From Gemmatimonadota bacterium (GTDB taxonomy: Bacteria > Gemmatimonadota > Gemmatimonadetes > Longimicrobiales > Gaopeijiaceae), in contig JAJCZZ010000064.1 in the NCBI GenBank assembly GCA_029262115.1, positions 1 to 64,000 of the forward strand: 64,000 nt of DNA, written 5' to 3'. Shown in pieces: positions 1-64,000 of this stretch. Every line of letters begins with the position of its first letter. Positions within the stretch are counted from its first letter, which is position 1. The notes beneath the pieces are model-generated. The model ran no database searches. It worked only from the letters and a program-made list of their open reading frames with translations, and had not been told where the DNA came from. A program made the position numbers and the translations under genes.

Positions 1-195
1 TACAAATACCCATAGGCCATCTCGCTCTCCTGCGGCCCTCCCAACCCACCCCTCCCGAAGCGGTTCAGCACAACAGATCGTTTCCACACTCTCCAGATCC
101 TCGACCCCGCATGCTTTCGCGTGTAGAGTGTGGAAACAATACTTATTCGTTATGCGGAGTCCGTGCCCCTACCTCGTCAATTCCAATCGGGGCAA

Positions 196-843
196 TCAAT
201 TCTCTCCTGCCCCCCTTTCAAGTCTCTGCAAGAGGGCACTGCAGCTCTTGCTCCGTGCCAAAGCCTGGCCGACGGCGAGCATCTCGTAGTAGACCGCATC
301 ACGATCCATGACCGTGTAGCTCCCTAGCTTCGAGAGCGCTTCGTCATTTGGCTTCTGGCGACCCGTGTCGTAGTGAGCGCCCCCCAGCTTGTTCGCAACG
401 AACTGCACAACGTCGTTCCGCCGGATCAACACTCCCTGGACTACGCACGAGTACCCGAAGATGAACTTCTTCAACTTCATGGGTGCAGTCCGTGACAACC
501 CGACCGGCATCTTCTCAGATAGGTCGCCAACCTTAACGAGGACCGAATACGAAGTACCCGTGGGCTGCCTGACCTCCGAAGAGGAGCAGAAGTCCATCTG
601 GTGGAGACGCTTGCCGTCGACCACGGCGACGTTGGACGCGGCCACCATGAATGGTGCGCCCCGTCCCATGACAGTCACCCACACCTTGATCAGGTCATCG
701 TACGCGAGGAACCGGCGCAGAACGGTGCTCTCTCGTCGCAAGGTCGCGTCGTCGACCTCGCCCTCAGGCCAGGATGAGACGATGTGCCCGAGGTCCTCCC
801 AGACAACTTGGACTAGGGCATCATCGGCAGGCGTAAACCCCAT
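196..843 (-). CDS. Hypothetical protein, 215 aa
   Basis: I do not recognise this protein. It is soluble-looking, with no signal peptide or membrane segment, and has an aromatic, Val-rich middle and a charged C-terminus. An in-frame start exists 42 bases further upstream. I chose the internal ATG at 843 because GGAGG (complement of 848-852) sits four bases before it. It lies downstream of a strong minus-strand terminator (999-1035), so it is probably transcribed on its own. It neighbours a decayed restriction-modification locus and could be cargo of the same foreign segment, but that is inference. No function is proposed. Confidence 0.55.
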   Translation of the reverse strand: MGFTPADDALVQVVWEDLGHIVSSWPEGEVDDATLRRESTVLRRFLAYDDLIKVWVTVMGRGAPFMVAASNVAVVDGKRLHQMDFCSSSEVRQPTGTSYSVLVKVGDLSEKMPVGLSRTAPMKLKKFIFGYSCVVQGVLIRRNDVVQFVANKLGGAHYDTGRQKPNDEALSKLGSYTVMDRDAVYYEMLAVGQALARSKSCSALLQRLERGAGEN

Positions 844-998
844 GGATCCTCCAGGTGAGAACCGCTGTACAGCCGTCTCCTCCAAAGGTAGCAGCCGATC
901 CCTGATCTACGCTCGCAGCCGCCTCCGGGAGAGCCATTTCGGATTCCGTTCAAAAGTTGCGACGGTCCGATCGTCGGAGCCGCCGATCGGGGCTCCCG

Positions 999-1035
999 AA
1001 AAAAAAACCGGCGTGTGGCCGAAGCCAGACACCGG
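999..1035 (-). terminator. Rho-independent terminator with TTCG loop
   Basis: On the minus strand CCGGTGTC-TGGC-TTCG-GCCA-CACGCCGG is followed by nine T residues (A-run at 999-1007 on the plus strand). The TTCG tetraloop closed by C-G and the T9 tract make this a convincing intrinsic terminator. It sits about 85 bases beyond the end of the symporter 3' remnant, so it is probably the original symporter terminator, now separated from the intact gene by about 1.5 kb of inserted debris. Confidence 0.8.
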
Positions 1036-1120
1036 GGGGGGTAAGACCTAGTTCCCCGTAGGGTCCTAGAACCCACAAATCTCCACTGTCGGCCCACCCG
1101 ACGTCAAGGCCTTTCCTCAG

Positions 1121-1253
1121 CTAATTCAGCGCGGCTTTGATCGTTCCGGGTTCGTGTTCCATCAGCACCTCGCCCTCGGTGCGGGCCACGAACGTGGCGC
1201 ACTAGAGGTCGCCGGTGACGTTCATGGCCGTTGGGGGCATGTCGGGAATCCGG
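1121..1253 (-). pseudogene. 3' remnant of a DAACS symporter gene
   Basis: These 133 bases match the last 133 bases of the intact symporter gene (2657-2789) with 14 mismatches counted by eye. The encoded tail keeps VTGDL, then a TAG stop where the intact gene has TCG (Ser), then CATFVARTEGEVLMEHEPG and the IKAAL terminus. It is therefore a non-functional C-terminal remnant. The divergence means the duplication is not very recent or that the copy came from a related strain. With the intact copy it forms a direct repeat around restriction-modification fragments. Confidence 0.85.
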
Positions 1254-1519
1254 GTGTGGGTGAATCGCCACCAAGGGGCGAAACGCCAATCCGAGGACCC
1301 CGGAGATCCGGATGTCGGAAGAGGATCGGCATACTGTGCGGGTGTGGCTCGCTGCGGCTCGGTCTGCGCGTGTCGTTGACCTGCTTGAAGGGGGTAGCGC
1401 TCGTCCTCTCTTCTCTTCTTCTCGTCCAAGAATTCCATGAACAGCAGATCAAACAGGCGCTTCCCGAACGCCGCGTCGTCGGTCACCCGCTTGTAGAACC
1501 CGAAATTCGAGGTGGCCAT
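1254..1519 (-). pseudogene. Probable HsdR (type I restriction) C-terminal fragment
   Basis: An open stretch begins MATSNFGFYKRVTDDAAF and continues KRLFDLLFMEFLDEKKR. This resembles the extreme C-terminus of type I restriction R subunits (an N-F-x-F-Y-K-R segment followed by a short amphipathic helix), from my memory of that family. A neighbouring frame just upstream reads EAKAKLLFQ, consistent with a one-base frameshift in the same remnant. The frame runs on without a stop into the symporter remnant, so any product would be a nonsense fusion. The HsdR assignment leans on the adjacent hsdS fragment. Confidence 0.45.
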
Positions 1520-1554
1520 GTCCCTGGAACAGGAGCTTGGCTTTGGCCTCGAAG

Positions 1555-1749
1555 CTCAGCGGTCGCGGTCGCGTGCATGAATGCCGACGGGTCTTCAATC
1601 CGATCTCCGTAGTAGACGTCCGTGTAATTGCAGAGCCTGACATGCTCCTGCCCCTCAACGGACTTCTTGTCCACATTGCTGGTGCGGACTTCGGCAACCG
1701 TCTTGAGCGGCTGGACGGCCCATTTCCCCCCAGACGGGCGAACGTTCAT
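1555..1749 (-). pseudogene. HsdS (type I specificity subunit) N-terminal fragment
   Basis: Translation from the ATG at 1749 gives a typical HsdS N-terminus: KWAVQPLKTVAEVRTSNVDK, then EGQEHVRLCNYTDVYY and DRIEDPSAFMHATATAE. A textbook ribosome site AGGAGG (complement of 1754-1759) precedes it by four bases. After about 65 residues the similarity stops and HsdR-like sequence begins within about 40 bases. The first target-recognition domain onward is missing, so nearly all of hsdS and most of hsdR were deleted. The overlapping arrangement with the upstream ATP-binding gene matches common type I operons (hsdM, ATP-binding protein, hsdS, hsdR). Confidence 0.75.
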
Positions 1750-2620
1750 TGGCCCTCCTGTGGAGAGGCAGGGGGTCCGTGGGACGTTCAGGGTTGGTAT
1801 AGGCAAGGTCGCCCGCCCGCACCATTGGGCCGATATACTCCGTGCGGAGGTACGTGCGTGTCCGTCCCAGGATGGATGCAAGTTCGTCCGCGCTGAGTGG
1901 CTTCCACGCGCAGAGCCGAACAATCAGCGCCTTCAACCGCGGTTGAGGGGTCCAGCGGTTCAGGGCAGCTACTTCTTCCGCAAGCGCCTGCGGAATCGGC
2001 GTCAGCGGCATCGTGGACACATCGTCCCTCTGATCCTTCTCTGCGGCGGGCCCGTTGCCGCCCTTGTCAGATTTCTCTGGCGGCTCGTCAGATTGCCTGA
2101 TTCCCTCGTCGGATTGCTCGCCGAGCTGGTGTGATTGCTCGCCGAGCTTGTCAGATTGCTCCGAGGCCAGAACGCCCGGACCACCGATTCCTTCCTCCTC
2201 GGGTACGACGCGAGAGGACGGCGTATAGAACGTCACCGACCCCCGATCCTGTTGCTCCAGAAGGCCGAGATCCCTCATACGCCGCAGGCGACTGCTGGCC
2301 TCGAGCGTCTCGACGCCGGCCATCTCACGGCGGTCGGCGTTGGTGATCCGTCCTCCTTCTCGAACGTGGACCAGCGCACGCTGCTCATCGGTCGTCAGGT
2401 TCAGATCCGCGAAGCCGGCAAGCCACCGCAGGTGATCGTCCGTCAGCAGGTTGTGCAGGAAGAGCGTGGCCACGAACTCGTCGTGCTCTCGATCCGAGTG
2501 AAACGACGCTGGAGCCAGATCGCGCCGCATGACGCGTATACCACTTCCCTTCGTCTCCGCGAACGAGACGATCTGGGAGTGGGTCATTGGGCGGGTGTAA
2601 TCCGAACGCGGATAAGGGCT
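1746..2620 (-). pseudogene. AlbA/HATPase-type ATP-binding regulator, 5'-truncated
   Basis: The sequence begins near AETKGSGIRVMRR, the Gly-rich segment at the end of the ATP-binding module of AlbA_2/HATPase_c_4 'putative transcriptional regulator' proteins. It continues through a winged-helix-like part (residues about 65-115 from 2587) and a C-terminal box, LASILGRTRTYLRTEYIGPM then AYTNPERPTDP, typical of this family next to type I RM genes. The AlbA domain and most of the ATPase domain are absent. The frame also slips at the end: one extra C in the C5 run (plus strand 1771-1775) would give a stop at TGA overlapping the hsdS ATG as ATGA. So it is truncated at 5' and probably frameshifted at 3'. 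Confidence 0.7.
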
Positions 2621-2656
2621 TAGGAAATGGGCATGGCCGTCATGGGGCTCCCCCCG

Positions 2657-2789
2657 CTAACTCAACGCGGCCTTGATCGTCCCGGGTTCGTGTTCCATCA
2701 GCACCTCGCCCTCGGTGCGGGCAACGAATGTGGCGCACGAGAGGTCGCCGGTGACGTTCACGGCCGTGCGCAGCATGTCGAGGATCCGG
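2657..2789. repeat. Direct-repeat partner of 1121-1253
   Basis: This is the 3' end of the intact symporter gene, 119 of 133 bases identical to 1121-1253 and in the same orientation. The two copies bracket about 1.4 kb of type I RM debris. Confidence 0.85.
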
Positions 2790-3952
2790 TCCACGCCGAG
2801 GATCAACGCGATGCCCGCCTGCACCTGGCCCTGCAGCCCCACGGAGTTCAGGACGATGATCAGCGTGATGATCCCGGCGCTGGGTACGCCGGCGGCTCCG
2901 ATGGACGCCGCCGTGGCCGTGAGCACCACGATGAGCTGGTCCATGACGCTCAGGTCAATGCCGTAGATCTGGGCAATGAACATGACGGCGACCGCTTGGT
3001 AGAGCGCTGTGCCGTCCATGTTGATTGTGGCACCCAGCGGTAGGACGAAGGACGACACCTCCTCGGAGATGCCGACCTGCTCCTCGGCCGTTTCCATGGT
3101 GAGCGGCAGCGTCGCGCTGGACGACGACGTGGAGAAGGCGAAGAGCGGCGCCGCCGCAATCCGCTTGTAGAACTCCAGCGGGTTCACTCGGGCCACGAAA
3201 CGGAGAACGAGGGCGTACGTGCCGAACGCGTGGAGGAGCAGTCCGGCCACGACCGTAAGCGTGTACACGAGCAGGCTTTGGAGCAGGTCGAGGCCGAAGT
3301 TCGCCACCACGGACGCGATCAGGAAGAACACGGCGTACGGCGCCAACTCCATGATCCAGTTGATCAACATCATTGAGGCGTCGTTGATGCCGTGGAACAC
3401 CTTGAGAACGGCGTCACGACGGTCCTCCCTCACGGCTGTGAGGGCCGCGCCGAACATCAGCGTGAAGAAGATCAGCGGCAGCAGGTCCATCTCGGCGGCC
3501 GCCTGTACCGGGTTCCTGGGGATGATCTCCATGAGCGCTTCGACCGCCGACGGAGCTTCGGCGGCGAGCTGGACGCGCGCCTCCGCGTCCATCCCGTACC
3601 GGGCGGTGAGCTCGTCCCGGGTGGATTCGGCCACGCCGGAGCCGGGCTCCACCAGGTTCGAGATTCCCAGGCCGATGGTCACGGCAATGGCTGTGGTGCT
3701 CATGTAGAAGAGCAGCGTCTTTCCGCCGATGCGCCCGAGCTTCCGCAGGTCCCCCAGAGACGCCGTGCCCACCAGGAGGCTGGCCACCACCAGCGGCACC
3801 ACGATCATCGTGATCAGACGGATGAACGCCGTTCCGATGGGCTCCAACGATCCGAGGAGGTTCTGCAACCCAACCGATCCGGAGAGGTTGGCCGCGATGC
3901 CCACCACCGCCCCGAGAATGAGGCCGATGAGGATCTTGGTGTACAGCTGCAT
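2657..3952 (-). CDS. Dicarboxylate/amino acid:cation symporter (DAACS/GltP family)
   Basis: A 431-residue Na+- or H+-coupled carrier of the inner membrane for glutamate/aspartate or C4-dicarboxylates. Family marks are all visible: hydrophobic helices from residue 1, the serine-rich hairpin-1 loop SSSSAT near residue 274, NMDGT in TM7 near residue 311, and NVTGDLSCATF in TM8 near residue 394, which holds the substrate-binding Asp and Asn/Thr positions. Length is normal for bacterial members. It lies 63 bases after the HEAT/cyclophilin gene and may be the last gene of that run. A duplicate of its 3' end lies at 1121-1253. The substrate cannot be fixed from sequence alone. Confidence 0.92.
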   Translation of the reverse strand: MQLYTKILIGLILGAVVGIAANLSGSVGLQNLLGSLEPIGTAFIRLITMIVVPLVVASLLVGTASLGDLRKLGRIGGKTLLFYMSTTAIAVTIGLGISNLVEPGSGVAESTRDELTARYGMDAEARVQLAAEAPSAVEALMEIIPRNPVQAAAEMDLLPLIFFTLMFGAALTAVREDRRDAVLKVFHGINDASMMLINWIMELAPYAVFFLIASVVANFGLDLLQSLLVYTLTVVAGLLLHAFGTYALVLRFVARVNPLEFYKRIAAAPLFAFSTSSSSATLPLTMETAEEQVGISEEVSSFVLPLGATINMDGTALYQAVAVMFIAQIYGIDLSVMDQLIVVLTATAASIGAAGVPSAGIITLIIVLNSVGLQGQVQAGIALILGVDRILDMLRTAVNVTGDLSCATFVARTEGEVLMEHEPGTIKAALS

Positions 3953-4015
3953 GGAAGACGATCTCCTGTGAAACGACGTGGCGCCCGGATGTCTTGGAAT
4001 GAGGAAGTGGCGTCC

Positions 4016-6103
4016 CTAGGGGATTTCGCGCAACTCCACCCTCTCGACGACATCTCCCTCGCGCACGGCGTCGACCACCTCCATGCCGGACACGACCGTG
4101 CCGATGATCGTGTAGTCGTGATCGAGGCGGATGTTGTCCGCCAGGTTGAAGTAGATCTGCCCGTCGCCTGTGTCCCGCCCCCGGGTGGAGATCCCGACCG
4201 TGCCACGCCACTGGTTCGTCAGCCCGACCTCATCGCGCGTGTAGGCTCCCCAGCCTGCATACTCGTTGGCGCCCGGGCTCAGTCCCTGGACGACAAAATT
4301 GGGCGCCACCCGATGGAAGGTCAGCCCATCCAGAGATCCCGCCCGGGCGAGAGCGGCCAGGCGGCTCGCGTTCGTGGGCGCGAGCCAGGGGTGCAATCGG
4401 ATCCGGATCTCGCCTCCGCGCGCCATGTGCAGCACCACAACGGTTCGGTCGAGCGCCCGCAGTTCGTCGACGGTGGGGAAGGGGAGCTGGGGCGATGTGC
4501 GCGGGGCAGCGAGGTACCGGTCTCCGCTCCACCTGGTCATGATCGCCGCAGCCCGGGAGGCGACTGCGGGGTCGTAGTCGCGCAGATGGGGTTCCAGGCG
4601 CTCCAGGAAGCTCACGTCGCCCGCCGCTTCCACGAGGTCGAGGAGCGCCATCCGGGCGTCGCGTCGGGTCATATCCCTGGTCTCGGACACCCTCTCCAAC
4701 GTCGCGAGGGCGACCTCCGCGCGGCCGTCGGCAGGCGCGCCCTCGGCGCCCAGTAGGCGGGCGGCGTTCATGACGAGCTGCGGATCGTCGGCGTCGGCCA
4801 GCGCGGTCAGGGCGAACGCCCGTCCGAGTCCCCCGTCCAGGCGTGACAGCCCGGCCAAAGCCTCAGCCCGGACATTGTCGTCGGGGTCGCGCATGAGCCC
4901 TTGGAGCGTGGTCGTGTCACCGATCCACGCGGCTGCGGTGGCCGCGTACTTCCGTACAAAGGGGTTGGCGTGCTCCACGAAGCGGGGAAGGAGCCCTTGG
5001 GCGCGCTCGGGCGCCACGGCAGCGAGCGAGACCAGTGCGTGCGCTGGACCGTGCCACTCCAGCCGGTCACCGGGGCGGAGGAGTTCGGCCAAGGCCGCAA
5101 GCACCGCGATCTGGCGGGTCGTATCGACGCACGGACGCGCCAGCGCGTCGACGGCCTGGATGCGAACGGCCGGGTTGCCGTCACGCTCGGCGACGGCCAG
5201 GAGACGGTCGCAGCCCACCCGGTCCGAGGGACCTGCCGCGATGGCGCGCACCGCTTCCAGCCGCACCGAGGGGGCCGGATCGAGAAGAGCGCGGCGGACC
5301 AGCTCGGGGCGTACATCCTCGCGCACACGGAGGACCGCTGATGCGGCGACCCGGCGAACCTCGACGGTCGGATCGCGCAGCCCGTCTCCGATGTCACCAG
5401 GGTCGACGCGGCCGCCGCGGACCAGCGCCGAGTACGCCGCCGCGCGGACGCGGCCGGCCCGCTCGCTGCCCCCGCCCTCGATGCGTCGGTAGCGGCTGAG
5501 CTCGTCCGTACGAGCCAACAGAGCCGCCGACTCGATCGGTTGCCCTGAACGTGCCATGGACGCGATGGCCAAGCTGACCCCGAGAAGCTGCGGCTCTGGG
5601 GCGTCCGAGCCATCTTCGGCCCGGCTCAGCCGGAGGAGGGCTCGCTCCACCGAGTGCCGGACTTCGTCTTCCGTGCGCAGGCGACCGAGAGAGCGGGCGA
5701 CCACACCGGCAACCAACGGGTCGGTCTCCGCCTCCGCGCGGGCCAGGAGGGGCCGTACCGCAGGAGAGCCGCTACCGCGGTGGTGCGCCTGCGCCACCGC
5801 GTTGGCGCCCTCCGCCCTTACGACCGGGGAGGGATCGTCGAGGAGCGGAAGGATATACTCGGTAACGTCCGGGTTCTCCAACCGCCCGATCCCTCGCACC
5901 GCGGCGGCGCGAACCAGCGGTTGAGCCGAGTGCGTTCTCTCCACCAGGCGCGACATGTCCGGTCCGGACACGCGCCGCCCGTCCTCGGCCCGGGCCACTA
6001 CCGCGAGGTCATTCGACACCTGGTCACGGGCGGGGTCATCCAGAGGGGTGCAGCCCGCTGCCATGATCAGCACAGCGGCCAGCGATGTCGTGCGAACGGT
6101 CAT
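4016..6103 (-). CDS. HEAT-repeat lipoprotein with C-terminal cyclophilin domain
   Basis: 695 residues. The N-terminus MTVRTTSLAAVLIMAAGC is a lipoprotein signal with Cys18 as the lipidated residue. Residues about 40-520 are alpha-helical HEAT-type repeats (recurring VRAAA, VRAEA, VRRVAA, VRLEA, VRIQA units). Residues about 548-695 are a cyclophilin-type peptidyl-prolyl isomerase: the FHRVAPNFVVQG block is clear, as is the F-x-L-A-D-N segment near the C-terminus. The FAIA-type GQIYFNLAD region keeps the Phe. The protein probably acts as an anchored periplasmic folding factor. The start overlaps the PaaX-type gene stop as ATGA, implying translational coupling. The fusion of HEAT scaffold and isomerase is known in related phyla, but its clients are unknown. 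Confidence 0.88.
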   Translation of the reverse strand: MTVRTTSLAAVLIMAAGCTPLDDPARDQVSNDLAVVARAEDGRRVSGPDMSRLVERTHSAQPLVRAAAVRGIGRLENPDVTEYILPLLDDPSPVVRAEGANAVAQAHHRGSGSPAVRPLLARAEAETDPLVAGVVARSLGRLRTEDEVRHSVERALLRLSRAEDGSDAPEPQLLGVSLAIASMARSGQPIESAALLARTDELSRYRRIEGGGSERAGRVRAAAYSALVRGGRVDPGDIGDGLRDPTVEVRRVAASAVLRVREDVRPELVRRALLDPAPSVRLEAVRAIAAGPSDRVGCDRLLAVAERDGNPAVRIQAVDALARPCVDTTRQIAVLAALAELLRPGDRLEWHGPAHALVSLAAVAPERAQGLLPRFVEHANPFVRKYAATAAAWIGDTTTLQGLMRDPDDNVRAEALAGLSRLDGGLGRAFALTALADADDPQLVMNAARLLGAEGAPADGRAEVALATLERVSETRDMTRRDARMALLDLVEAAGDVSFLERLEPHLRDYDPAVASRAAAIMTRWSGDRYLAAPRTSPQLPFPTVDELRALDRTVVVLHMARGGEIRIRLHPWLAPTNASRLAALARAGSLDGLTFHRVAPNFVVQGLSPGANEYAGWGAYTRDEVGLTNQWRGTVGISTRGRDTGDGQIYFNLADNIRLDHDYTIIGTVVSGMEVVDAVREGDVVERVELREIP

Positions 6104-6939
6104 CGAGTCGTGCCCTCACCTCGGAGGATTTCGTCTATGTATCGGTCCGCGGCGCCCGCGCTCAGCGCGTGTAGGCGCTCGACCACGAGTCCGGCGTCAG
6201 CGCCCAGCCAGCCCGGCGGTAGCAGATCCGGGGGAAGGTACGGGTCTTCGAGCGGGAACGCGCGAAATTCGTGGATGAGCCGGAACCGGAGGACATATGC
6301 GGCCTCTGGCTGGAGCCCCCCCTCCGCGACCCCTTCTCGGGCGCGTTTCAACTCTGGCGTCCACACGTCCAGGAACTCCCGGTATCGGGCATTGATCTCC
6401 TCCAGGTTCCAGCACCGGCCGACGAGGCGGGCGGGGTCCGAGCCCACGTGGCGTCCCTCGAAGCGTTCGAGGTGCTCCTCGACGCCCATCTCCCGGGCCA
6501 GCGTGGTTACGTCGGGTCCTACATCGTGCGGAGAGATCCAGAGGCCGTTTCCCAGGGAGCCGAATCCCAGCCATGCGAGCCGAACGCGGAGCCTGTCCCG
6601 GAGGTGGCGCTGATCCTCGGGGATCGAATACGCCAGCAGATACCAGGTTCCGTCCCACTCACGGTCCGTAGGGGGATGGTGGATGCGGTTCTCACCGTCC
6701 TCCAGAAGCTGTCGGCCTTTCGTGGTGAGTCGGTAGTACGCCCTCCGTCCGTGACGCTCCCCTTCCAACCAGGACTTCCGGGCCATGCGCGACAGCACCG
6801 TGCGGACCGCGCCCTCGGACAGGCCGAAGGGCCGGAGCAACGCAATCAAGTGCCCCACCCACACCGGGTCCGGGCGGTGGAGTAGGTACTCACCGAACAG
6901 CGTGAAGACGAGGTCCTGTGGGCGGTGGCTTACGGACAC
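6100..6939 (-). CDS. PaaX-family transcriptional regulator
   Basis: 279 residues beginning with GTG. Residues about 8-75 form the PaaX winged helix (FTLFGEYL, GLSEGAVRTVLSRMARKSWL, RRAYYRLTTKGR). The central part WDGTWYLLAYSIPEDQRHLR is the Cas2-like PaaX domain, and the C-terminal block has FRAFPLEDPYLPPDLLPPGW, a PaaX_C hallmark. Family members repress aromatic (phenylacetate) catabolism using a CoA-thioester ligand, but no catabolic gene is nearby, so the ligand is unknown. It sits three bases after the kinase stop and overlaps the next gene by four bases, so it is in the middle of an operon. Confidence 0.9.
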   Translation of the reverse strand: MSVSHRPQDLVFTLFGEYLLHRPDPVWVGHLIALLRPFGLSEGAVRTVLSRMARKSWLEGERHGRRAYYRLTTKGRQLLEDGENRIHHPPTDREWDGTWYLLAYSIPEDQRHLRDRLRVRLAWLGFGSLGNGLWISPHDVGPDVTTLAREMGVEEHLERFEGRHVGSDPARLVGRCWNLEEINARYREFLDVWTPELKRAREGVAEGGLQPEAAYVLRFRLIHEFRAFPLEDPYLPPDLLPPGWLGADAGLVVERLHALSAGAADRYIDEILRGEGTTR

Positions 6940-6942
6940 TCG

Positions 6943-9639
6943 TCAGCGGTCACGCGACGGGCCCGGGTAGGCATGCGCCGTGGACTCGATAAGGCGAGCC
7001 ACCGCTCGACTGAGCCCGCGGACGCCGAAGGGAATCTCCAGAACGCCCTCGTCCGGCCGCGTCGGAAGGTCGGCACCGTCCGAAAGGTACAGAGCAGGAA
7101 GCACCGGTTGCTCTCGCCTGAGCCGATCCATCAGCGGCTCTCCGGAGATGTTCGACAAAAGGGGCGTGGTCACGACCAGTGAGAGCGGTGCGCCGTGCCG
7201 CCAGAACGCGTCCAGCGCGTCCACGGACGAACTGGCTTCGAGCACCCGATAGCCCGCCTCCTCGAGGGCATCACGGGTCAGGGAACGAAGTGGCGGGCTC
7301 TCCGCCGCGAGCAGCACCGCTCGGTCCCCCGAGGCCACGACGATCGGGCCGTCGGTGTCGACCTCCGTTTCGGCCACGGGTAGCCACACTTCGAAAGAAG
7401 TGCCTTGGCCGGGGATCGTCGACACTTCGATACGACCGCCGGCCTCGGAGACGATCCCATAGACGGTGGGAAGGCCCAGCCCGGTTCCGACGCCCGGTGG
7501 TTTCGTGGTGAAGAACGGCTCGAAGATCAGTTCCCGCACCTCGGGCGGCATTCCAGGTCCGTCGTCCGCGACGGTGAGAACCACATACCACCGTACGGGC
7601 CCCCTTACGGCAGCGGATTCGTCCAACGAGAAAGCCGCGGCGGCCGTGCGGGTGGAGATCCGAATCGTTCCCTGGTCCGTTCCAAGCGCGTCGCGGGCGT
7701 TGAGGACCAGATTGAGCACGACCTGCTCCAGGTGGCCGCGATCGAACCACACGCGCGCCACCGATCGAGCCATCTCGGTCTCGAGGCGGACCAACTCGCC
7801 CAGAACCCGGCGAAGCGTGCCCTCCATCTCGGTCGCGGCCGCGTTCACGTCCAGCAGTTCCGGCTGCGTCACTTCCTTTCTGGAGAAGGTAAGCAGCTTT
7901 CGTGTGAGCCGGCGGGCATGGCCGAGGGCCACATCGATTTCCCTGGCCTCTTGAGAGAGCTCGTGGTCGGGGCCGAGGGCGGTACTGATGAGTTCAGAAT
8001 TCACCCCAAGCACCGTCAGCAGGTTGTTGAACTCGTGCGCGACCCCTCCGGCCAGGCGGCCGACAGCTTCCATCTTCTGCTGGTGACGCGCCAACTCCTC
8101 GAGCGCGCGCTGCTCGGTGATATCCTCGACGATGACCTCGAGTGCCGGCCCCTCGTCAGGAAGGTCCCGCCTGCGTCCATTGAGCCGGACCATCACCGGC
8201 TGCCCGTCGCGCTGAAGGAGGTCCACTTCATAGTCTTCGACCAGCCCCTTGTCCCTCACACGCTTCCACATGGCGTCTGGCTCAGTGCTGGAGCGCCAGA
8301 TGCTCTGCGGATCCGCCTCGAGCAACTCCTCCGGCGTTTCATACCCGAGCATTTGGACCAGTGCGCGGTTCACCTGGCGGAGGTGCCCATCCGGCGAGAA
8401 GACGCACATCCCGAACACTGCGTTTTCATGGATGTGGTTGATCCGCTCCCGCGCAACGCGTTCGGCCTCTTCGGCGCGCTGGCGTTCCTGGAGGGCGTGG
8501 TTCAATTGGGAGACGACGGCGCGGACCTCTCGAGGCGCTCCCGGCGGCACGATGACCCGCGTGCCGCGTGCCGCCGCGCGTACGCCGTCGGCCAGCAGAG
8601 CCATGGACTGCGAGATGCCGCGGAACAGGAGCGTGGCCACCAGGAACGCGGCGCCGAGTGCAAGCAAGCTCACCACGGCCTCGGTGCGCAGGATCGCACG
8701 GCTCGGAGCCGTCACGCGATCGGTCGGAACACCGACATAGACGCGCAGAGCGAACTCCGGGAGATCGACGCGGCCCCAGATCCGCGCGAGACCGGAGGCG
8801 TCGGCGGTGCGCGTCACAAATTCCCTTGACCCGCGACGTTCGACCTCCACCGTACCGGAAGGTAGGCCTCGTCCCACCCAGTACTCCGCATCGACCGACC
8901 GCGCCATCACCACCGCGTCATTTGTCGTGATAGTGACCAATTCGTTGGCGCGGGGCGCTCGGCCCTCGAGCAGCTCTTCGAGTCGAAGGAGCGCCACCGT
9001 CCCTGCCACGGCACCGAGAAAAGTCGAGTCGGGGCCCAGGATCGGTGACCCGGTGGCCACCACCCACTCCCCCGTGATCGGTCCGACGACGGGACGTCCT
9101 ACGGAGAAACCACGTTGATCGCGGACCCTTTGGAACCACGCACGGTCGGCTGCCGAGATCGGCTCGTTCCCCTCGCGGGACTGTGCGCTACACACCAAGG
9201 TCCCGGTGGCGTCGACCACCAGCAAGTTGGCGAAGTACGGAAACGCGTCACGGAGCGGACCCATCCTGTCCTCGCATCCGGACGCCGTCAGGAGCGTTGG
9301 ACCCAACCGTTCGGCCAACGAACCGGTGCTGCGCTCCGCGATGGAGAGGAACTGCTCCAGCGCGCTGGCCGTGGCGGCCGCGACTGCGACGACCCGGTCC
9401 TCGGCATTGCGAAGCGTGGTGTCGTACGCTCGTAGGCCGGCGTAGATCTGAAACGCCGTGTACGGGATCGCGACCACGGCCATCAGGAGGAGCGCACGAG
9501 CACGAATCGACAGGGACGCCAGCCTCAAATCCGCACCCTCCCCCCCGGGCGCCGGGGAGGCGCCGGTCTCACCGTGGGCCGCGTGTGGATGGTGGAGTGC
9601 ATGGTCGAGCCTATTGGGGGCCACCTGCCGGGGCTCCAC
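6943..9639 (-). CDS. Membrane sensor histidine kinase with degenerate C-terminal receiver
   Basis: 898 residues from a GTG. The region before the first TM (about 47-67) is poorly conserved, so the true start may be internal. A Cache-like periplasmic sensor spans about 70-310, and TM2 lies near 315-335. A PAS domain spans about 400-510. The HisKA motif [17 protein letters not shown] puts the phospho-His near 535. HATPase boxes follow: [10 protein letters not shown] near 643, [27 protein letters not shown] near 720. The last ~130 residues look like a receiver, but the position expected to be the phospho-Asp is Thr (VVTTPLL, about 821). It probably phosphorylates a partner encoded elsewhere. It is the first gene of the kinase-PaaX-PPIase run. 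Confidence 0.88.
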
Positions 9640-10178
9640 TCAGGCAGAGGCTCCCTCGGTTGGTTCGGCAGAAGATAGGCTCGGGCCGCGGCGCGTACAA
9701 ACGGCGCAGCGACCACCTGGATCAGGTGATTGGCGTACCGAACCGTTCGATGATTCACCCGGCGACCGCGTCGAGCGCGTCGGGGTTGAAGGCGGACTCG
9801 AGCGCGATGAACGCTGCGTCGTCCGACTGTGTCGCGGCCATCCGCGGCTGAACCGAAATATTTGGCAGTTGGGTCGCAGCCGTCCGCGCCCTCACCGACG
9901 CCATCATGGGAGACCGGAACTATTGCCGGTTTGGGTGCACCCGTGACGCACATCCGTGACTCCATCACGGGAGACCGGAATTATTGCCGGTACGGTTGCG
10001 CTCGGGCCGCCCCACACGCGGTGGTCGGCTGGGGACGAGCGCTGGGCGCCACGGCTTTGCTGGACCGGAGGGAGCCATGTCGGAGGGTGGCGCGATCGAA
10101 CCGTCCCTGATCCACCTCACGCGGTGGCCGCGCAGGTGGCCCACGAGGCCCACCTCACCTACGCAGGGGCTCCTCCCA
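9640..10178. other. Intergenic spacer with duplicated hairpin element
   Basis: I see no convincing gene here; the reading frames are Arg/Pro-rich shadows. The notable content is a 30-base element at 9901-9930 repeated at 9962-9991 (two mismatches, 61-base period). Each copy holds an inverted repeat ACCGG-N8-CCGGT. A further perfect 7-bp inverted pair, CCCGTGA (9940-9946) and TCACGGG (9965-9971), links the copies. It lies downstream of the minus-strand oxoamine-synthase operon and upstream of the kinase gene, so termination or regulation are both possible. Confidence 0.6.
9901..9991. repeat. Two direct copies of a 30-bp hairpin-bearing element
   Basis: Copies at 9901-9930 and 9962-9991 share CCATCAxGGGAGACCGGAAx followed by TATTGCCGGT, where x marks the two differing bases. 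Function unknown. Confidence 0.75.
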
Positions 10179-10841
10179 CTAGAACTGCTCCAGCGAGTGA
10201 AAGACCTCGCGTCCGTTCTTGAACCAGTGCTCCCGGAACGGATACGGGGTGATCTCCTGCGCAAGAAGTGGGGCCGTCAACTCGTGCGGGTAGAGCGTCA
10301 TGCTGCCCTGCTCGTTCTCGTGGACCGTGTACCGCCCGCTGATCTGAACGGTCGACCGGTACCGATGGTTCTCGCAGTTGCTGTAGCCCTGCAGGAGGTG
10401 GCTGGTGTCTTCCCAGGTGCGCTGCGTCACGCTGAAGTCCACGAGCGGCTCGCCGCGCGCCCAGGCCTTGACCTGGCAGCGATCGCCCGTCTCCACGAAG
10501 CGAACGTCGATGTCTTCGTCGAGATACTGGAAGTGAAAACGCTCGCCGCGTTGCCGTCTGGCTTCAGCGGACGAGGTCGCGGCCAGATACGGGTAGAAGC
10601 CGGCCTTGGCGTGTTCGCCCCACTTGGCCACCTGTGGGGGCACGATGACCGAAAACATCAGCTCCGTGTAAGCGCCGACATCACTGTCCTCGAAGAGAAA
10701 AGCCGTGACGGCCAGGACGCTACGCTGGTGACGTACTTCTATGGGTTGGAGATACGCGGGTAGCACCGCCTCTGCATCCGGGGTGGCCATCTCGAAGAAG
10801 GCACTCACTCCGGTGCGAAAGCCGTAGGAGACTACGGACAT
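10179..10841 (-). CDS. Acetoacetate-decarboxylase-like protein
   Basis: 220 residues. Similarity to the acetoacetate decarboxylase (ADC) fold family rests on AEAVLPAYLQPIEV, then LAVTAFLFEDSDVGAYTELM, the substrate-pocket strand of that family. The segment that carries the Schiff-base Lys in true decarboxylases (usually before an E-x-W-G-F-P-K-K-like motif) here reads SSAEARRQRGERFHFQYLDE, with no Lys in place. Decarboxylation by the classical mechanism is therefore doubtful. The ATG at 10841 overlaps the 3' end of the oxoamine-synthase gene by 10 bases. This coupling suggests the protein acts on, or binds, the synthase product. An upstream in-frame start at 11123 lies inside the synthase and was rejected. 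Confidence 0.72.
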   Translation of the reverse strand: MSVVSYGFRTGVSAFFEMATPDAEAVLPAYLQPIEVRHQRSVLAVTAFLFEDSDVGAYTELMFSVIVPPQVAKWGEHAKAGFYPYLAATSSAEARRQRGERFHFQYLDEDIDVRFVETGDRCQVKAWARGEPLVDFSVTQRTWEDTSHLLQGYSNCENHRYRSTVQISGRYTVHENEQGSMTLYPHELTAPLLAQEITPYPFREHWFKNGREVFHSLEQF

Positions 10842-12211
10842 ATGGCGTACCGCCGCAGCACGCGGGCGATGATCTCCGCGCCTTCGGACAGGTCCTCCTT
10901 CGTGTGGGCAGCCGAGATCGACATACGGAAGCGGGACTTGTGCTTGCCCACTGCCGGGTACTTCACCGGGTTGATGAAGACGCCTTCCCGGAAGATCTCC
11001 TCGCCCATCTGGAAGATGCGTGCGTCGTCGCGCACCATGATCGGGATGACCTGCGACGTGGAGTCGCCTGTCGGCACACCCAGGTCGCTCAGCGTCCGCT
11101 GCATGAACGCGACGTTCTCCCACAGCTTATCGCGAAGCTCCGGCTCGTTGCGCGAAAGCTCGAGCGCCTTGCGCAGTCCCGCCACGACCACCGGCGAGAG
11201 CGCGCACGAGAAGAACCGAGACCGGGAAAACCCCCGTAGATAGTTGATGAGCTGGCTGGATCCCGCGACGTAGCCGCCCTGACCACCGAGGCTCTTGGAG
11301 AACGTACCGAGGTGGATATCGACTTCGTCCTCCAGCCCCTGTTCCTCCGCGACGCCGCGTCCGGTTGAACCGAAGACGAAGGCGGAGTGAGCCTCGTCGA
11401 TCATCAGCCGCGCGTTGTGCTTGCGGCATACCTCGAGGATGCCCGCCAGGGGTGGAACGTCCCCGTCCATCGAGTAGACGCCCTCGACGATCACCAGCTT
11501 CTTGCCTTCGTGACGGCTCAGCTTCTTGTCGAGGTCCCCCACGTTGTTGTGGCGGAAGAAGCGCGAGGTCGCCTTCGACAGGATCATGCCGTCGACGATC
11601 GACGCGTGCGCGTATTGGTCGGCTACAATCAGATCACCCGACCGCATCAGCCCGGCGATGGTGCCCACGTTGGCGCTGTACCCAGTGGGGAAGAGCAAGG
11701 CTGCTTCCTTCCCCTTCCAGGATGCGATCTCATCGGAGAACTGTCGGTGGAGCAGGGTCGTGCCAGACAGGATCGGAGAGCCTGACGAGCCGCCCCCGTA
11801 GATGTCGGCGGCTTCCTTGATTGCCTCCTTCACCTCCGGACGGTACGACAGTCCCAGGTAGTTGTAGGACGCGAAGTTGATGAGCCCCTTGCGGATCTCG
11901 TGCGTCTTCGTGTCCTCGACGTCGACCCGCGTGCTGGGCGCCGTGTGGAGTGGCAACTCGTAGAGATAGTAGCCAGCCGGCTTCACGTCTTGCCACCAGT
12001 CGTCGAACGGGGCGAGGAGCGCAAACGCGTCCTCCCCGGCGCCGAAGTAGAAGTTCGTGTAGTCGTACTCCATGGCGCCGGGAGGCGACGGAGGGGCGTC
12101 GGGCATGGAGAGCTCCTGCGCGTCGACATCGGCGTCGAGCCGCTTCTGTGGTCGTGTTTCCACCGGACGACTCTCCGTCGCGGAAGGTTCTTTATGAGAG
12201 TGTGGCATCAT
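10832..12211 (-). CDS. Alpha-oxoamine synthase (PLP-dependent, KBL/AONS/SPT/CqsA-like)
   Basis: 459 residues. A PLP enzyme of fold type I that condenses an amino acid with an acyl-thioester and releases CO2. Visible marks: LINFASYNYLGLS near residue 95, DEAHSAFVFG near 271 (Asp for the PLP nitrogen) and GTFSKSLGGQGGYVAG with the PLP Lys near 306. The C-terminal part, VFINPVKYPAVGKHKSRFRM, is typical. The first ~50 residues are not conserved, so the start may be downstream. Substrates (serine, glycine, alanine or others) cannot be set from sequence; serine-palmitoyltransferase-like or aminoketone-signal chemistry are both possible. It is followed directly by an ADC-like protein with overlapping frames. 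Confidence 0.88.
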   Translation of the reverse strand: MMPHSHKEPSATESRPVETRPQKRLDADVDAQELSMPDAPPSPPGAMEYDYTNFYFGAGEDAFALLAPFDDWWQDVKPAGYYLYELPLHTAPSTRVDVEDTKTHEIRKGLINFASYNYLGLSYRPEVKEAIKEAADIYGGGSSGSPILSGTTLLHRQFSDEIASWKGKEAALLFPTGYSANVGTIAGLMRSGDLIVADQYAHASIVDGMILSKATSRFFRHNNVGDLDKKLSRHEGKKLVIVEGVYSMDGDVPPLAGILEVCRKHNARLMIDEAHSAFVFGSTGRGVAEEQGLEDEVDIHLGTFSKSLGGQGGYVAGSSQLINYLRGFSRSRFFSCALSPVVVAGLRKALELSRNEPELRDKLWENVAFMQRTLSDLGVPTGDSTSQVIPIMVRDDARIFQMGEEIFREGVFINPVKYPAVGKHKSRFRMSISAAHTKEDLSEGAEIIARVLRRYAICP

Positions 12212-12316
12212 GTCCTGCCGTCGTGCGGGGAATCATCTGTTGGAAACTCCACCATAATCCCCTGGGATTCAAGGACGTTCCCACGGTGTGAATGGGTTCA
12301 AAGAGTCGGCCCGCGG

Positions 12317-12547
12317 TTACGCCTCGTCCAGCGTTGCCAACTCGGCCGTTGCCGAACCGTCCGGCGATATGCGCAGCCGGACCCGCCACGGTTGGCAGCA
12401 GACCTCGCAGTCCTCGACGTATTCTTGCAAGCCCCCTCCGCCGGTGTCGATCAGGAGTTCGACCGCTTCTCCGCAATACGGACACCAGACCTCCGTGGAT
12501 GCTTCGAGGTCGGAGAACTCCACGTCATCTTCGTCGACGGACATCAT
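12317..12547 (-). CDS. CPXCG-motif cysteine-rich small protein
   Basis: 76 residues, acidic, with two Cys pairs: WCPYCGE near residue 22 and CEVCCQPW near residue 48. This is the pattern of the Cys_rich_CPXG family, a predicted zinc ribbon of unknown role. The spacing, and the run of small acidic residues after the second pair, match the family. It lies upstream of the oxoamine-synthase gene on the same strand, with about 105 bases between, and diverges from the PadR gene at 12650. A stand-alone transcript is plausible. Confidence 0.8.
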   Translation of the reverse strand: MMSVDEDDVEFSDLEASTEVWCPYCGEAVELLIDTGGGGLQEYVEDCEVCCQPWRVRLRISPDGSATAELATLDEA

Positions 12548-12614
12548 CAGAGTACCGCGGCCGACAAGGAGGGGTCCCCGAATGCGGAGCGCTGGACACT
12601 ATGTGCTTTGTGTA

Positions 12615-12633
12615 TATATTCGTGTCGAATATA
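12615..12633 (+). promoter_or_regulatory. Palindrome in the PadR-ADOP promoter region
   Basis: A perfect inverted repeat, TATATTCG-TGT-CGAATATA, lies 17 bases before the PadR ATG in an AT-rich island. The left arm contains TATATT, a plausible -10 box. The position and symmetry suit an autoregulatory PadR operator. A related imperfect palindrome precedes another PadR gene (38415-38432). Confidence 0.65.
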
Positions 12634-12649
12634 CCTCGGGAGTGTACTG

Positions 12650-13024
12650 ATGCCGTTCTCCGATCATCCTGACGCCCAGTCTGACGTGTCCAGGCATCTT
12701 CCACTGACGCCTGCTGTGTTCGAGATCCTGCTGTCACTCGCGGACGGGCATCGGCACGGGTATGCGATCATGCAGACGGTCGAGGCCCGAACGGGGGGTG
12801 AGGTCCGTCTTCACGCCGGGACCCTCTACCGAGCTCTGGCCCGTCTCACCGAGGCGCAGCTCATCGAGGAGCTCGACTCATCGTCGGACGGGGAGACGGA
12901 CGAGCGTCGCCGTTACTACGCCCTGACGCCGGGCGGGCGGGATGTCGCGGCGGCGGAGGCGCGACGGCTCGAGAGCCAGGTGGGTGCCGCCCGCGCACAG
13001 GGTCTGCTGGAGGGCACGACGTGA
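12650..13024 (+). CDS. PadR-family transcriptional regulator
   Basis: 124 residues. The N-terminal winged helix reads LTPAVFEILLSLADGHRHGY, then HAGTLYRALARLTEAQLIEE with the wing DERRRYYALTPGGR, diagnostic of PadR. A coiled C-terminal helix for dimerisation follows (VAAAEARRLESQ). Its stop overlaps the next gene's GTG by four bases (GTGA), the usual PadR-ADOP layout. A palindrome at 12615-12633 probably serves as its operator. A longer reading frame upstream was dismissed because PadR similarity begins at this ATG. Confidence 0.9.
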   Translation: MPFSDHPDAQSDVSRHLPLTPAVFEILLSLADGHRHGYAIMQTVEARTGGEVRLHAGTLYRALARLTEAQLIEELDSSSDGETDERRRYYALTPGGRDVAAAEARRLESQVGAARAQGLLEGTT

Positions 13025-15774
13025 GTCGGCGGACCCCCGGTCCGCCGTGGGTCGTCCGGTTGTATCGGGCGCTGGTGCTGGTGTTCTTCGAAGCAGGCTT
13101 CCGGACCCGGCATGGGCAGGAAATGGAACGGCTGTTCGTCGAGCGACATCGTGAGGTGCGCGAGCGCGGGGGCCGCCTTGCGTTCCTGGTCGGGGCCGGC
13201 TTCGACGTGGTCCGCAGCGGCGTGGCCACGAGGTTGGATGCAAGGCGTACGACACGAGCGGCGGGCATGGGGCCCGTCCGTGGCGATGACAGAGGAGGGG
13301 GTGGGATGGACGGTCTCAGGAAGGATGCTCGTTACGCGCTCAGGACGCTGTGGAAGAACCCCGGTTTCACAGCCATTGCGGTCGCGACGATCGCGCTGGG
13401 CATCGGTGGCAACACTGCCATCTTCAGCGTTGTACGCGCGGTGCTCATGGGGCCTCTTCCGTACGAGGACGCCGAGCGCCTCGTCATGATTCACGGCGAG
13501 ATGCGCGCGCGGGGTGTGACGAATTTCCCGATGTCTCCGCCCGACTTCCGGGACATCCGTGACCAGTCCACCGTGCTGGAGGGGGTGGCGGCGGGCTTCA
13601 CGTTCGCCCAATCCCTCACGGGCGACGGAGAGCCCGTCCAGATCCAGACGGGCCTGGTCACCCACGACTTCTTCGATGTCCTGGGCGTGGACCCCATCCT
13701 GGGGCGGGGCTTCACCGAAGTGGACACGCGGCCCAACGAAGCCGGAGTTCAACCCGGTGCCCCGGGCGCGCTCCCGACGGTGGTCCTGCTGAGTCACGCA
13801 CTGTGGCAACAACGCTTCGGGGGCGACCCCGGCGCGCTCGGTCGCACGATCGAGGTGGCGGGTATTACGGCTGAAGTGGTGGGCGTCATGCCCCCGGCGT
13901 TCGAGTTGCTTCTGCCGCCCAGCGCGACCGTCGCGCGGGACGTCGACGTGTGGACCGCAGCGCGCATCGACTACGACAATGCCCCCCGCACCAATGTGTT
14001 CCTGCGAGTGGTAGGCCGTCTGCGCGACGGTGCGACCGTTGAGCAGGCGCAGGCTGAGATGGACCGAATCGCCGGAGATCTGACCGCCGCGTATGAAGGG
14101 AAAGCCGCGGCCGGCTTTGCCCTTTCGGTCGAGCCGCTGGTCGAAGGGCTGACGGCGGACGTGCGGCCCATATTGCTGGCCCTGTTCGGTGCGGTCGGAT
14201 TCGTCCTTCTCATCGCCTGCGCGAACGTCGCGAATCTGCTGCTGGTCAGGGCGTCCGCGCGTGAGCGCGAGTTCGCGGTGCGGGCGGCCATGGGCGGCAG
14301 CCGGCGGCGCCTCATTCGCCAGATGCTGATCGAGAGCGGGATCCTGGCGATGATCGGGGCGGTGGTGGGCGTGGCGATCGCGGCCGTCGGCGTGCAGGCC
14401 ATCCTTGCGCTGGTGCCGTCCGACCTTCCAAGAGCCGGCCAGGTTGGGATCGATGGCGTTGTCCTCGGCTTCACCTTCCTGGCGGCGTTGGGGTCGGCGC
14501 TCGTATTCGGACTGGTGCCGGCCCTGCAGGGGTCCCGCGTCGACCTCGCCGACTCCCTCAAGGACCGCGGGCAGGCAGGGACACGGAGCAGCGTTCGCCT
14601 TGTCCGGAACGCGGTCGTCGTGGGCGAGGTCGCGCTGTCCACGGTGCTCCTCGTCGGCGCGGGGCTGATGCTGCGAAGTTTCGTCGAACTCACCGCCGTC
14701 GACCCCGGTTACGACGCGGAGGGTGTGCTGACGTTCGACGTGTCACTGCCGTTCGGACGTTATCCCCAGGCGTCCGACCGGGATCAGGCCATGGGAGAAC
14801 TCCAGAGACGGATTGGCGCTCTCCCGGGCGTGGAATCTGTCTCCGCGGCCTTCCCGCTCCCGCTCGACGGGAATCTGTTCAACGGGCGCTACGGCCTCGA
14901 AGACGCTCTTGCGGATCCGTCGGCATACCGGCAGGCGGCGTATCGAGCGGTCCGACCCGGCTACCTCGAGACCATGGGAACGCGAGTGCTCGAGGGCCGC
15001 GCGTTTACCGAGGCCGACCACGCCGACAGCGCATCGGTCGTGGTCGTGGACGAGAAGCTCGCCCGCACGCTGTGGCCGGACGCCTCTGCCGTCGGTGAGC
15101 GAATGCTCGTCCGGATCGTCACGCCCGAGCCCGAGTGGGTCGAGGTCATCGGCGTGGTGGAGCACCAGCGCTCGGAGGGTCTGGCAGCGGAAGGCATGGA
15201 GCAGATCTACTTCACCGACCGGCACGCCGGCGCGTTCGCTTCATCGTGGGTGGTCAGGGCCGGTGTCGATCCCGCCGTACTGGTCCCCGCGCTGAGGCGT
15301 GCAGTCGATGCCGTGGACTCCGACCTTCCCATCGCTTCGGTCCGCCGCTTTCAGGACGATCTGGACGAAGCCATGGGTCCGACCACGTTCGCCCTGACCT
15401 TGATCGGCGTGTTCGGGGTCACCGCTCTCTTGCTGGCTTCCGTGGGCCTGTACGGCGTTCTGTCCTACGTCGTCCGTCAGCGAACCGCGGAGATCGGCGT
15501 GCGGGTCGCGTTCGGAGCGGAGGCGAACAACATCATGGGACTCGTCGTCCGCCAAGGCCTGACCCTGGCCGCGCTGGGGCTCGGGTTGGGGCTGGCCGTG
15601 GCCGTCCCGCTTTCCGGAGCCGTGGAGGCGATGCTCATCGGGGTCGCGCCCACCGATCCGGTCACCTTCCTCGCGGTCAGTGGAGTCTTTTCGCTCGTGG
15701 CGGTGGCGGCGTGCGTCGTCCCGGCGCGCCGGGCCATGCGCATCGACCCGGTGCAGGCGTTGCGGGAGGGGTAG
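13021..15774 (+). CDS. ADOP-family ABC-type permease (MacB/FtsX-like)
   Basis: 917 residues. An N-terminal ~75-residue cytoplasmic extension (WVVRLYRALVLVFFEAGFRT) precedes the first MacB periplasmic-core/FtsX module, which starts GLRKDARYALRTLWKNPGFT near residue 99. The TM1 motif ALGIGGNTAIFSVV, a periplasmic MacB_PCD region, a first FtsX cluster (LIACANVANLLLVRASARER near residue 400) and a second PCD plus FtsX cluster follow. It ends in PARRAMRIDPVQALREG. This duplicated architecture without an adjacent ATPase defines ADOP proteins. The transported substrate is unknown. It starts with GTG overlapping the PadR stop and converges on the next ADOP with 14 bases between them. Confidence 0.93.
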   Translation: MSRRTPGPPWVVRLYRALVLVFFEAGFRTRHGQEMERLFVERHREVRERGGRLAFLVGAGFDVVRSGVATRLDARRTTRAAGMGPVRGDDRGGGGMDGLRKDARYALRTLWKNPGFTAIAVATIALGIGGNTAIFSVVRAVLMGPLPYEDAERLVMIHGEMRARGVTNFPMSPPDFRDIRDQSTVLEGVAAGFTFAQSLTGDGEPVQIQTGLVTHDFFDVLGVDPILGRGFTEVDTRPNEAGVQPGAPGALPTVVLLSHALWQQRFGGDPGALGRTIEVAGITAEVVGVMPPAFELLLPPSATVARDVDVWTAARIDYDNAPRTNVFLRVVGRLRDGATVEQAQAEMDRIAGDLTAAYEGKAAAGFALSVEPLVEGLTADVRPILLALFGAVGFVLLIACANVANLLLVRASAREREFAVRAAMGGSRRRLIRQMLIESGILAMIGAVVGVAIAAVGVQAILALVPSDLPRAGQVGIDGVVLGFTFLAALGSALVFGLVPALQGSRVDLADSLKDRGQAGTRSSVRLVRNAVVVGEVALSTVLLVGAGLMLRSFVELTAVDPGYDAEGVLTFDVSLPFGRYPQASDRDQAMGELQRRIGALPGVESVSAAFPLPLDGNLFNGRYGLEDALADPSAYRQAAYRAVRPGYLETMGTRVLEGRAFTEADHADSASVVVVDEKLARTLWPDASAVGERMLVRIVTPEPEWVEVIGVVEHQRSEGLAAEGMEQIYFTDRHAGAFASSWVVRAGVDPAVLVPALRRAVDAVDSDLPIASVRRFQDDLDEAMGPTTFALTLIGVFGVTALLLASVGLYGVLSYVVRQRTAEIGVRVAFGAEANNIMGLVVRQGLTLAALGLGLGLAVAVPLSGAVEAMLIGVAPTDPVTFLAVSGVFSLVAVAACVVPARRAMRIDPVQALREG

Positions 15775-15788
15775 GCAGCGCGGCAGGC

Positions 15789-18596
15789 CTACTCTCCCCG
15801 GAGGACGGTCATCGGATCGACGGCGGAGGCTCGGCGCGCGGGTACCCAGGCGGCCGCCACGGACACCGTCAGGATCAAAGCGGCGACGGCCGCGTACGCC
15901 TGGGGACTCGATCCCGCCGACCCGAACAGAAAGACGGACATTCCCTGGCTGGCGGCCCACGCCAGGGGTAGGCCGGCGGCCAGACCTGCTGCGGCCACGG
16001 TCAGGGCGCCCCGCGCGATCATCGTCCGGACCGTCCGACGGTCCGCACCAAGCGCCATGCGCACTCCGATCTCGGGCGAGCGCCGCGCCACCGTGAACGA
16101 CATGGAGGCGTACACGCCGACGACGGCGAGCAGGAGGGCGGCGGTCGCCATGACAGCCATCAGCCGGAACATGGACTCGAACATCTCGGCGGATTGGAGG
16201 AGAACGCTGTCAAACGTTTGGAGATTGCGGACCGCGACGTTGCCGTCGAGCCGCCCGACGACGTCGTGGATAGCCGAAGTCGGGGGCGCCGGCCCCGCTG
16301 AACGGGCCACGACGGAGATGGTGCGCCGCGGCCACTGTGCGAGGGGAGCGTACACCATCGACCGTGGTGCAAAGCGAGGGCCCCACTCGCGGACGTTCGG
16401 CAGGACGCCCACGACTTCCACCGCACGGGAGTCGAGGTGAAGCATCTGCCCAACGGGGTCACGCTCGGGCCACAAGCGCCCGGCAAACGACTCATTGATG
16501 AGGATGACTGCCGGGGCATTCCCATCGTCGGAGGCGGTGAGCGCGCGGCCGCGCGTGGGTTCGAGGCCGAGAACTTCCAGATATCCCGGGTCGGCCAGTC
16601 GGGTGACGACGCGTGGGGGGTTCTCCGTCGGCTCTTCAGGGAGATACGCAGGCAAGGAGATCCAGCCCTGTCCGGGTAGCCCCACCCCCAGCCCGACCCT
16701 CGACAGCTCGGGGAGTGCCTCCAGTCCCGCGACGACGACGTCGAGCGCCGGAGCGGCTTCCTCGAGCGCCGGGAATCGATCCTCCGGCAAGGTGAACGAA
16801 AAGGTCCACACGTTTTCGGTCACGAAACCGGTGTCCACGTCCTCGATGGCGCGGATGGATGCGAGCACGGCGCCGCTGATCGTGACCAGGACGACGGACA
16901 GCGCGATCTCCGTGGCGACCAGGAGCGTCCTGCCGCGCCCCGACCGGCGGGCCGAGGCCGATCGGCCGCCGTGCGCCAGGCCCCGATCGCCGTGGGCGAT
17001 GGTGCGGAGCGCCGGGATCAGCCCGAAGAGGAGCACGGACAGCAGGGCGGCCAGCATACCGGCGGCCAGCGTCCGACCGTCCACGAACAGTTCGTCACTC
17101 CGAGGCATTCCGGCGGGCACCAAGTGCCTCAGGCCGCGAATGCCGGCGATCGATGCGGCGGCACCGAGGGCGCCCCCCACGAAGGCCAGGATCACCGCCT
17201 CGGTGAGAAGCTGGCGGAGCACGCGGCCACGGCTCGCCCCGATCGCCCGCCGTAGTGCGATTTCGGTAGCCCGCTCCGAGCCCCGCGCCAGCAGCATGTT
17301 GGCCACGTTCGCACATGCGATGAGCAGCACCATGAGCGCGGCGATCATGCTTCCCGTCATCCCCTGGTCGAAGGAGGGCCCTCCGAACATCACGTCGACC
17401 AGGCCCGCGACCGGGAAGGTGCGCTCGGCGTTCGTAGCGGGGTAGCGTTCCGCGAGGCCGGCCGCCAGTAGGTCGAGTTCCTGCCGGACGGTCGCGATGT
17501 TCTGATGGCGTCGTCCGACCACGTTGAGCGACCAGCCCGCGCGCGCAGCCGGATCCTCGATCCGCAGGGGCAGCCACAGATCGGGCGAGTCGAATCCGAA
17601 GGAGAACCCCTCGGGCATGACGCCGACGACCGTGGTGGGCACCCCGTTCAGTTGGATGTTCGTCCCGACCACGCCCGGGTCAGCGCCGTACCCTGCAGTC
17701 CACACGTCGTGGTCCAGAATCGTGACCGCTGGCGAACCGACCTCAGTGTCCTCCGGCGAGAAGCCCCGCCCATAGGCGGGCCGCACGCCCGCCACGTCGA
17801 AGAAGTTGGCCGTCACCGCACGGGTGCTCATCCACTGCGGCGGATCGCCTCCGACGTTGACGCCGCCGCCCTGGTACGCCGCCAGTGCGATCGTCCGTGC
17901 GCTCGCGCGCAGGTCGAGGAAGTCGGCGGGTGCCTGTGGGGTAGACGCCGAGCCGACCCCCGCGCTTCGGGTGCCGACGAACACGAGTTCTCCGGCCGGA
18001 TCGTAGGGGAGCGGCCGGAGCATCAGGCGGTCCAGCGCCGTCCACATGGTGCTCACCGCACCGATACCGACCGCCAACGACAGCGCCGCCACCGCGAACC
18101 ATCCGGGCCGCGTGCGGATACCCCGGAGCGCCACCCGGGCGTCCTGGGCGACGTCCGCCAGGACACGGGTCCGTCGGGACTTCTGTCGCCTTCGAGTAGT
18201 GGTCGCGACGAGGGCTCTGCGGGCGTCGTCGGCGTCTCCAAATTCCGTCTCCGCCTGGAGGAGCGCCTGGTCCCGATCGAGGCCGGACTCGACCAGCTCG
18301 TCGACACGCGCCGCCAGGTGGAAGGCGATCTCGTCCTCGACCTCGTCTTCGGGGCGACGGCCCAGCCCGACGCCATCCACCTCGTGGGCCGGCCGCGGTG
18401 AATCGTGCCCCTGCTCGACTCCGTGCCCCTGCTTGACTCCGTGACCCTTCTCGCCACCGCGGCCCGCCTCGGCTCTGCCGACCGCCTCGGCTCCGCGGCC
18501 TTCCGCGGCATCAAGGGCCTCCTCGCCCCCGCGACCGGTCTCGGCTCGACCAGCCGCGTCGGATCCGCGACGCTTCTCGCTGCCCCCGCCCGTCAT
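15789..18596 (-). CDS. ADOP-family ABC-type permease
   Basis: 935 residues from the ATG that overlaps the PadR stop as ATGA (18593-18596). A low-complexity Gly/Glu/Arg-rich head (residues about 1-70) precedes an amphipathic segment, EIAFHLAARVDELVESGLDR, seen in ADOP N-termini. Two MacB_PCD/FtsX modules follow: first TM AVGIGAVSTMWTALDRLMLR, middle cluster LIACANVANMLLARGSERAT, and C-terminal end PARRASAVDPMTVLRGE. No ATPase gene is adjacent. A frame extending further upstream lies inside the PadR gene and was rejected. The low-complexity head differs from the other four ADOPs in this window. Confidence 0.92.
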   Translation of the reverse strand: MTGGGSEKRRGSDAAGRAETGRGGEEALDAAEGRGAEAVGRAEAGRGGEKGHGVKQGHGVEQGHDSPRPAHEVDGVGLGRRPEDEVEDEIAFHLAARVDELVESGLDRDQALLQAETEFGDADDARRALVATTTRRRQKSRRTRVLADVAQDARVALRGIRTRPGWFAVAALSLAVGIGAVSTMWTALDRLMLRPLPYDPAGELVFVGTRSAGVGSASTPQAPADFLDLRASARTIALAAYQGGGVNVGGDPPQWMSTRAVTANFFDVAGVRPAYGRGFSPEDTEVGSPAVTILDHDVWTAGYGADPGVVGTNIQLNGVPTTVVGVMPEGFSFGFDSPDLWLPLRIEDPAARAGWSLNVVGRRHQNIATVRQELDLLAAGLAERYPATNAERTFPVAGLVDVMFGGPSFDQGMTGSMIAALMVLLIACANVANMLLARGSERATEIALRRAIGASRGRVLRQLLTEAVILAFVGGALGAAASIAGIRGLRHLVPAGMPRSDELFVDGRTLAAGMLAALLSVLLFGLIPALRTIAHGDRGLAHGGRSASARRSGRGRTLLVATEIALSVVLVTISGAVLASIRAIEDVDTGFVTENVWTFSFTLPEDRFPALEEAAPALDVVVAGLEALPELSRVGLGVGLPGQGWISLPAYLPEEPTENPPRVVTRLADPGYLEVLGLEPTRGRALTASDDGNAPAVILINESFAGRLWPERDPVGQMLHLDSRAVEVVGVLPNVREWGPRFAPRSMVYAPLAQWPRRTISVVARSAGPAPPTSAIHDVVGRLDGNVAVRNLQTFDSVLLQSAEMFESMFRLMAVMATAALLLAVVGVYASMSFTVARRSPEIGVRMALGADRRTVRTMIARGALTVAAAGLAAGLPLAWAASQGMSVFLFGSAGSSPQAYAAVAALILTVSVAAAWVPARRASAVDPMTVLRGE

Positions 18597-18928
18597 CGGC
18601 TGGTCCCCAGCGCCTGCGTGACCGCTGTCGCAAAGGCCGTCCACGCCTCCTTTTCCTCGGCGAGTGCCGCGCGCCCGGCGGCCGTCATCGCATAGAACTT
18701 GGCTTTTCGCTTGTTCTCGGACCGGCCCCAGCGGGCCGTGAGCCACCCCCGCTCCTGCATCCGGTGAAGCGCCTTGTAGAGGGCCGCATCGGGGATCTCC
18801 AGCACCCCGTCCGTCCGCTCCCGCACCCACCTGGATACATCGAAGCCGTGGCGTTCACCGGCGGCCAGGCTCTCCAGAACGAGGGCGTCGAGGGATCCAG
18901 GCAGGAGATCTTGGGGCGAGCGAGTCAT
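18593..18928 (-). CDS. PadR-family transcriptional regulator
   Basis: 111 residues from the ATG at 18928. The winged helix is clear: LLPGSLDALVLESLAAGERH, then ALYKALHRMQERGWLTARWG and the wing KRKAKFYAMTAAGR. The C-terminal helix EEKEAWTAFATAVTQAL fits the short class of PadR that controls ADOP permeases. It overlaps the downstream ADOP by four bases. Upstream, CCACA-N7-TGTGG at about 18986-19002 is a weak candidate operator. A longer frame reaching 19177 runs into a hairpin region and lacks similarity. Confidence 0.9.
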   Translation of the reverse strand: MTRSPQDLLPGSLDALVLESLAAGERHGFDVSRWVRERTDGVLEIPDAALYKALHRMQERGWLTARWGRSENKRKAKFYAMTAAGRAALAEEKEAWTAFATAVTQALGTSR

Positions 18929-19112
18929 GGTGGGCGTCCCGTTGGGCGAGCGGAGTCGAGCGAGCACCCGTCGCCGACCTAGTTCCACATACTTGGTGTG
19001 GGGAAGGGTGGGGATGAGTTGCAGGCTCCGCAAGTGGGGGTAGGGACTTACCCGGGGCGCATCCCTTACCGCGTGGGCGCATCCCCACCGGGTGGCTCTC
19101 CCCCACCGAGCG

Positions 19113-19157
19113 GGAGCATCCCCCACCGAACCCTCTCGTCGGTAGGGGATGCTCCCG
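19113..19157. terminator. Long hairpin, possible terminator
   Basis: Arms 19113-19130 and 19140-19157 pair over 18 bp with one mismatch around a 9-base loop, just beyond the stop of the minus-strand gene at 19164. There is no T tract, so it may be a processing or factor-dependent stop. Additional CCCCACCG copies lie next to it. Confidence 0.5.
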
Positions 19158-19163
19158 GGTTCC

Positions 19164-20192
19164 TCAGTGATGCCCAATTGGCTCGAACGACTTCTGCCAG
19201 CCCACGGTCAACACCCAGTCGGTCTCCAACTGGGGACCATCGAGATCCTGGTAGACGGGAAAGGACCACTCCGCGCCGATCCGATGCCCCTTCAGCACAC
19301 CGTCGGGGAAATGGACGTTGATTCCCAGAGGCACGTCGACGCGTGTGCCGCCTCGGAGGTCCGGCCGCACGGTGGGCGCTAGCATGAGGTTGCCGTAGGC
19401 CGGATCCGCCCCGTCGATCTCGCCCTGGACCGTGGCGAGCACACGCGCGGACAGGCTTAGCTGTGATCCTGCCTTGATCGCGAACCACCCCGTGCCCGAG
19501 ACCGCATTGCCCCACGTGTACGCCTGGTCGTTCTCACCGATCGAGAGCACGGCGGATCCCTGGAGGCCCCAGGAAGCCGACCGCGACATTCCCAGGAACG
19601 TCAACGCCGGACGGAAGTCGAATGTGCCGGAGCCGATCTGCATCGGGTAGGGGAGTCGCACGGGATCGGGACCCATCGGCGTCACGTCGCGCTCGTCCGT
19701 TCCGCCTGTGGGGGCGGAGGCGCCGAGTGTCAGGTGCGCGCGGGTCGATCCCTCACGCTTGAGCCCGATCAGAGCCGAAAGCGAGACGTCCCCGATGCCG
19801 GACGACTCGGTCGTGAATAGCCCGCCCATGCGGGTCTCGTGATCCATGCTCTGGGTGATGTACGGCACCATGCCCATGAGGGTCACGGCGTCCGACGGGG
19901 CGTACATGAGCCCCACCATGTGCATGTTCATCGGCATCCGAAGCGGAGATACCATGAAGTCCGATAGGACGGCCTGCGTCGTGACCTCGTCCGTGCCGCT
20001 ACGGTTGCCGTCCATGTTCATCCGCATGAAGCGATACGACAGCATGAACTCACCGGCGGCGTGGGTGTGGTCGCCCATCACCCCGATCGGGGCGTGGCCG
20101 TCCGGGCGACCGGATGTCCACTCGGTCTGTGCGGCGGCTGGAGACGCTGCGATGAGCGTCAAGAAAAGACTTTTTTTTAGTATGCGATCCAT
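19164..20192 (-). CDS. Outer-membrane beta-barrel 'transporter' (phenol/MetA-like)
   Basis: 342 residues. MDRILKKSLFLTLIAASPAAAQ is a Sec signal. The rest alternates short beta strands and turns (FDFRPALTFLG, SRSASWGLQGSAVLSIGEND, AYTWGNAVSGTG) and ends in an aromatic strand, as in proteins labelled 'transporter' or MetA-pathway of phenol degradation. A Met/His-rich stretch (MRMNMDGN, MPMNMHMVGLMY, MGMVPYI) suggests copper or another soft-metal setting. I chose the ATG at 20192 because the signal peptide begins there. Longer frames reach 20564 without similarity. The small His/Cys gene upstream (20387-20878) is probably co-transcribed. Confidence 0.72.
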   Translation of the reverse strand: MDRILKKSLFLTLIAASPAAAQTEWTSGRPDGHAPIGVMGDHTHAAGEFMLSYRFMRMNMDGNRSGTDEVTTQAVLSDFMVSPLRMPMNMHMVGLMYAPSDAVTLMGMVPYITQSMDHETRMGGLFTTESSGIGDVSLSALIGLKREGSTRAHLTLGASAPTGGTDERDVTPMGPDPVRLPYPMQIGSGTFDFRPALTFLGMSRSASWGLQGSAVLSIGENDQAYTWGNAVSGTGWFAIKAGSQLSLSARVLATVQGEIDGADPAYGNLMLAPTVRPDLRGGTRVDVPLGINVHFPDGVLKGHRIGAEWSFPVYQDLDGPQLETDWVLTVGWQKSFEPIGHH

Positions 20193-20386
20193 TCGATGGT
20201 GTCCTCGTGTCATGCGCGAAGGCTCCGCTCGTCCATTCAGTCGTGGACGCACGTCTCCTGCGCGTGAGCGTTTGGGTCGACCGCCGGAAGTCGGCGGTCG
20301 AAAGCGTCGATCGTCTGGTAGCCGGAGGTCCTGGAGGCCGTCGCTTCCAGGATCCGGCTTCCGGCATCGTGGGCCGGGTCGGTCGA

Positions 20387-20878
20387 CTACGCTCGGGGAG
20401 GCCCGTTCGGATACGGCAGGAGAAACCGAGGCGATGGGACGGTCGGCGCGGATGGAGGCGTATCCGTCTTCGCCACCATCGGACGGCCAACCGGCATCCC
20501 CGGGACTCGAGTCGCCGCAAAGGCGACGCCCCCGGACACGGGGCACTGGCCCGCGCATGTGCAAGGTGGGGGGGCACCGGCGGGGTTCGTGTGACTTGCG
20601 GGTGCCTCGACCGGTGCTGCCGGTGCCTCGACATCCGACCCCGAATGGGATGCCTGCCCGTGGTTGGTCGGGTGGTCGGCGGTTGACCCAGCGTGCTGGA
20701 GGGTGGCTGGACCGCGCACGGGCGCATCACCAGACTGCTCCGCACCGGTGTGGTGCTCGCCGGCGTGGTGCGGGCAGGCGAGTTCGAAGACGTCCGGGGC
20801 GAGCGACGGTAGGAGGACGAGGGCCACCAGCCCGGTCCACCCCCGCATGAGCTGTCCCCCACGCGACGTCGTCATCAT
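20387..20878 (-). CDS. Small secreted His/Cys-containing protein, possibly metal-linked
   Basis: 163 residues at most; an internal Met at residue 11 (MRGWTGLVALVLLPSLAPDV) starts a better signal peptide. The mature part is Pro/Ala/His-rich with a CPHHAGEHH cluster and CTCAGQCPVSGG, reminiscent of small periplasmic copper-associated proteins such as DUF2946 types. No catalytic motif is visible. It precedes the Met-rich outer-membrane protein on the same strand, about 194 bases away, and a shared role in metal handling is an inference from composition and position only. Confidence 0.55.
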   Translation of the reverse strand: MMTTSRGGQLMRGWTGLVALVLLPSLAPDVFELACPHHAGEHHTGAEQSGDAPVRGPATLQHAGSTADHPTNHGQASHSGSDVEAPAAPVEAPASHTNPAGAPPPCTCAGQCPVSGGVAFAATRVPGMPVGRPMVAKTDTPPSAPTVPSPRFLLPYPNGPPRA

Positions 20879-20974
20879 CTCATGTCTCCCCGACCGCCCA
20901 CCGGCGTTCCCCCTCCCGTACCGATCCTACGCGACCCTTGTACCATGATGAAGCGAGTTGGTTCGAGGGGCCTC

Positions 20975-23689
20975 TTACCGCCCCGGCCCCAGCAGCACCG
21001 CGTTGATGAACAGGAGCTGGGTCGCTTCCGCGTACGCCCGGTAATTCGGGTCCTCCGCGAATGCGATGAGCTGACCGCGGCCCATCGGCTGATGCACCAA
21101 AAACGCCTTGTGCGCCAACTGCGGCTTGGCGTCGTCCCACACGATGCCGCCGAGCACGAGATCGTCGACGCTCGCGTACCGTCCCACGTTCGTGCCACGG
21201 TCCAGGGCGATCGGGCTGAGCACCCGTGATCCCTCGACCAGGACGCCGATCTCACCGTCCGTGCCGGACGAGAGCCAGTGATTGGTGTCCAGCAGGGTGC
21301 GCACCACCGCGCCGGGCGTCTGCTCCGGGGCTTCGTCGGCCGGAGTGATGGCGTCGAGGTAGTCGATGGGCTGATCCGGCGTGCCGCCCCCTCCCGCGTT
21401 CTCATCCTCGGGACGACCCCCGCGCCGCTCCGGCGTGACGTTCAACAGCCCGGATCGGGCCGCCCACATGGTGGATTCGGCCATCGTCACCAGGGTGCCG
21501 CCGTCGCGCATCCAGTTCTCCAGTCGGCCGCGCATCCCTTCTCCGATGGCGCGACCGTAATTGCCGCTCGGGAAGACGATGACGTCGTAGTCCGACAGAA
21601 CCAGCCGACCGAGCGCGTCCGCCCTCACCGCGGTGGTCCGCTGCCCGTAGCGCTGCTCCAGGATGAAGCGCGCCCAGCCCACCGAGTAGGTGGAGCCGGG
21701 TTCGTCGTAGACCAGCACCACCCGCGGTTCGCGGAGCGCGCGCACCCGCCCGCTGCCGAGCGACATCCCCTCGCGGATGTAGGAGTCGTCGACCGGCACC
21801 ACCTCCGCGCCGTGGCGCGCGGCGATCATCCCGAGACGTACCGCCAGGTCGTCGTCGTTCTCGGCGCGCCGCACGATGGCGGTGCCCACCGGGAAGGTTC
21901 GACCGTCCAGCACGAACGACCCGCCGGCAGACCGCACGCGGATTCCGTCCCGCAGGGCCTCGGCAACCGTCGCAGCTCCCGCGCTTCCCCACGGAATGAG
22001 ATAGCCCACCGTGGCGCTCGGGAGCGTAGACGCAATCGTTCGTCCGTCCGTCCCGACCGGCTGGGACGCATCGACCGTCGCGGCCGGATCGATCGTCCCC
22101 CAGTACTCCGCCGCGCCGTCGATCACGCCGCGGTCCATGGGACCCATCCCGGTCGGAACCACGACCGGCTCCGTCGCCACGCCGGTGGCCGAGCGGGCTT
22201 GAATCAACTCCACGTCCCACAGGAGCGGCATGCTCCACGCCGTCACGTCGTAGATCTCATCGCGCAGGCGCTGCGCGCGGCGCTCGATCTGACGGGCCAC
22301 GAACGTCGTATCCATTGGAGTATGCGGATCCAGCAGGTTACGGATCAGGCGATGCGCCGGCTGCGCCATCGGCACGATGAACGTCGAAGCAGCGGGTAGC
22401 GTGCGGTCCTCGACCCGGACATCCGCCGTCGGCCGCCCGACCTCGATCCCGTTGCGCACCAGCGTCTCCGCCATACGGCGCGCCATGCTGGGGTCGTGGC
22501 GGGAGTGGAGCACGTACTCCGCGACCCCGTCCCGGCCCATGGCCACCGCGCTGCGCCGGAAGTTCAGGAACGTCCGGACAATGCGCTCGCGGTTCTCTGC
22601 TGAGGTGGCCAGCGTCTGGATGCCCGCCACGAAGTGGTGCAGCACGCCATCTCCATAGGTCAGTGTGTCTCCGTCGGAGCGTTCGAGGACGAGGCCCCGC
22701 GAGGAGGCCTGCTCGTACGTTCCGCCGATGGCACCCTGGGCGGTCGGCCACGAAGTCCCGTAGCCGGGATAGAACGCGTCGTAGGTGTCACGGTTGAAGT
22801 ACGCGAAGCCACGGGCGTCGAAGCGGCTGGCGTTGTTCCGCCCGAAGACGTCGAGCAGCGCGGTTTGATCGGACGTGGTCCACGTGTTCCCGGGGATGGC
22901 GTTCGGGGGAAAGTAGTACGTCGAGTTCCCGCCCATTTCGTGGAGGTCCATGACCACGTGCGGCATGAAGTCCAGCAGGGCGGCGACCCGGCCGCGCGTT
23001 TCCGGTTGGGTCTGCGCGAACCAGTCGCGGTTGAGGTCGAAGAGGTAGTGGTTCACGCGGCCACCCGGCCACGGCTCGTCACGCTCCGCGGCGGCGGCCT
23101 CGGCGTTCGGCCAGCGCGCCTGGGCAATCGTATTCTGGAAGACGAAGCGCGCCCGCCCATCCGGATTCTGCATCGGATCGATGAGGACGAGGCTCTCGCG
23201 CATGATATTGTCGACCACGGCATCGCCTTGGGCAGCCAGCAGATGGTACGCCTGCGCCATAGCCGCCCCGGAAGAACTGATCTCGTTGCCGTGCACACCG
23301 TGGATCAGCGCAGTGACCACCGGCAGATCCGCTACGAGCCGATCGGCCTCGTCGTTCGACAGGCTTCGCGGGTCGGCCAACCGCTTCAAGTCGCGCTTGA
23401 GGGCGTCGAGCCGACCGATGCGATCCGCATTGCCGATGACCACCATGATGGTGCGCCGGCCCTCCCAGCTCGTTCCGGTTTCAACAACGCGTGTACGCGC
23501 TGGTGCGGCGGCCGCGAGCGCCTCCATGTACCGGATCACGTCGTCGGGCGGCGTGATGGCCTCGCGGAAATCGTGGCCGGCCACCTGCTCCAGGGTCGGA
23601 ATCGACGGATCGTACGTGGTACCGGGCCACAGGGGCTCGGCGGTCTGGGGCACCTGGAGGAGTGCGGCAAGGGCAAGGGCGGAAATCAT
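20975..23689 (-). CDS. Secreted M14-family zinc carboxypeptidase
   Basis: 904 residues. A short hydrophobic leader (ISALALAALLQV) is followed by the segment TYDPSIPTLEQVAGHDF common to this long M14 subfamily. Zinc ligands are HGVHGNE near residues 130-136 and the His in DLHEMGGNSTYYFPP near 246. The general-base Glu is probably in GTYEQASSRG near 322. NPDGR and DLNRDW are also present. Residues about 650-760 form a glutamine-amidotransferase-like alpha/beta domain (VVLVYDEPGSTYSVGWARF, DYDVIVFPSGNYG). It probably trims peptides in the periplasm. A close paralogue lies at 32655-35264. Spacing to neighbours suggests its own promoter. Confidence 0.92.
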   Translation of the reverse strand: MISALALAALLQVPQTAEPLWPGTTYDPSIPTLEQVAGHDFREAITPPDDVIRYMEALAAAAPARTRVVETGTSWEGRRTIMVVIGNADRIGRLDALKRDLKRLADPRSLSNDEADRLVADLPVVTALIHGVHGNEISSSGAAMAQAYHLLAAQGDAVVDNIMRESLVLIDPMQNPDGRARFVFQNTIAQARWPNAEAAAAERDEPWPGGRVNHYLFDLNRDWFAQTQPETRGRVAALLDFMPHVVMDLHEMGGNSTYYFPPNAIPGNTWTTSDQTALLDVFGRNNASRFDARGFAYFNRDTYDAFYPGYGTSWPTAQGAIGGTYEQASSRGLVLERSDGDTLTYGDGVLHHFVAGIQTLATSAENRERIVRTFLNFRRSAVAMGRDGVAEYVLHSRHDPSMARRMAETLVRNGIEVGRPTADVRVEDRTLPAASTFIVPMAQPAHRLIRNLLDPHTPMDTTFVARQIERRAQRLRDEIYDVTAWSMPLLWDVELIQARSATGVATEPVVVPTGMGPMDRGVIDGAAEYWGTIDPAATVDASQPVGTDGRTIASTLPSATVGYLIPWGSAGAATVAEALRDGIRVRSAGGSFVLDGRTFPVGTAIVRRAENDDDLAVRLGMIAARHGAEVVPVDDSYIREGMSLGSGRVRALREPRVVLVYDEPGSTYSVGWARFILEQRYGQRTTAVRADALGRLVLSDYDVIVFPSGNYGRAIGEGMRGRLENWMRDGGTLVTMAESTMWAARSGLLNVTPERRGGRPEDENAGGGGTPDQPIDYLDAITPADEAPEQTPGAVVRTLLDTNHWLSSGTDGEIGVLVEGSRVLSPIALDRGTNVGRYASVDDLVLGGIVWDDAKPQLAHKAFLVHQPMGRGQLIAFAEDPNYRAYAEATQLLFINAVLLGPGR

Positions 23690-23799
23690 CGGCTGTCCTG
23701 ACGTGCGGCAAGGTGTGGTGGGCGTGGCTCCGCCCGATCAGTTCACCGGTCCAGATGGGCTATGGAACGACTCCGCGCAACCGGTTGGGCTGAGTTGTG

Positions 23800-25179
23800 T
23801 CACTCTCCGTCCAACTCGAACTTCTCGACCCGGTAGCGAAACGTGTCTCGAGACAGCCCGAGAAGGCGGGCCGCCTGGCTCTTGTTGCCTTCGGTTCGGC
23901 CCAGAGCCTGCCGGATGAGATCGCGTTCCACGGCATCGAGGTCGATCCCATCGGCGGGGAGGACGAACGGCTGAGTCGACGGAGGTGAGTCTCCGCCTCC
24001 ACCCCGCAGTTCCCGGGGCATGTTGTCCACGTCGATGACCGGGTCGTCGGCCAGGAGCAGGATCCGCTCCAGGACGTTCCGGAGCTCCCGGGTGTTGCCG
24101 GGCCATGCGTAGGCTTCCAGCATTCCGAGGGCCTCCGGGGTCACGCGGCGGAGCGGAAGGCGCATCTCCTTGCTGAGGTGATCCAGGAGGTGGAGCGTCA
24201 GCGGGGCGATGTCCTCCGGGCGCTCGCGGAGCGGTGGAATGAAGATCGGCACCACGTTCAACCGGTAGAAGAGGTCCTCGCGGAACCCGCCGTCCTCCAC
24301 CGCCGCCTCCAGGTCCCGGTTGGTGGCCGCGATGACGTGGACGTCGACCGGAATGTCGTGGACGCCGCCGACCCGTCGGATCACGTGCCGTTCCAGAACC
24401 TGGAGGAGTTTGGCCTGTGCCGGCGCGGGCATGTCGCCCACTTCGTCCAGGAAGAGCGTGCCTCCGTGCGCCAGTTCGAAGAGCCCGTGCTTCTCTTCAC
24501 GAGCGTCGGTGAAGGCTCCCGCCTGGTGGCCGAAGAGCTCGCTTTCGACGAGAGACTCCGGAAGTGCGGAGCAGTTCACCGCAATGAAGGGCCGCGAGCG
24601 TCGTGGCCCGCGGGCGTGGATGGCCCGTGCCACCACGTCCTTGCCCGTCCCGCTGTCTCCCTGGATCAGCACATTGGCCGGGGAGCCCCGGAGCGCCAGC
24701 CGGGTGATGACCTCCGCCGCCTGCCGCATGGCACGAGATCGCCCGACCAGCGTCACCTCGGCAAACTGCCACCGATTGCCCTCCCGGTATCGATTGACCT
24801 CCGAAACCAACCGGTGCGACTCGAGCGCCTTCTCGATGAGGAGCACGAGTTCCGGAAGTTGGACCGGCTTCTCGAGGAAGTGATGGGCCCCCGCCCGCAC
24901 CGCCTGGACCGCGGTCTCCACCTCCCCGTGCGCGGTGATCATGATCACGGGCGGAGGGTCGTCGATCGACTTGATCTCGGGCAGGAGGTCGAGGCCCGAC
25001 CCGTCGGGCAGGCGGAGGTCGAGGAGGACGAGATCCGCGCCCGCTTCCGTGAGGTGGTTCAGGAGTTCCCCACCGCGTTCGAAGGAGACGACGTCGTATC
25101 CCCGCTCGCGCAGGTGCTCCTCCAGCCAGACCCGGATCAGCATCTCGTCGTCGCACACCGCGATGCGTGCGCCCTTCAT
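23800..25179 (-). CDS. NtrC-family sigma-54 response regulator
   Basis: 459 residues. The receiver (RIAVCDDEMLIRVWLEEHLR, phospho-Asp near residue 52 in LVLLDLRLPDGSG, Lys in FLEKPVQ) is followed by an AAA+ domain: Walker A GDSGTGKD near 175, the sigma-54 contact loop GAFTDA (consensus GAFTGA) near 217, Walker B GGTLFLDEVGDM. A C-terminal Fis-type helix-turn-helix ends it (NKSQAARLLGLSRDTFRYRV). I chose the ATG at 25179 because GGGAGG lies five bases before it. An upstream ATG at 25236 overlaps the kinase stop as ATGA and is the alternative. Its partner kinase is the adjacent upstream gene. Confidence 0.93.
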   Translation of the reverse strand: MKGARIAVCDDEMLIRVWLEEHLRERGYDVVSFERGGELLNHLTEAGADLVLLDLRLPDGSGLDLLPEIKSIDDPPPVIMITAHGEVETAVQAVRAGAHHFLEKPVQLPELVLLIEKALESHRLVSEVNRYREGNRWQFAEVTLVGRSRAMRQAAEVITRLALRGSPANVLIQGDSGTGKDVVARAIHARGPRRSRPFIAVNCSALPESLVESELFGHQAGAFTDAREEKHGLFELAHGGTLFLDEVGDMPAPAQAKLLQVLERHVIRRVGGVHDIPVDVHVIAATNRDLEAAVEDGGFREDLFYRLNVVPIFIPPLRERPEDIAPLTLHLLDHLSKEMRLPLRRVTPEALGMLEAYAWPGNTRELRNVLERILLLADDPVIDVDNMPRELRGGGGDSPPSTQPFVLPADGIDLDAVERDLIRQALGRTEGNKSQAARLLGLSRDTFRYRVEKFELDGE

Positions 25180-25232
25180 ACGTGCCTCCCGCGGTGGCGG
25201 GTCGGGCTGCGAGTCGGTCGCGACCGGTCCGG

Positions 25233-27200
25233 TCATGGATCAATCTCGTCAGGGCGCCCGGTCGGCAGGACGATCGTGAAGGTCGAGCCCTGTCCGGGCC
25301 CGGACGCCACGTCGATCCGTCCGCCGTGGCGCTCCACGACGCCCAGCGTGATGGAGAGTCCGAGTCCGCTTCCGCTGTGTCGTGTCGTGTAGAAGGGCTT
25401 GAAGATTTGGTGCTGGACCTGTTCGTCCATGCCCGGACCGTGGTCGCGCACGTCGATCATGATCTCGTGCGGGTCGTGGGTCCGGGTTCCGACCTCCACG
25501 TGACCGCCGTCGGGCGAGAACCCCACGGCGTTCATAAGGAGGTTTACGACAGCCTGGTGAAGGAGCTCGCCGTCGGCATGGACCTGCGGGAGGTCGGGCG
25601 CCAGCGTCTGCTCGACAGCCACACCCCGTTTGCTCCCCGCGGCCTCTACCAGCGTGCAGGCGCGGGCCACCACCTGGTTGACGTCCAGGGGCGCGAACGT
25701 GGGCTCGGGTGGGCGGGCGAAGGACAGGAGGTCGCGCACGGCAGCCTCGATCCGCCGAAGTTGCCTCTGCATTTCCGCGGTGATGGGTTCAAGTCCGGGA
25801 TCGTGCACCTTCCGCAACACCAGATCGAGCCCGTTCGAGATGCCCACGACCGGGTTCTTGATTTCGTGGGCGAGGCCGCTGGCCAACTCCCCCACCGTTG
25901 CGAGTTGCTCGGCCCGCTGAAGTTCCTGTTGGTGGAGGCGCTCGATACGCGCTTCGCTCTCGGCCAGTTCGGCGGCCATCTCGTTGAACGCCCGTCCGAG
26001 TTCGCCGATTTCGTCGGTACCATCCGCGGGCACACGGGCGGACCGATCCCCCCCGCCCAGGGCTCGTGTCGCTTCGACGAGCCGTTGTACGGGTGCCACG
26101 ATCCCTCCCGCAACCAGCCACGCCGCAGTGGCGACGAGTGCGGCGAACAGCGTGCCGAGGGCCAGGGAGAGCGTCCGGAGGGAGCGGAGCCCCGACAGCG
26201 CGTCTTCGACCGGGACTTCGGTGACGAACACCCAGGGGTAGGTCGGGAAGTGGGCGGACGCCCCCACGACCTCGACGTCCTCCCGGTCGCGGTACCGGGC
26301 CTGGCTTCCGGCGGGTGCCCCGACCAAGGGGCTGGCGAAGGGCTGGTCGTACTCCACGTGACCGTGGGTGTGCGACACGAAGATGGGCCGTCCCGCCTCA
26401 TCGAGGATGAACGACTCGACCGCGCCGGCAATATGTTCGGGGATCTCGAGGAAGTCCTGGCCACCGTTCAGCGGGATGGTGGCGACGAGGTAGGCCACCA
26501 CCTGGCCCGGCTGGTCGGTGACGGGCGCCATCATGCGGACCGTCGGCGCGGCCTCCGCGCTTTGCCCGTGGACCAGGGCCAGCCGGGAAAAGCCCTCCTC
26601 CGGCCACTGCCCGACCGGTCCATTCCGGTGGGTCGAAGCCACGAGGTCTCCGCTAAGGGCGAACAGGGTCAGCGCGTCGAACGTGCCTGCGTCCTCCAGC
26701 ACCTGTGCAAGGTATTCGCCAGCGCCCTCTCCGGCGAAGATCGGGCGCCCGTCCTCAGCGGCGACTTCCAGGACCGGGTTGCCACTGCCGACCGCTTCGA
26801 GGTAGAGAAGGCTCTGCTCCAGCCGGGCTTCGATGTGGTCGGCCTGCAGCCGCGCGAGGCCGTCGACGTAGCGCTCCACCAACTGGTTCACCAGAACACT
26901 GCTGCGCGCGTAGCCCACGGCGTTCGAGCCGAAAAGGGGCAGCAGCGAAAGCGTCAGCAACGCAGCCAGAAGCTTTCCCCGAAGGCCTCCGTCGCGGTCG
27001 TTTTCGCCGCTGGCTGGTGCTCCGTCCGCCGCCTTCAGGGCCCCTCCTGTGTGTGGGACATGAGTCGGATCGACAGCTCGTGATCCCGGCCAGTGCAAGC
27101 GGCGGGCCGGGTGGACACACGGGTCCTCGGACGGCACGGCGCCTGGGTTCCTTCCGTTCGAGGCCGCTCGTGGGGTGAGGCAAATGCCCCAGCAAATCAC
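25233..27200 (-). CDS. Membrane sensor histidine kinase, partner of the NtrC-type regulator
   Basis: Up to 655 residues. TM1 (LRGKLLAALLTLSLLPLFGS) begins near residue 73. A Cache-like periplasmic sensor reaches about 345, TM2 lies near 350-370, then HAMP. The dimerisation motif GELASGLAHEIKNPVVG has the phospho-His near 443. The HATPase domain shows NLLMNAVGFS, DHGPGMDEQV and HSGSGLGLSI. The start is unsettled: GTG at 27200 or 27137, or a CTG at 27038 that follows a perfect AGGAGGGG; the first ~54 residues look non-coding. It is translationally coupled to the regulator and diverges from the cupredoxin cluster, its likely target. Confidence 0.88.
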   Translation of the reverse strand: MICWGICLTPRAASNGRNPGAVPSEDPCVHPARRLHWPGSRAVDPTHVPHTGGALKAADGAPASGENDRDGGLRGKLLAALLTLSLLPLFGSNAVGYARSSVLVNQLVERYVDGLARLQADHIEARLEQSLLYLEAVGSGNPVLEVAAEDGRPIFAGEGAGEYLAQVLEDAGTFDALTLFALSGDLVASTHRNGPVGQWPEEGFSRLALVHGQSAEAAPTVRMMAPVTDQPGQVVAYLVATIPLNGGQDFLEIPEHIAGAVESFILDEAGRPIFVSHTHGHVEYDQPFASPLVGAPAGSQARYRDREDVEVVGASAHFPTYPWVFVTEVPVEDALSGLRSLRTLSLALGTLFAALVATAAWLVAGGIVAPVQRLVEATRALGGGDRSARVPADGTDEIGELGRAFNEMAAELAESEARIERLHQQELQRAEQLATVGELASGLAHEIKNPVVGISNGLDLVLRKVHDPGLEPITAEMQRQLRRIEAAVRDLLSFARPPEPTFAPLDVNQVVARACTLVEAAGSKRGVAVEQTLAPDLPQVHADGELLHQAVVNLLMNAVGFSPDGGHVEVGTRTHDPHEIMIDVRDHGPGMDEQVQHQIFKPFYTTRHSGSGLGLSITLGVVERHGGRIDVASGPGQGSTFTIVLPTGRPDEIDP

Positions 27201-27273
27201 CCCGTATTGAGAGAAAAGTGGGGGAAATCCCCCGCTCGGGGCAAGCCGCTGGTTCGGCCGTGTAAGTCTAAAG

Positions 27274-27288
27274 CATTGTATGACAATG
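27274..27288. promoter_or_regulatory. Palindrome between the two-component genes and the cupredoxin cluster
   Basis: CATTGT-ATG-ACAATG is a perfect 6-bp inverted repeat in the AT-rich centre of the divergent spacer. It is a candidate binding site for a dimeric regulator. The rest of the spacer (27201-27381) also has a GGGGGA-AA-TCCCCC hairpin near 27212-27225 but no gene. Confidence 0.4.
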
Positions 27289-27381
27289 ATTTACAGCTGT
27301 TGGTCACGCGCGGCATCCGCGTTGCCTTACATAGGGTCGTCCGATCGCAACGAATGACTCACGAACGAAGTGGAGATACCG

Positions 27382-27801
27382 ATGAGGTACACAACGTTGT
27401 TGGCCCTGAGCGTCCTCTCCTTGGTGGCCTGGATTCCCGGGCCTACCGAGGGGTCGGTGCAGGGCCCCGAAGACGCTCCGGACGTGGTTGAAATCCGGAT
27501 GGTGGACAAGGGCGGCGGCCAGTGGCGCTTCGAGCCTGCCGAAGTCGAGGTGGTCATCGGCCAGACGGTCCGTTTCATCATGGACGACATCATCCCGCAC
27601 AACGTCCAGTTCAAGGACATGCCGGACGGCGCGGATCTGGGAAGCCTGGTAATGGGCCCGTTCTTGATCCAGAAGGGCGACACCTATGAGGTCGAGGTCG
27701 ACGGCCGTTTCGCGCTCGGGTCCTACGAGTACGTCTGCACCCCTCACGAACCCCTCGGGATGGTGGCCAGTATGACCGTGGTCGCCTCCACCGATCGATG
27801 A
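27382..27801 (+). CDS. Cupredoxin (plastocyanin/azurin-type blue-copper protein)
   Basis: 139 residues with an N-terminal Sec signal (MRYTTLLALSVLSLVAWIPG). The mature part is a cupredoxin barrel: FEPAEVEVVIGQTVRFIMDD, then the first ligand His73 in IIPHNVQF. The C-terminal loop YEYVCTPHEPLGM supplies Cys119, His122 and Met127, a complete type 1 copper site. It should carry single electrons in the periplasm. I chose the ATG at 27382 because GGAG lies seven bases upstream and the signal peptide starts there. It leads a four-gene cluster with a YtkA-like lipoprotein, a porin-like protein and a cytochrome c. Confidence 0.93.
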   Translation: MRYTTLLALSVLSLVAWIPGPTEGSVQGPEDAPDVVEIRMVDKGGGQWRFEPAEVEVVIGQTVRFIMDDIIPHNVQFKDMPDGADLGSLVMGPFLIQKGDTYEVEVDGRFALGSYEYVCTPHEPLGMVASMTVVASTDR

Positions 27802-27821
27802 CCCATCAAAGGAGCAGGATC

Positions 27822-28562
27822 ATGACACGGACATCCTACGTGCTGATGGCACTGGGGGTCGCGGCATTGGCGGCCTGCGAGGACAACCCGGTCCTCCAAC
27901 CCGACGTCCACGATGAGGACCTCGAGGTCGCTGTCTCGTTCTCGGACGAGCACCTCGCGACGCTGAGCGAGATGGAGGTGGAGGTGGCCATTACGGACCA
28001 TGACGGCGTTCCCGTCACGGACTTCGAGTTGGTGGCCGCCGAGATGAAGTTGGAAGACGAGGACGAGTGGGTTCCCCTGGAACTCACCCTCCACGACGGC
28101 CATTTCAGCGCCCCCCACATGTTCTACTCGAGTGGTGAGTACAACCTGCGCGTGGTGGCCCAGCGTCACGGCGCGGACCATGCCGAGACCATCTACACGC
28201 GGAACGAACAACTGGAAGTCGAGCGCATCCACATGGACGTCGGTCCGTACCGGGTCGAGATGGAGACCTTCCCCGGACACGTCCACGAAGGCGATGACGC
28301 CGAGGTGAAGTTCTGGGTCCTCAGGGAGGGTGGTGGTGGCCCAATGATGGGGATGGGCGGGCTGGCGGCCACCATCCAACTGCACCACGAGGCGTCTGGT
28401 GTTACGGCCGAGCACATGGCGGACGAACACGAGTCCGGCGTCTACGAGGCCCATCACACCTTTACGGAGCATGGCGAGACGGAGGTGGGCATCGGCTTCG
28501 ACGACGGAACCGGCGGTCACCACGAAGCCCTGTTCCACGTGCCCGTCTCTGAAAACCATTGA
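27822..28562 (+). CDS. Lipoprotein with YtkA/FixH-like beta domains
   Basis: 246 residues. MTRTSYVLMALGVAALAAC gives a lipobox (LAAC, Cys19). The rest is beta-rich, acidic and unusually His-rich (about 30 His), with two immunoglobulin-like halves: EVEVAITDHDGVPVTDFEL and AEVKFWVLREGGGGPMMGMG. These fit the YtkA/FixH-like family, often found beside copper and cytochrome-oxidase genes. The ATG at 27822 has AAGGAG nine bases before it, better than the ATG at 27798 that overlaps the cupredoxin stop. A role in binding metal or assembling a copper centre is inferred from composition and neighbours. Confidence 0.78.
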   Translation: MTRTSYVLMALGVAALAACEDNPVLQPDVHDEDLEVAVSFSDEHLATLSEMEVEVAITDHDGVPVTDFELVAAEMKLEDEDEWVPLELTLHDGHFSAPHMFYSSGEYNLRVVAQRHGADHAETIYTRNEQLEVERIHMDVGPYRVEMETFPGHVHEGDDAEVKFWVLREGGGGPMMGMGGLAATIQLHHEASGVTAEHMADEHESGVYEAHHTFTEHGETEVGIGFDDGTGGHHEALFHVPVSENH

Positions 28563-28576
28563 AGGGGATGACGACG

Positions 28577-29725
28577 ATGAAGCGCACACGCATCGGCCTC
28601 GCGACGCTCGCGGCGGCCCTGATGGGCCTCACGGCGGGCGAGGCCACCGGGCAGGCGACGAGCACGTTCGTCCTGGCCGGGTACGGGTCGGCCCTCTACG
28701 AAGGAGCGACGACGGACGGCTTCCCGAACAACTTCTCGGCGTCCGTCAGCCCGGTCATGCTCTTCACCATGGGCGACGACTTCCTGTTCGAGTCCGAACT
28801 GGAGTTCGGACTGTCGGGTGCCGCGACCACGACCACGCTGGAATACGCCCAGATCGACTACCTGGGCTTCGAGCGGGCGCAGATCATTGCGGGTAAGTTT
28901 CTCCTTCCGTTCGGCGTCTTTGGAGAGCGACTCCACCCGACGTGGATCAACAAGCTGCCGACGGGACCCGTCCTCTATGGGCACGCGCACGGCGGCGTGG
29001 CGGAGGCTGGGCTGCTCCCGGTTCTCTCCGATGCGGGTGTCATGCTCCGACTCACCCAGCCGATGGGTGGAGCCTGGAGCCTCGATTTCTCGGGCTATGT
29101 GACCCAGGGCCCCCGTTTGGCGGCTGAAGAGGCTGCTGACGACCACGACGACGAAGAGGCCGCCCTCTCCGTGCTCGCGGCGGCCGCGTTTGCCGGCAGT
29201 GATCCGGAGCACGGACCGGAGACGATCCCGGCGCCACCGGTGGCCTTCGGGACGTCGTTCGACGACAACAACAAGAACAAGATGGTCGGAGCGCGCATCG
29301 GGGTGGTGAAGGGGCCGTCGTTCGAGATGTACGCCTCGGCGTTCCACGCGATGTACGACGCGGACAATTTCCTCGACTACCAGGGCGGGGCGCTGAGCGC
29401 CGAGTGGCGCTCCAGCGGCTACGAACTTCGGGGCGAGGGCGTGGTGACGCGCCAGGAGTTCGAGGGCGGCGACCACTTCGAAACGCTCCAGCGCTCCGGC
29501 CTATATGCCCAGGTCGCGAAACGTGTCGGTCCATGGGAGCCCGTGGTTCGCTTCGGTTGGCTGGCCGACGGGACCGTCGACGACGCCGAGGTGATTGCCG
29601 GCCACACCGAGTTGGCGCTGGGGCTCGACTACTGGTTCCAGTCCAGCATTCCTGTGAAGGTGGCGTGGGAGTTCCACGAGGACCTCGACGACCGCTTCTA
29701 CCTGCAGTGGGCCTTCGGCTTCTGA
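28577..29725 (+). CDS. Outer-membrane porin-like beta-barrel
   Basis: 382 residues with a signal peptide (RIGLATLAAALMGLTAGEATGQ). The pattern STFVLAGYGSALYEG, FESELEFGL, LEYAQIDYLGFERAQIIAGK, FLLPFGVFGERLHPTWINKL is like phosphate-selective (O/P) porins, where an N-terminal strand set is followed by a 'took-the-same-path' FGxFxER motif. The C-terminus ends in Phe (FYLQWAFGF), as required for BAM-dependent insertion. It follows the lipoprotein by 14 bases and precedes the cytochrome by 20. It may let the metal or substrate of the cluster cross the outer membrane. Confidence 0.75.
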   Translation: MKRTRIGLATLAAALMGLTAGEATGQATSTFVLAGYGSALYEGATTDGFPNNFSASVSPVMLFTMGDDFLFESELEFGLSGAATTTTLEYAQIDYLGFERAQIIAGKFLLPFGVFGERLHPTWINKLPTGPVLYGHAHGGVAEAGLLPVLSDAGVMLRLTQPMGGAWSLDFSGYVTQGPRLAAEEAADDHDDEEAALSVLAAAAFAGSDPEHGPETIPAPPVAFGTSFDDNNKNKMVGARIGVVKGPSFEMYASAFHAMYDADNFLDYQGGALSAEWRSSGYELRGEGVVTRQEFEGGDHFETLQRSGLYAQVAKRVGPWEPVVRFGWLADGTVDDAEVIAGHTELALGLDYWFQSSIPVKVAWEFHEDLDDRFYLQWAFGF

Positions 29726-29745
29726 CCATGCAAAGGGAATCGATC

Positions 29746-30201
29746 ATGACCAACAGAACGTGGATCGCGTTACTCACCATGGCAGTCTTGAGCCCCATGG
29801 GACTCGAGGCCCAGCAGGACCCCGCCAAGATCGGAGAAGGCGCCCAGGTGTACGCGGCCAACTGTGCCCGTTGCCACAACGCCCGCTCGGGAACCGAACA
29901 CCCCGACCTCGCGTGGGTGGCCATCGTGGGCCACATGAGGGCACGAGCGAACCTCACGAAGACGCAGGCCCAGTCGGTGCTGGCCTTCCTTCAGGCCACC
30001 AACCTTCCGCCCGTCGGGGGTGGTGCCGCTGCCGCCTCCGCATCGGCGAACGGAGCGGCGAGCCCGCCCTCGGTGGTCGTCCCCGAGGGGGTGCGGGTCG
30101 CCTTGCTGGGGCTGCTCACCGGAGTGCCCCAGGCGGCCGCCGTCGCGGCCCTCGAGCCGCCTGCCAAGGCAGCGGCGGGGGGGGCGCCCGGAGGGAAGTA
30201 G
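29746..30201 (+). CDS. Periplasmic cytochrome c, single haem
   Basis: 151 residues. A signal peptide (TWIALLTMAVLSPMGLEAQ) is followed by one haem site CARCH at residues 40-44 in a class I c-type setting (GAQVYAANCARCHNARSGTE). A Met in VGHMRARANL may be the distal ligand. The last ~55 residues are Ala/Gly/Pro-rich and probably unstructured. The ATG at 29746 has AAAGGG about 10 bases upstream. As the last gene of the cupredoxin cluster it could pass electrons to or from the blue-copper protein. The gene converges on an ADOP gene with only 15 bases between stops. Confidence 0.87.
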   Translation: MTNRTWIALLTMAVLSPMGLEAQQDPAKIGEGAQVYAANCARCHNARSGTEHPDLAWVAIVGHMRARANLTKTQAQSVLAFLQATNLPPVGGGAAAASASANGAASPPSVVVPEGVRVALLGLLTGVPQAAAVAALEPPAKAAAGGAPGGK

Positions 30202-30216
30202 CCTTACCTTTCCCTT

Positions 30217-32646
30217 TCAGTCCGAGCGTAGCGTCGCCGCCGGGTCCGTCCCGGCGGCGCGTTGCGCGTTCACCACGATGGTCAGCATGGCGACCCCGGC
30301 GAGCACAGCCGCCGCGACGCCGTACGACATCGGGTCGTAGTAGGCGGTCTCAAACAGAAGCGGTTGGAAGGGACGCGCCAGGCCGAGGGCCACGACCAGG
30401 CCCAAACCGAGTCCGGCGAGCACCACGCCGCCGCCGTCGCGCACCACCGTCCAGAAGACCCGCCCGGGGGCGGCACCGAGCGCGGACCGGACGGCCAGCT
30501 CACGACGTTGCCGGGCGAGGGACGCGGCCATGACGCCCCAGGTTCCCACAGCCGCGATCACCAGGCCCAGGACGGCGAGCGTCGCGAGCAGCCGGCTCAG
30601 GAACGTTTCCACGCGGACCGACCGACCGTGGAGCTCGTCCATGGTGGTGACGTTGTGGAGCGGCAGGTCCGGGTCCCGGGCGCGCATGGCTTCCTCGACC
30701 AACGGCAGGACGGGACGCGCCCGGCCGGCCGTCCGAATGGCCACCGTCATGAAGTTGTACGTGACCTGATCGGCCGCGTAGTAGATCGTTGGTAGCGGGA
30801 CCTCGGTGGGACCGTCGAAGTGGACGTCTCCAACCACGCCCACGACCGTGGCGTCCCGGACGGCGTCGACCTGGAGCCGGGCGCCCAGAGGACTTTCGTC
30901 GGGCCAGAACCTGCGAGCCAACGACCGGTTGATCACCACGGCCATCGGCGATTCCGCGTCGTCCGAGGCCAGAAGCGGCCTCCCCTGCAGAAGCGGGATG
31001 TCGAGCGTTTCGAGGTACTCGGGGCTGACGAACAGGACGTTCGCGGACGGACGGTTCTCCACGTCCGGCTCGGGCCGGCCGTCGATCCAGAAGGTGCTGC
31101 TGCGTCCGTCGGCGTCCAGAGGGATCGTGCTGCCTGTGGCCACCGAGGTCACCGCCGGCAGCCCAGCCAACTCCGCACGGAGTTCCCGGAAGAAGCGGCT
31201 TCGCTCCTCCTGCGTGGGGTACGCGGTGACCATGGGAAGCTCGACCTGCAGGGTCAGTAGCCCGGGGGTTCGGAAGCCCGGATCGACCGTGGTGACCGCC
31301 ATGAAGCTCCGAATGAGCAGCCCGGAGCCCGCCAGCAGGGTGAGCGCCAGCGCCAACTGGATCGCGACGAAGGACCGGGTCGCCCACCTGGACACTCCCG
31401 GCCCCGCTCCGCGGTCCCCCCGCATCGAGCGGCCGAGTTCCGCCCGCCCGGCGTGGAGTGCGGGCAGGATTCCGAAGGCGAGGCCCGTCGCCGCCGCCAA
31501 CGCCGCCGTGAAGCCCAGCGCGCGGAGGTCCAGGCTGACCCGGTCGAGAAGCGGCGCCTGGTCGCCGGCGAGCGCTCGCAGGGCCGTGATGCCCATGCTC
31601 GACAACAGGACGCTCACGACGCTGGACAGTGCGGCGATGAGGAGGCTTTCGAGCAGGAGGAGGCGCACGATGCGCCCCCGCGTCGCGCCCAGTCCCGCGC
31701 GAATCGAAATCTCACGCCCACGCTGTACGAAGCGCACGAGCAGGAGGTTGGCCAGGTTGGCGCATGCCACCAGCAGGACCAGCGCGACCGCGCCCCAGAG
31801 CAGGTACAGGCGGGCGCGCACGGGGCCCACCGTCTGGTCCCGCAAGGTCACCAGGCGGACGCCCCGGCCCCGTTGGTTCTCCGGATCCTCCTGGGCGATG
31901 CGCTCGGCCGTGACCGACAGCTCCCGTTCGACATCCGACGGGCGGGCGTCCGGCGTGAGTCGACCCACGAGCCGCAGGTTTCGCCACCATCGTGCCTCCT
32001 GCTGCTCGGCGGAGGGGGCCAGCGGACGCCACATATCCACCGCTTCGCCGAGCGCGAGCGAGCCTACCGCACGGAAGTCGGCGGGCATGATTCCCACCAC
32101 GGCGTATGCGAAGCCGTTCACCTGGACGGACCCACCCACCAACTCCGGGTCTGCGCCGAACTGCTCACGCCAGAGATCATGGGAAAGGATCGTGACGCGG
32201 TGGTTGCCGACCTGGTCCTCTTCGGGCGTGAACGCCCGCCCGAGGGCAGGTTGTACGCCGAGGATGTCGAAGTAGTTGGACGTCACTCGGGCCACGTTGG
32301 CGCGTACGGGCCGAGCCCCGCCCGTGAGATTCACGTCCGAGTTCGGCGCGGCGTAGAAGGCGGCGAGGTCCTCGACCCCGGGGCTCAACGCGCGGTAGTC
32401 CCGGTAGTTGGGAAAGGCCACGAACGCTTCGGTCTCGCCTCGAGCCGGGACCGTCTCCCAGATGGCCACGAGTCGGCCCGCGTCGGGGAAAGGGAGCTGC
32501 TTGAGCAGCACGGCGTCCACGGCGCTGAACACGGTGGTATTGCCCGCCACCGCCAGGGCCAGGGTGAGGGTGGCCACGGCCACGAAGCCGGGTGAGCGGC
32601 GGAGGGAGCGGGCGGCCGCCCGCACGTCGGCCATGAACGAGTCCAT
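30217..32646 (-). CDS. ADOP-family ABC-type permease (no PadR partner)
   Basis: 809 residues. It lacks the N-terminal extension of the other ADOPs and begins almost at the first MacB module (MADVRAAARSLRRSPGFVAV). TM motif VAGNTTVFSAVDAVLLKQLP, middle FtsX cluster LVACANLANLLLVRFVQRGR and C-terminal NAQRAAGTDPAATLRSD complete the duplicated layout. The ATG at 32646 lies eight bases after the M14 peptidase stop, so it is coupled to that gene and not to a PadR gene. Linking an exporter-like permease to a secreted peptidase suggests export or sensing related to peptides, but this is inference. Confidence 0.92.
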   Translation of the reverse strand: MDSFMADVRAAARSLRRSPGFVAVATLTLALAVAGNTTVFSAVDAVLLKQLPFPDAGRLVAIWETVPARGETEAFVAFPNYRDYRALSPGVEDLAAFYAAPNSDVNLTGGARPVRANVARVTSNYFDILGVQPALGRAFTPEEDQVGNHRVTILSHDLWREQFGADPELVGGSVQVNGFAYAVVGIMPADFRAVGSLALGEAVDMWRPLAPSAEQQEARWWRNLRLVGRLTPDARPSDVERELSVTAERIAQEDPENQRGRGVRLVTLRDQTVGPVRARLYLLWGAVALVLLVACANLANLLLVRFVQRGREISIRAGLGATRGRIVRLLLLESLLIAALSSVVSVLLSSMGITALRALAGDQAPLLDRVSLDLRALGFTAALAAATGLAFGILPALHAGRAELGRSMRGDRGAGPGVSRWATRSFVAIQLALALTLLAGSGLLIRSFMAVTTVDPGFRTPGLLTLQVELPMVTAYPTQEERSRFFRELRAELAGLPAVTSVATGSTIPLDADGRSSTFWIDGRPEPDVENRPSANVLFVSPEYLETLDIPLLQGRPLLASDDAESPMAVVINRSLARRFWPDESPLGARLQVDAVRDATVVGVVGDVHFDGPTEVPLPTIYYAADQVTYNFMTVAIRTAGRARPVLPLVEEAMRARDPDLPLHNVTTMDELHGRSVRVETFLSRLLATLAVLGLVIAAVGTWGVMAASLARQRRELAVRSALGAAPGRVFWTVVRDGGGVVLAGLGLGLVVALGLARPFQPLLFETAYYDPMSYGVAAAVLAGVAMLTIVVNAQRAAGTDPAATLRSD

Positions 32647-32654
32647 ACGCCCGA

Positions 32655-35264
32655 CTACCGACCGGGTCCCAGCAGGACCGCGTTCATGAAGAGGAGGCTC
32701 GCCGCCTCCGTGTAGGCTCGGTAGTTTGGATCCTCGGCGAACGCTACGATTTGCCCGCGACCCCAGGGTTGGTGCATCAGAAACGCCTTGTTGGCCAGTT
32801 GTGGCACGGCCTCGTCCCACACGACGCCGGACAGTACGAGGTCGTCCGCGCCTCCGTATCGGCCCACGTTGGTGCCCACGTCCAGGGTCAGAGGCCGGAA
32901 AACCCGGTTGCCCTCAACGAGCACGCCGATCTCGCCGTCCGTGCCCGACGCCAACCAGTGGGTGGTGTCGAGGATCGCACGAAGAATGCCCCCGGCCACG
33001 CTCTCGGGTGATTCGTCTCCCGGGACGATGGCGTCGAGGTAGTCGATGGGCTGTTCGGGGGTGCCGGGGTCGTCCGGGTCGTCTCCCGTGGCCCGGCCGC
33101 CCCGCCGCTCGGTGACGGCATCGAGGAGTCCGGCTCGGGTCGCCCACACGGAGGAGTTGGCCATCGTGATCAGGGTGCCGCCGTCACGCATCCAGTCCTC
33201 GAGGCGCGACACCAGGCCGGTGCCGACCATGCCGCTGTAATTCCCGCTCGGGAAGATCAGGACATCGTAGTCCGCCAGTCGGACCCGACCGAGCGCGTCG
33301 GCCCGGACCGCCGTCGTGCGTTGCCCGTACCGCCGTTCGAGGACGAAGCGCGCCCAACCCACAGAGTACGTCGACCCCGGCGAGTCGTAGACGAGCAGCA
33401 CCTTGGGCTCGCGGAGCGCACGCACGCTTCCGCTGCCCAGCGAGGTGCCGGTGCGCACGTAGGAGTCGTCGATCGGCACGACCTCGGCGCCGTGGCGCGC
33501 GGCAATGGCACCCAGCGTGGTCCGCAGGTCGTCGTCGTTCTCAGCCACGCGCACGACCGCCGTGCCCGGGGTGTACGCCCGGTCGCCCAGGTCGAAGGGG
33601 CGGGTGGTCGCGCGCACGCGGATGCCTTCGCGTAGCGCCTCGGTCACGGCGGCCGCTCCTGCCGTGCCCCACGGAATCAGGTAGGCGACCGACGCCGCCG
33701 GAAGCACAGTGCTCGCCGGCTCGGGCCGCACCTCCGTGACCAAGGCGCCGGCCGCACCCGTCGCGCGTTGACTGAGGATCGCCTCGACGTCCCACAACAG
33801 GGACTGGCTCCATGCAGTCAGGTCGTAGATCTGGTCGCGCTCCCGGCGGGCTCGACGTTCTACCTGCCGTCGCACGAACGCGGTGTCCATCTGCACGTGG
33901 GCGTCCAGGAGGTTCCGGGCCAGACGGGACGCCGGTTGGTCGAGCGGCACGACGTACGTGCCCCGTGCCGGAAGCGTTCGCCCGTCCACCCGCACCGGTC
34001 CGGACGCCTCGCGCACCTCGATGCCGTTCTCCACCAGCAGACGGGCCAGGCGCTCCGCCATCGCGGGATCGTGAGCGGAATGGAGGACGTACTCGGCGGG
34101 GCCGGCCCGTCCGTCCGCAATGCCGGCGCGACGGTAGTCCACATAGGTGCGCAGGACGAGGTCCCGGTTCCGCGCGGCCGTCACGGCCGTCGTGATCGCG
34201 GCCGTGAAGTGATGCACAACGCCATCTCCATAGGTCAGTACGGTGCCGTCGCTCTTGAGGTAGGTCAGCGCCCGGGCGGAGGCTTGCTCGTACGTCATGC
34301 CCAGCGCACCGTGCGCGGTCGGCCACCCGTCCACGTAGCCCGGGTAGAACAGGTCGTAGACGTCACGGTTGAAGTACGCGAAGCCTCGACGGTCGAAGAC
34401 GCGAGCGTTTGCCGCACCGAAGACGTCCATGAGCGCTACCTGGGCATCCGAATACCACGGGTTGGTGGGCTCGGCCGTGGGCGGGAAGAAGTAGCTCGCA
34501 TCCCCGCCCATTTCGTGGAGGTCCGCCACGATGTGCGGGCGGAAGTCCAGAAACAGATCGACCTTGCCCGCAGTTTCGGGCTGGCTCTGGATGAACAGGT
34601 CGCGGTTGAGGTCGAACAGGTAGTGGTTGACCCGGCCGCCCGGCCATGGTTCGTCGTGCTCAGCGGACGCCCGCTCCGGCTCCGGCCACCGCGAGCGGGC
34701 CATCCGGTTCTGCATGACGAAGCGGTTGCGCCCGTCCGGGTTCTCCACCGGATCGATGATGACGAGCGATTCTTGAAAGACGAGGTCCACGTCCGGATCG
34801 CCCTGGGCGGCGAGCAGATGGTAGGCTTCCGCCATGGCCGCGCCGCTGGAGCTGATCTCGTTGCCGTGCACCCCGTGCATCAGCGCGGTCACCACCGGCA
34901 CCCGCCCCATCAGCGCGCCCACCTCGCCGTCCGAGAGGCCCCGGGGGTCGGACAGCCGCTGGAGGTCGGCCTTCACCGCATCCAGATTCGCGATCCTCTG
35001 CCGGCTGCCGATGACCAGCGCTACCAACGGTCGACCCTCCCAACTGGTCGCGTACCGGACCAGCCGGGTTCGGTCCGGGGCGGCCGCCGCCAGGGCCTCC
35101 ATGTAGCGGAGAACGTCGGCGGGTGGTGTGATTTCCGCGCGTGGGTCGTGACCCACCACCTGTTCGAGGGTGGGGATGGCGGGATCGTAACGGGTGCCGG
35201 GCGCCAGGTCGGGGAAGCCGGGGGTGGTTTGGACGAGGGCAGCCAGAACCAGCGTGTGGATCAT
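32655..35264 (-). CDS. Secreted M14-family zinc carboxypeptidase (paralogue)
   Basis: 869 residues. MIHTLVLAALVQTTPGF is a short leader. The layout copies the gene at 20975-23689: zinc site HGVHGNE near residues 128-134, DLHEMGGDASYFFPP for the third ligand, MTYEQASARA for the catalytic Glu, NPDGRNRF, DLNRDL, and the same amidotransferase-like C-terminal domain (KVLLVYDSPGSTYSVGWARF, DYDVLIFPSGNYSG). The two proteins match along their whole length, so this is a dispersed gene duplication. It precedes an ADOP by eight bases. I chose the ATG at 35264, where the leader begins; longer frames have no similarity. Confidence 0.92.
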   Translation of the reverse strand: MIHTLVLAALVQTTPGFPDLAPGTRYDPAIPTLEQVVGHDPRAEITPPADVLRYMEALAAAAPDRTRLVRYATSWEGRPLVALVIGSRQRIANLDAVKADLQRLSDPRGLSDGEVGALMGRVPVVTALMHGVHGNEISSSGAAMAEAYHLLAAQGDPDVDLVFQESLVIIDPVENPDGRNRFVMQNRMARSRWPEPERASAEHDEPWPGGRVNHYLFDLNRDLFIQSQPETAGKVDLFLDFRPHIVADLHEMGGDASYFFPPTAEPTNPWYSDAQVALMDVFGAANARVFDRRGFAYFNRDVYDLFYPGYVDGWPTAHGALGMTYEQASARALTYLKSDGTVLTYGDGVVHHFTAAITTAVTAARNRDLVLRTYVDYRRAGIADGRAGPAEYVLHSAHDPAMAERLARLLVENGIEVREASGPVRVDGRTLPARGTYVVPLDQPASRLARNLLDAHVQMDTAFVRRQVERRARRERDQIYDLTAWSQSLLWDVEAILSQRATGAAGALVTEVRPEPASTVLPAASVAYLIPWGTAGAAAVTEALREGIRVRATTRPFDLGDRAYTPGTAVVRVAENDDDLRTTLGAIAARHGAEVVPIDDSYVRTGTSLGSGSVRALREPKVLLVYDSPGSTYSVGWARFVLERRYGQRTTAVRADALGRVRLADYDVLIFPSGNYSGMVGTGLVSRLEDWMRDGGTLITMANSSVWATRAGLLDAVTERRGGRATGDDPDDPGTPEQPIDYLDAIVPGDESPESVAGGILRAILDTTHWLASGTDGEIGVLVEGNRVFRPLTLDVGTNVGRYGGADDLVLSGVVWDEAVPQLANKAFLMHQPWGRGQIVAFAEDPNYRAYTEAASLLFMNAVLLGPGR

Positions 35265-35361
35265 GCGGCGCTCCGAGCAGTGGTGCCGTCGAGACACCGA
35301 GGTCAGCAGGACGACGGGGCGCCAATATGGTCGGGCGGGAAGAGTGTCGCGAGGCTCGCCG

Positions 35362-38031
35362 TCACGGGCGTCCGCTGAGGGTCTGCATCGGATCGGCCCG
35401 GGTGGCTCGGCGCGCCGGGCCGTAGGCGGCCAGCCCGGCCAGGAGAAGGACGCCGCCCGACGCGGTGGCCAGCGTCGCGGGATCCAATGGCGACACCCCG
35501 TAGAGCATTCCTCCAAGGACGCGAGAGAGCACCAGGGAACCGGCGAGGCCCATGACCACACCCAATACGGCCAACCTGATACCTCGTCCCACCACGAGGC
35601 GGACGATGCCAGCCGACTGACCACCCAATGCCCGTCGGATTCCCATCTCCTGGGCTCTCTGTTCTACGGAAAAGGCCATGAGGCCGTAGAGGCCGATCGC
35701 GGCCAGCCCGACCGCCAACCCGGCGAAGAAGGTCAGGAGGGCCGTATCGAAGCGTCGACGCTGCGTCCAGCCGGCCATGAGGTCTGAAAGGGACTGCGCG
35801 GCCCACACCGCCTGTGAGCGATCCGTCGCCCAAATGGCCTCCTGCACGGGGAGCAGCAGGTCTCCGGGTGGGATCGACCCCTCCACCACGAACGTCACCC
35901 CGCCTGTAGTCACGGTCTGGATGAGTGGCCGGTAGACCTCGGGAACGGGCGGAGACTCGAATCCCCTCACGCGTACGTCGCTCACCACGCCTACGACCGT
36001 GAGCGTCTGAGGGGTGCCCGAACCCGAGCGCGGATAGAAGCTCAGTCGACCACCCGTGACATCGGTTTCGCCGAAGTACCGACGGGCGAACGCCTCGTTG
36101 ACGAGCGCCACCGCCGTTCCGTCTTTCTCGTCGAGCGACGTGAACGTACGACCGGCGAGGACGTTCAAGCCCAGTGCCGCCGGGTATTCCTCATCGATAT
36201 CCGACACTCGCACGTCATGTCGAGTGTTCGGGCTGGCGTCGAGGGAGAGGCTGATGACGTGGTCCATCGCTTCGACGACTCGGTCGTCGGCTCCCGGAAT
36301 GGCCGTAGTGAAGCCCACAGACCGGACTCCCGGTACTTCAGCGATCGCGTCCCGAAACGCACGAATCCGTTCCATGTCGGGTCGATCCTGTGCCGTGTAT
36401 GCGAACACCTGAACCGCCAACCGACGCTCGGGATCGAAACCGAGCTGGTTGTCCAACAACGTGTCGAGGCTCCTCAGGAGGAGGCCCGCCCCCACCGCGA
36501 GAGTCAGCGCCAACGCGATCTCCGTCACCACGAGGTGATCCCGCAGGGTTCGACGGTTCCTCGCTTCGGTTGACCCGCGCGCCCCCCGTCCGATGTCGGC
36601 CCTCCGCCGAGATACGCCAAGGGCCACGATTCCGCCCGCGACCAGAGAACTGCCGAAGGTGACCAGGAGGGCGAAGGCAGCGACCGGCAGGTCGACGGTC
36701 AGGTCACCCGCTCCGGGGGTGCCCGCGGGCATCACCGTCCGCAGCAGGTCGGTCCCGAGCCAGGTTGCCAGCACGCCCAACCCGCCGCCAACTGTTGCGA
36801 GAAGAGCACTCTCGACGAAAGCCAGTCGGAGTAGTCGACCTCGGCCGGCTCCGAGCGCCGAACGGAGGGCGTATTCGTGTCCACGGTTCGCGGCCCGTGC
36901 CAACTGAAGGCCCGTGACGTTGGCCACCGCCACCAGCAGGACGAGGAGGACCGCCCCAAAGAGAAGGAGCAGCGGCGTCCGCACGTGACCCAGAGCGTCG
37001 TCGCGCAGTGACGTCGCCTTGAGCCCCAAGCCCTGGTTTGCTTCGGGATGCACACGGGCCAGGTCGGCCGCGATTCGGTCCAACTCCGCCTGGACATCCG
37101 TCAGGGTGGCCCCGGAGGCCATTCGAGCCACGGCCCTCAACCGGGGAGATCCGCGAACGTCCTCATCCCACGAGCGTGGAGCTCGTGGCAACCAGACGAG
37201 CCCGTCAGACGGATAGGCGAAGTCGGCCGGCAGGACGCCGACCACCGTGTACGAGAGGCCGTCCATCAGGAGCGTGCGCCCAACGACGTCCGGGTCCGAC
37301 GCGAAGCGGGAGCGCCAGAAGCCGTCACTCAGGAGTGCGACGGCGTCTCGTCCACCTTCATATTCGGTCGGCAGGAAGGTTCGGCCGAGTTGGGCCTCCA
37401 CCCCGGTCGCTTCGAAAAAGCCGGTCGAGACGGCCCACCCCCGGATACTGAGCGCACGGTCCTCCTCCTGAAGGCTGTGCCCGAAGACGTTCGCCACGGC
37501 TCCGTGCGTCAACGTACGCGAGGCCGCGGCTACGTCACGCATGTTGGCCGCGGATATGCCCTCGGACACGGTCCCGTCTCGGGTGTCCGTCTGTCGGATG
37601 ACCACGATCCGATCGACCCGGTCGAACGGGAGTGGCCGGATGAGCACCGCGTTCACCGACGTGAACATGGCCGTGGCCGCGCCAACCCCGACCGCCATCG
37701 TGACGATGTACACCGTCGTGAATCCGGGGCTGCGGCCGAGGGCGCGCACGGTCTGGCGTACTTCGGTCCACACGCCGGAGAACGTCTCGCTGTCCGGGCT
37801 TCTCGGCAGTCCGCGGGCGTTGGCCAGGGACGGCCCGAGCCGTCGGGTCGCAATGGCGTCACGGAGGGCGCCGACGACCATCTGTGAGCGTCGAACGGGC
37901 GAGTGTTGGGCGGCCCCGATTTCTGCTGTCCACTCCCGTCGCCACTCTGAACGCAGAGCCCGCGGAACCAGGGGCGCACACAGTGCCAGCCAGAGGCGGA
38001 GGAGGGCGCCCACTACCCGAGCCCCGATCAC
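35362..38031 (-). CDS. ADOP-family ABC-type permease
   Basis: 889 residues from an ATG that overlaps the PadR stop as ATGA. The N-terminal extension (LWLALCAPLVPRALRSEWRR) is typical of ADOPs. The first module begins EVRQTVRALGRSPGFTTVYI near residue 88, with VGVGAATAMFTSVNAVLIRP. The central FtsX cluster reads VAVANVTGLQLARAANRGHE, and the C-terminus ends GPARRATRADPMQTLSGRP. No ATPase gene is adjacent, so it must recruit an ATPase from elsewhere or act without one. Substrate unknown. Confidence 0.92.
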   Translation of the reverse strand: MIGARVVGALLRLWLALCAPLVPRALRSEWRREWTAEIGAAQHSPVRRSQMVVGALRDAIATRRLGPSLANARGLPRSPDSETFSGVWTEVRQTVRALGRSPGFTTVYIVTMAVGVGAATAMFTSVNAVLIRPLPFDRVDRIVVIRQTDTRDGTVSEGISAANMRDVAAASRTLTHGAVANVFGHSLQEEDRALSIRGWAVSTGFFEATGVEAQLGRTFLPTEYEGGRDAVALLSDGFWRSRFASDPDVVGRTLLMDGLSYTVVGVLPADFAYPSDGLVWLPRAPRSWDEDVRGSPRLRAVARMASGATLTDVQAELDRIAADLARVHPEANQGLGLKATSLRDDALGHVRTPLLLLFGAVLLVLLVAVANVTGLQLARAANRGHEYALRSALGAGRGRLLRLAFVESALLATVGGGLGVLATWLGTDLLRTVMPAGTPGAGDLTVDLPVAAFALLVTFGSSLVAGGIVALGVSRRRADIGRGARGSTEARNRRTLRDHLVVTEIALALTLAVGAGLLLRSLDTLLDNQLGFDPERRLAVQVFAYTAQDRPDMERIRAFRDAIAEVPGVRSVGFTTAIPGADDRVVEAMDHVISLSLDASPNTRHDVRVSDIDEEYPAALGLNVLAGRTFTSLDEKDGTAVALVNEAFARRYFGETDVTGGRLSFYPRSGSGTPQTLTVVGVVSDVRVRGFESPPVPEVYRPLIQTVTTGGVTFVVEGSIPPGDLLLPVQEAIWATDRSQAVWAAQSLSDLMAGWTQRRRFDTALLTFFAGLAVGLAAIGLYGLMAFSVEQRAQEMGIRRALGGQSAGIVRLVVGRGIRLAVLGVVMGLAGSLVLSRVLGGMLYGVSPLDPATLATASGGVLLLAGLAAYGPARRATRADPMQTLSGRP

Positions 38032-38366
38032 GGGGTGCCAGAGCCGGGGGACGGCACGAGTCCCATGGCCCGATGTCGAGCCAGGAAGGCCTCGCGCGCC
38101 GGCTGGAGAACCGCCCGTCCATCTCCCGAGAGGGCGTGGATGCGACGCGCCGGGCGTCCATTGCGATGTGCGACCGCCGCGTCCTCCATACGAGACGACA
38201 CGAACCCCGTCGCCTCGAAGCGGCGCAGGATCGGGTAGACCGTGCCGGCCGAGAGCCCGGTCAAACTCATGATCTCCAGCCCGTACTCACTTCCCGTCCC
38301 CAGCGCTTGGAGTACGAGGAGTTCGTTGTACGTGACCGTGCGGATGTCCGTAGCCTCTCCACCCAT
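38028..38366 (-). CDS. PadR-family transcriptional regulator
   Basis: 112 residues. PadR winged helix: TVTYNELLVLQALGTGSEYG, then SAGTVYPILRRFEATGFVSS and RPARRIHALSGDGR. GGGGAGGG lies about six bases before the ATG. The stop overlaps the ADOP start by four bases. A palindrome related to the one upstream of the PadR gene at 12650 is present at 38415-38432, about 50 bases before the start, where an autoregulatory operator would be expected. Confidence 0.88.
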   Translation of the reverse strand: MGGEATDIRTVTYNELLVLQALGTGSEYGLEIMSLTGLSAGTVYPILRRFEATGFVSSRMEDAAVAHRNGRPARRIHALSGDGRAVLQPAREAFLARHRAMGLVPSPGSGTP

Positions 38367-38414
38367 TCCCGACCCTCCCCAGACGCATATGGCTAAAGCG
38401 ATTCCGTCATAGGG

Positions 38415-38432
38415 TATATCGAAGTCGTTATA
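38415..38432 (-). promoter_or_regulatory. Imperfect palindrome upstream of a PadR gene
   Basis: TATATCGA-AG-TCGTTATA (plus strand) pairs at seven of eight positions. Like the element at 12615-12633, it has TATA ends and CG near the centre and lies in an AT-rich promoter-like stretch. It is a candidate PadR operator. Confidence 0.5.
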
Positions 38433-38557
38433 GATTCAAGAGGAAGCGTGTGCCTCGCTACTTCCGCGACTCATCCATCCATGGACCTTGCGGCCTCCAT
38501 TCCGACTATTAGGCCGTCAGCGCGCCGTGCGCCGATGTCCCACTTGTGGAGCCCGAA

Positions 38558-39787
38558 TTGAAGACAACGTTGTTCGCCGTGTCACTGGCGGTCTTGCCGG
38601 CTTTTGCGTCGGCACAGGAAGTGTCCGTCGAAGAGACCGACCTGCCCCCCGGCCTGTCAGCGCTCGAGTTGGCTCGGTCCAAGGCGTGCGTGCCGGCTAT
38701 GGCCGACATCGAGGCCCTGAATCGCGAGCTTGCACCGCTCTCCGCGCGGGCGGTTCGCCTCCAGGAGCTCGACCAGGCGATCGCGCTCGAAGATTCCTCG
38801 GGTGTGGCCCCATTCGACGGCACGGATGAGGTGGAGCAGGCCGTCCGCGCGTGGTTCGTCCGCGACGCGGAGTTGGCCGCGAGCTGGGCGCAGTCGTCGG
38901 ACTCCACGCTTCTGGGTACGCGCCGTCAGGCCCGGGCCGAGGTGCGAACGAGGCTTCGATCCGAGTTGGAGGTGCTGACGGACCGAGGCCAGACCCGGGT
39001 GCAGGAAGCGGAGGATGTCCGGAAGGCCGCCGCTCACTGCACCGGCGCCATCTTCGTCCGGGGCGCGGTGGTCGAAGCATGTGCGGGCGTCGACAGCCAG
39101 CTCTGTCGAGCCGCCGGCGTCAGGGAGCCCGGAGCGTTCCGATTCGTCGACGCCGCCGAGGACATCTGGAACGTGGAGGAACTCCGTCCGTGGACGGATC
39201 CCGGGCCTCTGCGCTTCACCCCCGACGGCGCGCTCGGCGGCTCCCGCACGGCGGCCCAGGCGCGGCGCGGAAACATCCAGGTCGGGGTCGCCCTGTCGCC
39301 CATGATCCGAGAGCGGTCGGGCGTGTCGGCGGAACAGGCGGCGGAGTTCGACGCGAATCTGGATTCGCTCGGGTTCACCTTCGACCACCCCCGCTTCGTC
39401 ATGGCACCGGCACTCGAGATTCAACTCGGCGTGGGCGAGCCCATCGGTGGCGAGACGCACTACATGGTGCACTTCGGCGACCTGACGGACCCCGCCAATC
39501 AGGTCGTGTGGAACGTACCGGCGGCTGGGACCGGCCCCATCCAGGCCGCGTTTCCCGCGGGCGTGGGCGCATTGGCCCTCCTTCAGCAGGGTCAGACCCT
39601 TCACCTGACTGCGGTCGCGCTGTCGGAAGACACGGGGGACGGCGTCCAGGCGGACGTGATCTATTCGGTCCCGGTGACCAGCGTGAATCAGGGCCGGGCC
39701 GTCGCTGCCGTGCTCAGCTACATGGCGAGCGGACAGTTGGCGAAGGATCTGGCGCGTCTGGTGCCGCCCACCGCCGACGGCGGGTGA
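38558..39787 (+). CDS. Secreted protein of unknown function
   Basis: 409 residues. I chose the TTG at 38558 because GGAG sits six bases before it and translation then starts with a clean Sec signal ([18 protein letters not shown], cleaved before QEV). A GTG four codons earlier is the alternative. The mature protein has a helical N-terminal half (repeated Arg/Glu/Ala stretches, four Cys between about residues 45 and 190) and a beta-rich C-terminal half ([20 protein letters not shown]). I do not recognise the family. The stop overlaps the recQ start as GTGA, an odd pairing for a secreted protein and a DNA helicase. Confidence 0.75.
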
Positions 39788-41346
39788 GCGGAGGTACGCC
39801 CCACACCGTTCTCCGGGAAGTCTTCGGCTTCGACGACTTCCGACCCGGCCAGTTGGAGGTAATCGAGGCGGTTCTGGAGGGTCGGGATTGTATTGCCGTG
39901 ATGCCCACGGGCGCGGGTAAGTCGCTGACGTATCAGCTTCCCGCGCGCGTCATGGACGGGACGGTGCTGGTCATCTCGCCGCTCATCTCCCTGATGAAGG
40001 ATCAGGTGGACGCCCTGCAGGCCCTCGGGTTCGACGCGGTGGCCATCAACTCGACGCTCGACTACGGAGAGCGCCGGGCGCGGCTGGACGGGCTGCGCCG
40101 CGGTGACTACGAGTTGGTGTTCCTCGCCCCGGAGGCGCTGGACGGCCGGTTGCGCGACTTCGTAGAGGGGTGTCCCATCTCGTTGTTGGTCGTCGATGAG
40201 GCACACTGCATCAGCCAGTGGGGGCACGATTTTCGGCCGTCCTACCGTCGGTTGCAGGGGCTGAAGATCGACCTGGACGTACCGGTGCTGGCCCTTACGG
40301 CAACGGCCACGCGCCCTGTGGCGCGCGATATCCTGCGACAGCTCGGCATGCGGAAGCCAGCCGGGTACAAGGGTTCGTTCTTCCGGCCGAATCTCCTGGT
40401 GCGAGCCCGCAAGAAGGGTCAGGGCGGCAACACCCGCCGCGAGATCCTGGCGTTGATCCGGCGCAGAGCGGGGGAGAACGGGATCGTGTACTGCCTCAGC
40501 CGAAAGTCGGTCCAGTCCACGACGGACTACTTCAACAAGAACGGCGTCCGCGCGCTTCCCTACCACGCCGGCCTGCCGGATGCCGAGCGGCATCGCAACC
40601 AGGAAGCGTTCCAGCGGGACGACGTGGACGTCATCGTCGCCACCGTCGCGTTCGGAATGGGCATCGACAAGTCCAACGTCCGTTTCGTGATCCACCGGGA
40701 CATGCCGAAGGACATCGAGTCCTGGTATCAGGAGATGGGGCGAGCAGGCCGCGACGGCCTCAACAGCGACTGCATCCTCTTCTATTCGTGGGCCGACGTG
40801 AAGATGCACGAGCGCTTCCTCTCGGATATCCACGACCCCGAGCTACGGGCCGCGAAGCACGAGTCGACCGTTGCTCTGTTTCGGATGCTCGAGTCGGGGA
40901 TGTGCCGACACCAGGCCGTTCTTCGCTACTTCGATGAAGCGATGGCTCCCTGCGACACGTCGTGCGATGTGTGCACCGGGGTCGGCGTCCCGGAGATGGC
41001 CGCGGAGGCCATGGTCGGTCGGAGCGGTCGCCATCACCATGGCGGGGCTCCGGCGGTCGCTCAGCCCTCGACTGGTGGCGCCGCGCACGTTACGTCCACG
41101 GCCGGACCGTCGGGTGTGATCGACGACGACGAGGAGGCGCTCTTTCAGACGTTGCGCACATTGCGCCGTGACCTTGCCGACCAACAGGGCGTGCCTGCCT
41201 ACATCGTTTTCAACGACAAGGTTCTCAGGGAGATGGCGTCGAGCCGCCCCCGCACGCCTTCTGAGCTTCTCGACATCAACGGAGTGGGGCCGGCCAAGCT
41301 GGAGCGCTACGGCCAGGCGTTTCTGGACGTGCTCCAGGAGGTGTAG
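39784..41346 (+). CDS. recQ: RecQ-family ATP-dependent DNA helicase
   Basis: 520 residues, shorter than E. coli RecQ (about 610) but with the core complete. A GTG at 39784 overlaps the previous stop. Motif [16 protein letters not shown] (residues 40-54), motif [22 protein letters not shown] (about 138), motif [17 protein letters not shown], motif [21 protein letters not shown] and motif [12 protein letters not shown] are present. The zinc module keeps four Cys ([13 protein letters not shown]...CDTSCDVC). After an Ala/His/Gly-rich linker an HRDC domain ends the protein ([20 protein letters not shown]). The RQC winged helix seems reduced or absent. It unwinds DNA 3'-5' in recombination repair. 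Confidence 0.92.
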
Positions 41347-41555
41347 GCAAACCGGGCACGCCCCGGCGGCGCTGAGCCGGTGGACAAGGCCACCCGGTCG
41401 TGGGGCGGTTGGTCGAGCGTCAACGGCCGCCGGAGCGGGTTCTGATCGATCGAAAGGACCGACCGGACATCCGTGAACCGACCGGCACTGACCTACTCGG
41501 GGGGCTCAGCCGGTCGTCACCCACCAACACGACGACCGACCGCCCCGCCCATCGC

Positions 41556-42065
41556 TCAGTCCGCCTTGGGCGGCCCGCCCTGCTCGTCGGCGGAGGGTCC
41601 GTAGTGGCCCGGCACGGGGACCCCGAGCATCCGGAGGTACACGCCGAGCTGCGCCCGGTGATGGATGTTGTGGTTCATGATGAACGAACGCACGACCGCC
41701 ACCTTGGGCATGGTCATCGCGATCTCACCACCGTACTTCATCGACCACATCTCCTGCATGGTAGCCGCAGACGCGCCCTCCAGCTTGGCGCGGGCCTGCT
41801 TCACACCGGCGTCGAAGTAGTCCAGGAGCGCCTCCTTCGTTTCCGGCACCGTGCGTTCCCAGGGCTCGTCGAGGTCCAGAAGCTCGAGATCCAGCGTCGG
41901 CTCCATCCAGTAGCAGATCTCTGCCAGGTGCGCCCCCAACTCGTGGAGTGAGTACGACTTGTCGTGCGGCTTCCAGTCGAACTTGTCTTCCGGAATCCGC
42001 TCGAGAGCCGTCCGCGTTTGGGTGAACTCGTGATCGAACTCGGGGATCATCATGGCACCGTCCAT
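41556..42065 (-). CDS. DinB-superfamily protein
   Basis: 169 residues forming a predicted four-helix bundle of the DinB/DfsB metal-binding superfamily. Candidate metal ligands are His in HELGAHLAEICYW (near 48) and His pairs in MNHNIHHRAQLGVYLRMLG (near 130-135); this HxxxH...HNxxHH arrangement is typical. GGAGGT lies eight bases before the ATG at 42065. Family members include bacillithiol and mycothiol transferases, but many are uncharacterised. The gene converges on recQ with 209 bases between stops, in which I see no gene. Confidence 0.87.
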   Translation of the reverse strand: MDGAMMIPEFDHEFTQTRTALERIPEDKFDWKPHDKSYSLHELGAHLAEICYWMEPTLDLELLDLDEPWERTVPETKEALLDYFDAGVKQARAKLEGASAATMQEMWSMKYGGEIAMTMPKVAVVRSFIMNHNIHHRAQLGVYLRMLGVPVPGHYGPSADEQGGPPKAD

Positions 42066-42171
42066 CGTCGTCTACCTCCGCACAGGGTTTGTAGGATCCC
42101 GAAATGTACGAGCCGAATAAAAGCCGAAGCAGGAGCGAGCGCAATAGTTGTGTCGGCCGAGGGTTGTTCGT

Positions 42172-42408
42172 GCCCCATCCCCGCCAGCGCTTCCACCTGG
42201 TGGACTCGGACTGGGGCTGTGCCGCGAGTTCGGCGGCCGCTCGACGGATCAGGTCGCCAGGAATCCCCGCCTCACGCGCGATGTCCTCGAGTTCACTGAG
42301 GGACATTCCGCGGGATGTCGATGAGACGCGCGGGTTCTCACGGCCGAGCTCGGTCGCCCGCCGGAGGATGGCGGTCACTTCCTCTTCGTCGTAGGAGCGT
42401 TCGGTCAT
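42172..42408 (-). pseudogene. N-terminal fragment of an uncharacterised protein
   Basis: From the ATG at 42408 the first ~65 residues (YDEEEVTAILRRATELGREN, then GMSLSELEDIAREAGIPGDL) match a helical N-terminal module I associate with uncharacterised proteins in this group of bacteria. After WKRWRGWG the sequence becomes Arg/Leu/Pro-rich and overruns the DinB gene in another frame without a proper stop. I read this as a gene truncated at its 3' side, with the DinB promoter region in the lost part. It could instead encode a short functional product. Confidence 0.5.
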
Positions 42409-42545
42409 GTGTGGCGGTGCGGTGTGGGCGTACAAGGTGACAACGATATCGAGACACCTCGGCCCCTGCACGGCCGGATGTGCTTCCGGTCGCGCCACCG
42501 CGTACATTCGGCCCCGTCTGTCCAACCCCATCGGAGTCAGGACCT

Positions 42546-43805
42546 ATGCGCCGCCTTCTGCTCGCACTTGCCGCAGCCTTGATGACCGCTGGCTGCGGTG
42601 TGGAGAGTGAACCGCCACCGGAGGCGCCGGAAGCCATGGAGGCGCGAGCCCGGGCCATCCACGCGCGCGTTCTGACCATCGACACGCACGCCGATATCCC
42701 GTTCAACTTCGCGAGCGACTCGGTCGACCCGCTCGACGCCGATCGCCAGGTCAACCTCGAGAAGATGCGGGCCGGCGGCCTCGATGCCGCGTTCTTCATC
42801 GTGTACGTGGGCCAGTCGGAACGCACGGCGGCCAACTACGCCCAGGCCGAGGCCGACGCCATGACCAAGTTCGACGCCATCCACCGGATGACCGAGGACA
42901 TGTATCCCGATCAGATCGAACTGGCGTACAGCGCCGACGATGTCGAGCGGATCAACCGGGACGGAAGGCTGGTGGCGGCCATCGGTATCGAAAACGGCTT
43001 CGTCATCGGCCGAGACCTGTCATTGCTGGCCCGCTACCAGGAGCTCGGGGCGCGCTACATCACCCTGGCGCACGGGGGTCACAACGACATCGCAGACTCC
43101 GCCACGCCTCGTGAGAATCTCGGGGATGGCGAGGAGGAGCACGGGGGCCTGAGCGATTTCGGTGAAGAGGTGGTAGCCGAGATGAACCGGGTCGGCATCA
43201 TGGTCGACGTCTCGCACATCTCCAAGAATGCCGCGCTCCACGCGATGCGTGTATCGCGCGCGCCTGTGGTGGCCTCGCACTCCAGCACGAGGTCGGTCGC
43301 GGACCATCCCCGGAACATGGACGACGAGACATTGCGCGCCCTCCGCGAGAACGGAGGTGTCGTCCAGATCGTCGCGCTCGGCGGGTACGTGAAGGTTCGT
43401 CCTGAATACGACGCAGGTCGCGACGCCCTGTGGCAGGAGATGGGGATCGGCGGGTTCGCGGACTTCCGCGCCTTGGACGGTCCCCGGCGCACGGAGTACG
43501 ATCGTCGGATTGGGGAGTTGGAAGCGCAGTACCCTGCGGCCACCGTCTCCGACTTCGTGGACCACATCGACCACGCGGTAGAGACGATCGGCATCGACCA
43601 CGTCGGAATCAGCTCGGACTTCGACGGTGGCGGCGGCATCGACGGGTGGAACGACGCGTCCGAGAGCGAGGCCGTGACGGTCGAGTTGGTCCGCCGGGGC
43701 TATTCGGAAGAAGAGATCGGGAAGCTGTGGGGTGGGAATCTCCTGCGCGTTTGGCGCGAGACCGAACGTGTCGCCGCAGAACTTCAAGCCGGAGGTGCCG
43801 AATGA
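42546..43805 (+). CDS. M19 membrane dipeptidase (lipoprotein)
   Basis: 419 residues. MRRLLLALAAALMTAGC gives a lipobox with Cys17. The amidohydrolase barrel of renal-dipeptidase type is complete: TIDTHADIPFNF (first two zinc ligands) near residue 42, IGIENGF, VDVSHISKNA, VASHSSTRSVADHPRNMDDE with the other His ligands, and HVGISSDFDGGGG (Asp) near 360. It hydrolyses dipeptides, including some with a dehydro or D residue, in the periplasm. The ATG at 42546 is chosen because it starts the signal. Its stop overlaps the next gene as ATGA. It fits the peptide-scavenging theme of the window. Confidence 0.93.
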   Translation: MRRLLLALAAALMTAGCGVESEPPPEAPEAMEARARAIHARVLTIDTHADIPFNFASDSVDPLDADRQVNLEKMRAGGLDAAFFIVYVGQSERTAANYAQAEADAMTKFDAIHRMTEDMYPDQIELAYSADDVERINRDGRLVAAIGIENGFVIGRDLSLLARYQELGARYITLAHGGHNDIADSATPRENLGDGEEEHGGLSDFGEEVVAEMNRVGIMVDVSHISKNAALHAMRVSRAPVVASHSSTRSVADHPRNMDDETLRALRENGGVVQIVALGGYVKVRPEYDAGRDALWQEMGIGGFADFRALDGPRRTEYDRRIGELEAQYPAATVSDFVDHIDHAVETIGIDHVGISSDFDGGGGIDGWNDASESEAVTVELVRRGYSEEEIGKLWGGNLLRVWRETERVAAELQAGGAE

Positions 43806-44236
43806 GCGAACACCAGAGCGCGGCCAGCCACGCGATGATGGTCCCGGCGTACCACTACGTGACGTTCGCGCTGATCACGCTTCCCACTGGGTTCTTCGTG
43901 TGGCGTGCGCTGTTCACGTTCTCTCCCGAGGGGCTGGCGCTCGCGCTGTTCATGGTGGGAACCGTCATGGGCGTCTTCTTCGCCCGTGTCTTCCCGCTGG
44001 GCGTGCAGGACCGGGTCATCCGCCTCGAGGAGCGGCTTCGCATGGAGCGGCTTCTTCCCGATGACCTCAAGGCCCGGATCCACGACGTGACGACCGAGCA
44101 GTTGATCGGGTTGCGCTTCGCTTCGGACGAAGAGCTGGCGGACCTGACCCGGCGGGTGTTGGCGGGCGAACTGGCCGATCGAAAGGCCGTGAAGAACGCC
44201 ATCAAGAGTTGGCGGGCGGATCACCAGCGAATTTAG
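43802..44236 (+). CDS. DUF6526 membrane protein
   Basis: 144 residues. Two TM helices (about 19-38 and 44-65: HYVTFALITLPTGFFVWRAL and LALALFMVGTVMGVFFARVF) are followed by the family block LGVQDRVIRLEERLRMERLL, then LIGLRFASDEELADLTRRVL and a C-terminal KNAIKSWRADHQRI, which I recognise as DUF6526. Function unknown. It overlaps the dipeptidase by four bases and is almost certainly co-translated with it. Confidence 0.85.
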   Translation: MSEHQSAASHAMMVPAYHYVTFALITLPTGFFVWRALFTFSPEGLALALFMVGTVMGVFFARVFPLGVQDRVIRLEERLRMERLLPDDLKARIHDVTTEQLIGLRFASDEELADLTRRVLAGELADRKAVKNAIKSWRADHQRI

Positions 44237-44285
44237 GGTCCGTGCGGACGGCCCACCCAGTTGGCCGGGAGCCGCGCGAGCGATC

Positions 44286-44880
44286 CTACCGCACGATCTG
44301 TCGCTGTCGGAGTCTTCGAAGCTCCGATCCGGCGCCTGCCCCGCTGAAAGGCTTCCACTCTCCGCTGTCCAAGATCTCTGTCGTCCAGAGAATGAAGTCG
44401 TCGTTCTGAAACGTGTAGGTCTCCCGGAACTGGCGCTGCGTACCACCCCGGTCTGGAAAAGGCATGAGGGGCTCGCCGGGCGGGTAGGTAACGGTGTAGA
44501 GGCGCTGAATCGCGGTGCCGGACACAATGTATTCGCTCTCGAACATCAAATGCACCAGCCGATTCTTCGGCCAGATCATCGACTGGAAATCGATCCCCTT
44601 GAGAGTGCCCGTAGCGGGATCCAGTCCCACGACCCCCTCTGCCCTCACGCCGGCGCCGGACCCCCTGAGAAGGGACATCCGCTTCCTCAGGGTGTGCTGG
44701 TTCTCCGACCATAAAACCTCCAGCAGTCCAGCGGGCTCAGGCCTGCCGACCGGCGTCACGGACCAGGACCCTACAAGGCGGCTCATTCCACTCGCCGCAC
44801 GCTCCGTGGTGGGGGTCGCCGAGCGCACGGCCCGAGGCGTCCATATGTCCACGCGCCCCTCCTGCCACTGCCCGTTTCGG
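44286..44880 (-). pseudogene. Uncharacterised secreted-type protein, 5'-truncated
   Basis: The frame keeps a beta-rich domain, LVGSWSVTPVGRPEPAGLLE, then GTLKGIDFQSMIWPKNRLVH, then FRETYTFQNDDFILWTTEIL, resembling lipocalin-like DUF1579-type domains. No signal peptide or plausible start with a ribosome site precedes it. Instead the frame runs into a junction near 44870-44880, where a plus-strand gene also loses its 5' end. So both genes appear to have been cut by the same deletion. An alternative is a short cytoplasmic protein starting at the Met at 44786. Confidence 0.45.
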
Positions 44881-46085
44881 AAAACGGCAGATCCGTGCCG
44901 CTCTGGACGATGACGCGACGGCCCCACGCTATCTGGAGACCGTTCCTCGAAAGGGCTATCGGTTCATTGCTGACGTGGAGCCCTACGTTGAGGGGGCGGA
45001 GTCTCCCAATCGGCGCCCGGTGCCTGGACTGGTCGCGGCTGGGACCGTGCTGGTGGCTGTGGCCGGATGGATGGTCGCCCGACCCACACCCCAGGCTCAT
45101 GAGGTCGATGTCGGGAGTGCGGCGGCGCTATCGCCCGAATACCTACGATGGACCGGAGCCGCGAGACACTTGCTCGAAGAAGAGACCCGCGAAGATGCCA
45201 TACGCGCGCTCTCCATTCTCGATAGTGTGCTCGCGCTTTACCCCGATCACAGCGCACCGCGGGCCGACCGGGCCAACGCGCTCCTCCGGCTGGGGAGACC
45301 CGTCGAAGCGCGTGCCGATCTGGATCGGGCTCTGAGCGAAGACTCGACCTCCGGCCGCGCCTGGATCGTCCATGGAACGCTCCTCTTGCGAGAGTGGCGG
45401 CTCTCGGAGGCCATGGATGCGTTCCGCCGCGCCGTCGCACTCGAGCCCGGGGCGCCGGCGAACCACCACTCGCTCGGCTATGCCCTGGCTCTCAGCGGCG
45501 ACCACGACGGAGCGCGCGAAGCCATGGACCGGGCGATCGACCTGAGTCCTCTGTCGCCCGCCATACATGGGGATGCCGGACTCTTCGAGCGGTGGGCGGC
45601 CCGCCTTGATGACGCAAGGACGAGATGCCGTGAGGCTCTGAGCCTGGTAGAGGCTCGTTGGCTGGTGCGCCCCCATCGGTGTTTGCTACAGGTAGCAGCA
45701 GAAATGGGGGACCTGCCCGCGATGCGTGCGCAGGCAAGGCAGATGCTTCTGCTGGCAGGCCTGCCCGGTCCAGAGGCAGACGACATCCTGAATACGGGTG
45801 TGGGCCTCGAAGGATACTGGGCATGGGCACGAAGGGCGGAGAACCTGCCGCATGCTCAGGGCTCCAACGGGCCCTACACAACCGGCCCTGGCTGCCGCCG
45901 ACGCTGGGGATCAGGAGGCCGCCCTCGCCGCCCTGCAGCAAGCACTCGATTCGCGGCACCCGGGCCTAATCCAGGTGGGTGTAGAATCGAGGTTTGCCGA
46001 CCTGAGAGGCAACCCTCGATTCGAGGCGATTCGGCGGGCCGTCTTGGGCCGCGCGAACCCGCTTCAGCAGGTGGCTTCGCGCTAG
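44879..46085 (+). pseudogene. wHTH-TPR signalling protein, truncated and frameshifted
   Basis: Only the last strand-turn of an OmpR-type winged helix survives (IRAALDDDATAPRYLETVPR then KGYRFIADVE). A TM helix follows (VAAGTVLVAVAGWMVA), then TPR repeats (EDAIRALSILDSVLALYPDH, EARADLDRALSEDSTSGRAW, EAMDAFRRAVALEPGAPANH, GAREAMDRAIDLSPLSPAIH). Near 45840-45890 the frame slips by one. The proper C-terminus resumes in another frame (LAAADAGDQEAALAALQQAL, then LRGNPRFEAIRRAVLG) and stops at 46085. Intact relatives have a full ~100-residue wHTH domain first. Two lesions make this a clear pseudogene. Confidence 0.75.
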
Positions 46086-46098
46086 TCGATGACAACCC

Positions 46099-46203
46099 GT
46101 GGGGATAGCCGCGGGTGATCTGAATGGAGATGGGCTGGTGGATCTCGTTGCCGCCAACGACGGCGGCACGCGGATCACGGTCTTGGTGGCGGCGACTCGC
46201 TAG
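46099..46203 (+). pseudogene. FG-GAP/VCBS repeat remnant
   Basis: A 34-codon stretch reads IAAGDLNGDGLVDLVAANDG then GTRITVL and ends in TAG. DLNGDGLVDL is the calcium-binding loop of FG-GAP/VCBS repeats. Nothing upstream continues the repeat array, so this is a leftover C-terminal repeat of a lost secreted or surface protein. It is too short to appear as a gene in normal calls. Confidence 0.6.
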
Positions 46204-46318
46204 GAGGAGCGCCCCCTTCCGTCCACGATACAACAAAACTAAATTGCTACTCTTGGGCCATGGCGACGTACTGTCACGGCCACGATCACCGGGCACTCAC
46301 CAGGGAGAGGTCAGCGAG

Positions 46319-46660
46319 ATGGGACGCGGCGACACGCCAGGAGCGCTGGAGCAGATGGTCTTGTTGGCTCTGGCTGGCCGCGCGGGCGAGGCCGCCGGTC
46401 GAGAGGTCTACGAGGCCCTGATCGCGGCAACCGGCCATGAGGTTTCGGTGGCCGCCATCCACATCACGCTGTCACGCCTCGAAGAGAAGGGGTGGGCGCT
46501 GTCCCGGACCGAGGCGCCTGAGCCGGGGCGAGGCGGGAAGCCTCGCCGGTGGTATCGGCTGTCGGAAGAAGGCGGGCGGGTGCTGGCCGACCTTCGGGCC
46601 CGGATGGCCCGACTGTGGGAGGGCGCATCCGGTCACCCCCATCTGAGGGGGGATGGATAG
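46319..46660 (+). CDS. PadR-family transcriptional regulator
   Basis: 113 residues from the ATG at 46319, preceded by AGGGAGAGG. PadR winged helix: GALEQMVLLALAGRAGEAAG, then AAIHITLSRLEEKGWALSRT and RRWYRLSEEGG. The helix-2 region differs from the other three PadRs (AAIHITLSRL in place of the usual GTLYRAL-type motif), so it may read a different site. The TAG stop shares one base with the ADOP GTG start (TAGTG). No palindrome like those at 12615 or 38415 was seen upstream. Confidence 0.88.
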   Translation: MGRGDTPGALEQMVLLALAGRAGEAAGREVYEALIAATGHEVSVAAIHITLSRLEEKGWALSRTEAPEPGRGGKPRRWYRLSEEGGRVLADLRARMARLWEGASGHPHLRGDG

Positions 46661-49329
46661 TGGACGACTTGCAGCCGCCCTGTCAGGAAGGGCCCCCGAG
46701 GCTCGTGCGCAGCCTTCTCGGGCGGATGCTCCCTCCCGGCCAGAGGGAGCTCATCCTCGACGACCTCAATTCGCTTTGGCAGGAGCGTCGCGCAGTCGAC
46801 GGTCGTCGAAGCGCCGACCGGTGGTATCGGCGGCAGGCGCTTTCGGCAGCCTGGCCCGCGATCCACGCGCGGTTCGGTCGCGCCCTGAACGGGAGGAGCG
46901 TTGCCCAGGACCTCCGATACAGTGTCGTCCAACTTCGCCGTCACCCCGGCGTGGGCGCGTTGGTGGTGCTGACGTTGGCGCTCGGGATCGGCTCGACCGC
47001 GTCTATCTTCTCCGTGGTTCGCGGCACCCTTCTCCGACCGCTGCCCTACGAAGACCCGGCCTCGCTGGTGATGGTCACGGCGGCGGTCGAAGGGAGCCAG
47101 GAGATCCACTTCCTGTCCACGCCGGATGCCTTGGGAATGGCGGACGACGTCGCCGCGGTCGCGGAGGTTGCCGTACTCGGCGAGACGACGGTAGGGCCGC
47201 TGACCGGCATTGATCGTCCGCAGCATGTGAAAGCGAACTGGATGTCGTGGAATACGTTCTCGATGCTTGGAGTAGACGTGGCCCGCGGCAGGAGCTTCGT
47301 GGAAGCAGACGGGCTCGGGTCCTCGGATCCGAACGTTCCGGAGTCGCCCGGGGCCGCGATCCTGAGCCATGGCTTGTGGGTGCGCGCTTTTGGGGCGGAC
47401 CCCGAACTGGTTGGACGGACGATCGGCGTGTGGGGCGACGACGTTACCGTCGTGGGTGTCCTCCCGCAGGATGCGGCAATCGAGCTGCCGCCGGCGCTGA
47501 ATGTCGGGTCCGACGTCGACGTGTGGCTCGTGTATCGCGGCGACCTCAGGGACTGGGATCGAGACGCTGACTGGTTCCGGGCGCTCGCGCGAACGACGCC
47601 TGGTGTCTCCCGGACGGCGTTGGCTCGGCAGGTGGACGCCTACGCGGCCCGTCTGCGCAACGACCATCCTCGGCACGCGCTCGAAGGAACGCGCTTCCGC
47701 CTGACGCCGTTGGATCAGGCGGTGCACGATGGCATCCGCGGTCCCATCCTGGCGCTCTTCGCCGCCGTCGTGCTCGTGTTGCTCGTCGCCTCTGCCAACG
47801 CCGCCAATCTTCTCCTGGCGCGCGGCACGGTCCGGTCCGGCGAGATGGCCCTACGGGCCGCGCTCGGAGCCGGGCGGGGACGACTGACCGCCCAGCTCCT
47901 GACGGAGAGCGGGGTGTTGGCGGCCTTGGCTACGATCCTGGGCGTGGCCCTGGCGCGGATCGGAGTAGACGTACTCCACCGACTGCGCCCGCCCGACCTC
48001 GTCAGCTTCGACACGGTCAGGCTCGACCCGGTGGTCCTGCTGTTCGCCGTGGTGCTGGGCGTCCTGACAACGCTCGCGGCCGGTACGCTCCCCGCGCTCC
48101 AGGCGGGCCGTTTGGCGGACACGGCTTCGTCGGTGCGTGGCCGGCGCGGAGCGGGTATGGTGCCACGAGCGCGCGAGACCCTCGTCGTGCTCCAGGTCGC
48201 CTTGTCCGTCATGCTCCTGGGCGGCACCGCGTTGCTGGTCCGTACGTTCGGTGAGCTTCAGGCCGTTCCGTTGGGCTTCGATCCCGACCGGATCCTGACC
48301 GCGACGGCCACCCAGACGCTGCGACCGCCCCCAGAGCGGCAGGCGTACGAACGGGAGCTCGTACGGGCTGCCCTGTCGATTCCCGGAGTGGAGCGAGCCG
48401 GAATCGTGTTCCCGCTTCCAATGAACGGGGTGTATGAACGGACCGCCGAGTACGTACCGGACGCGATGGCGGCGGGTTCGACGGCGTGGCGACGGATCTA
48501 CTACCGCACCGTGTCCGAGGAGTACTTCGGTGCCATGGGCCTGGAGATCCTACAGGGTCGTGGCTTCCAGCCAGAGGACGAGCTGGAGGGCCAGCTCGTC
48601 GTGGTCGTCGACCGCCAGTTGGCATCGCAAGCGTTCGATGGGGGCGACCCCGTGGGCAGGACCGTGCGTGTGAGCGGGATTGGCTGGGACACCGTCCGGG
48701 CTCGGGTGGTGGGCGTGGTCGAGTGGACTCCGCAGCGTGATCACCGGGACGCGCGACCGACCGCGTACTTCCCCCGTCGAGCTTATCTCAGCCACGAAGT
48801 GAGTCTGGTGGCTCGAGTTCGAGGCGATGCCGGGATCGTCACTTCGGCCCTGGCGGAGGGGATTCGCGCGGTCGACCGCCGCTTTCCCGTCGACGTGACA
48901 CCCATGTCGCGGTACGTCGGCGACCGCCTGGCCCGCGCCCGCTTCGTCATGGTCTTGATGCAAACCTTCGCGGCGGTCGCGCTCGCCCTCACGGCCATCG
49001 GCCTGTATGGCGTGCTGTCGTACACGGTGCGGCAACGAAGCCGCGAAATGGGCGTCCGCCGAGCGCTCGGTGAGTCCAGGGGCGACCTTACGGCTCGGGT
49101 GGTGGGAAGCGGTTTGGCGCTGGCTGCGGCCGGGGTGGGGCTCGGCACGGTGGGGGCGTTGGCCGCGGGTAGCGGGCTCCGGAGTCAGCTCTACGGAATC
49201 GAGCCGTGGGACCCCGTGTCCGCCGGCTGGACGGCCGGGACGGTCCTCGTCGTGGCCGCGTTGGCGAGCTTGATCCCCGCGCTGCGTGCCGGCTGTGCCG
49301 ATCCGATGCGGGCGCTGAGGGAGGAGTGA
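46660..49329 (+). CDS. ADOP-family ABC-type permease
   Basis: 889 residues. The GTG at 46660 overlaps the PadR stop by one base. The N-terminal extension (RLVRSLLGRMLPPGQRELIL, an ADOP signature) leads to module 1: LRYSVVQLRRHPGVGALVVL near residue 85 with LGIGSTASIFSVVRGTLLRP. Central FtsX cluster: LVASANAANLLLARGTVRSG. C-terminus: IPALRAGCADPMRALREE. It has the standard duplicated MacB_PCD/FtsX layout without an ATPase. The gene converges on the quinone-reductase-like gene with a single base between stops, so transcription from both sides collides here. Confidence 0.92.
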   Translation: MDDLQPPCQEGPPRLVRSLLGRMLPPGQRELILDDLNSLWQERRAVDGRRSADRWYRRQALSAAWPAIHARFGRALNGRSVAQDLRYSVVQLRRHPGVGALVVLTLALGIGSTASIFSVVRGTLLRPLPYEDPASLVMVTAAVEGSQEIHFLSTPDALGMADDVAAVAEVAVLGETTVGPLTGIDRPQHVKANWMSWNTFSMLGVDVARGRSFVEADGLGSSDPNVPESPGAAILSHGLWVRAFGADPELVGRTIGVWGDDVTVVGVLPQDAAIELPPALNVGSDVDVWLVYRGDLRDWDRDADWFRALARTTPGVSRTALARQVDAYAARLRNDHPRHALEGTRFRLTPLDQAVHDGIRGPILALFAAVVLVLLVASANAANLLLARGTVRSGEMALRAALGAGRGRLTAQLLTESGVLAALATILGVALARIGVDVLHRLRPPDLVSFDTVRLDPVVLLFAVVLGVLTTLAAGTLPALQAGRLADTASSVRGRRGAGMVPRARETLVVLQVALSVMLLGGTALLVRTFGELQAVPLGFDPDRILTATATQTLRPPPERQAYERELVRAALSIPGVERAGIVFPLPMNGVYERTAEYVPDAMAAGSTAWRRIYYRTVSEEYFGAMGLEILQGRGFQPEDELEGQLVVVVDRQLASQAFDGGDPVGRTVRVSGIGWDTVRARVVGVVEWTPQRDHRDARPTAYFPRRAYLSHEVSLVARVRGDAGIVTSALAEGIRAVDRRFPVDVTPMSRYVGDRLARARFVMVLMQTFAAVALALTAIGLYGVLSYTVRQRSREMGVRRALGESRGDLTARVVGSGLALAAAGVGLGTVGALAAGSGLRSQLYGIEPWDPVSAGWTAGTVLVVAALASLIPALRAGCADPMRALREE

Positions 49330-49330
49330 G

Positions 49331-50353
49331 TCAGTCCACCACTTCAACGAGGATCTTTCCCACGCTCTGACGCGATTCCATGAAGCGGTGTGCCTCCGGC
49401 AGCTGCTCGAACGGGTAGGTGGCACCGACCACGGGGCGGAGTTGGTGCTGTGTGGCGAAGACGGTCAGCGAGTCCCACACCTGATGGAGCCGATCCTCGT
49501 CGGGCAGTAGGTATCCGATGTGCGTAGCCATAACGCCAATCGACGCTTCGGCCGCCTTCATCACGTTCATGCGCGGCGCCCCGCGCCATGCCTTCCACCA
49601 CGACAGCGGATTCCAGATGGCGTAGTCGAGTGACGCATACCCGGCCACGACCAGTCGTCCGAACGGTGCCAATGCCTCCTGGCACGACGTGAATACGCCG
49701 CCGCCCACGAGCTCCAGCACGACATCGAAGCCGCCATCCGCCGTGACTTCGGCCATACGCCGTTCGAATGCGTCGTCCCGGTAGTTCACGGTGTTCTGAG
49801 CGCCGAGCGCTTTCACGCGCTCCAGCTTCTCGTCCGAGCCGGCCATCCCGATCACGTCGCACCCGAGCGCGTGGGCGATCATGACCGCCGCGGTGCCCAC
49901 ACCACCGGCCGCGGCCGTTACGGCCACCCGGTCGGTAGGACGCAATCGGGCCATCTCCATGAGACCCACCCAGGCCGTCATGAAGTTGACCGCGAACGCG
50001 GCATTCTCCGCCTGCGAGAGATAGCTCAGTTCGGGGAGCGCTCGACCCGCCGACACGACCACCTGTTCCGCGTACGCCCCGTACTGCATGCCGCACATGA
50101 CGCGTTGCCCGACTCGCTCGGCGTCCCCCCCGGGGCCGACAGCCTCGACGATGCCGGTCGCCTCCATGCCGGGCGTGTACGGCCGCTTCGGCGCCCAGCC
50201 GTACAGCCCCTTTCTCGACAGCACCTCGGCGTAGTTCACCCCGATGTGCTCGACCCGGACGACCAGCTCGCCCGGGCCGGCTACCGGATCGTCCACCTCG
50301 ACGAGTCGCAGGACGTCTGGACCACCTGTGCGCACGAGCCGCCAGGCCCTCAT
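49331..50353 (-). CDS. Zinc-free MDR-family oxidoreductase (quinone reductase-like)
   Basis: 340 residues of the medium-chain dehydrogenase/reductase family. GroES-like N-terminal half: VRVEHIGVNYAEVLSRKGLY, PYTPGMEATGIVEAVGPGGD. NADPH-binding Rossmann fold: AAAGGVGTAAVMIAHALGCD near residue 148. No catalytic-zinc Cys or structural Cys set is visible, so it resembles NADPH:quinone reductases (QOR/VAT-1). It probably reduces quinones or enones. Its start codon lies inside a four-unit 29-bp tandem repeat (50346-50462), which may affect expression. The initiator region reads GGTAGC before the ATG, a weak ribosome site. Confidence 0.9.
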   Translation of the reverse strand: MRAWRLVRTGGPDVLRLVEVDDPVAGPGELVVRVEHIGVNYAEVLSRKGLYGWAPKRPYTPGMEATGIVEAVGPGGDAERVGQRVMCGMQYGAYAEQVVVSAGRALPELSYLSQAENAAFAVNFMTAWVGLMEMARLRPTDRVAVTAAAGGVGTAAVMIAHALGCDVIGMAGSDEKLERVKALGAQNTVNYRDDAFERRMAEVTADGGFDVVLELVGGGVFTSCQEALAPFGRLVVAGYASLDYAIWNPLSWWKAWRGAPRMNVMKAAEASIGVMATHIGYLLPDEDRLHQVWDSLTVFATQHQLRPVVGATYPFEQLPEAHRFMESRQSVGKILVEVVD

Positions 50354-50462
50354 GCTACCGTCCGTTCCGGTCGCGCCCTCGCGCTAGCGTCGATTTCCCT
50401 CAGCGCCCTCACGCCACCGCCTGGTATCGCCAAGCCCTCATGCTACCGTCCGTTCCCTTCGC
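50346..50462. repeat. Four tandem 29-30-bp units across the quinone-reductase start
   Basis: Units begin at 50346, 50375, 50405 and 50434, each with GCCCTCxxGCxAxC. Units 1 and 4 share 23 identical bases (GCCCTCATGCTACCGTCCGT and three more). The first unit contains the start codon of the minus-strand oxidoreductase, and the last overlaps the stop of the minus-strand protease. There are no spacers, so it is not a CRISPR. Confidence 0.8.
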
Positions 50463-53400
50463 GCCGAATTGGGCGGCGATAGCGGACGGGTGGCGGAGGT
50501 TCGGACATGAACTCCACCCGCTCGGTTTCCAGGCGACGGAGCGCCTCCGCCACGGCCGCTTCGAGTTGAGGATCTCGTCCGGCCCGCACTGCGGCCGGGT
50601 CGTTGTGGACCTCGATGTCCGGCGCGACGCCGACGCCTTCGATGGCCCACTCGCCGTTGACGTCGTAGAAGCCGCCGCGTGGCGCGACGAATCGCCCGCC
50701 ATCGATCAGAGGCGGCGTATCCGCCGTGTGGACCAGCCCGCCCCAGGTGCGCGTCCCGACCAGCGGACCCACCTCGTGGAACTTGAACAGGTAGGGCAGG
50801 AGATCACCGCCGGAGCCCGCCCGGCCATTGATGATCATCACTTTAGGTCCGAACAGCCCGGTCATGGGCTGGGTGAAGGGGCGGTTGCCCGGCACCCTCG
50901 AGTTGAAGTACCCGAACAGCTCGCGGTCCATGACCTCGACCATGTAGTCCGCAGCGGATCCGCCCCCGTTGTTGCGCTCGTCGATGACCGCGCCCTGCCG
51001 ATCCTGTTGCGCGAAGTACATGCGGTTGAAGTACCTGTATCCCCCTTGACCTGTGTTCGGGAGATAGACGTACGCCAGCCGACCGTCGCTCATCTCGTCG
51101 ACCGTGCGACGGTTGTCCTCCACCCACGCCCAGGACCGAAGCTGCCCCTCGCTGCCGACCGGCTCGACGACGATATCACGCGCACCGTCGAGCGTGGGGT
51201 TGGTGTTCACCGACACGGTGATCGTCCGCCCGGCGGACCCTTCCAGAAGCTCGTACGGGTTGGTGGGCGCCTGTAGCGGGCGCCCGTCGATCGCCACGAG
51301 CCAGTCTCCCTCCCGGACATTCATGCCCGGATGGGCGAGCGGACCCTGAACACCGGGCGTCCACGCCTCGCCGTCGTAGATCCGCGCAATCCGATACCAA
51401 CCATCGACCTGTTCCAGGTCGGCCCCGAGCAGGCCGGTCCGGGGGTTGTCGAGATCCGGGTAATCCCCGCCGCGGACGTACGAGTGCCCCACGGAGATCT
51501 CGCCCGAGAGCATGTCCAGGAGATGATTGAAGTCCGAGCGGTGCTGTACGTCCGGGAGCCAGGCGGAGTACCAGTCCCACACGTCGTCCCAGGGGGCGCC
51601 GTGGGCATTGTCGACGTAGAGGAAGTCACGCATGAAGCGCCATCCGTCGCGGAGCATCTGACTCCACTCGGTCTGTGGCTCCACCCGCATGCGCAGGCCG
51701 TCCAGTGTCAGCCGGTCGCTCGGGCCCTGGGGCGGCGAGCCCGCGGCGTCCACGACGCTCCAGTTCGGACCCTGCCGCATCAGGACCTTCTTGTGGTCGG
51801 CCGACGCGACAACGGCGCTCACGCCGTCCGCGAACTCGGTCGCCTCCTGATCATCGACGTCGTAGCGGTGGAGCGTGGCGCCCTGCTCGTTGGGCACGGC
51901 CTCCGTCACGAATACGTGACCCGTCGGTCCCGCCACGACGCCCTGGTAGTCACGAGCCGGTAGTCCAGGGGCGTGTACAATGCGGTCCGCGAGGCCGGCA
52001 AAGTCGATCGGCGCCATGGAGGCATCCGCTGGCGTGCCGTCGTCGCGGGCGCGGTCCGTACCGTCGGGGTCAGCGTCTCGGCCCATCCCGTCGCGTCCGG
52101 TCGTGCTCGCGTCCGCCGTCCCCCCGTTCCGTTCCGGTCTACCGCCATCGTCCCGGGTATCCTGCCCGCCATCGCCTCGACCCTCCTCCTCGTCCGCTTT
52201 CGGAACGAAGGGAGATGCTGTGTCCTCGTGCAGGATGGCCGCCCACAGCGTGCGGGTGACCGGCCGGTCGTACGCGGTCATGTCGAGCCAGCCCGCGTTC
52301 ATGCCGAAGTCGGTGGACGCGAGGAAGTAGAGGTATTCCCCGGCGGGGTCCCACTCGGGCGAGAGAACGTCCGCCATCCCGTCCGTGACCTGGTGGGTCT
52401 CACCGGTCAGGACGTCATGGACGAAGAGCGCGCGGTAGAGGTTCTCCAGCCGCCGCGCGTACGCGATGTAGCGCGAGTCGGGCGACCACACGGGGTAGAT
52501 ACTCCGGCGTGGGTCCGCGTAGATTTCCCCGTCCACCACCGTCAGCCGTTCGGTCTCCAGATCGATGATCAGGACCCGGTAGTCGGTGTCGGTGAAGGCG
52601 ATGCGCCGCCCGTCGGGCGACCATTCCGGGAAGAAATAGAACGTCCCCTCGGCGAGTTCGATACGCCGCTGGTCGGCACCATTCTGATCTGCCACCACCA
52701 GCCCGTATTCACCACCATCGTCGTTGAACCAGGCGATCCGGCTCCCGTCAGGCGACCACACGGGGTGGCGATCCGCTACGCCGGACGAGCGCGTCAGGTT
52801 GCGCCAGCTCCCCTCGTCCGCCGGGGCGGTGAAGATGTCGCCCCGGTGCTCAAAGAGAGCGCGCTTCCCGGTGGGTGAGAGGCGTGCGTTCGAGAGCTGA
52901 GTCGCCGGCACGTCGACCCACCGGGTGCGTGCCCAGTTCTGGTCGCCTTCCGCCATGATCTGGAGGGGACGCGTCGAGCCGCTACTCGGGTCCAGCTCAT
53001 GGAGATACCCCGCCTGCTCGTAGACCACGGTACCACCTCCAGCGCCTAAGCTCTTGACATCGAAGTCGGAGTGGAACGTGAGCTGGCGTTCTCGATTGGT
53101 GGCCGGATCGAACGACCAAACGTTTGCAGCGTAATCGCGCTCGCTGATATAGTATACGACGCCGTCGAGCCACACGGGCGCCATCTGGCGCTCGCGCTCC
53201 CACGGCGGTGTTACGCGCTCCCACGTGGTGGCCGACACGATGCTGATGGGCTTGGCCTGCCCGCCCCGGTGGTTCCGCCACTCCGGATCCCAGAAGCCGA
53301 TCTCCTGGTAGGCGAGCCACGCCCCGTCGGCGCTCATCTCGCCCATGAACGCCTGGGGTACGCCCACGTCTTCGGGCAGGCCACCCGCCGGGTCCACCGT

Positions 53401-53817
53401 GTACCACTGCCACAGCTTGGTCGGCTGACCCTTCCGGCCCGACTGGAAGAGGACCCTCCCGTCGGGCGTCCAGCCCTGGACCACGTCGGCGGACGGATGC
53501 CAGGTGAGACGTTGCGGCTGCCCGCCCGCGGCAGCCACCACGTATACGTCCTGGTTGCCGCCGTACTCTCCCGAGAAGGCGATCCAGCGCCCGTCGGGAC
53601 TGAACGCCGGATCGGTCTCGGCCCCATCGTCCGAGGTCAATCGCGAGGCTCGGCCCCCTGCCCGGTCCACGACCCAAAGATCGCTGGCGTGAACGAACAC
53701 GATGCGGTCGGAGTTGATGTCGGGATCGCGCAGGAAGCGCGTGCCTTGGGCGGCCGCGTCGACAGGAAGGGCGGTCAGGGCGGCGGCCGCGAAGGCCGTC
53801 ACGGTGGTGCGCAGCAT
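50443..53817 (-). CDS. Secreted tricorn-like S41 protease with PD40 propeller
   Basis: 1124 residues. Sec signal MLRTTVTAFAAAALTALPVD. Residues about 25-560 are PD40/WD-like propeller blades (recurring FSPDGRWIAFS, WTPDGRVLF, WSPDGSRIAWF, WSPDGRRIAFT). A linker of about 560-620 is Asp/Gly/Arg-rich. A core/PDZ region (MNVREGDWLVAIDGRPLQAP) and the S41 domain follow. The catalytic His is probably in GEISVGHSYV near 775, the nucleophile Ser in GRAGSGGDLLPY near 1000, and IDERNNGGGS forms the oxyanion side. It degrades peptides in the periplasm. A paralogue lies at 59054-62404. Confidence 0.92.
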   Translation of the reverse strand: MLRTTVTAFAAAALTALPVDAAAQGTRFLRDPDINSDRIVFVHASDLWVVDRAGGRASRLTSDDGAETDPAFSPDGRWIAFSGEYGGNQDVYVVAAAGGQPQRLTWHPSADVVQGWTPDGRVLFQSGRKGQPTKLWQWYTVDPAGGLPEDVGVPQAFMGEMSADGAWLAYQEIGFWDPEWRNHRGGQAKPISIVSATTWERVTPPWERERQMAPVWLDGVVYYISERDYAANVWSFDPATNRERQLTFHSDFDVKSLGAGGGTVVYEQAGYLHELDPSSGSTRPLQIMAEGDQNWARTRWVDVPATQLSNARLSPTGKRALFEHRGDIFTAPADEGSWRNLTRSSGVADRHPVWSPDGSRIAWFNDDGGEYGLVVADQNGADQRRIELAEGTFYFFPEWSPDGRRIAFTDTDYRVLIIDLETERLTVVDGEIYADPRRSIYPVWSPDSRYIAYARRLENLYRALFVHDVLTGETHQVTDGMADVLSPEWDPAGEYLYFLASTDFGMNAGWLDMTAYDRPVTRTLWAAILHEDTASPFVPKADEEEGRGDGGQDTRDDGGRPERNGGTADASTTGRDGMGRDADPDGTDRARDDGTPADASMAPIDFAGLADRIVHAPGLPARDYQGVVAGPTGHVFVTEAVPNEQGATLHRYDVDDQEATEFADGVSAVVASADHKKVLMRQGPNWSVVDAAGSPPQGPSDRLTLDGLRMRVEPQTEWSQMLRDGWRFMRDFLYVDNAHGAPWDDVWDWYSAWLPDVQHRSDFNHLLDMLSGEISVGHSYVRGGDYPDLDNPRTGLLGADLEQVDGWYRIARIYDGEAWTPGVQGPLAHPGMNVREGDWLVAIDGRPLQAPTNPYELLEGSAGRTITVSVNTNPTLDGARDIVVEPVGSEGQLRSWAWVEDNRRTVDEMSDGRLAYVYLPNTGQGGYRYFNRMYFAQQDRQGAVIDERNNGGGSAADYMVEVMDRELFGYFNSRVPGNRPFTQPMTGLFGPKVMIINGRAGSGGDLLPYLFKFHEVGPLVGTRTWGGLVHTADTPPLIDGGRFVAPRGGFYDVNGEWAIEGVGVAPDIEVHNDPAAVRAGRDPQLEAAVAEALRRLETERVEFMSEPPPPVRYRRPIRREGNGR

Positions 53818-54072
53818 GGTGCTCTCCGGATGGATTCGGTTCCGCGTCGTGGGAACGCAGGAGGAGAGTAGGCGGCGGGCGCGGCATGGGCGAGGGTGCG
53901 GTGCACGCCGGGGCGGCTGGAAGGGGCCGGTCGAGGCGTCGTGGGGTGACGGGAACGTGAGCGTGGGGCGCGCGCGCCGCTGGAGAGGGACGGGGGTGTG
54001 TCCTGGTCGCTCGCAAGTACAGTGAGGGAGGAGGGCGAGTCGATAGATTCCCGTCGCGCGCGTTCCCCCGGA

Positions 54073-55284
54073 TCAGCGCGCGGGCGGTGGTTCCAGCCGA
54101 TATCCGACCACGCGAGGAACGTCGAGCGAGTCGAGTTCGACGACGTACAAGCGGTCGTCCCGGAAGTAGGGGGGCACGCCCTCCCAGTGCGGCGGGGCCG
54201 GAACAGTGCCACGGAGCGTCCTGTCGACATCGAAGAGATCGTACGCGGTGGCTTCCGCCGTATTGCGCTCGACGATGAGCCGGCCAACGTGATCGAAGTG
54301 GAGCCCATGGATGAGGGCGCGGGTCTCCGGGCGGTCAGGGCTGTTCGGAGTGCAATCGCCCGGACCGTACCGGGTTGCGTTCTCGGCCCGCTCGGCAAAG
54401 GCCGCGTTCCACTCGCGATCTGTGAGCGGATACGTGGGGGCGCTCAGATACACGACGTGGTCGAGCCGACCCGACGGATCCGTGAGATCGACTTCGTAGG
54501 CGGAACTCCACGCGGACGCAACCCCACCAGTCGGGCGGGGAACTGAGTGGAGTTTGTGCGCATGTGGGATGGGGTAGAAGCCGAGGACGCCGTTTTGATA
54601 GGTGCACCGGACGAAGGACGGCGCATCGTTCTCGGGTGGAAGGTCGAGGAACGTCGTGTCGGTGAAGCCGGCGACCCGGGGGACACCCACCAGCCACGCG
54701 CGCGTCCCGGGACTTGGCATCGGCACGAAACCCCCAGGATGGATACGCACCGAGAAGGCGTCTCCCGTATACGCGGCCCAGGGCGTGTGTCCGACGGGAG
54801 CTCCGTCCGGTGTGTACAGATTGACGCGTGCGTTGCCCGGATCGAGGGTGGCGAGAGTGTCGCCCACCCAGCCGACGCCGTACGCAGATGCCATCTCTCC
54901 GGGGCCCCGACCCTCCCGTCCGATGGCTCGGACGAAGGTCCCGTCGGTCGCGAACATCCGGATCTCCGTGCTCTGTGCGTCCGCCACGTAGATCGCTCCG
55001 TTCGCGCCCACGGCGACGGCCCGGATCCGACCGAATTCGTCGGGTCGGGCGTCCGCGGACAGCCCGCCCGTGCCGCCGATGCGCACGAACGCCGTCGCCG
55101 TCCATTCGGGGACGGGGGCTCCATGGCGGATGTGGACCACGCCGTCGACAGTGTCGACAACTGGCACCATCGCTCGGGAAGGGGCGTCTTCCTCGGCGCA
55201 CGCGCTCCCGGCGAGAGCAAGTGCGGCGGCGACCGCCCAAGTAGCGATCACGTGCTGTACTGATGAGATTGCTCGACCTGCCAT
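54073..55284 (-). CDS. 6-bladed beta-propeller lipoprotein
   Basis: 403 residues. The signal VIATWAVAAALALAGSAC ends in a plausible lipobox (Cys29). The mature protein shows propeller blades of NHL/6-bladed type: FGRIRAVAVGANGAIYVADA, STEIRMFATDGTFVRAIGRE with GRGPGEM, a hallmark of this family, then LHFDHVGRLIVERN. It probably binds a ligand at the cell surface; members of this family are often found with SusC/D-like systems elsewhere, but none is here. The ATG at 55284 begins the signal. Longer frames reach 55398. The gene diverges from tag. Confidence 0.8.
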   Translation of the reverse strand: MAGRAISSVQHVIATWAVAAALALAGSACAEEDAPSRAMVPVVDTVDGVVHIRHGAPVPEWTATAFVRIGGTGGLSADARPDEFGRIRAVAVGANGAIYVADAQSTEIRMFATDGTFVRAIGREGRGPGEMASAYGVGWVGDTLATLDPGNARVNLYTPDGAPVGHTPWAAYTGDAFSVRIHPGGFVPMPSPGTRAWLVGVPRVAGFTDTTFLDLPPENDAPSFVRCTYQNGVLGFYPIPHAHKLHSVPRPTGGVASAWSSAYEVDLTDPSGRLDHVVYLSAPTYPLTDREWNAAFAERAENATRYGPGDCTPNSPDRPETRALIHGLHFDHVGRLIVERNTAEATAYDLFDVDRTLRGTVPAPPHWEGVPPYFRDDRLYVVELDSLDVPRVVGYRLEPPPAR

Positions 55285-55415
55285 CGCCTTGTTCTCCCGG
55301 GGCTCCGCAATTTCGTGGAGGATCACGTTTTCCAGGACAGATTGGCGATGGCAGACGCCTGAGCGCCAGAGCGTGTTGGGCGCGGGCCGATCCTGCACCC
55401 TTTCCGACGAACGCT

Positions 55416-56030
55416 ATGCCCATGGCTTCTGCCAATCGCTGCTTCTGGGTTCCTACCGACAACGAGGTCTACCGGGAGTACCACGACACTGAGTGGGGCT
55501 TTCCGGTGGACGACGACCGGCGCCTGTTCGAGAAGATCTGCCTGGAGGGTTTCCAGGCCGGGCTGTCGTGGTGGACGATCCTGCGCAAGCGGGAGAATTT
55601 CCGGACGGCGTTCGCGGGCTTTGACTTCGAGCGCGTTGCGCGTTTCACCGAGAAGGATGTCGCCCGGCTTCTGCACGACGAGGGCATCGTCAGGCATCGC
55701 GGGAAGATCGAGGCCACCATCAACAACGCCCAGCGCACCTGCGAATTGGTCGATCGTGGGGGCTCTCTGGCGGCTTACATCTGGACGTTCGAGCCCGATC
55801 TGGATACGCGCCCCCATCCCGTCACGGAGGATGCGGTGCGTGGCATCGCGAAGACGGCCGAAAGCATCGCGCTGGCCAAGGACCTCAAGTCCCGGGGATG
55901 GCGCTTCTTCGGACCCACCACGGCCTACGCCTTCATGCAGGCGATGGGTCTCGTGAACGATCATACGCACGACTGTGTGATTCGCGGAGCGGCGGAAAAG
56001 ACGCGCGCGGAGTTCAGGCCGCCATGGTGA
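55416..56030 (+). CDS. tag: DNA-3-methyladenine glycosylase I
   Basis: 204 residues (202 if the second ATG at 55422 is used). Tag hallmarks: zinc Cys in NRCFW, His in YREYHDTEWGFPVDDDRRLF, the base-pocket segment EKICLEGFQAGLSWWTILRK, and the C-terminal zinc His/Cys pair in NDHTHDCV. It removes N3-methyladenine from DNA in the cytoplasm. It is flanked by propeller lipoproteins on the opposite strand and appears to be a single-gene unit. A frame extending upstream to 55263 overlaps the divergent lipoprotein start and lacks similarity. Confidence 0.94.
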   Translation: MPMASANRCFWVPTDNEVYREYHDTEWGFPVDDDRRLFEKICLEGFQAGLSWWTILRKRENFRTAFAGFDFERVARFTEKDVARLLHDEGIVRHRGKIEATINNAQRTCELVDRGGSLAAYIWTFEPDLDTRPHPVTEDAVRGIAKTAESIALAKDLKSRGWRFFGPTTAYAFMQAMGLVNDHTHDCVIRGAAEKTRAEFRPPW

Positions 56031-56219
56031 GGGCGCGCCGGTGGGGGGCCGCCTCCGTCCCCGTCCAGGTCGGGCCTGGGCAGAGTCGATCCGTGTCGAG
56101 CCACGGGCGTCGGACCCTGTTCCACCCGCTCCACCTCGATCCTTCCGATCACCGTAGCGGTGAGGCTCACGGCTCTCTGGCGAGCACTGGCCTGAGTCGC
56201 ACCTGAGGCCAATAGCCGC

Positions 56220-57251
56220 TCAGCGTCGTCGCAACAGGAGGAGAGCAGGAAAGGGCCAGTCCTGCTTACCCAGTAGCAGCCCTCTCTCTGTCGTGCCGAG
56301 AAGCACCGGCAACGAGGCCAATCTTTCAAGCTCCTTACCATCTGTTAATCGAAGAACGCGTGATTCTATCTCAAGCCGAGACGACGCGTCTCGTCGTACC
56401 TGGTACTGGACTACCGCACTGGTATCCGTCCAAGGGGCGGCCGACCGGGCGAGGTGCACACCGTTGGACCCGACCGGCTGTTGAATAAGCGCGCCGGCAT
56501 CCGTGACCCGGTGGAGCAACGGACTGAAGTCCGCCAACGTCGCTCTCCAGATTTCTCCTTGATTTGGTCGGAAGGCGACCACCGAGGGCGCACTGGTCGG
56601 CACCGCCAGGACAAGGTTCTGGTCCGGCAAGCAAAGCAGCGGCCCCGGGGCCGTCACGCCCAATGCGACGGCCCCCCACATGCCGAGAGCCTCCAAGGGC
56701 TGTGCTTTGACGGGCTCGAGGGCGGATTGGATTCTACGACCAGAATAGGACAGCTGGTGTAGGACCCGATCATACGTCAAGGAGGAGACCCAAAGTCCGT
56801 CGTCCATGGCGCAAGCAAAGCGTCCACCTACGTCGATCTCATCTTCCCTGACGAATGCGAGGCTCAGTTCCTGAACCTCAAACCAGATGAGTCTACGCCG
56901 TCCGTTGTCGAACACCCCGACACGGTCCTCGGCTCCCGCGACGAGCGCACCGGGCTCCACAAACTCCCCCGGACCCTGGCCCGCGCGACCAATCGTCCCG
57001 AGCACCGTACCCGCAGTGTCGAAGCGAACGAGACGTCGCAACGTGGCGTCCAGGACAATCAGATCACCGAAGCTGGTCTCCAGCACTCCATCGAGGCTGC
57101 CCAGGGTTGCCGCGGTTGAGTCGGCCAGCGCCCCAATCACCGCTACCGTGTCAATCGAGTGGGCCACCCCTTCCGCACCCGAGTGCGCCTCCGACTGACA
57201 GGCAGAGACGCTCAGCGCCAAGGCCGCCGTAACCGTCGTCCATCTCATCAT
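56220..57251 (-). CDS. 6-bladed beta-propeller lipoprotein
   Basis: 343 residues. The signal MMRWTTVTAALALSVSAC gives a lipobox at Cys18. Propeller blades: ETSFGDLIVLDATLRRLVRF, then GTVLGTIGRAGQGPGEFVEP (the same GRxGQGPGEF hallmark as at 54073-55284) and VGVFDNGRRRLIWF. The two proteins share architecture but differ in length and are only distantly similar by eye. Its base composition looks less G+C-biased than most neighbours. Its start overlaps the stop of a small upstream ORF as ATGA. Confidence 0.82.
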   Translation of the reverse strand: MMRWTTVTAALALSVSACQSEAHSGAEGVAHSIDTVAVIGALADSTAATLGSLDGVLETSFGDLIVLDATLRRLVRFDTAGTVLGTIGRAGQGPGEFVEPGALVAGAEDRVGVFDNGRRRLIWFEVQELSLAFVREDEIDVGGRFACAMDDGLWVSSLTYDRVLHQLSYSGRRIQSALEPVKAQPLEALGMWGAVALGVTAPGPLLCLPDQNLVLAVPTSAPSVVAFRPNQGEIWRATLADFSPLLHRVTDAGALIQQPVGSNGVHLARSAAPWTDTSAVVQYQVRRDASSRLEIESRVLRLTDGKELERLASLPVLLGTTERGLLLGKQDWPFPALLLLRRR

Positions 57252-57481
57252 GTCGGGCCGCTCTCAAGGAGAGCGTCAATGATCTCCACCACCCGGTTGC
57301 GATACGCATCTCGTGTCATTAAAGCGATACCGTCTGAGAATCGGGTTGACGTGTCGAAGAGTGCTACGGACCCGCCGTCCGTGGGCGTGGCACTACCGGA
57401 GCCTATCCCCGCCGCCGTGAAGAAGGCCATGGGCCGCTCCGAAGTGCGGGTGAGCCGCCCCACCTTTCTCTGGAGACTCAT
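57248..57481 (-). CDS. Small hypothetical protein upstream of the propeller gene
   Basis: 77 residues. I do not recognise it. The C-terminal part SDGIALMTRDAYRNRVVEII looks coding, and its stop overlaps the propeller start as ATGA, which supports translation. The N-terminal part is Gly/Ser/Thr-rich. It could be a short coupling ORF or the 3' remainder of a larger gene. The rest of the gap to 57644 holds a short direct repeat (CACGGTTTGGT twice near 57531-57552) and no gene I can support. Confidence 0.35.
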   Translation of the reverse strand: MSLQRKVGRLTRTSERPMAFFTAAGIGSGSATPTDGGSVALFDTSTRFSDGIALMTRDAYRNRVVEIIDALLESGPT

Positions 57482-57644
57482 TCCGGTGGGTGAATGGGGT
57501 CACAATGTGAGCGATGCGGTTCACACCGACCACGGTTTGGTCACGGTTTGGTCGGCAGGGATGGGCGGACCTCGCAGTGCGAAGGGCACGAGTGCGACGG
57601 CCGCGGCCACCGCGCGTCTGGGTTCCCACCGATGCCGCTCAGGT

Positions 57645-58517
57645 CTACCTCGGGCGCTGGTAGCCCGCCTGCCCGAATGTGTCGCAGGAGTCGACGTCTC
57701 CGGTGCGAAGTCCGGTGCTCAGCCACTGCTGACGCTGTGCGGACGAGCCGTGCGTGAACGACTCTGGGTTCACGGCTCGGCCTGACCGACGCATGATCTG
57801 ATCATCACCGATAGCGGCGGCCGCCTGCATGCCTTCTTCGACGTCGCCGGGCTCGAGGATCTGCTGCTGCCGGTTCGCGTGGTAGGCCCATACGCCCGCA
57901 TAGCAGTCGGCCTGGAGTTCCGTGAGCACCTGCAGCTGGTTCACAACCTCCTCGGTGCGGGCCTGCCCCTGCACCGAGCGCACCCAGTCCGAGGTCCCTA
58001 CGAGCGTCTGCACATGGTGCCCGACCTCGTGACCGACCACGTATGCGATGGCGAAGTCGCCCGCGCCGCCCATCTGGGCCAACTGATTGAAGAACGACGT
58101 ATCGAGATACAGGTTCTGATCAGGGGGACAATAGAACGGACCGGTGGCGGCCGTGTTGTATCCGCAGGCCGAGTTCACCGCCTGACTGAACAGGACCATG
58201 GTGGGCTCGCGGTACTCGACGCCAGCTTCCGAGAAGATCCCGTTCCACACGTCCTCGGTCATGCCGAGGATCGAAGCGAGGTAGGCGCCCATCTCGTCGT
58301 CGGGTGCCTGACCGTCGGGCTGGACATCGGAGGCGGGAGCGCTCGGGCCTCCACCCTGGACCATCCCAAGGAACTCGAGGGGATTGCCGCCGAGGAGCGT
58401 GATCACTAGCAGGATGAGAAGTCCGCCGCCGCCGATCCCACCGCCCATGCGCATAGCCGGCGATCCACGCTTGTCCACCACGTTCCCGCTACGCCGGCTG
58501 TCGCGCCACCTGACCAT
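57645..58517 (-). CDS. Neutral zinc metallopeptidase (YpfJ/KPN_02809 family)
   Basis: 290 residues. An N-terminal cytoplasmic start (MVRWRDSRRSGNVVDKRG) and a Gly-rich TM helix (GGGLLILLVITLLGG) are family features. The zinc motif HEVGHHVQTLVG is near residue 163, with the conserved ACGYNTAATGPFYCPPDQNL before it, the third-ligand region LTELQADCYAGVWA, and a C-terminal GRAVNPESFTHGSSAQRQQW. GGAG lies six bases before the ATG at 58517. It probably acts at the outer face of the membrane. Substrate unknown. Confidence 0.93.
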   Translation of the reverse strand: MVRWRDSRRSGNVVDKRGSPAMRMGGGIGGGGLLILLVITLLGGNPLEFLGMVQGGGPSAPASDVQPDGQAPDDEMGAYLASILGMTEDVWNGIFSEAGVEYREPTMVLFSQAVNSACGYNTAATGPFYCPPDQNLYLDTSFFNQLAQMGGAGDFAIAYVVGHEVGHHVQTLVGTSDWVRSVQGQARTEEVVNQLQVLTELQADCYAGVWAYHANRQQQILEPGDVEEGMQAAAAIGDDQIMRRSGRAVNPESFTHGSSAQRQQWLSTGLRTGDVDSCDTFGQAGYQRPR

Positions 58518-58587
58518 CGTTGCTCCGGAGTTCGAGACGATCGATCGCTTCTGGCCCGGATGGATGCAAGCAGTGGGCCAGCGGATG

Positions 58588-58621
58588 GACGCCGCTACGC
58601 CCCCCCCTGTGGGGGAGTTTG
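58588..58621. repeat. C-rich hairpin repeat, copy 1
   Basis: GACGCCGCTACGCCCCC and a following CTGTGGGGGAGTTTG form a CCCCC-CTGT-GGGGG type hairpin. A near-copy lies at 58952-58985 in the same orientation, so the two bracket the central array. Confidence 0.65.
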
Positions 58622-58753
58622 GCCAGGCCAAGCGGGCCCGGACATAGCGCACCGGGACGCCTGTGTAGACCCGGCGCACCCTCGACCCGCGCACTGCGTC
58701 GAGCTGAGCGGTCGAACGAAGAAAACGTCACACTCGAGGGGGGAAATCCAACC

Positions 58754-58888
58754 ATTGGTGACTTGTGTGTGCTGTATCGCTACAACTCACCAATCGATGG
58801 GCCGGCGCCACCGCCGCTGGTGAGTTGTGCGGAATTATTCCCTACAACTCACCAATGGATGAAATGGATGTCGCGAATGGTGAGTTGT
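58754..58888. repeat. Array of alternating TGGTGAGTTGT / ACAACTCACCA motifs
   Basis: Five motifs alternate in orientation: TGGTGACTTGT at 58756-58766, ACAACTCACCA at 58782-58792, TGGTGAGTTGT at 58818-58828, ACAACTCACCA at 58844-58854, TGGTGAGTTGT at 58878-58888. Same-orientation copies recur every 60-62 bases, so this is a ~62-bp tandem unit, each with an inverted pair able to form a hairpin. The last unit lacks its right arm. Confidence 0.8.
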
Positions 58889-58951
58889 GTGTGAAGCGGC
58901 GGGTCGGTAAGCGACTTCGGTCGCGATCGCCGGCGTGGTCGGAGCTCGAAT

Positions 58952-58985
58952 CGACGGCGCTACGCCCCCCCTGTGGGGAAGTTTG
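58952..58985. repeat. C-rich hairpin repeat, copy 2
   Basis: GACGGCGCTACGCCCCCC with CTGTGGGGAAGTTTG, a near-copy of 58588-58621. It lies about 70 bases past the stop of the minus-strand gene at 59054 and could serve as its terminator-like stem. Confidence 0.6.
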
Positions 58986-59053
58986 CACGGGAGGCCCGGG
59001 CCCCACCATAGGCGCCCCGGCCTCCCACGCTCCACTCCCCCCTCACCCCCCCC

Positions 59054-62000
59054 TCACCGCCCGCCCCGCCGCGACGGCCGCGGAAACGGCGGCGGCGTCA
59101 CCGTCGGCATCGGATTCGCCTCGATCAGACGGAGCACCTCCGCCACCGCCCGCTCCAATTGGGGATCACGCCCCTCTGCCACCGACTTCGCGTCCAGTAG
59201 AACTTCAATGTCCGGCGGAACCCCCTCGTTCTCGGCCACCCAGCGGTTGTTGATGGGGTCGAACACGGCGTTGTCGGGAGCGGTCAGGGCGCCGCCATCC
59301 ACCAGCGGGTAGTGGACGGACGATTTGACCAGCCCGCCCCACGTGCGGGCGCCGATCAACGGGCCGACGTTCTGCTGGCGGAAGGCCCACGGGAAGTAGT
59401 CACCACCGGAGCCGGCCAATTCGTTGATGAGCAAGACCTTTGGGCCGAGGATCCCCTGAGGCAGCAGAATCGGCTTGCCGCCAGGTACCTCGTTAGTGAT
59501 GGCGGCCCGCAGATCCCGGGTCATGTAGTCGACCATGTAGTCGTCGAGGTTGCCGCCGCCGTTGAAGCGTTCGTCGATGACGGCGCCCTCTTTGTGCTGC
59601 TGGGCGAAGTAGTAGCGATCGAACGACACGACGCCGCTCCCGCCCGTGTTGGGGATCCACGCGTAGGCGACCCGGCCACCCGACAGTTCGTCCACCCGCC
59701 GGCGATTGTCCTCCACCCACGCCCGCTGGCGGAGCGCGGTCTCCGAGCGGATCGGCTCGACCGTGACGGTCCAACTTCCGTCCATGGATGGGCGGTCGTT
59801 GATGTGTAGCACGGTTTGCATGCCCGCCGTGCCGTCCAACGCCTCGTAGGGATCCCGGGCGGTCGTCAACTCCTGGCCGTTCACTCCGACCAGGTATTGG
59901 CCCTCTTCGACGTTCAGCCCCGGTCGGTCGAGCGGAGCCGACAGGCCGGGATTCCACGCCTCGAACGTGTAGATGCGGTCGATCCGCCAGCGGCCGGAGT
60001 CGGCCCCGTAGTCCGCGCCGAGCAGCCCGACCCGTACGGTGTCGACGGCGGGGAAGTCCCCGCCGAAGACGAAGGAGTGGCCCACGGACAGTTCGCCGTT
60101 CACCTGATCCAGGATGTAGTTGAGATCGGAGCGGTGCCGGACGTGCTGGACAAGCGGGCGGTACCGCTCCCGCACGGCGTTCCAGTCGTTGCCGTGCATG
60201 CCGGGGTCGTAGAAGAAGTCCCGCTCGTAGCGCCACGCCTCGTCGAACATCTGGTGCCACTCGGCCGTCCGGTCGAGCTGGGTGCGCAGGTCCACCTCGA
60301 GTCGGCCGGAGCCACCCTCCGGCGGACGGGCGGTCCCGACGACGTGCCAGTTGGGACCCGAGCGGTAGATGATCTTTTCGCGGTCATTCGACACGGACAC
60401 GCCGAAGACGCCGCGGGCGAACACCGACGACTCGCGCTCCTCCATGTCGAATTTGTTCAGCACGAGTCCAGGCGTATTCGCTACGCGCTCGAGAACAAAC
60501 ACGCTTCCCTTCGGCCCGGGAGCGGTCCCCACATAGTTCCGCACGGGCATCGGCAGAGCGATGATGCGTCGCTCCACTCCATCGAAGTCGATGCGGACGA
60601 CCTCGTCATCGTCGGATTCGGCATTCGCGTCCTCGCCACCCGGTCGGGCGCCATCACCCGTGCCGGCACGATCACCCGTTCCCGATTCGCCGCCTCCCGC
60701 TCCCGCTCCGTCTCCGCCGGCCCCTCCCTCGCTGCCATCGCCTTCCACCGGCTCCTCGTCGGATTCGAGAGGGAAGGGCGTCGGATCGTCGTCTCGCAGC
60801 ACCATGACATAGGCGCCGTAGGTCGGCGCGTTGGCGAGGATGGAGCTGGTGTTCGCCCACCCGGAGTTCAACGCGAGGTTGGTACTGGCCAGGAAGTAGA
60901 GGTGTCGACCATCGGCATCCCAGGAGGGACTGACCGCGTCCGCCATCTCGTCGGTCAGCGGTGTCGCGGCGCCCGTGTCCACGTTCCACGCGACCACGCG
61001 GTGGTAGTTGTTCGGGAAGGTCTTGCCGAACGCGAGCCACTTCGAGTCGGGCGACCAGGTGAGCCCCATGCCGCCACGTTCGATGTTCGTGCCGCCCGTG
61101 TCGGCGGTGCGTACCCGCCCACCCTCGACATCTACCACCCGAATGCGTACGTCGTCGTCGACGAACGCGATGTAGGCACCGTCGGGAGACCACGTGACTT
61201 CCCACGCGAAGACGGATTCGCCGATGTCGATCGTGCGCTCCTCGCCCATGCCGTCCTGCTCGGAGATCACGAGCTCGTAGCCGGCACCCCGGTCGCGGAA
61301 CCAGGCGATGTGCTGTCCGTCCGGTGCCCACACGGGCGAGCGGTCCGCGGCGCCGGAACTATGCGACAGGTTACGCGCGCTGCCGTTTTCGACCGGGACC
61401 GTGAAGATTTCGCCACGCGCTTCGAACAGCGCCCTTTGGCCCGTCGGGGATAGCGATGCGTTGGTGGCCCGCCGGCTCACGTCTTCCCACCGGGTCGCGG
61501 CCCACGGGAAGTCGCCGACGACATCGATGTCGATTCGCCGCGAGCGGCCGGACGCCGGATCGAGTTCGTGGATATAGCCGTCCTGCTCGAAGACGAGTGC
61601 GCCCTCGTGGCCGGACAGGTTCTTCACTTCTGCGCCGCTGAAGTTGGTGATCTGGCGCGTGGCGCCGGAAGCGACGTCGTACGACCAAACGTTGTACGCG
61701 AAGTCGCGATCGGACACGAAGTAGATGGTTCCGTCCATCCAGACGGGGTGCATGTCGGTGGTGCGGTCGTTCGGAAGCCGTACTTCGTCCAGGTCGTCGA
61801 GGTCCAGGATGGTCAGCGCGGTGTTCTGTCCGCCTCGGTAGTCCCGGAACTCCCAGTCCCACCGGGACACTCGGTCCACGACCATGCGGCGCCCGTCGGC
61901 TGAGTAGGAGGCGTTGTGCCCCCACGGTGCCGGAAGCAGGGTCGAGGGGCCGCCTTCGGGTGAGACCGTCCATAGCCGCTGATAGCCAGTCGGCGCCGTC

Positions 62001-62404
62001 TCTCGGGTGGACGAATAGAGGACACGTGAGCCGTCCGGCGTCCAGCCCCGCGCGAACGTCTGCGCCGGGTACCACGTCAGCCGGGTCGGCGAACCCCCTT
62101 CGGCGGACACGACGTACACGTTGTTCGTCCCGGACCGGTTGCTCGTGAACGTGATCCACCGCCCGTCCGGCGAGAAGTGTGGGTCGGCCTCGACAGCGGG
62201 AGTGCTGGTCAGCCGCAGCGCCCGTCCACCGGCGCGCGGCGCCACCCAGAGGTCCGCACCGTACGCGAACGCGACCTGCGAGTCGCTCAGCGTGGGCTGA
62301 CGGAGGAGACGGGTGCCCTGGGCGGACGCGGGGGAAGCCACCGCGAGGACGGTGGCAACAACGGCGGCCAGGGCGGACAGGGCACCTGCGAGACGACGGA
62401 CCAT
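59054..62404 (-). CDS. Secreted tricorn-like S41 protease with PD40 propeller (paralogue)
   Basis: 1116 residues from the ATG at 62404, which starts a Sec signal (VRRLAGALSALAAVVATVLAVA). It has the same order as 50443-53817: PD40 blades (FSPDGRWITFTSN, WTPDGSRVLYSS, WAPDGQHIAWFRD, WSPDGAYIAFV), core and PDZ-like region (LNVEEGQYLVGVNGQELTTA), and S41 domain with GELSVGHSFV (His near 773), ELAGSGGDYFPW (Ser near 996) and IDERFNGGGN. Residues about 540-600 form a striking acidic Gly/Glu/Asp insert, a feature also seen, with different sequence, in the paralogue. It probably degrades peptides in the periplasm. The C-terminus is Pro/Arg-rich. Confidence 0.92.
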   Translation of the reverse strand: MVRRLAGALSALAAVVATVLAVASPASAQGTRLLRQPTLSDSQVAFAYGADLWVAPRAGGRALRLTSTPAVEADPHFSPDGRWITFTSNRSGTNNVYVVSAEGGSPTRLTWYPAQTFARGWTPDGSRVLYSSTRETAPTGYQRLWTVSPEGGPSTLLPAPWGHNASYSADGRRMVVDRVSRWDWEFRDYRGGQNTALTILDLDDLDEVRLPNDRTTDMHPVWMDGTIYFVSDRDFAYNVWSYDVASGATRQITNFSGAEVKNLSGHEGALVFEQDGYIHELDPASGRSRRIDIDVVGDFPWAATRWEDVSRRATNASLSPTGQRALFEARGEIFTVPVENGSARNLSHSSGAADRSPVWAPDGQHIAWFRDRGAGYELVISEQDGMGEERTIDIGESVFAWEVTWSPDGAYIAFVDDDVRIRVVDVEGGRVRTADTGGTNIERGGMGLTWSPDSKWLAFGKTFPNNYHRVVAWNVDTGAATPLTDEMADAVSPSWDADGRHLYFLASTNLALNSGWANTSSILANAPTYGAYVMVLRDDDPTPFPLESDEEPVEGDGSEGGAGGDGAGAGGGESGTGDRAGTGDGARPGGEDANAESDDDEVVRIDFDGVERRIIALPMPVRNYVGTAPGPKGSVFVLERVANTPGLVLNKFDMEERESSVFARGVFGVSVSNDREKIIYRSGPNWHVVGTARPPEGGSGRLEVDLRTQLDRTAEWHQMFDEAWRYERDFFYDPGMHGNDWNAVRERYRPLVQHVRHRSDLNYILDQVNGELSVGHSFVFGGDFPAVDTVRVGLLGADYGADSGRWRIDRIYTFEAWNPGLSAPLDRPGLNVEEGQYLVGVNGQELTTARDPYEALDGTAGMQTVLHINDRPSMDGSWTVTVEPIRSETALRQRAWVEDNRRRVDELSGGRVAYAWIPNTGGSGVVSFDRYYFAQQHKEGAVIDERFNGGGNLDDYMVDYMTRDLRAAITNEVPGGKPILLPQGILGPKVLLINELAGSGGDYFPWAFRQQNVGPLIGARTWGGLVKSSVHYPLVDGGALTAPDNAVFDPINNRWVAENEGVPPDIEVLLDAKSVAEGRDPQLERAVAEVLRLIEANPMPTVTPPPFPRPSRRGGR

Positions 62405-62520
62405 GGAAGGACGGCTCCAGCGGGAGAAAACGGATCCGCCCCAACGTCCCTCCCGCCCGCATCCCCGCGCAAGGCGAGTCGGGTCCGCCGCGCTCACGTC
62501 GGCGCCTCCGACGTCCCTAC

Positions 62521-62632
62521 CGTGGGCGCGCCTCGTCGCGCCTACGCAGTTCCCCCGCAACGCGCTCGCCACCGGCCTCCCCGACGTGGGCACGTTCCGC
62601 CGCGCTATGCAGTTCCCCACGACGCGCTAGCC
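62521..62632. repeat. Two imperfect tandem units of about 65 bp
   Basis: The segment from 62521 (CGTGGGCGCGCCTCG, CTACGCAGTTCCCC, ACGCGCT) recurs from 62585 (CGTGGGCACGTTCCG, CTATGCAGTTCCCC, ACGCGCT). The spacer between the broken ilvE and the protease gene holds nothing else I can identify. Confidence 0.55.
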
Positions 62633-62675
62633 GCTGGACGCGGTGTGCCTCCCCGCGTGGCTATGCCCCGATGCC

Positions 62676-63615
62676 TCAGACCGAAGCAGGCTCCCGCGCG
62701 CGCACCACGTCCAGCCACCCGTGCGCGTCAGGGCGGCGGCCGCGGGCGATGTCCAGGTACGCCGCTTGTAGCGACTTCGTGAGGGGACCCGGCGCCCCTG
62801 ACCCGACCTGAACGCGGTCCACCGAACGCACCGGCGTCACCTCGGAGGCCGTCCCGGCGAAGAAGATCTCCTCCGCCTGGTACAGCATCTCCCGGGGGAT
62901 CACACACTCCCGAGTCGGTATCCCCATATCCGATGCCAGTTTGAGGACGCAGTCACGCGTGATTCCCGCCAGCAGCGTCCCATCGAGTTGTGGGGTCAGC
63001 AGTTCGCCCTCGACCACGAGGAAGATGTTCTGGCCGCTGCCTTCGCTGACCGTTCCGCCGACGGCCAGGGCAATCGCCTCCTGAAAGCCGTTCGCCACCG
63101 CTTCCATCTTGATGAGTTGGCTGTTGATGTAGTTGCCACCCGCCTTCGCCAGGCTCGGGTGCGTGTTCGGCGCCGGTCGGAACCACGACGACACGCAGGC
63201 GTCCACACCTTGGTCCAGCGCCTCGGCGCCCAGGTACCGTCCCCAGGGCCAGGAGATGAGGAAGGTCTGGATCGGGCTCGGCTTCGGGTTCAGGCCGAGG
63301 GCTCCGACGCCTCGAAAGGAGATACCCCTCAGAGACACCGTTCCTCCGAATCAATTCGTGACACGCCTCGACCAACTCGTCCGGCTCGTATGCCAGATCC
63401 ATCTTGTAGATGCGGCACGAGGTGAAGAACCGTCGGATGTGATCGCCCAGGCGCATGGCGGCGGGTCCGTCCTCGGTCTCGTAGAAGCGGATCCCTTCGA
63501 AGATCGACGACCCGTAGTGGAGCGCGTGCGTCATCACGTGCACGTTGGCTTCCGCCCACGGGACGAAGGCGCCGTCGTTCCAGATCCATTCAGTGCTCGG
63601 TATCGCAGTGTTCAT
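62676..63615 (-). pseudogene. ilvE: Branched-chain amino acid aminotransferase, disrupted by a deletion
   Basis: The N-terminal part from the ATG at 63615 (MNTAIPSTEWIWNDGAFVPW, HALHYGSSIFEGIRFYETED) and the C-terminal part in another frame (FRGVGALGLNPKPSPIQTFL, AKAGGNYINSQL with the PLP Lys, SEGSGQNIFLV, AGTASEVTPVRSVD) together make a full IlvE of normal length. At 63318 the sequence goes directly from EGYL to FRGVG. Relatives have about four extra residues here (the RPL(I/V) motif), so 11 bases appear missing, which shifts the frame. Either the gene is dead or the lesion is an assembly error. A leader peptide and attenuator precede it. Confidence 0.85.
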
Positions 63616-63641
63616 ACTCGTTCTGATTCCAGGGAGAAATG

Positions 63642-63673
63642 AAAAAGCGCCGAACCCGGATGGGCGCGGCGCT
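63642..63673 (-). terminator. Attenuator-type intrinsic terminator in the ilvE leader
   Basis: On the minus strand, AGCGCCG pairs with CGGCGCT (inner CCC/GGG stem, ATCC loop) and is followed directly by five T residues. It lies between the leader-peptide stop (63701) and the ilvE ATG (63615), the position of an attenuator. Confidence 0.75.
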
Positions 63674-63700
63674 CGGCGGCGGCTGTCGAGGTCTCGCTCG

Positions 63701-63793
63701 TCAGCGTTCTCCGGGGCACCGGCCACCGTCGCTCCCGAGTACGATGCTCGGGAGACCGATAAGGACCAGGCCGCGGCGGAGAAGTGAGTTCAT
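63701..63793 (-). CDS. Leader peptide rich in Leu/Val/Ile (ilvE attenuation)
   Basis: A 30-residue peptide from the ATG at 63793: MNSLLRRG, then LVLIGLPSIVL, then GSDGGRCPGER. Eight of the eleven residues in positions 9-19 are branched-chain amino acids, and the whole peptide has eleven. GGGAAGG lies immediately before the ATG. A perfect 8-bp hairpin (63732-63739 with 63747-63754) overlaps the key codons, and a terminator lies 28 bases past the stop. This is the layout of ilv/leu transcription attenuation, where ribosome stalling at scarce Leu/Val/Ile codons would favour read-through. Longer frames start at 63898 without support. Confidence 0.75.
   Translation of the reverse strand: MNSLLRRGLVLIGLPSIVLGSDGGRCPGER
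63732..63754 (-). ncRNA. Pause-type hairpin in the ilvE leader RNA
   Basis: CTCCCGAG (63732-63739) and CTCGGGAG (63747-63754) form a perfect 8-bp stem with a 7-base loop, inside the leader-peptide codons for LPSIVLG. In attenuators such a hairpin pauses RNA polymerase until the ribosome arrives. Confidence 0.6.
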
Positions 63794-64000
63794 CCTTCCC
63801 AGGTACGGCCGCCGCAGCGCGACGTCAAGGAGCTCGCTGCCGCGGCGGTTTGAGCGGGGTCCTGGTGGGACGGTCGCGCCGAAGTCGGCGCCGGTCACGG
63901 GTGCCGTGATCGAGGCGGGTGGGAAGCGTCCCGAGCGCTACGTCGGGAGCCGACGATTCAGCCTAGATTCGCGACGGTTCTGCAACCGCGTGAAAAGGTT

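Follow-up and report, generated by a model that had tools for sequence, protein, structure and literature searches.

Ribosome-mediated attenuators of branched-chain operons are represented by the enterobacterial ilvGMEDA, ilvBN and leuABCD leaders. In Actinobacteria, candidate or tested leaders for branched-chain amino acids (BCAA) precede ilvB (PMC1262725, PMC11857589), and the ilvBNC attenuator was tested by mutation in Corynebacterium glutamicum (PMC11857589, PMC1262725). Staphylococcus and Listeria are likewise reported to have BCAA leaders (PMC5794164, PMC5864092). The ilvD and ilvB motifs, located before BCAA genes, are suspected riboswitches (PMC8632094). The literature searched, which excluded most subscription journals, contained nothing relevant on BCAA leaders in Gemmatimonadetes or Gemmatimonas or upstream of ilvE. 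The initial annotation of the locus discussed here, which knew of no such leader for ilvE in this kind of bacterium, agrees with this result, and the status "undescribed" is provisional because of the limited reach of the search.

The window, i.e., the whole stretch of 64,000 nucleotides analysed, covers bases 1-64000 of contig C64, which is 78,097 bases long and belongs to a Gemmatimonadota draft genome (G000; 5.45 Mb, 110 contigs, rated 95.7% complete). On its minus strand a leader precedes a solitary ilvE (Table 1). This element is predicted to be a member of a known attenuator kind and one of a group in the same bacterial family; judged by its sequence, it probably serves as a ribosome-mediated transcription attenuator responding to charged Leu/Ile/Val tRNA.

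Table 1. Positions of the ilvE leader elements and gene parts in the window.
Feature	Position	Strand	Remarks
Weak promoter-like pair TTGACG-17-TACCTG	63800..63828	minus	by sequence; absent from stricter scan; low confidence
Leader peptide ORF	63701..63793	minus	30 codons, MNSLLRRGLVLIGLPSIVLGSDGGRCPGER; core aligned in G017 leader
Putative control codons CTG GTC CTT ATC GGT CTC CCG AGC ATC GTA CTC	63737..63769	minus	8/11 Leu/Ile/Val
1:2 (protector/pause) hairpin CTCCCGAG-CATCGTA-CTCGGGAG	63732..63754	minus	-13.1 kcal/mol; G017 folds a hairpin over matching codons
Strand 2, putative antiterminator	63716..63736	minus	duplex with strand 3, -25.6 kcal/mol; 5-nt overlap with 3' arm of 1:2 hairpin
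Strand 3, putative antiterminator	63661..63678	minus	overlaps terminator 5' arm; best partner for own strand 2 among 15 leaders
3:4 intrinsic terminator	63642..63674	minus	T5 tail 63646-63642; -21.6 kcal/mol
ilvE 5' part, residues 1-99	63319..63615	minus	in frame with ATG
ilvE 3' part	62676..63338	minus	other frame, about 11 nt short at join compared with relatives; TIGR01122 247.7 bits, above cut-off

The I/L/V-rich stretch of the leader peptide, LVLIGLPSIVL, stands ahead of a BCAA transaminase gene. Of the short ORFs of the window, about 1,540 when those of 12-60 aa on both strands are counted, this leader ORF alone encodes at least eight I/L/V within 11 residues. Among the 14 terminator-like sites of the window, only that of ilvE is preceded within 200 nt by such an ORF, and a chance origin of this pairing of ORF and terminator is unlikely. 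The 1:2 hairpin is a perfect 8-bp stem spanning the codons LPSIVLG, with a stability reached by none of 500 mononucleotide shuffles. By itself it is not rare, since the window contains 27 perfect 8-bp hairpins; the ilvE leader is singled out by the combination of its parts. The G+C-rich terminator, GAGCGCCGCGCCC-ATCC-GGGTTCGGCGC followed by T5 (-21.6 kcal/mol, matched by 0/500 shuffles), lies between the leader ORF and the gene and ends 26 nt before the ilvE ATG (63615). The 30-codon peptide, the perfect pause hairpin over its control codons and the terminator with T5, all named in the initial annotation, were recovered at these positions.

The same features could be a chance combination of an ordinary terminator-like hairpin with a random hydrophobic ORF in G+C-rich intergenic DNA, the ilvE promoter being located after the hairpin. 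The abundance of perfect hairpins in the window favours this explanation, but the rarity of the ORF-terminator combination argues against it, as does the position of the terminator between ilvE and a divergent cold-shock-like gene. As this upstream neighbour is divergent, no upstream gene on the minus strand needs a terminator there.

Positions of the ilvE gene were obtained for 121 genomes of the family, 59 near relatives and 394 genomes of the class. In most of the upstream regions examined, ilvE stands behind either ilvC (in the operon leuA-leuB-...-ilvC-ilvE) or a gene of the SDR type, and most of these regions, including those of about 30 other Gemmatimonadota ilvE genes, contain neither a terminator nor an I/L/V leader before ilvE. 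A solitary ilvE with a strong terminator and a leader ORF ahead is present in four genomes of four genera (the window genome, G016, G017 and G002). The three other peptides are MTRTVIRPPGIVFGIIPDLVSCKGC... (G016), MTGNSLNNTIRLIIGLPGVLVVGRASGEG... (G017) and MGHGVFGVGLVLGARLRARWQ (G002); per 11 residues, I/L/V number 8 in the window peptide, 6 in G016, 8 in G017 and 5 in G002, the weakest case among the four. In G016 and G002 the longest ILV-bearing frames begin at a far-upstream TTG, and nearer GTG/ATG starts were taken by eye.

The G017 peptide core, RLIIGLPGVLVVG, matches the window peptide: the score of the aligned core (G017 (R)LIIGLPGVLVVG, window GLVLIGLPSIVLG) was reached by 6 of 2000 double shuffles. 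The G016 and G002 peptides gave no significant alignment with that of the window. In local alignments of the DNA, the window leader matches those of G017 (8/300 shuffles) and G016 (2/300) best within 63765-63732, on the control codons and the hairpin. Lack of peptide conservation, which the initial annotation had named as a finding that would count against the leader, is not what the relatives display: the G017 core is aligned, and G016 and G002 carry an I/L/V leader with a terminator. That three further genera carry this layout at ilvE, one of them with a peptide core that aligns, speaks against a chance combination. The absence of an ilvE leader from G001, the nearest genome and the only other one assigned to the same genus, speaks for it; G021 likewise has none. 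On the sequences compared, conservation of the ilvE leader is limited.

Several other upstream regions were considered. A stretch of G001 encoding LIERALPIL, with a weak hairpin beneath it, was taken by eye for a possible degenerate leader and then dropped, its DNA similarity being at chance level. Terminators before ilvE in L055, L060 and L070 were rejected as attenuators; they follow apparent tRNA genes and have no leader. In Acidobacteriota (L041, L044-L047, L050-L052) the presumed ATG of ilvE follows a TATAAT-like box by only a few bases, so that the ilvE mRNAs of these bacteria may be leaderless.

The initial annotation called the attenuator complete without naming an antiterminator. An antiterminator pairing is available: the 2:3 duplex shares bases with the 1:2 hairpin as well as with the terminator arm, so that the 2:3 and 1:2 pairings are mutually exclusive. 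In all four ilvE leaders the stretch just past the control codons can pair with the terminator 5' arm (GGAGGGGGTCG:CGGCCCTCTCC in G016, GGGAGAGGG:CCCTCTCCC in G017, GGGGCCCGTCTGC:GTGGACGGGCCCT in G002), the window duplex being interrupted and longer than the others. Comparison with shuffled versions of strand 2 gave p values of 0.07 for the window, 0.02 for G016, 0.17 for G017 and <0.01 for G002; for the window leader alone this is only suggestive. When strand 2 and strand 3 partners were swapped among 15 leaders, the observed total energy was reached in 48 of 5000 permutations. The window strand 2 prefers its own, divergent strand 3 over the strand 3 of all 14 other leaders, as would be expected if both strands had changed together, and such matched strands count against a chance combination.

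With Leu, Ile and Val tRNAs charged, the ribosome would run through the codons for LVLIGLPSIVL, both the 1:2 hairpin and the terminator would form, and transcription would stop near 63642. With a ribosome stalled on the control codons, strand 2 would be available to strand 3 while strand 4 has yet to be synthesised; the 2:3 pairing would block the terminator, and ilvE would be transcribed. In folding of a partial transcript without strand 4, 10 of the 13 nt of the terminator 5' arm are paired upstream. With strand 4 present, the terminator wins at equilibrium at every ribosome stall position, so the outcome of the switch would be decided kinetically, as in known attenuators. Equilibrium folding with a stalled ribosome was rejected as a test of the ON and OFF states, which it did not separate; partial transcripts alone separate them.

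A leader of another kind, i.e., a riboswitch or a translation-level switch sequestering the Shine-Dalgarno sequence, with an incidental peptide, would have a precedent in the suspected riboswitches before BCAA genes elsewhere (ilvD and ilvB motifs; PMC8632094). This is very improbable: covariance models of Rfam leaders, T-boxes and riboswitches found nothing within 60000-64000 at thresholds up to E = 1, no aptamer-like block is conserved across the four ilvE leaders, and the element ends in an intrinsic terminator, not in a Shine-Dalgarno hairpin.

On the plus strand, the start of the divergent cold-shock-like gene lies near 64,150 (locus L117), and the window leader therefore needs its own promoter in between. 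A strict scan upstream of the leader found no good sigma-70 promoter. The weak promoter-like pair of Table 1, if real, sets the transcription start at about the leader ATG. The leader ORF has no well-spaced Shine-Dalgarno sequence (GGAAGG abuts the ATG). Its translation might be that of a leaderless mRNA. The promoter and transcription start are the weakest link of the attenuator reading, and in this respect the "complete" attenuator of the initial annotation lacks a convincing part. Lack of a promoter for a leader RNA is also what a chance combination would give; weighed with the evidence against it presented above, that explanation is improbable.

Operons of leuA in the same family commonly carry Leu/Ile-rich leaders with terminators, and G016 and G002 each have both a leuA leader and an ilvE leader. 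The leuA leader peptides include MTSILQSVTGLIIELSGFRVLGGRGE... (G016), ...IELLTVLRGLLLIGGRGE... (G002), ...GLFSELLGLLLLSGGRGG... (G107) and ...GFLLLGSLRLIGLLGE... (G118), and each has a terminator that belongs to the GGGCCCTCTC type or resembles it closely. Their promoters, in the three loci looked at (L112, L118 and L135), consist of TTGACA and a TATA-type -10. An upstream ORF with at least seven I/L/V in 11 residues accompanies 6 of 189 terminators in the comparison loci, five of the six being located ahead of ilvE or leuA. The leuA leaders (e.g., L141, L142, L143, L148, L150, L165) resemble that of the window in the I/L-rich leader, strand 2, the terminator and the distances. They share the GGGCCCTCTC-type strand 3 with the ilvE leaders of G016, G017 and G002, whereas strand 3 and the terminator of the window differ.

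R1, a sequence-structure covariance model, was built from the leaders of relatives. RNAalifold kept only four pairs of its alignment because two terminator variants are mixed in it. In twelve genomes the ten strongest R1 matches are all located before leuA or ilvE, nearly all of them being training sequences. R1 gave no match at the window site, which does not fit the GGGAGAGGG / GGGCCCTCTC scaffold, and no site of convincing score anywhere in G000. Since R1 misses it, the window element has the plan and the peptide in common with the class, but not the terminator sequence.

Two side observations were made in this comparison. An R1 match with GGGAGAGGG / GGGCCCTCTCC strands (E 2e-6) is located before an aspartokinase gene in G103 (L193, C75, about 1410-1640); its leader frame, read by eye, contains ...VIPVTTKTRT... 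and could possibly belong to a threonine-sensing attenuator on the leuA/ilvE scaffold. In genus g12 of the same family, a near-invariant short ORF, MGRVAWEGKKWGLVAINSGFDLVRLLIFAIILTHWH, precedes leuA (L152-L155, L157, L159-L163), with no recognisable terminator between the two.

Both parts of the window ilvE belong to ilvE type I (TIGR01122, PRK06606). Where a match has a named organism, the best ones (66% and 64%, C-terminal part) come from Gemmatimonadetes MAGs, which places the window in the Gemmatimonadota. Around 63319-63338 the conserved residues are 11 nt closer together than they are in relatives, a shortening that breaks the frame once. Both halves are otherwise well conserved, so any decay of the gene would be very young. 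The lesion was initially annotated as recent or artificial, which fits a single break between well-conserved halves; in the sequence as given, the missing bases may reflect either a true deletion or an assembly error. The ORF following ilvE (59054-62620, minus strand, 1188 aa) looks by eye like a tricorn-type protease with beta-propeller repeats, and no functional link between it and ilvE was seen.

A second, full-length ilvE without a leader is located on contig C55, and the window ilvE is probably redundant. In G000, ilvC and ilvD have no match, the leuA-type match is no better than a distant paralogue, and no ilvB scores over the curated cut-off. As far as a draft assembly permits such a reading, the lack of recognisable ilvB, ilvC, ilvD and leuA suggests auxotrophy for branched-chain amino acids. 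By the same tests G017 is without ilvB, ilvC and leuA, retaining ilvD and an intact ilvE; G016 and G002 possess the whole set (ilvB, ilvC, ilvD, leuA).

The window element could be a decaying remnant, i.e., an attenuator real in the ancestor and now free of selection, the gene being inactivated and its work performed by the second ilvE. This explanation is compatible with attenuation in the ancestor and differs on whether the unit works now. It draws on the broken frame, the intact copy on C55, the loss of biosynthetic genes from a genome rated 95.7% complete, the lack of a good promoter and the diverged terminator. It is rather unlikely, given the perfect 1:2 hairpin, the intact terminator, the match between strand 2 and its own strand 3 and the good conservation of both gene halves outside the break; the lesion itself may also be an error of draft-genome assembly. 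Against a working attenuator stand the lack of a good promoter and of a well-spaced Shine-Dalgarno sequence, the diverged terminator, the absence of the leader from G001, the broken gene, equilibrium folding and the p of 0.07.

A wider proposal can be made tentatively, with a little less than even confidence: Gemmatimonadota may possess an undescribed, lineage-wide attenuator scaffold (GGGAGAGGG / GGGCCCTCTCC / GGAGGGCCC and a U-run) whose control codons vary with the gene (Leu/Ile for leuA, Leu/Val/Ile for solitary ilvE, apparently Thr for the aspartokinase gene of L193) and which is kept at ilvE even where the rest of BCAA synthesis seems lost. If this is true, lineages without BCAA synthesis would sense starvation for amino acids that could be made only from imported 2-oxo acids.

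The window element extends predicted codon-sensing transcription attenuation to a phylum without such a leader in the literature searched, and to ilvE as a stand-alone target. If the leaders are functional, auxotrophic-looking genomes keep a BCAA-starvation switch on the transaminase, and G017, with its intact ilvE, is a ready test case. A switch kept there would suggest that the transaminase is used for making amino acids from imported 2-oxo acids, not for degradation alone.

An attenuator with ilvE as the first gene could also be present in an Anaerolineae MAG (L074, 2548-2721), where the leader MHRQIIVNLLSLVLVLIIMSAS is followed by a strong terminator. It belongs to another phylum (Chloroflexota) and has another sequence, ilvB follows ilvE in an ilvE-ilvB operon, and its origin is probably independent. 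From the enterobacterial ilvGMEDA, ilvBN and leuABCD leaders the window element differs in having ilvE as the first and only gene, in its G+C-rich sequence, in a weaker codon run (8/11) and in its regulation being predicted. The two have in common the clustered Leu/Ile/Val codons, the overlapping 1:2, 2:3 and 3:4 pairings and a U-run terminator before the first structural gene, a likeness of layout without a claim of sequence kinship. The leaders of Corynebacterium ilvBNC and the candidate ilvB leaders of Actinobacteria (PMC11857589, PMC1262725) have ilvB and not ilvE as target and belong to another phylum with another sequence, the window element being a prediction. They resemble it in the Leu/Val/Ile peptide, in the succession of antiantiterminator, antiterminator and terminator hairpins, and in the G+C-rich genome.
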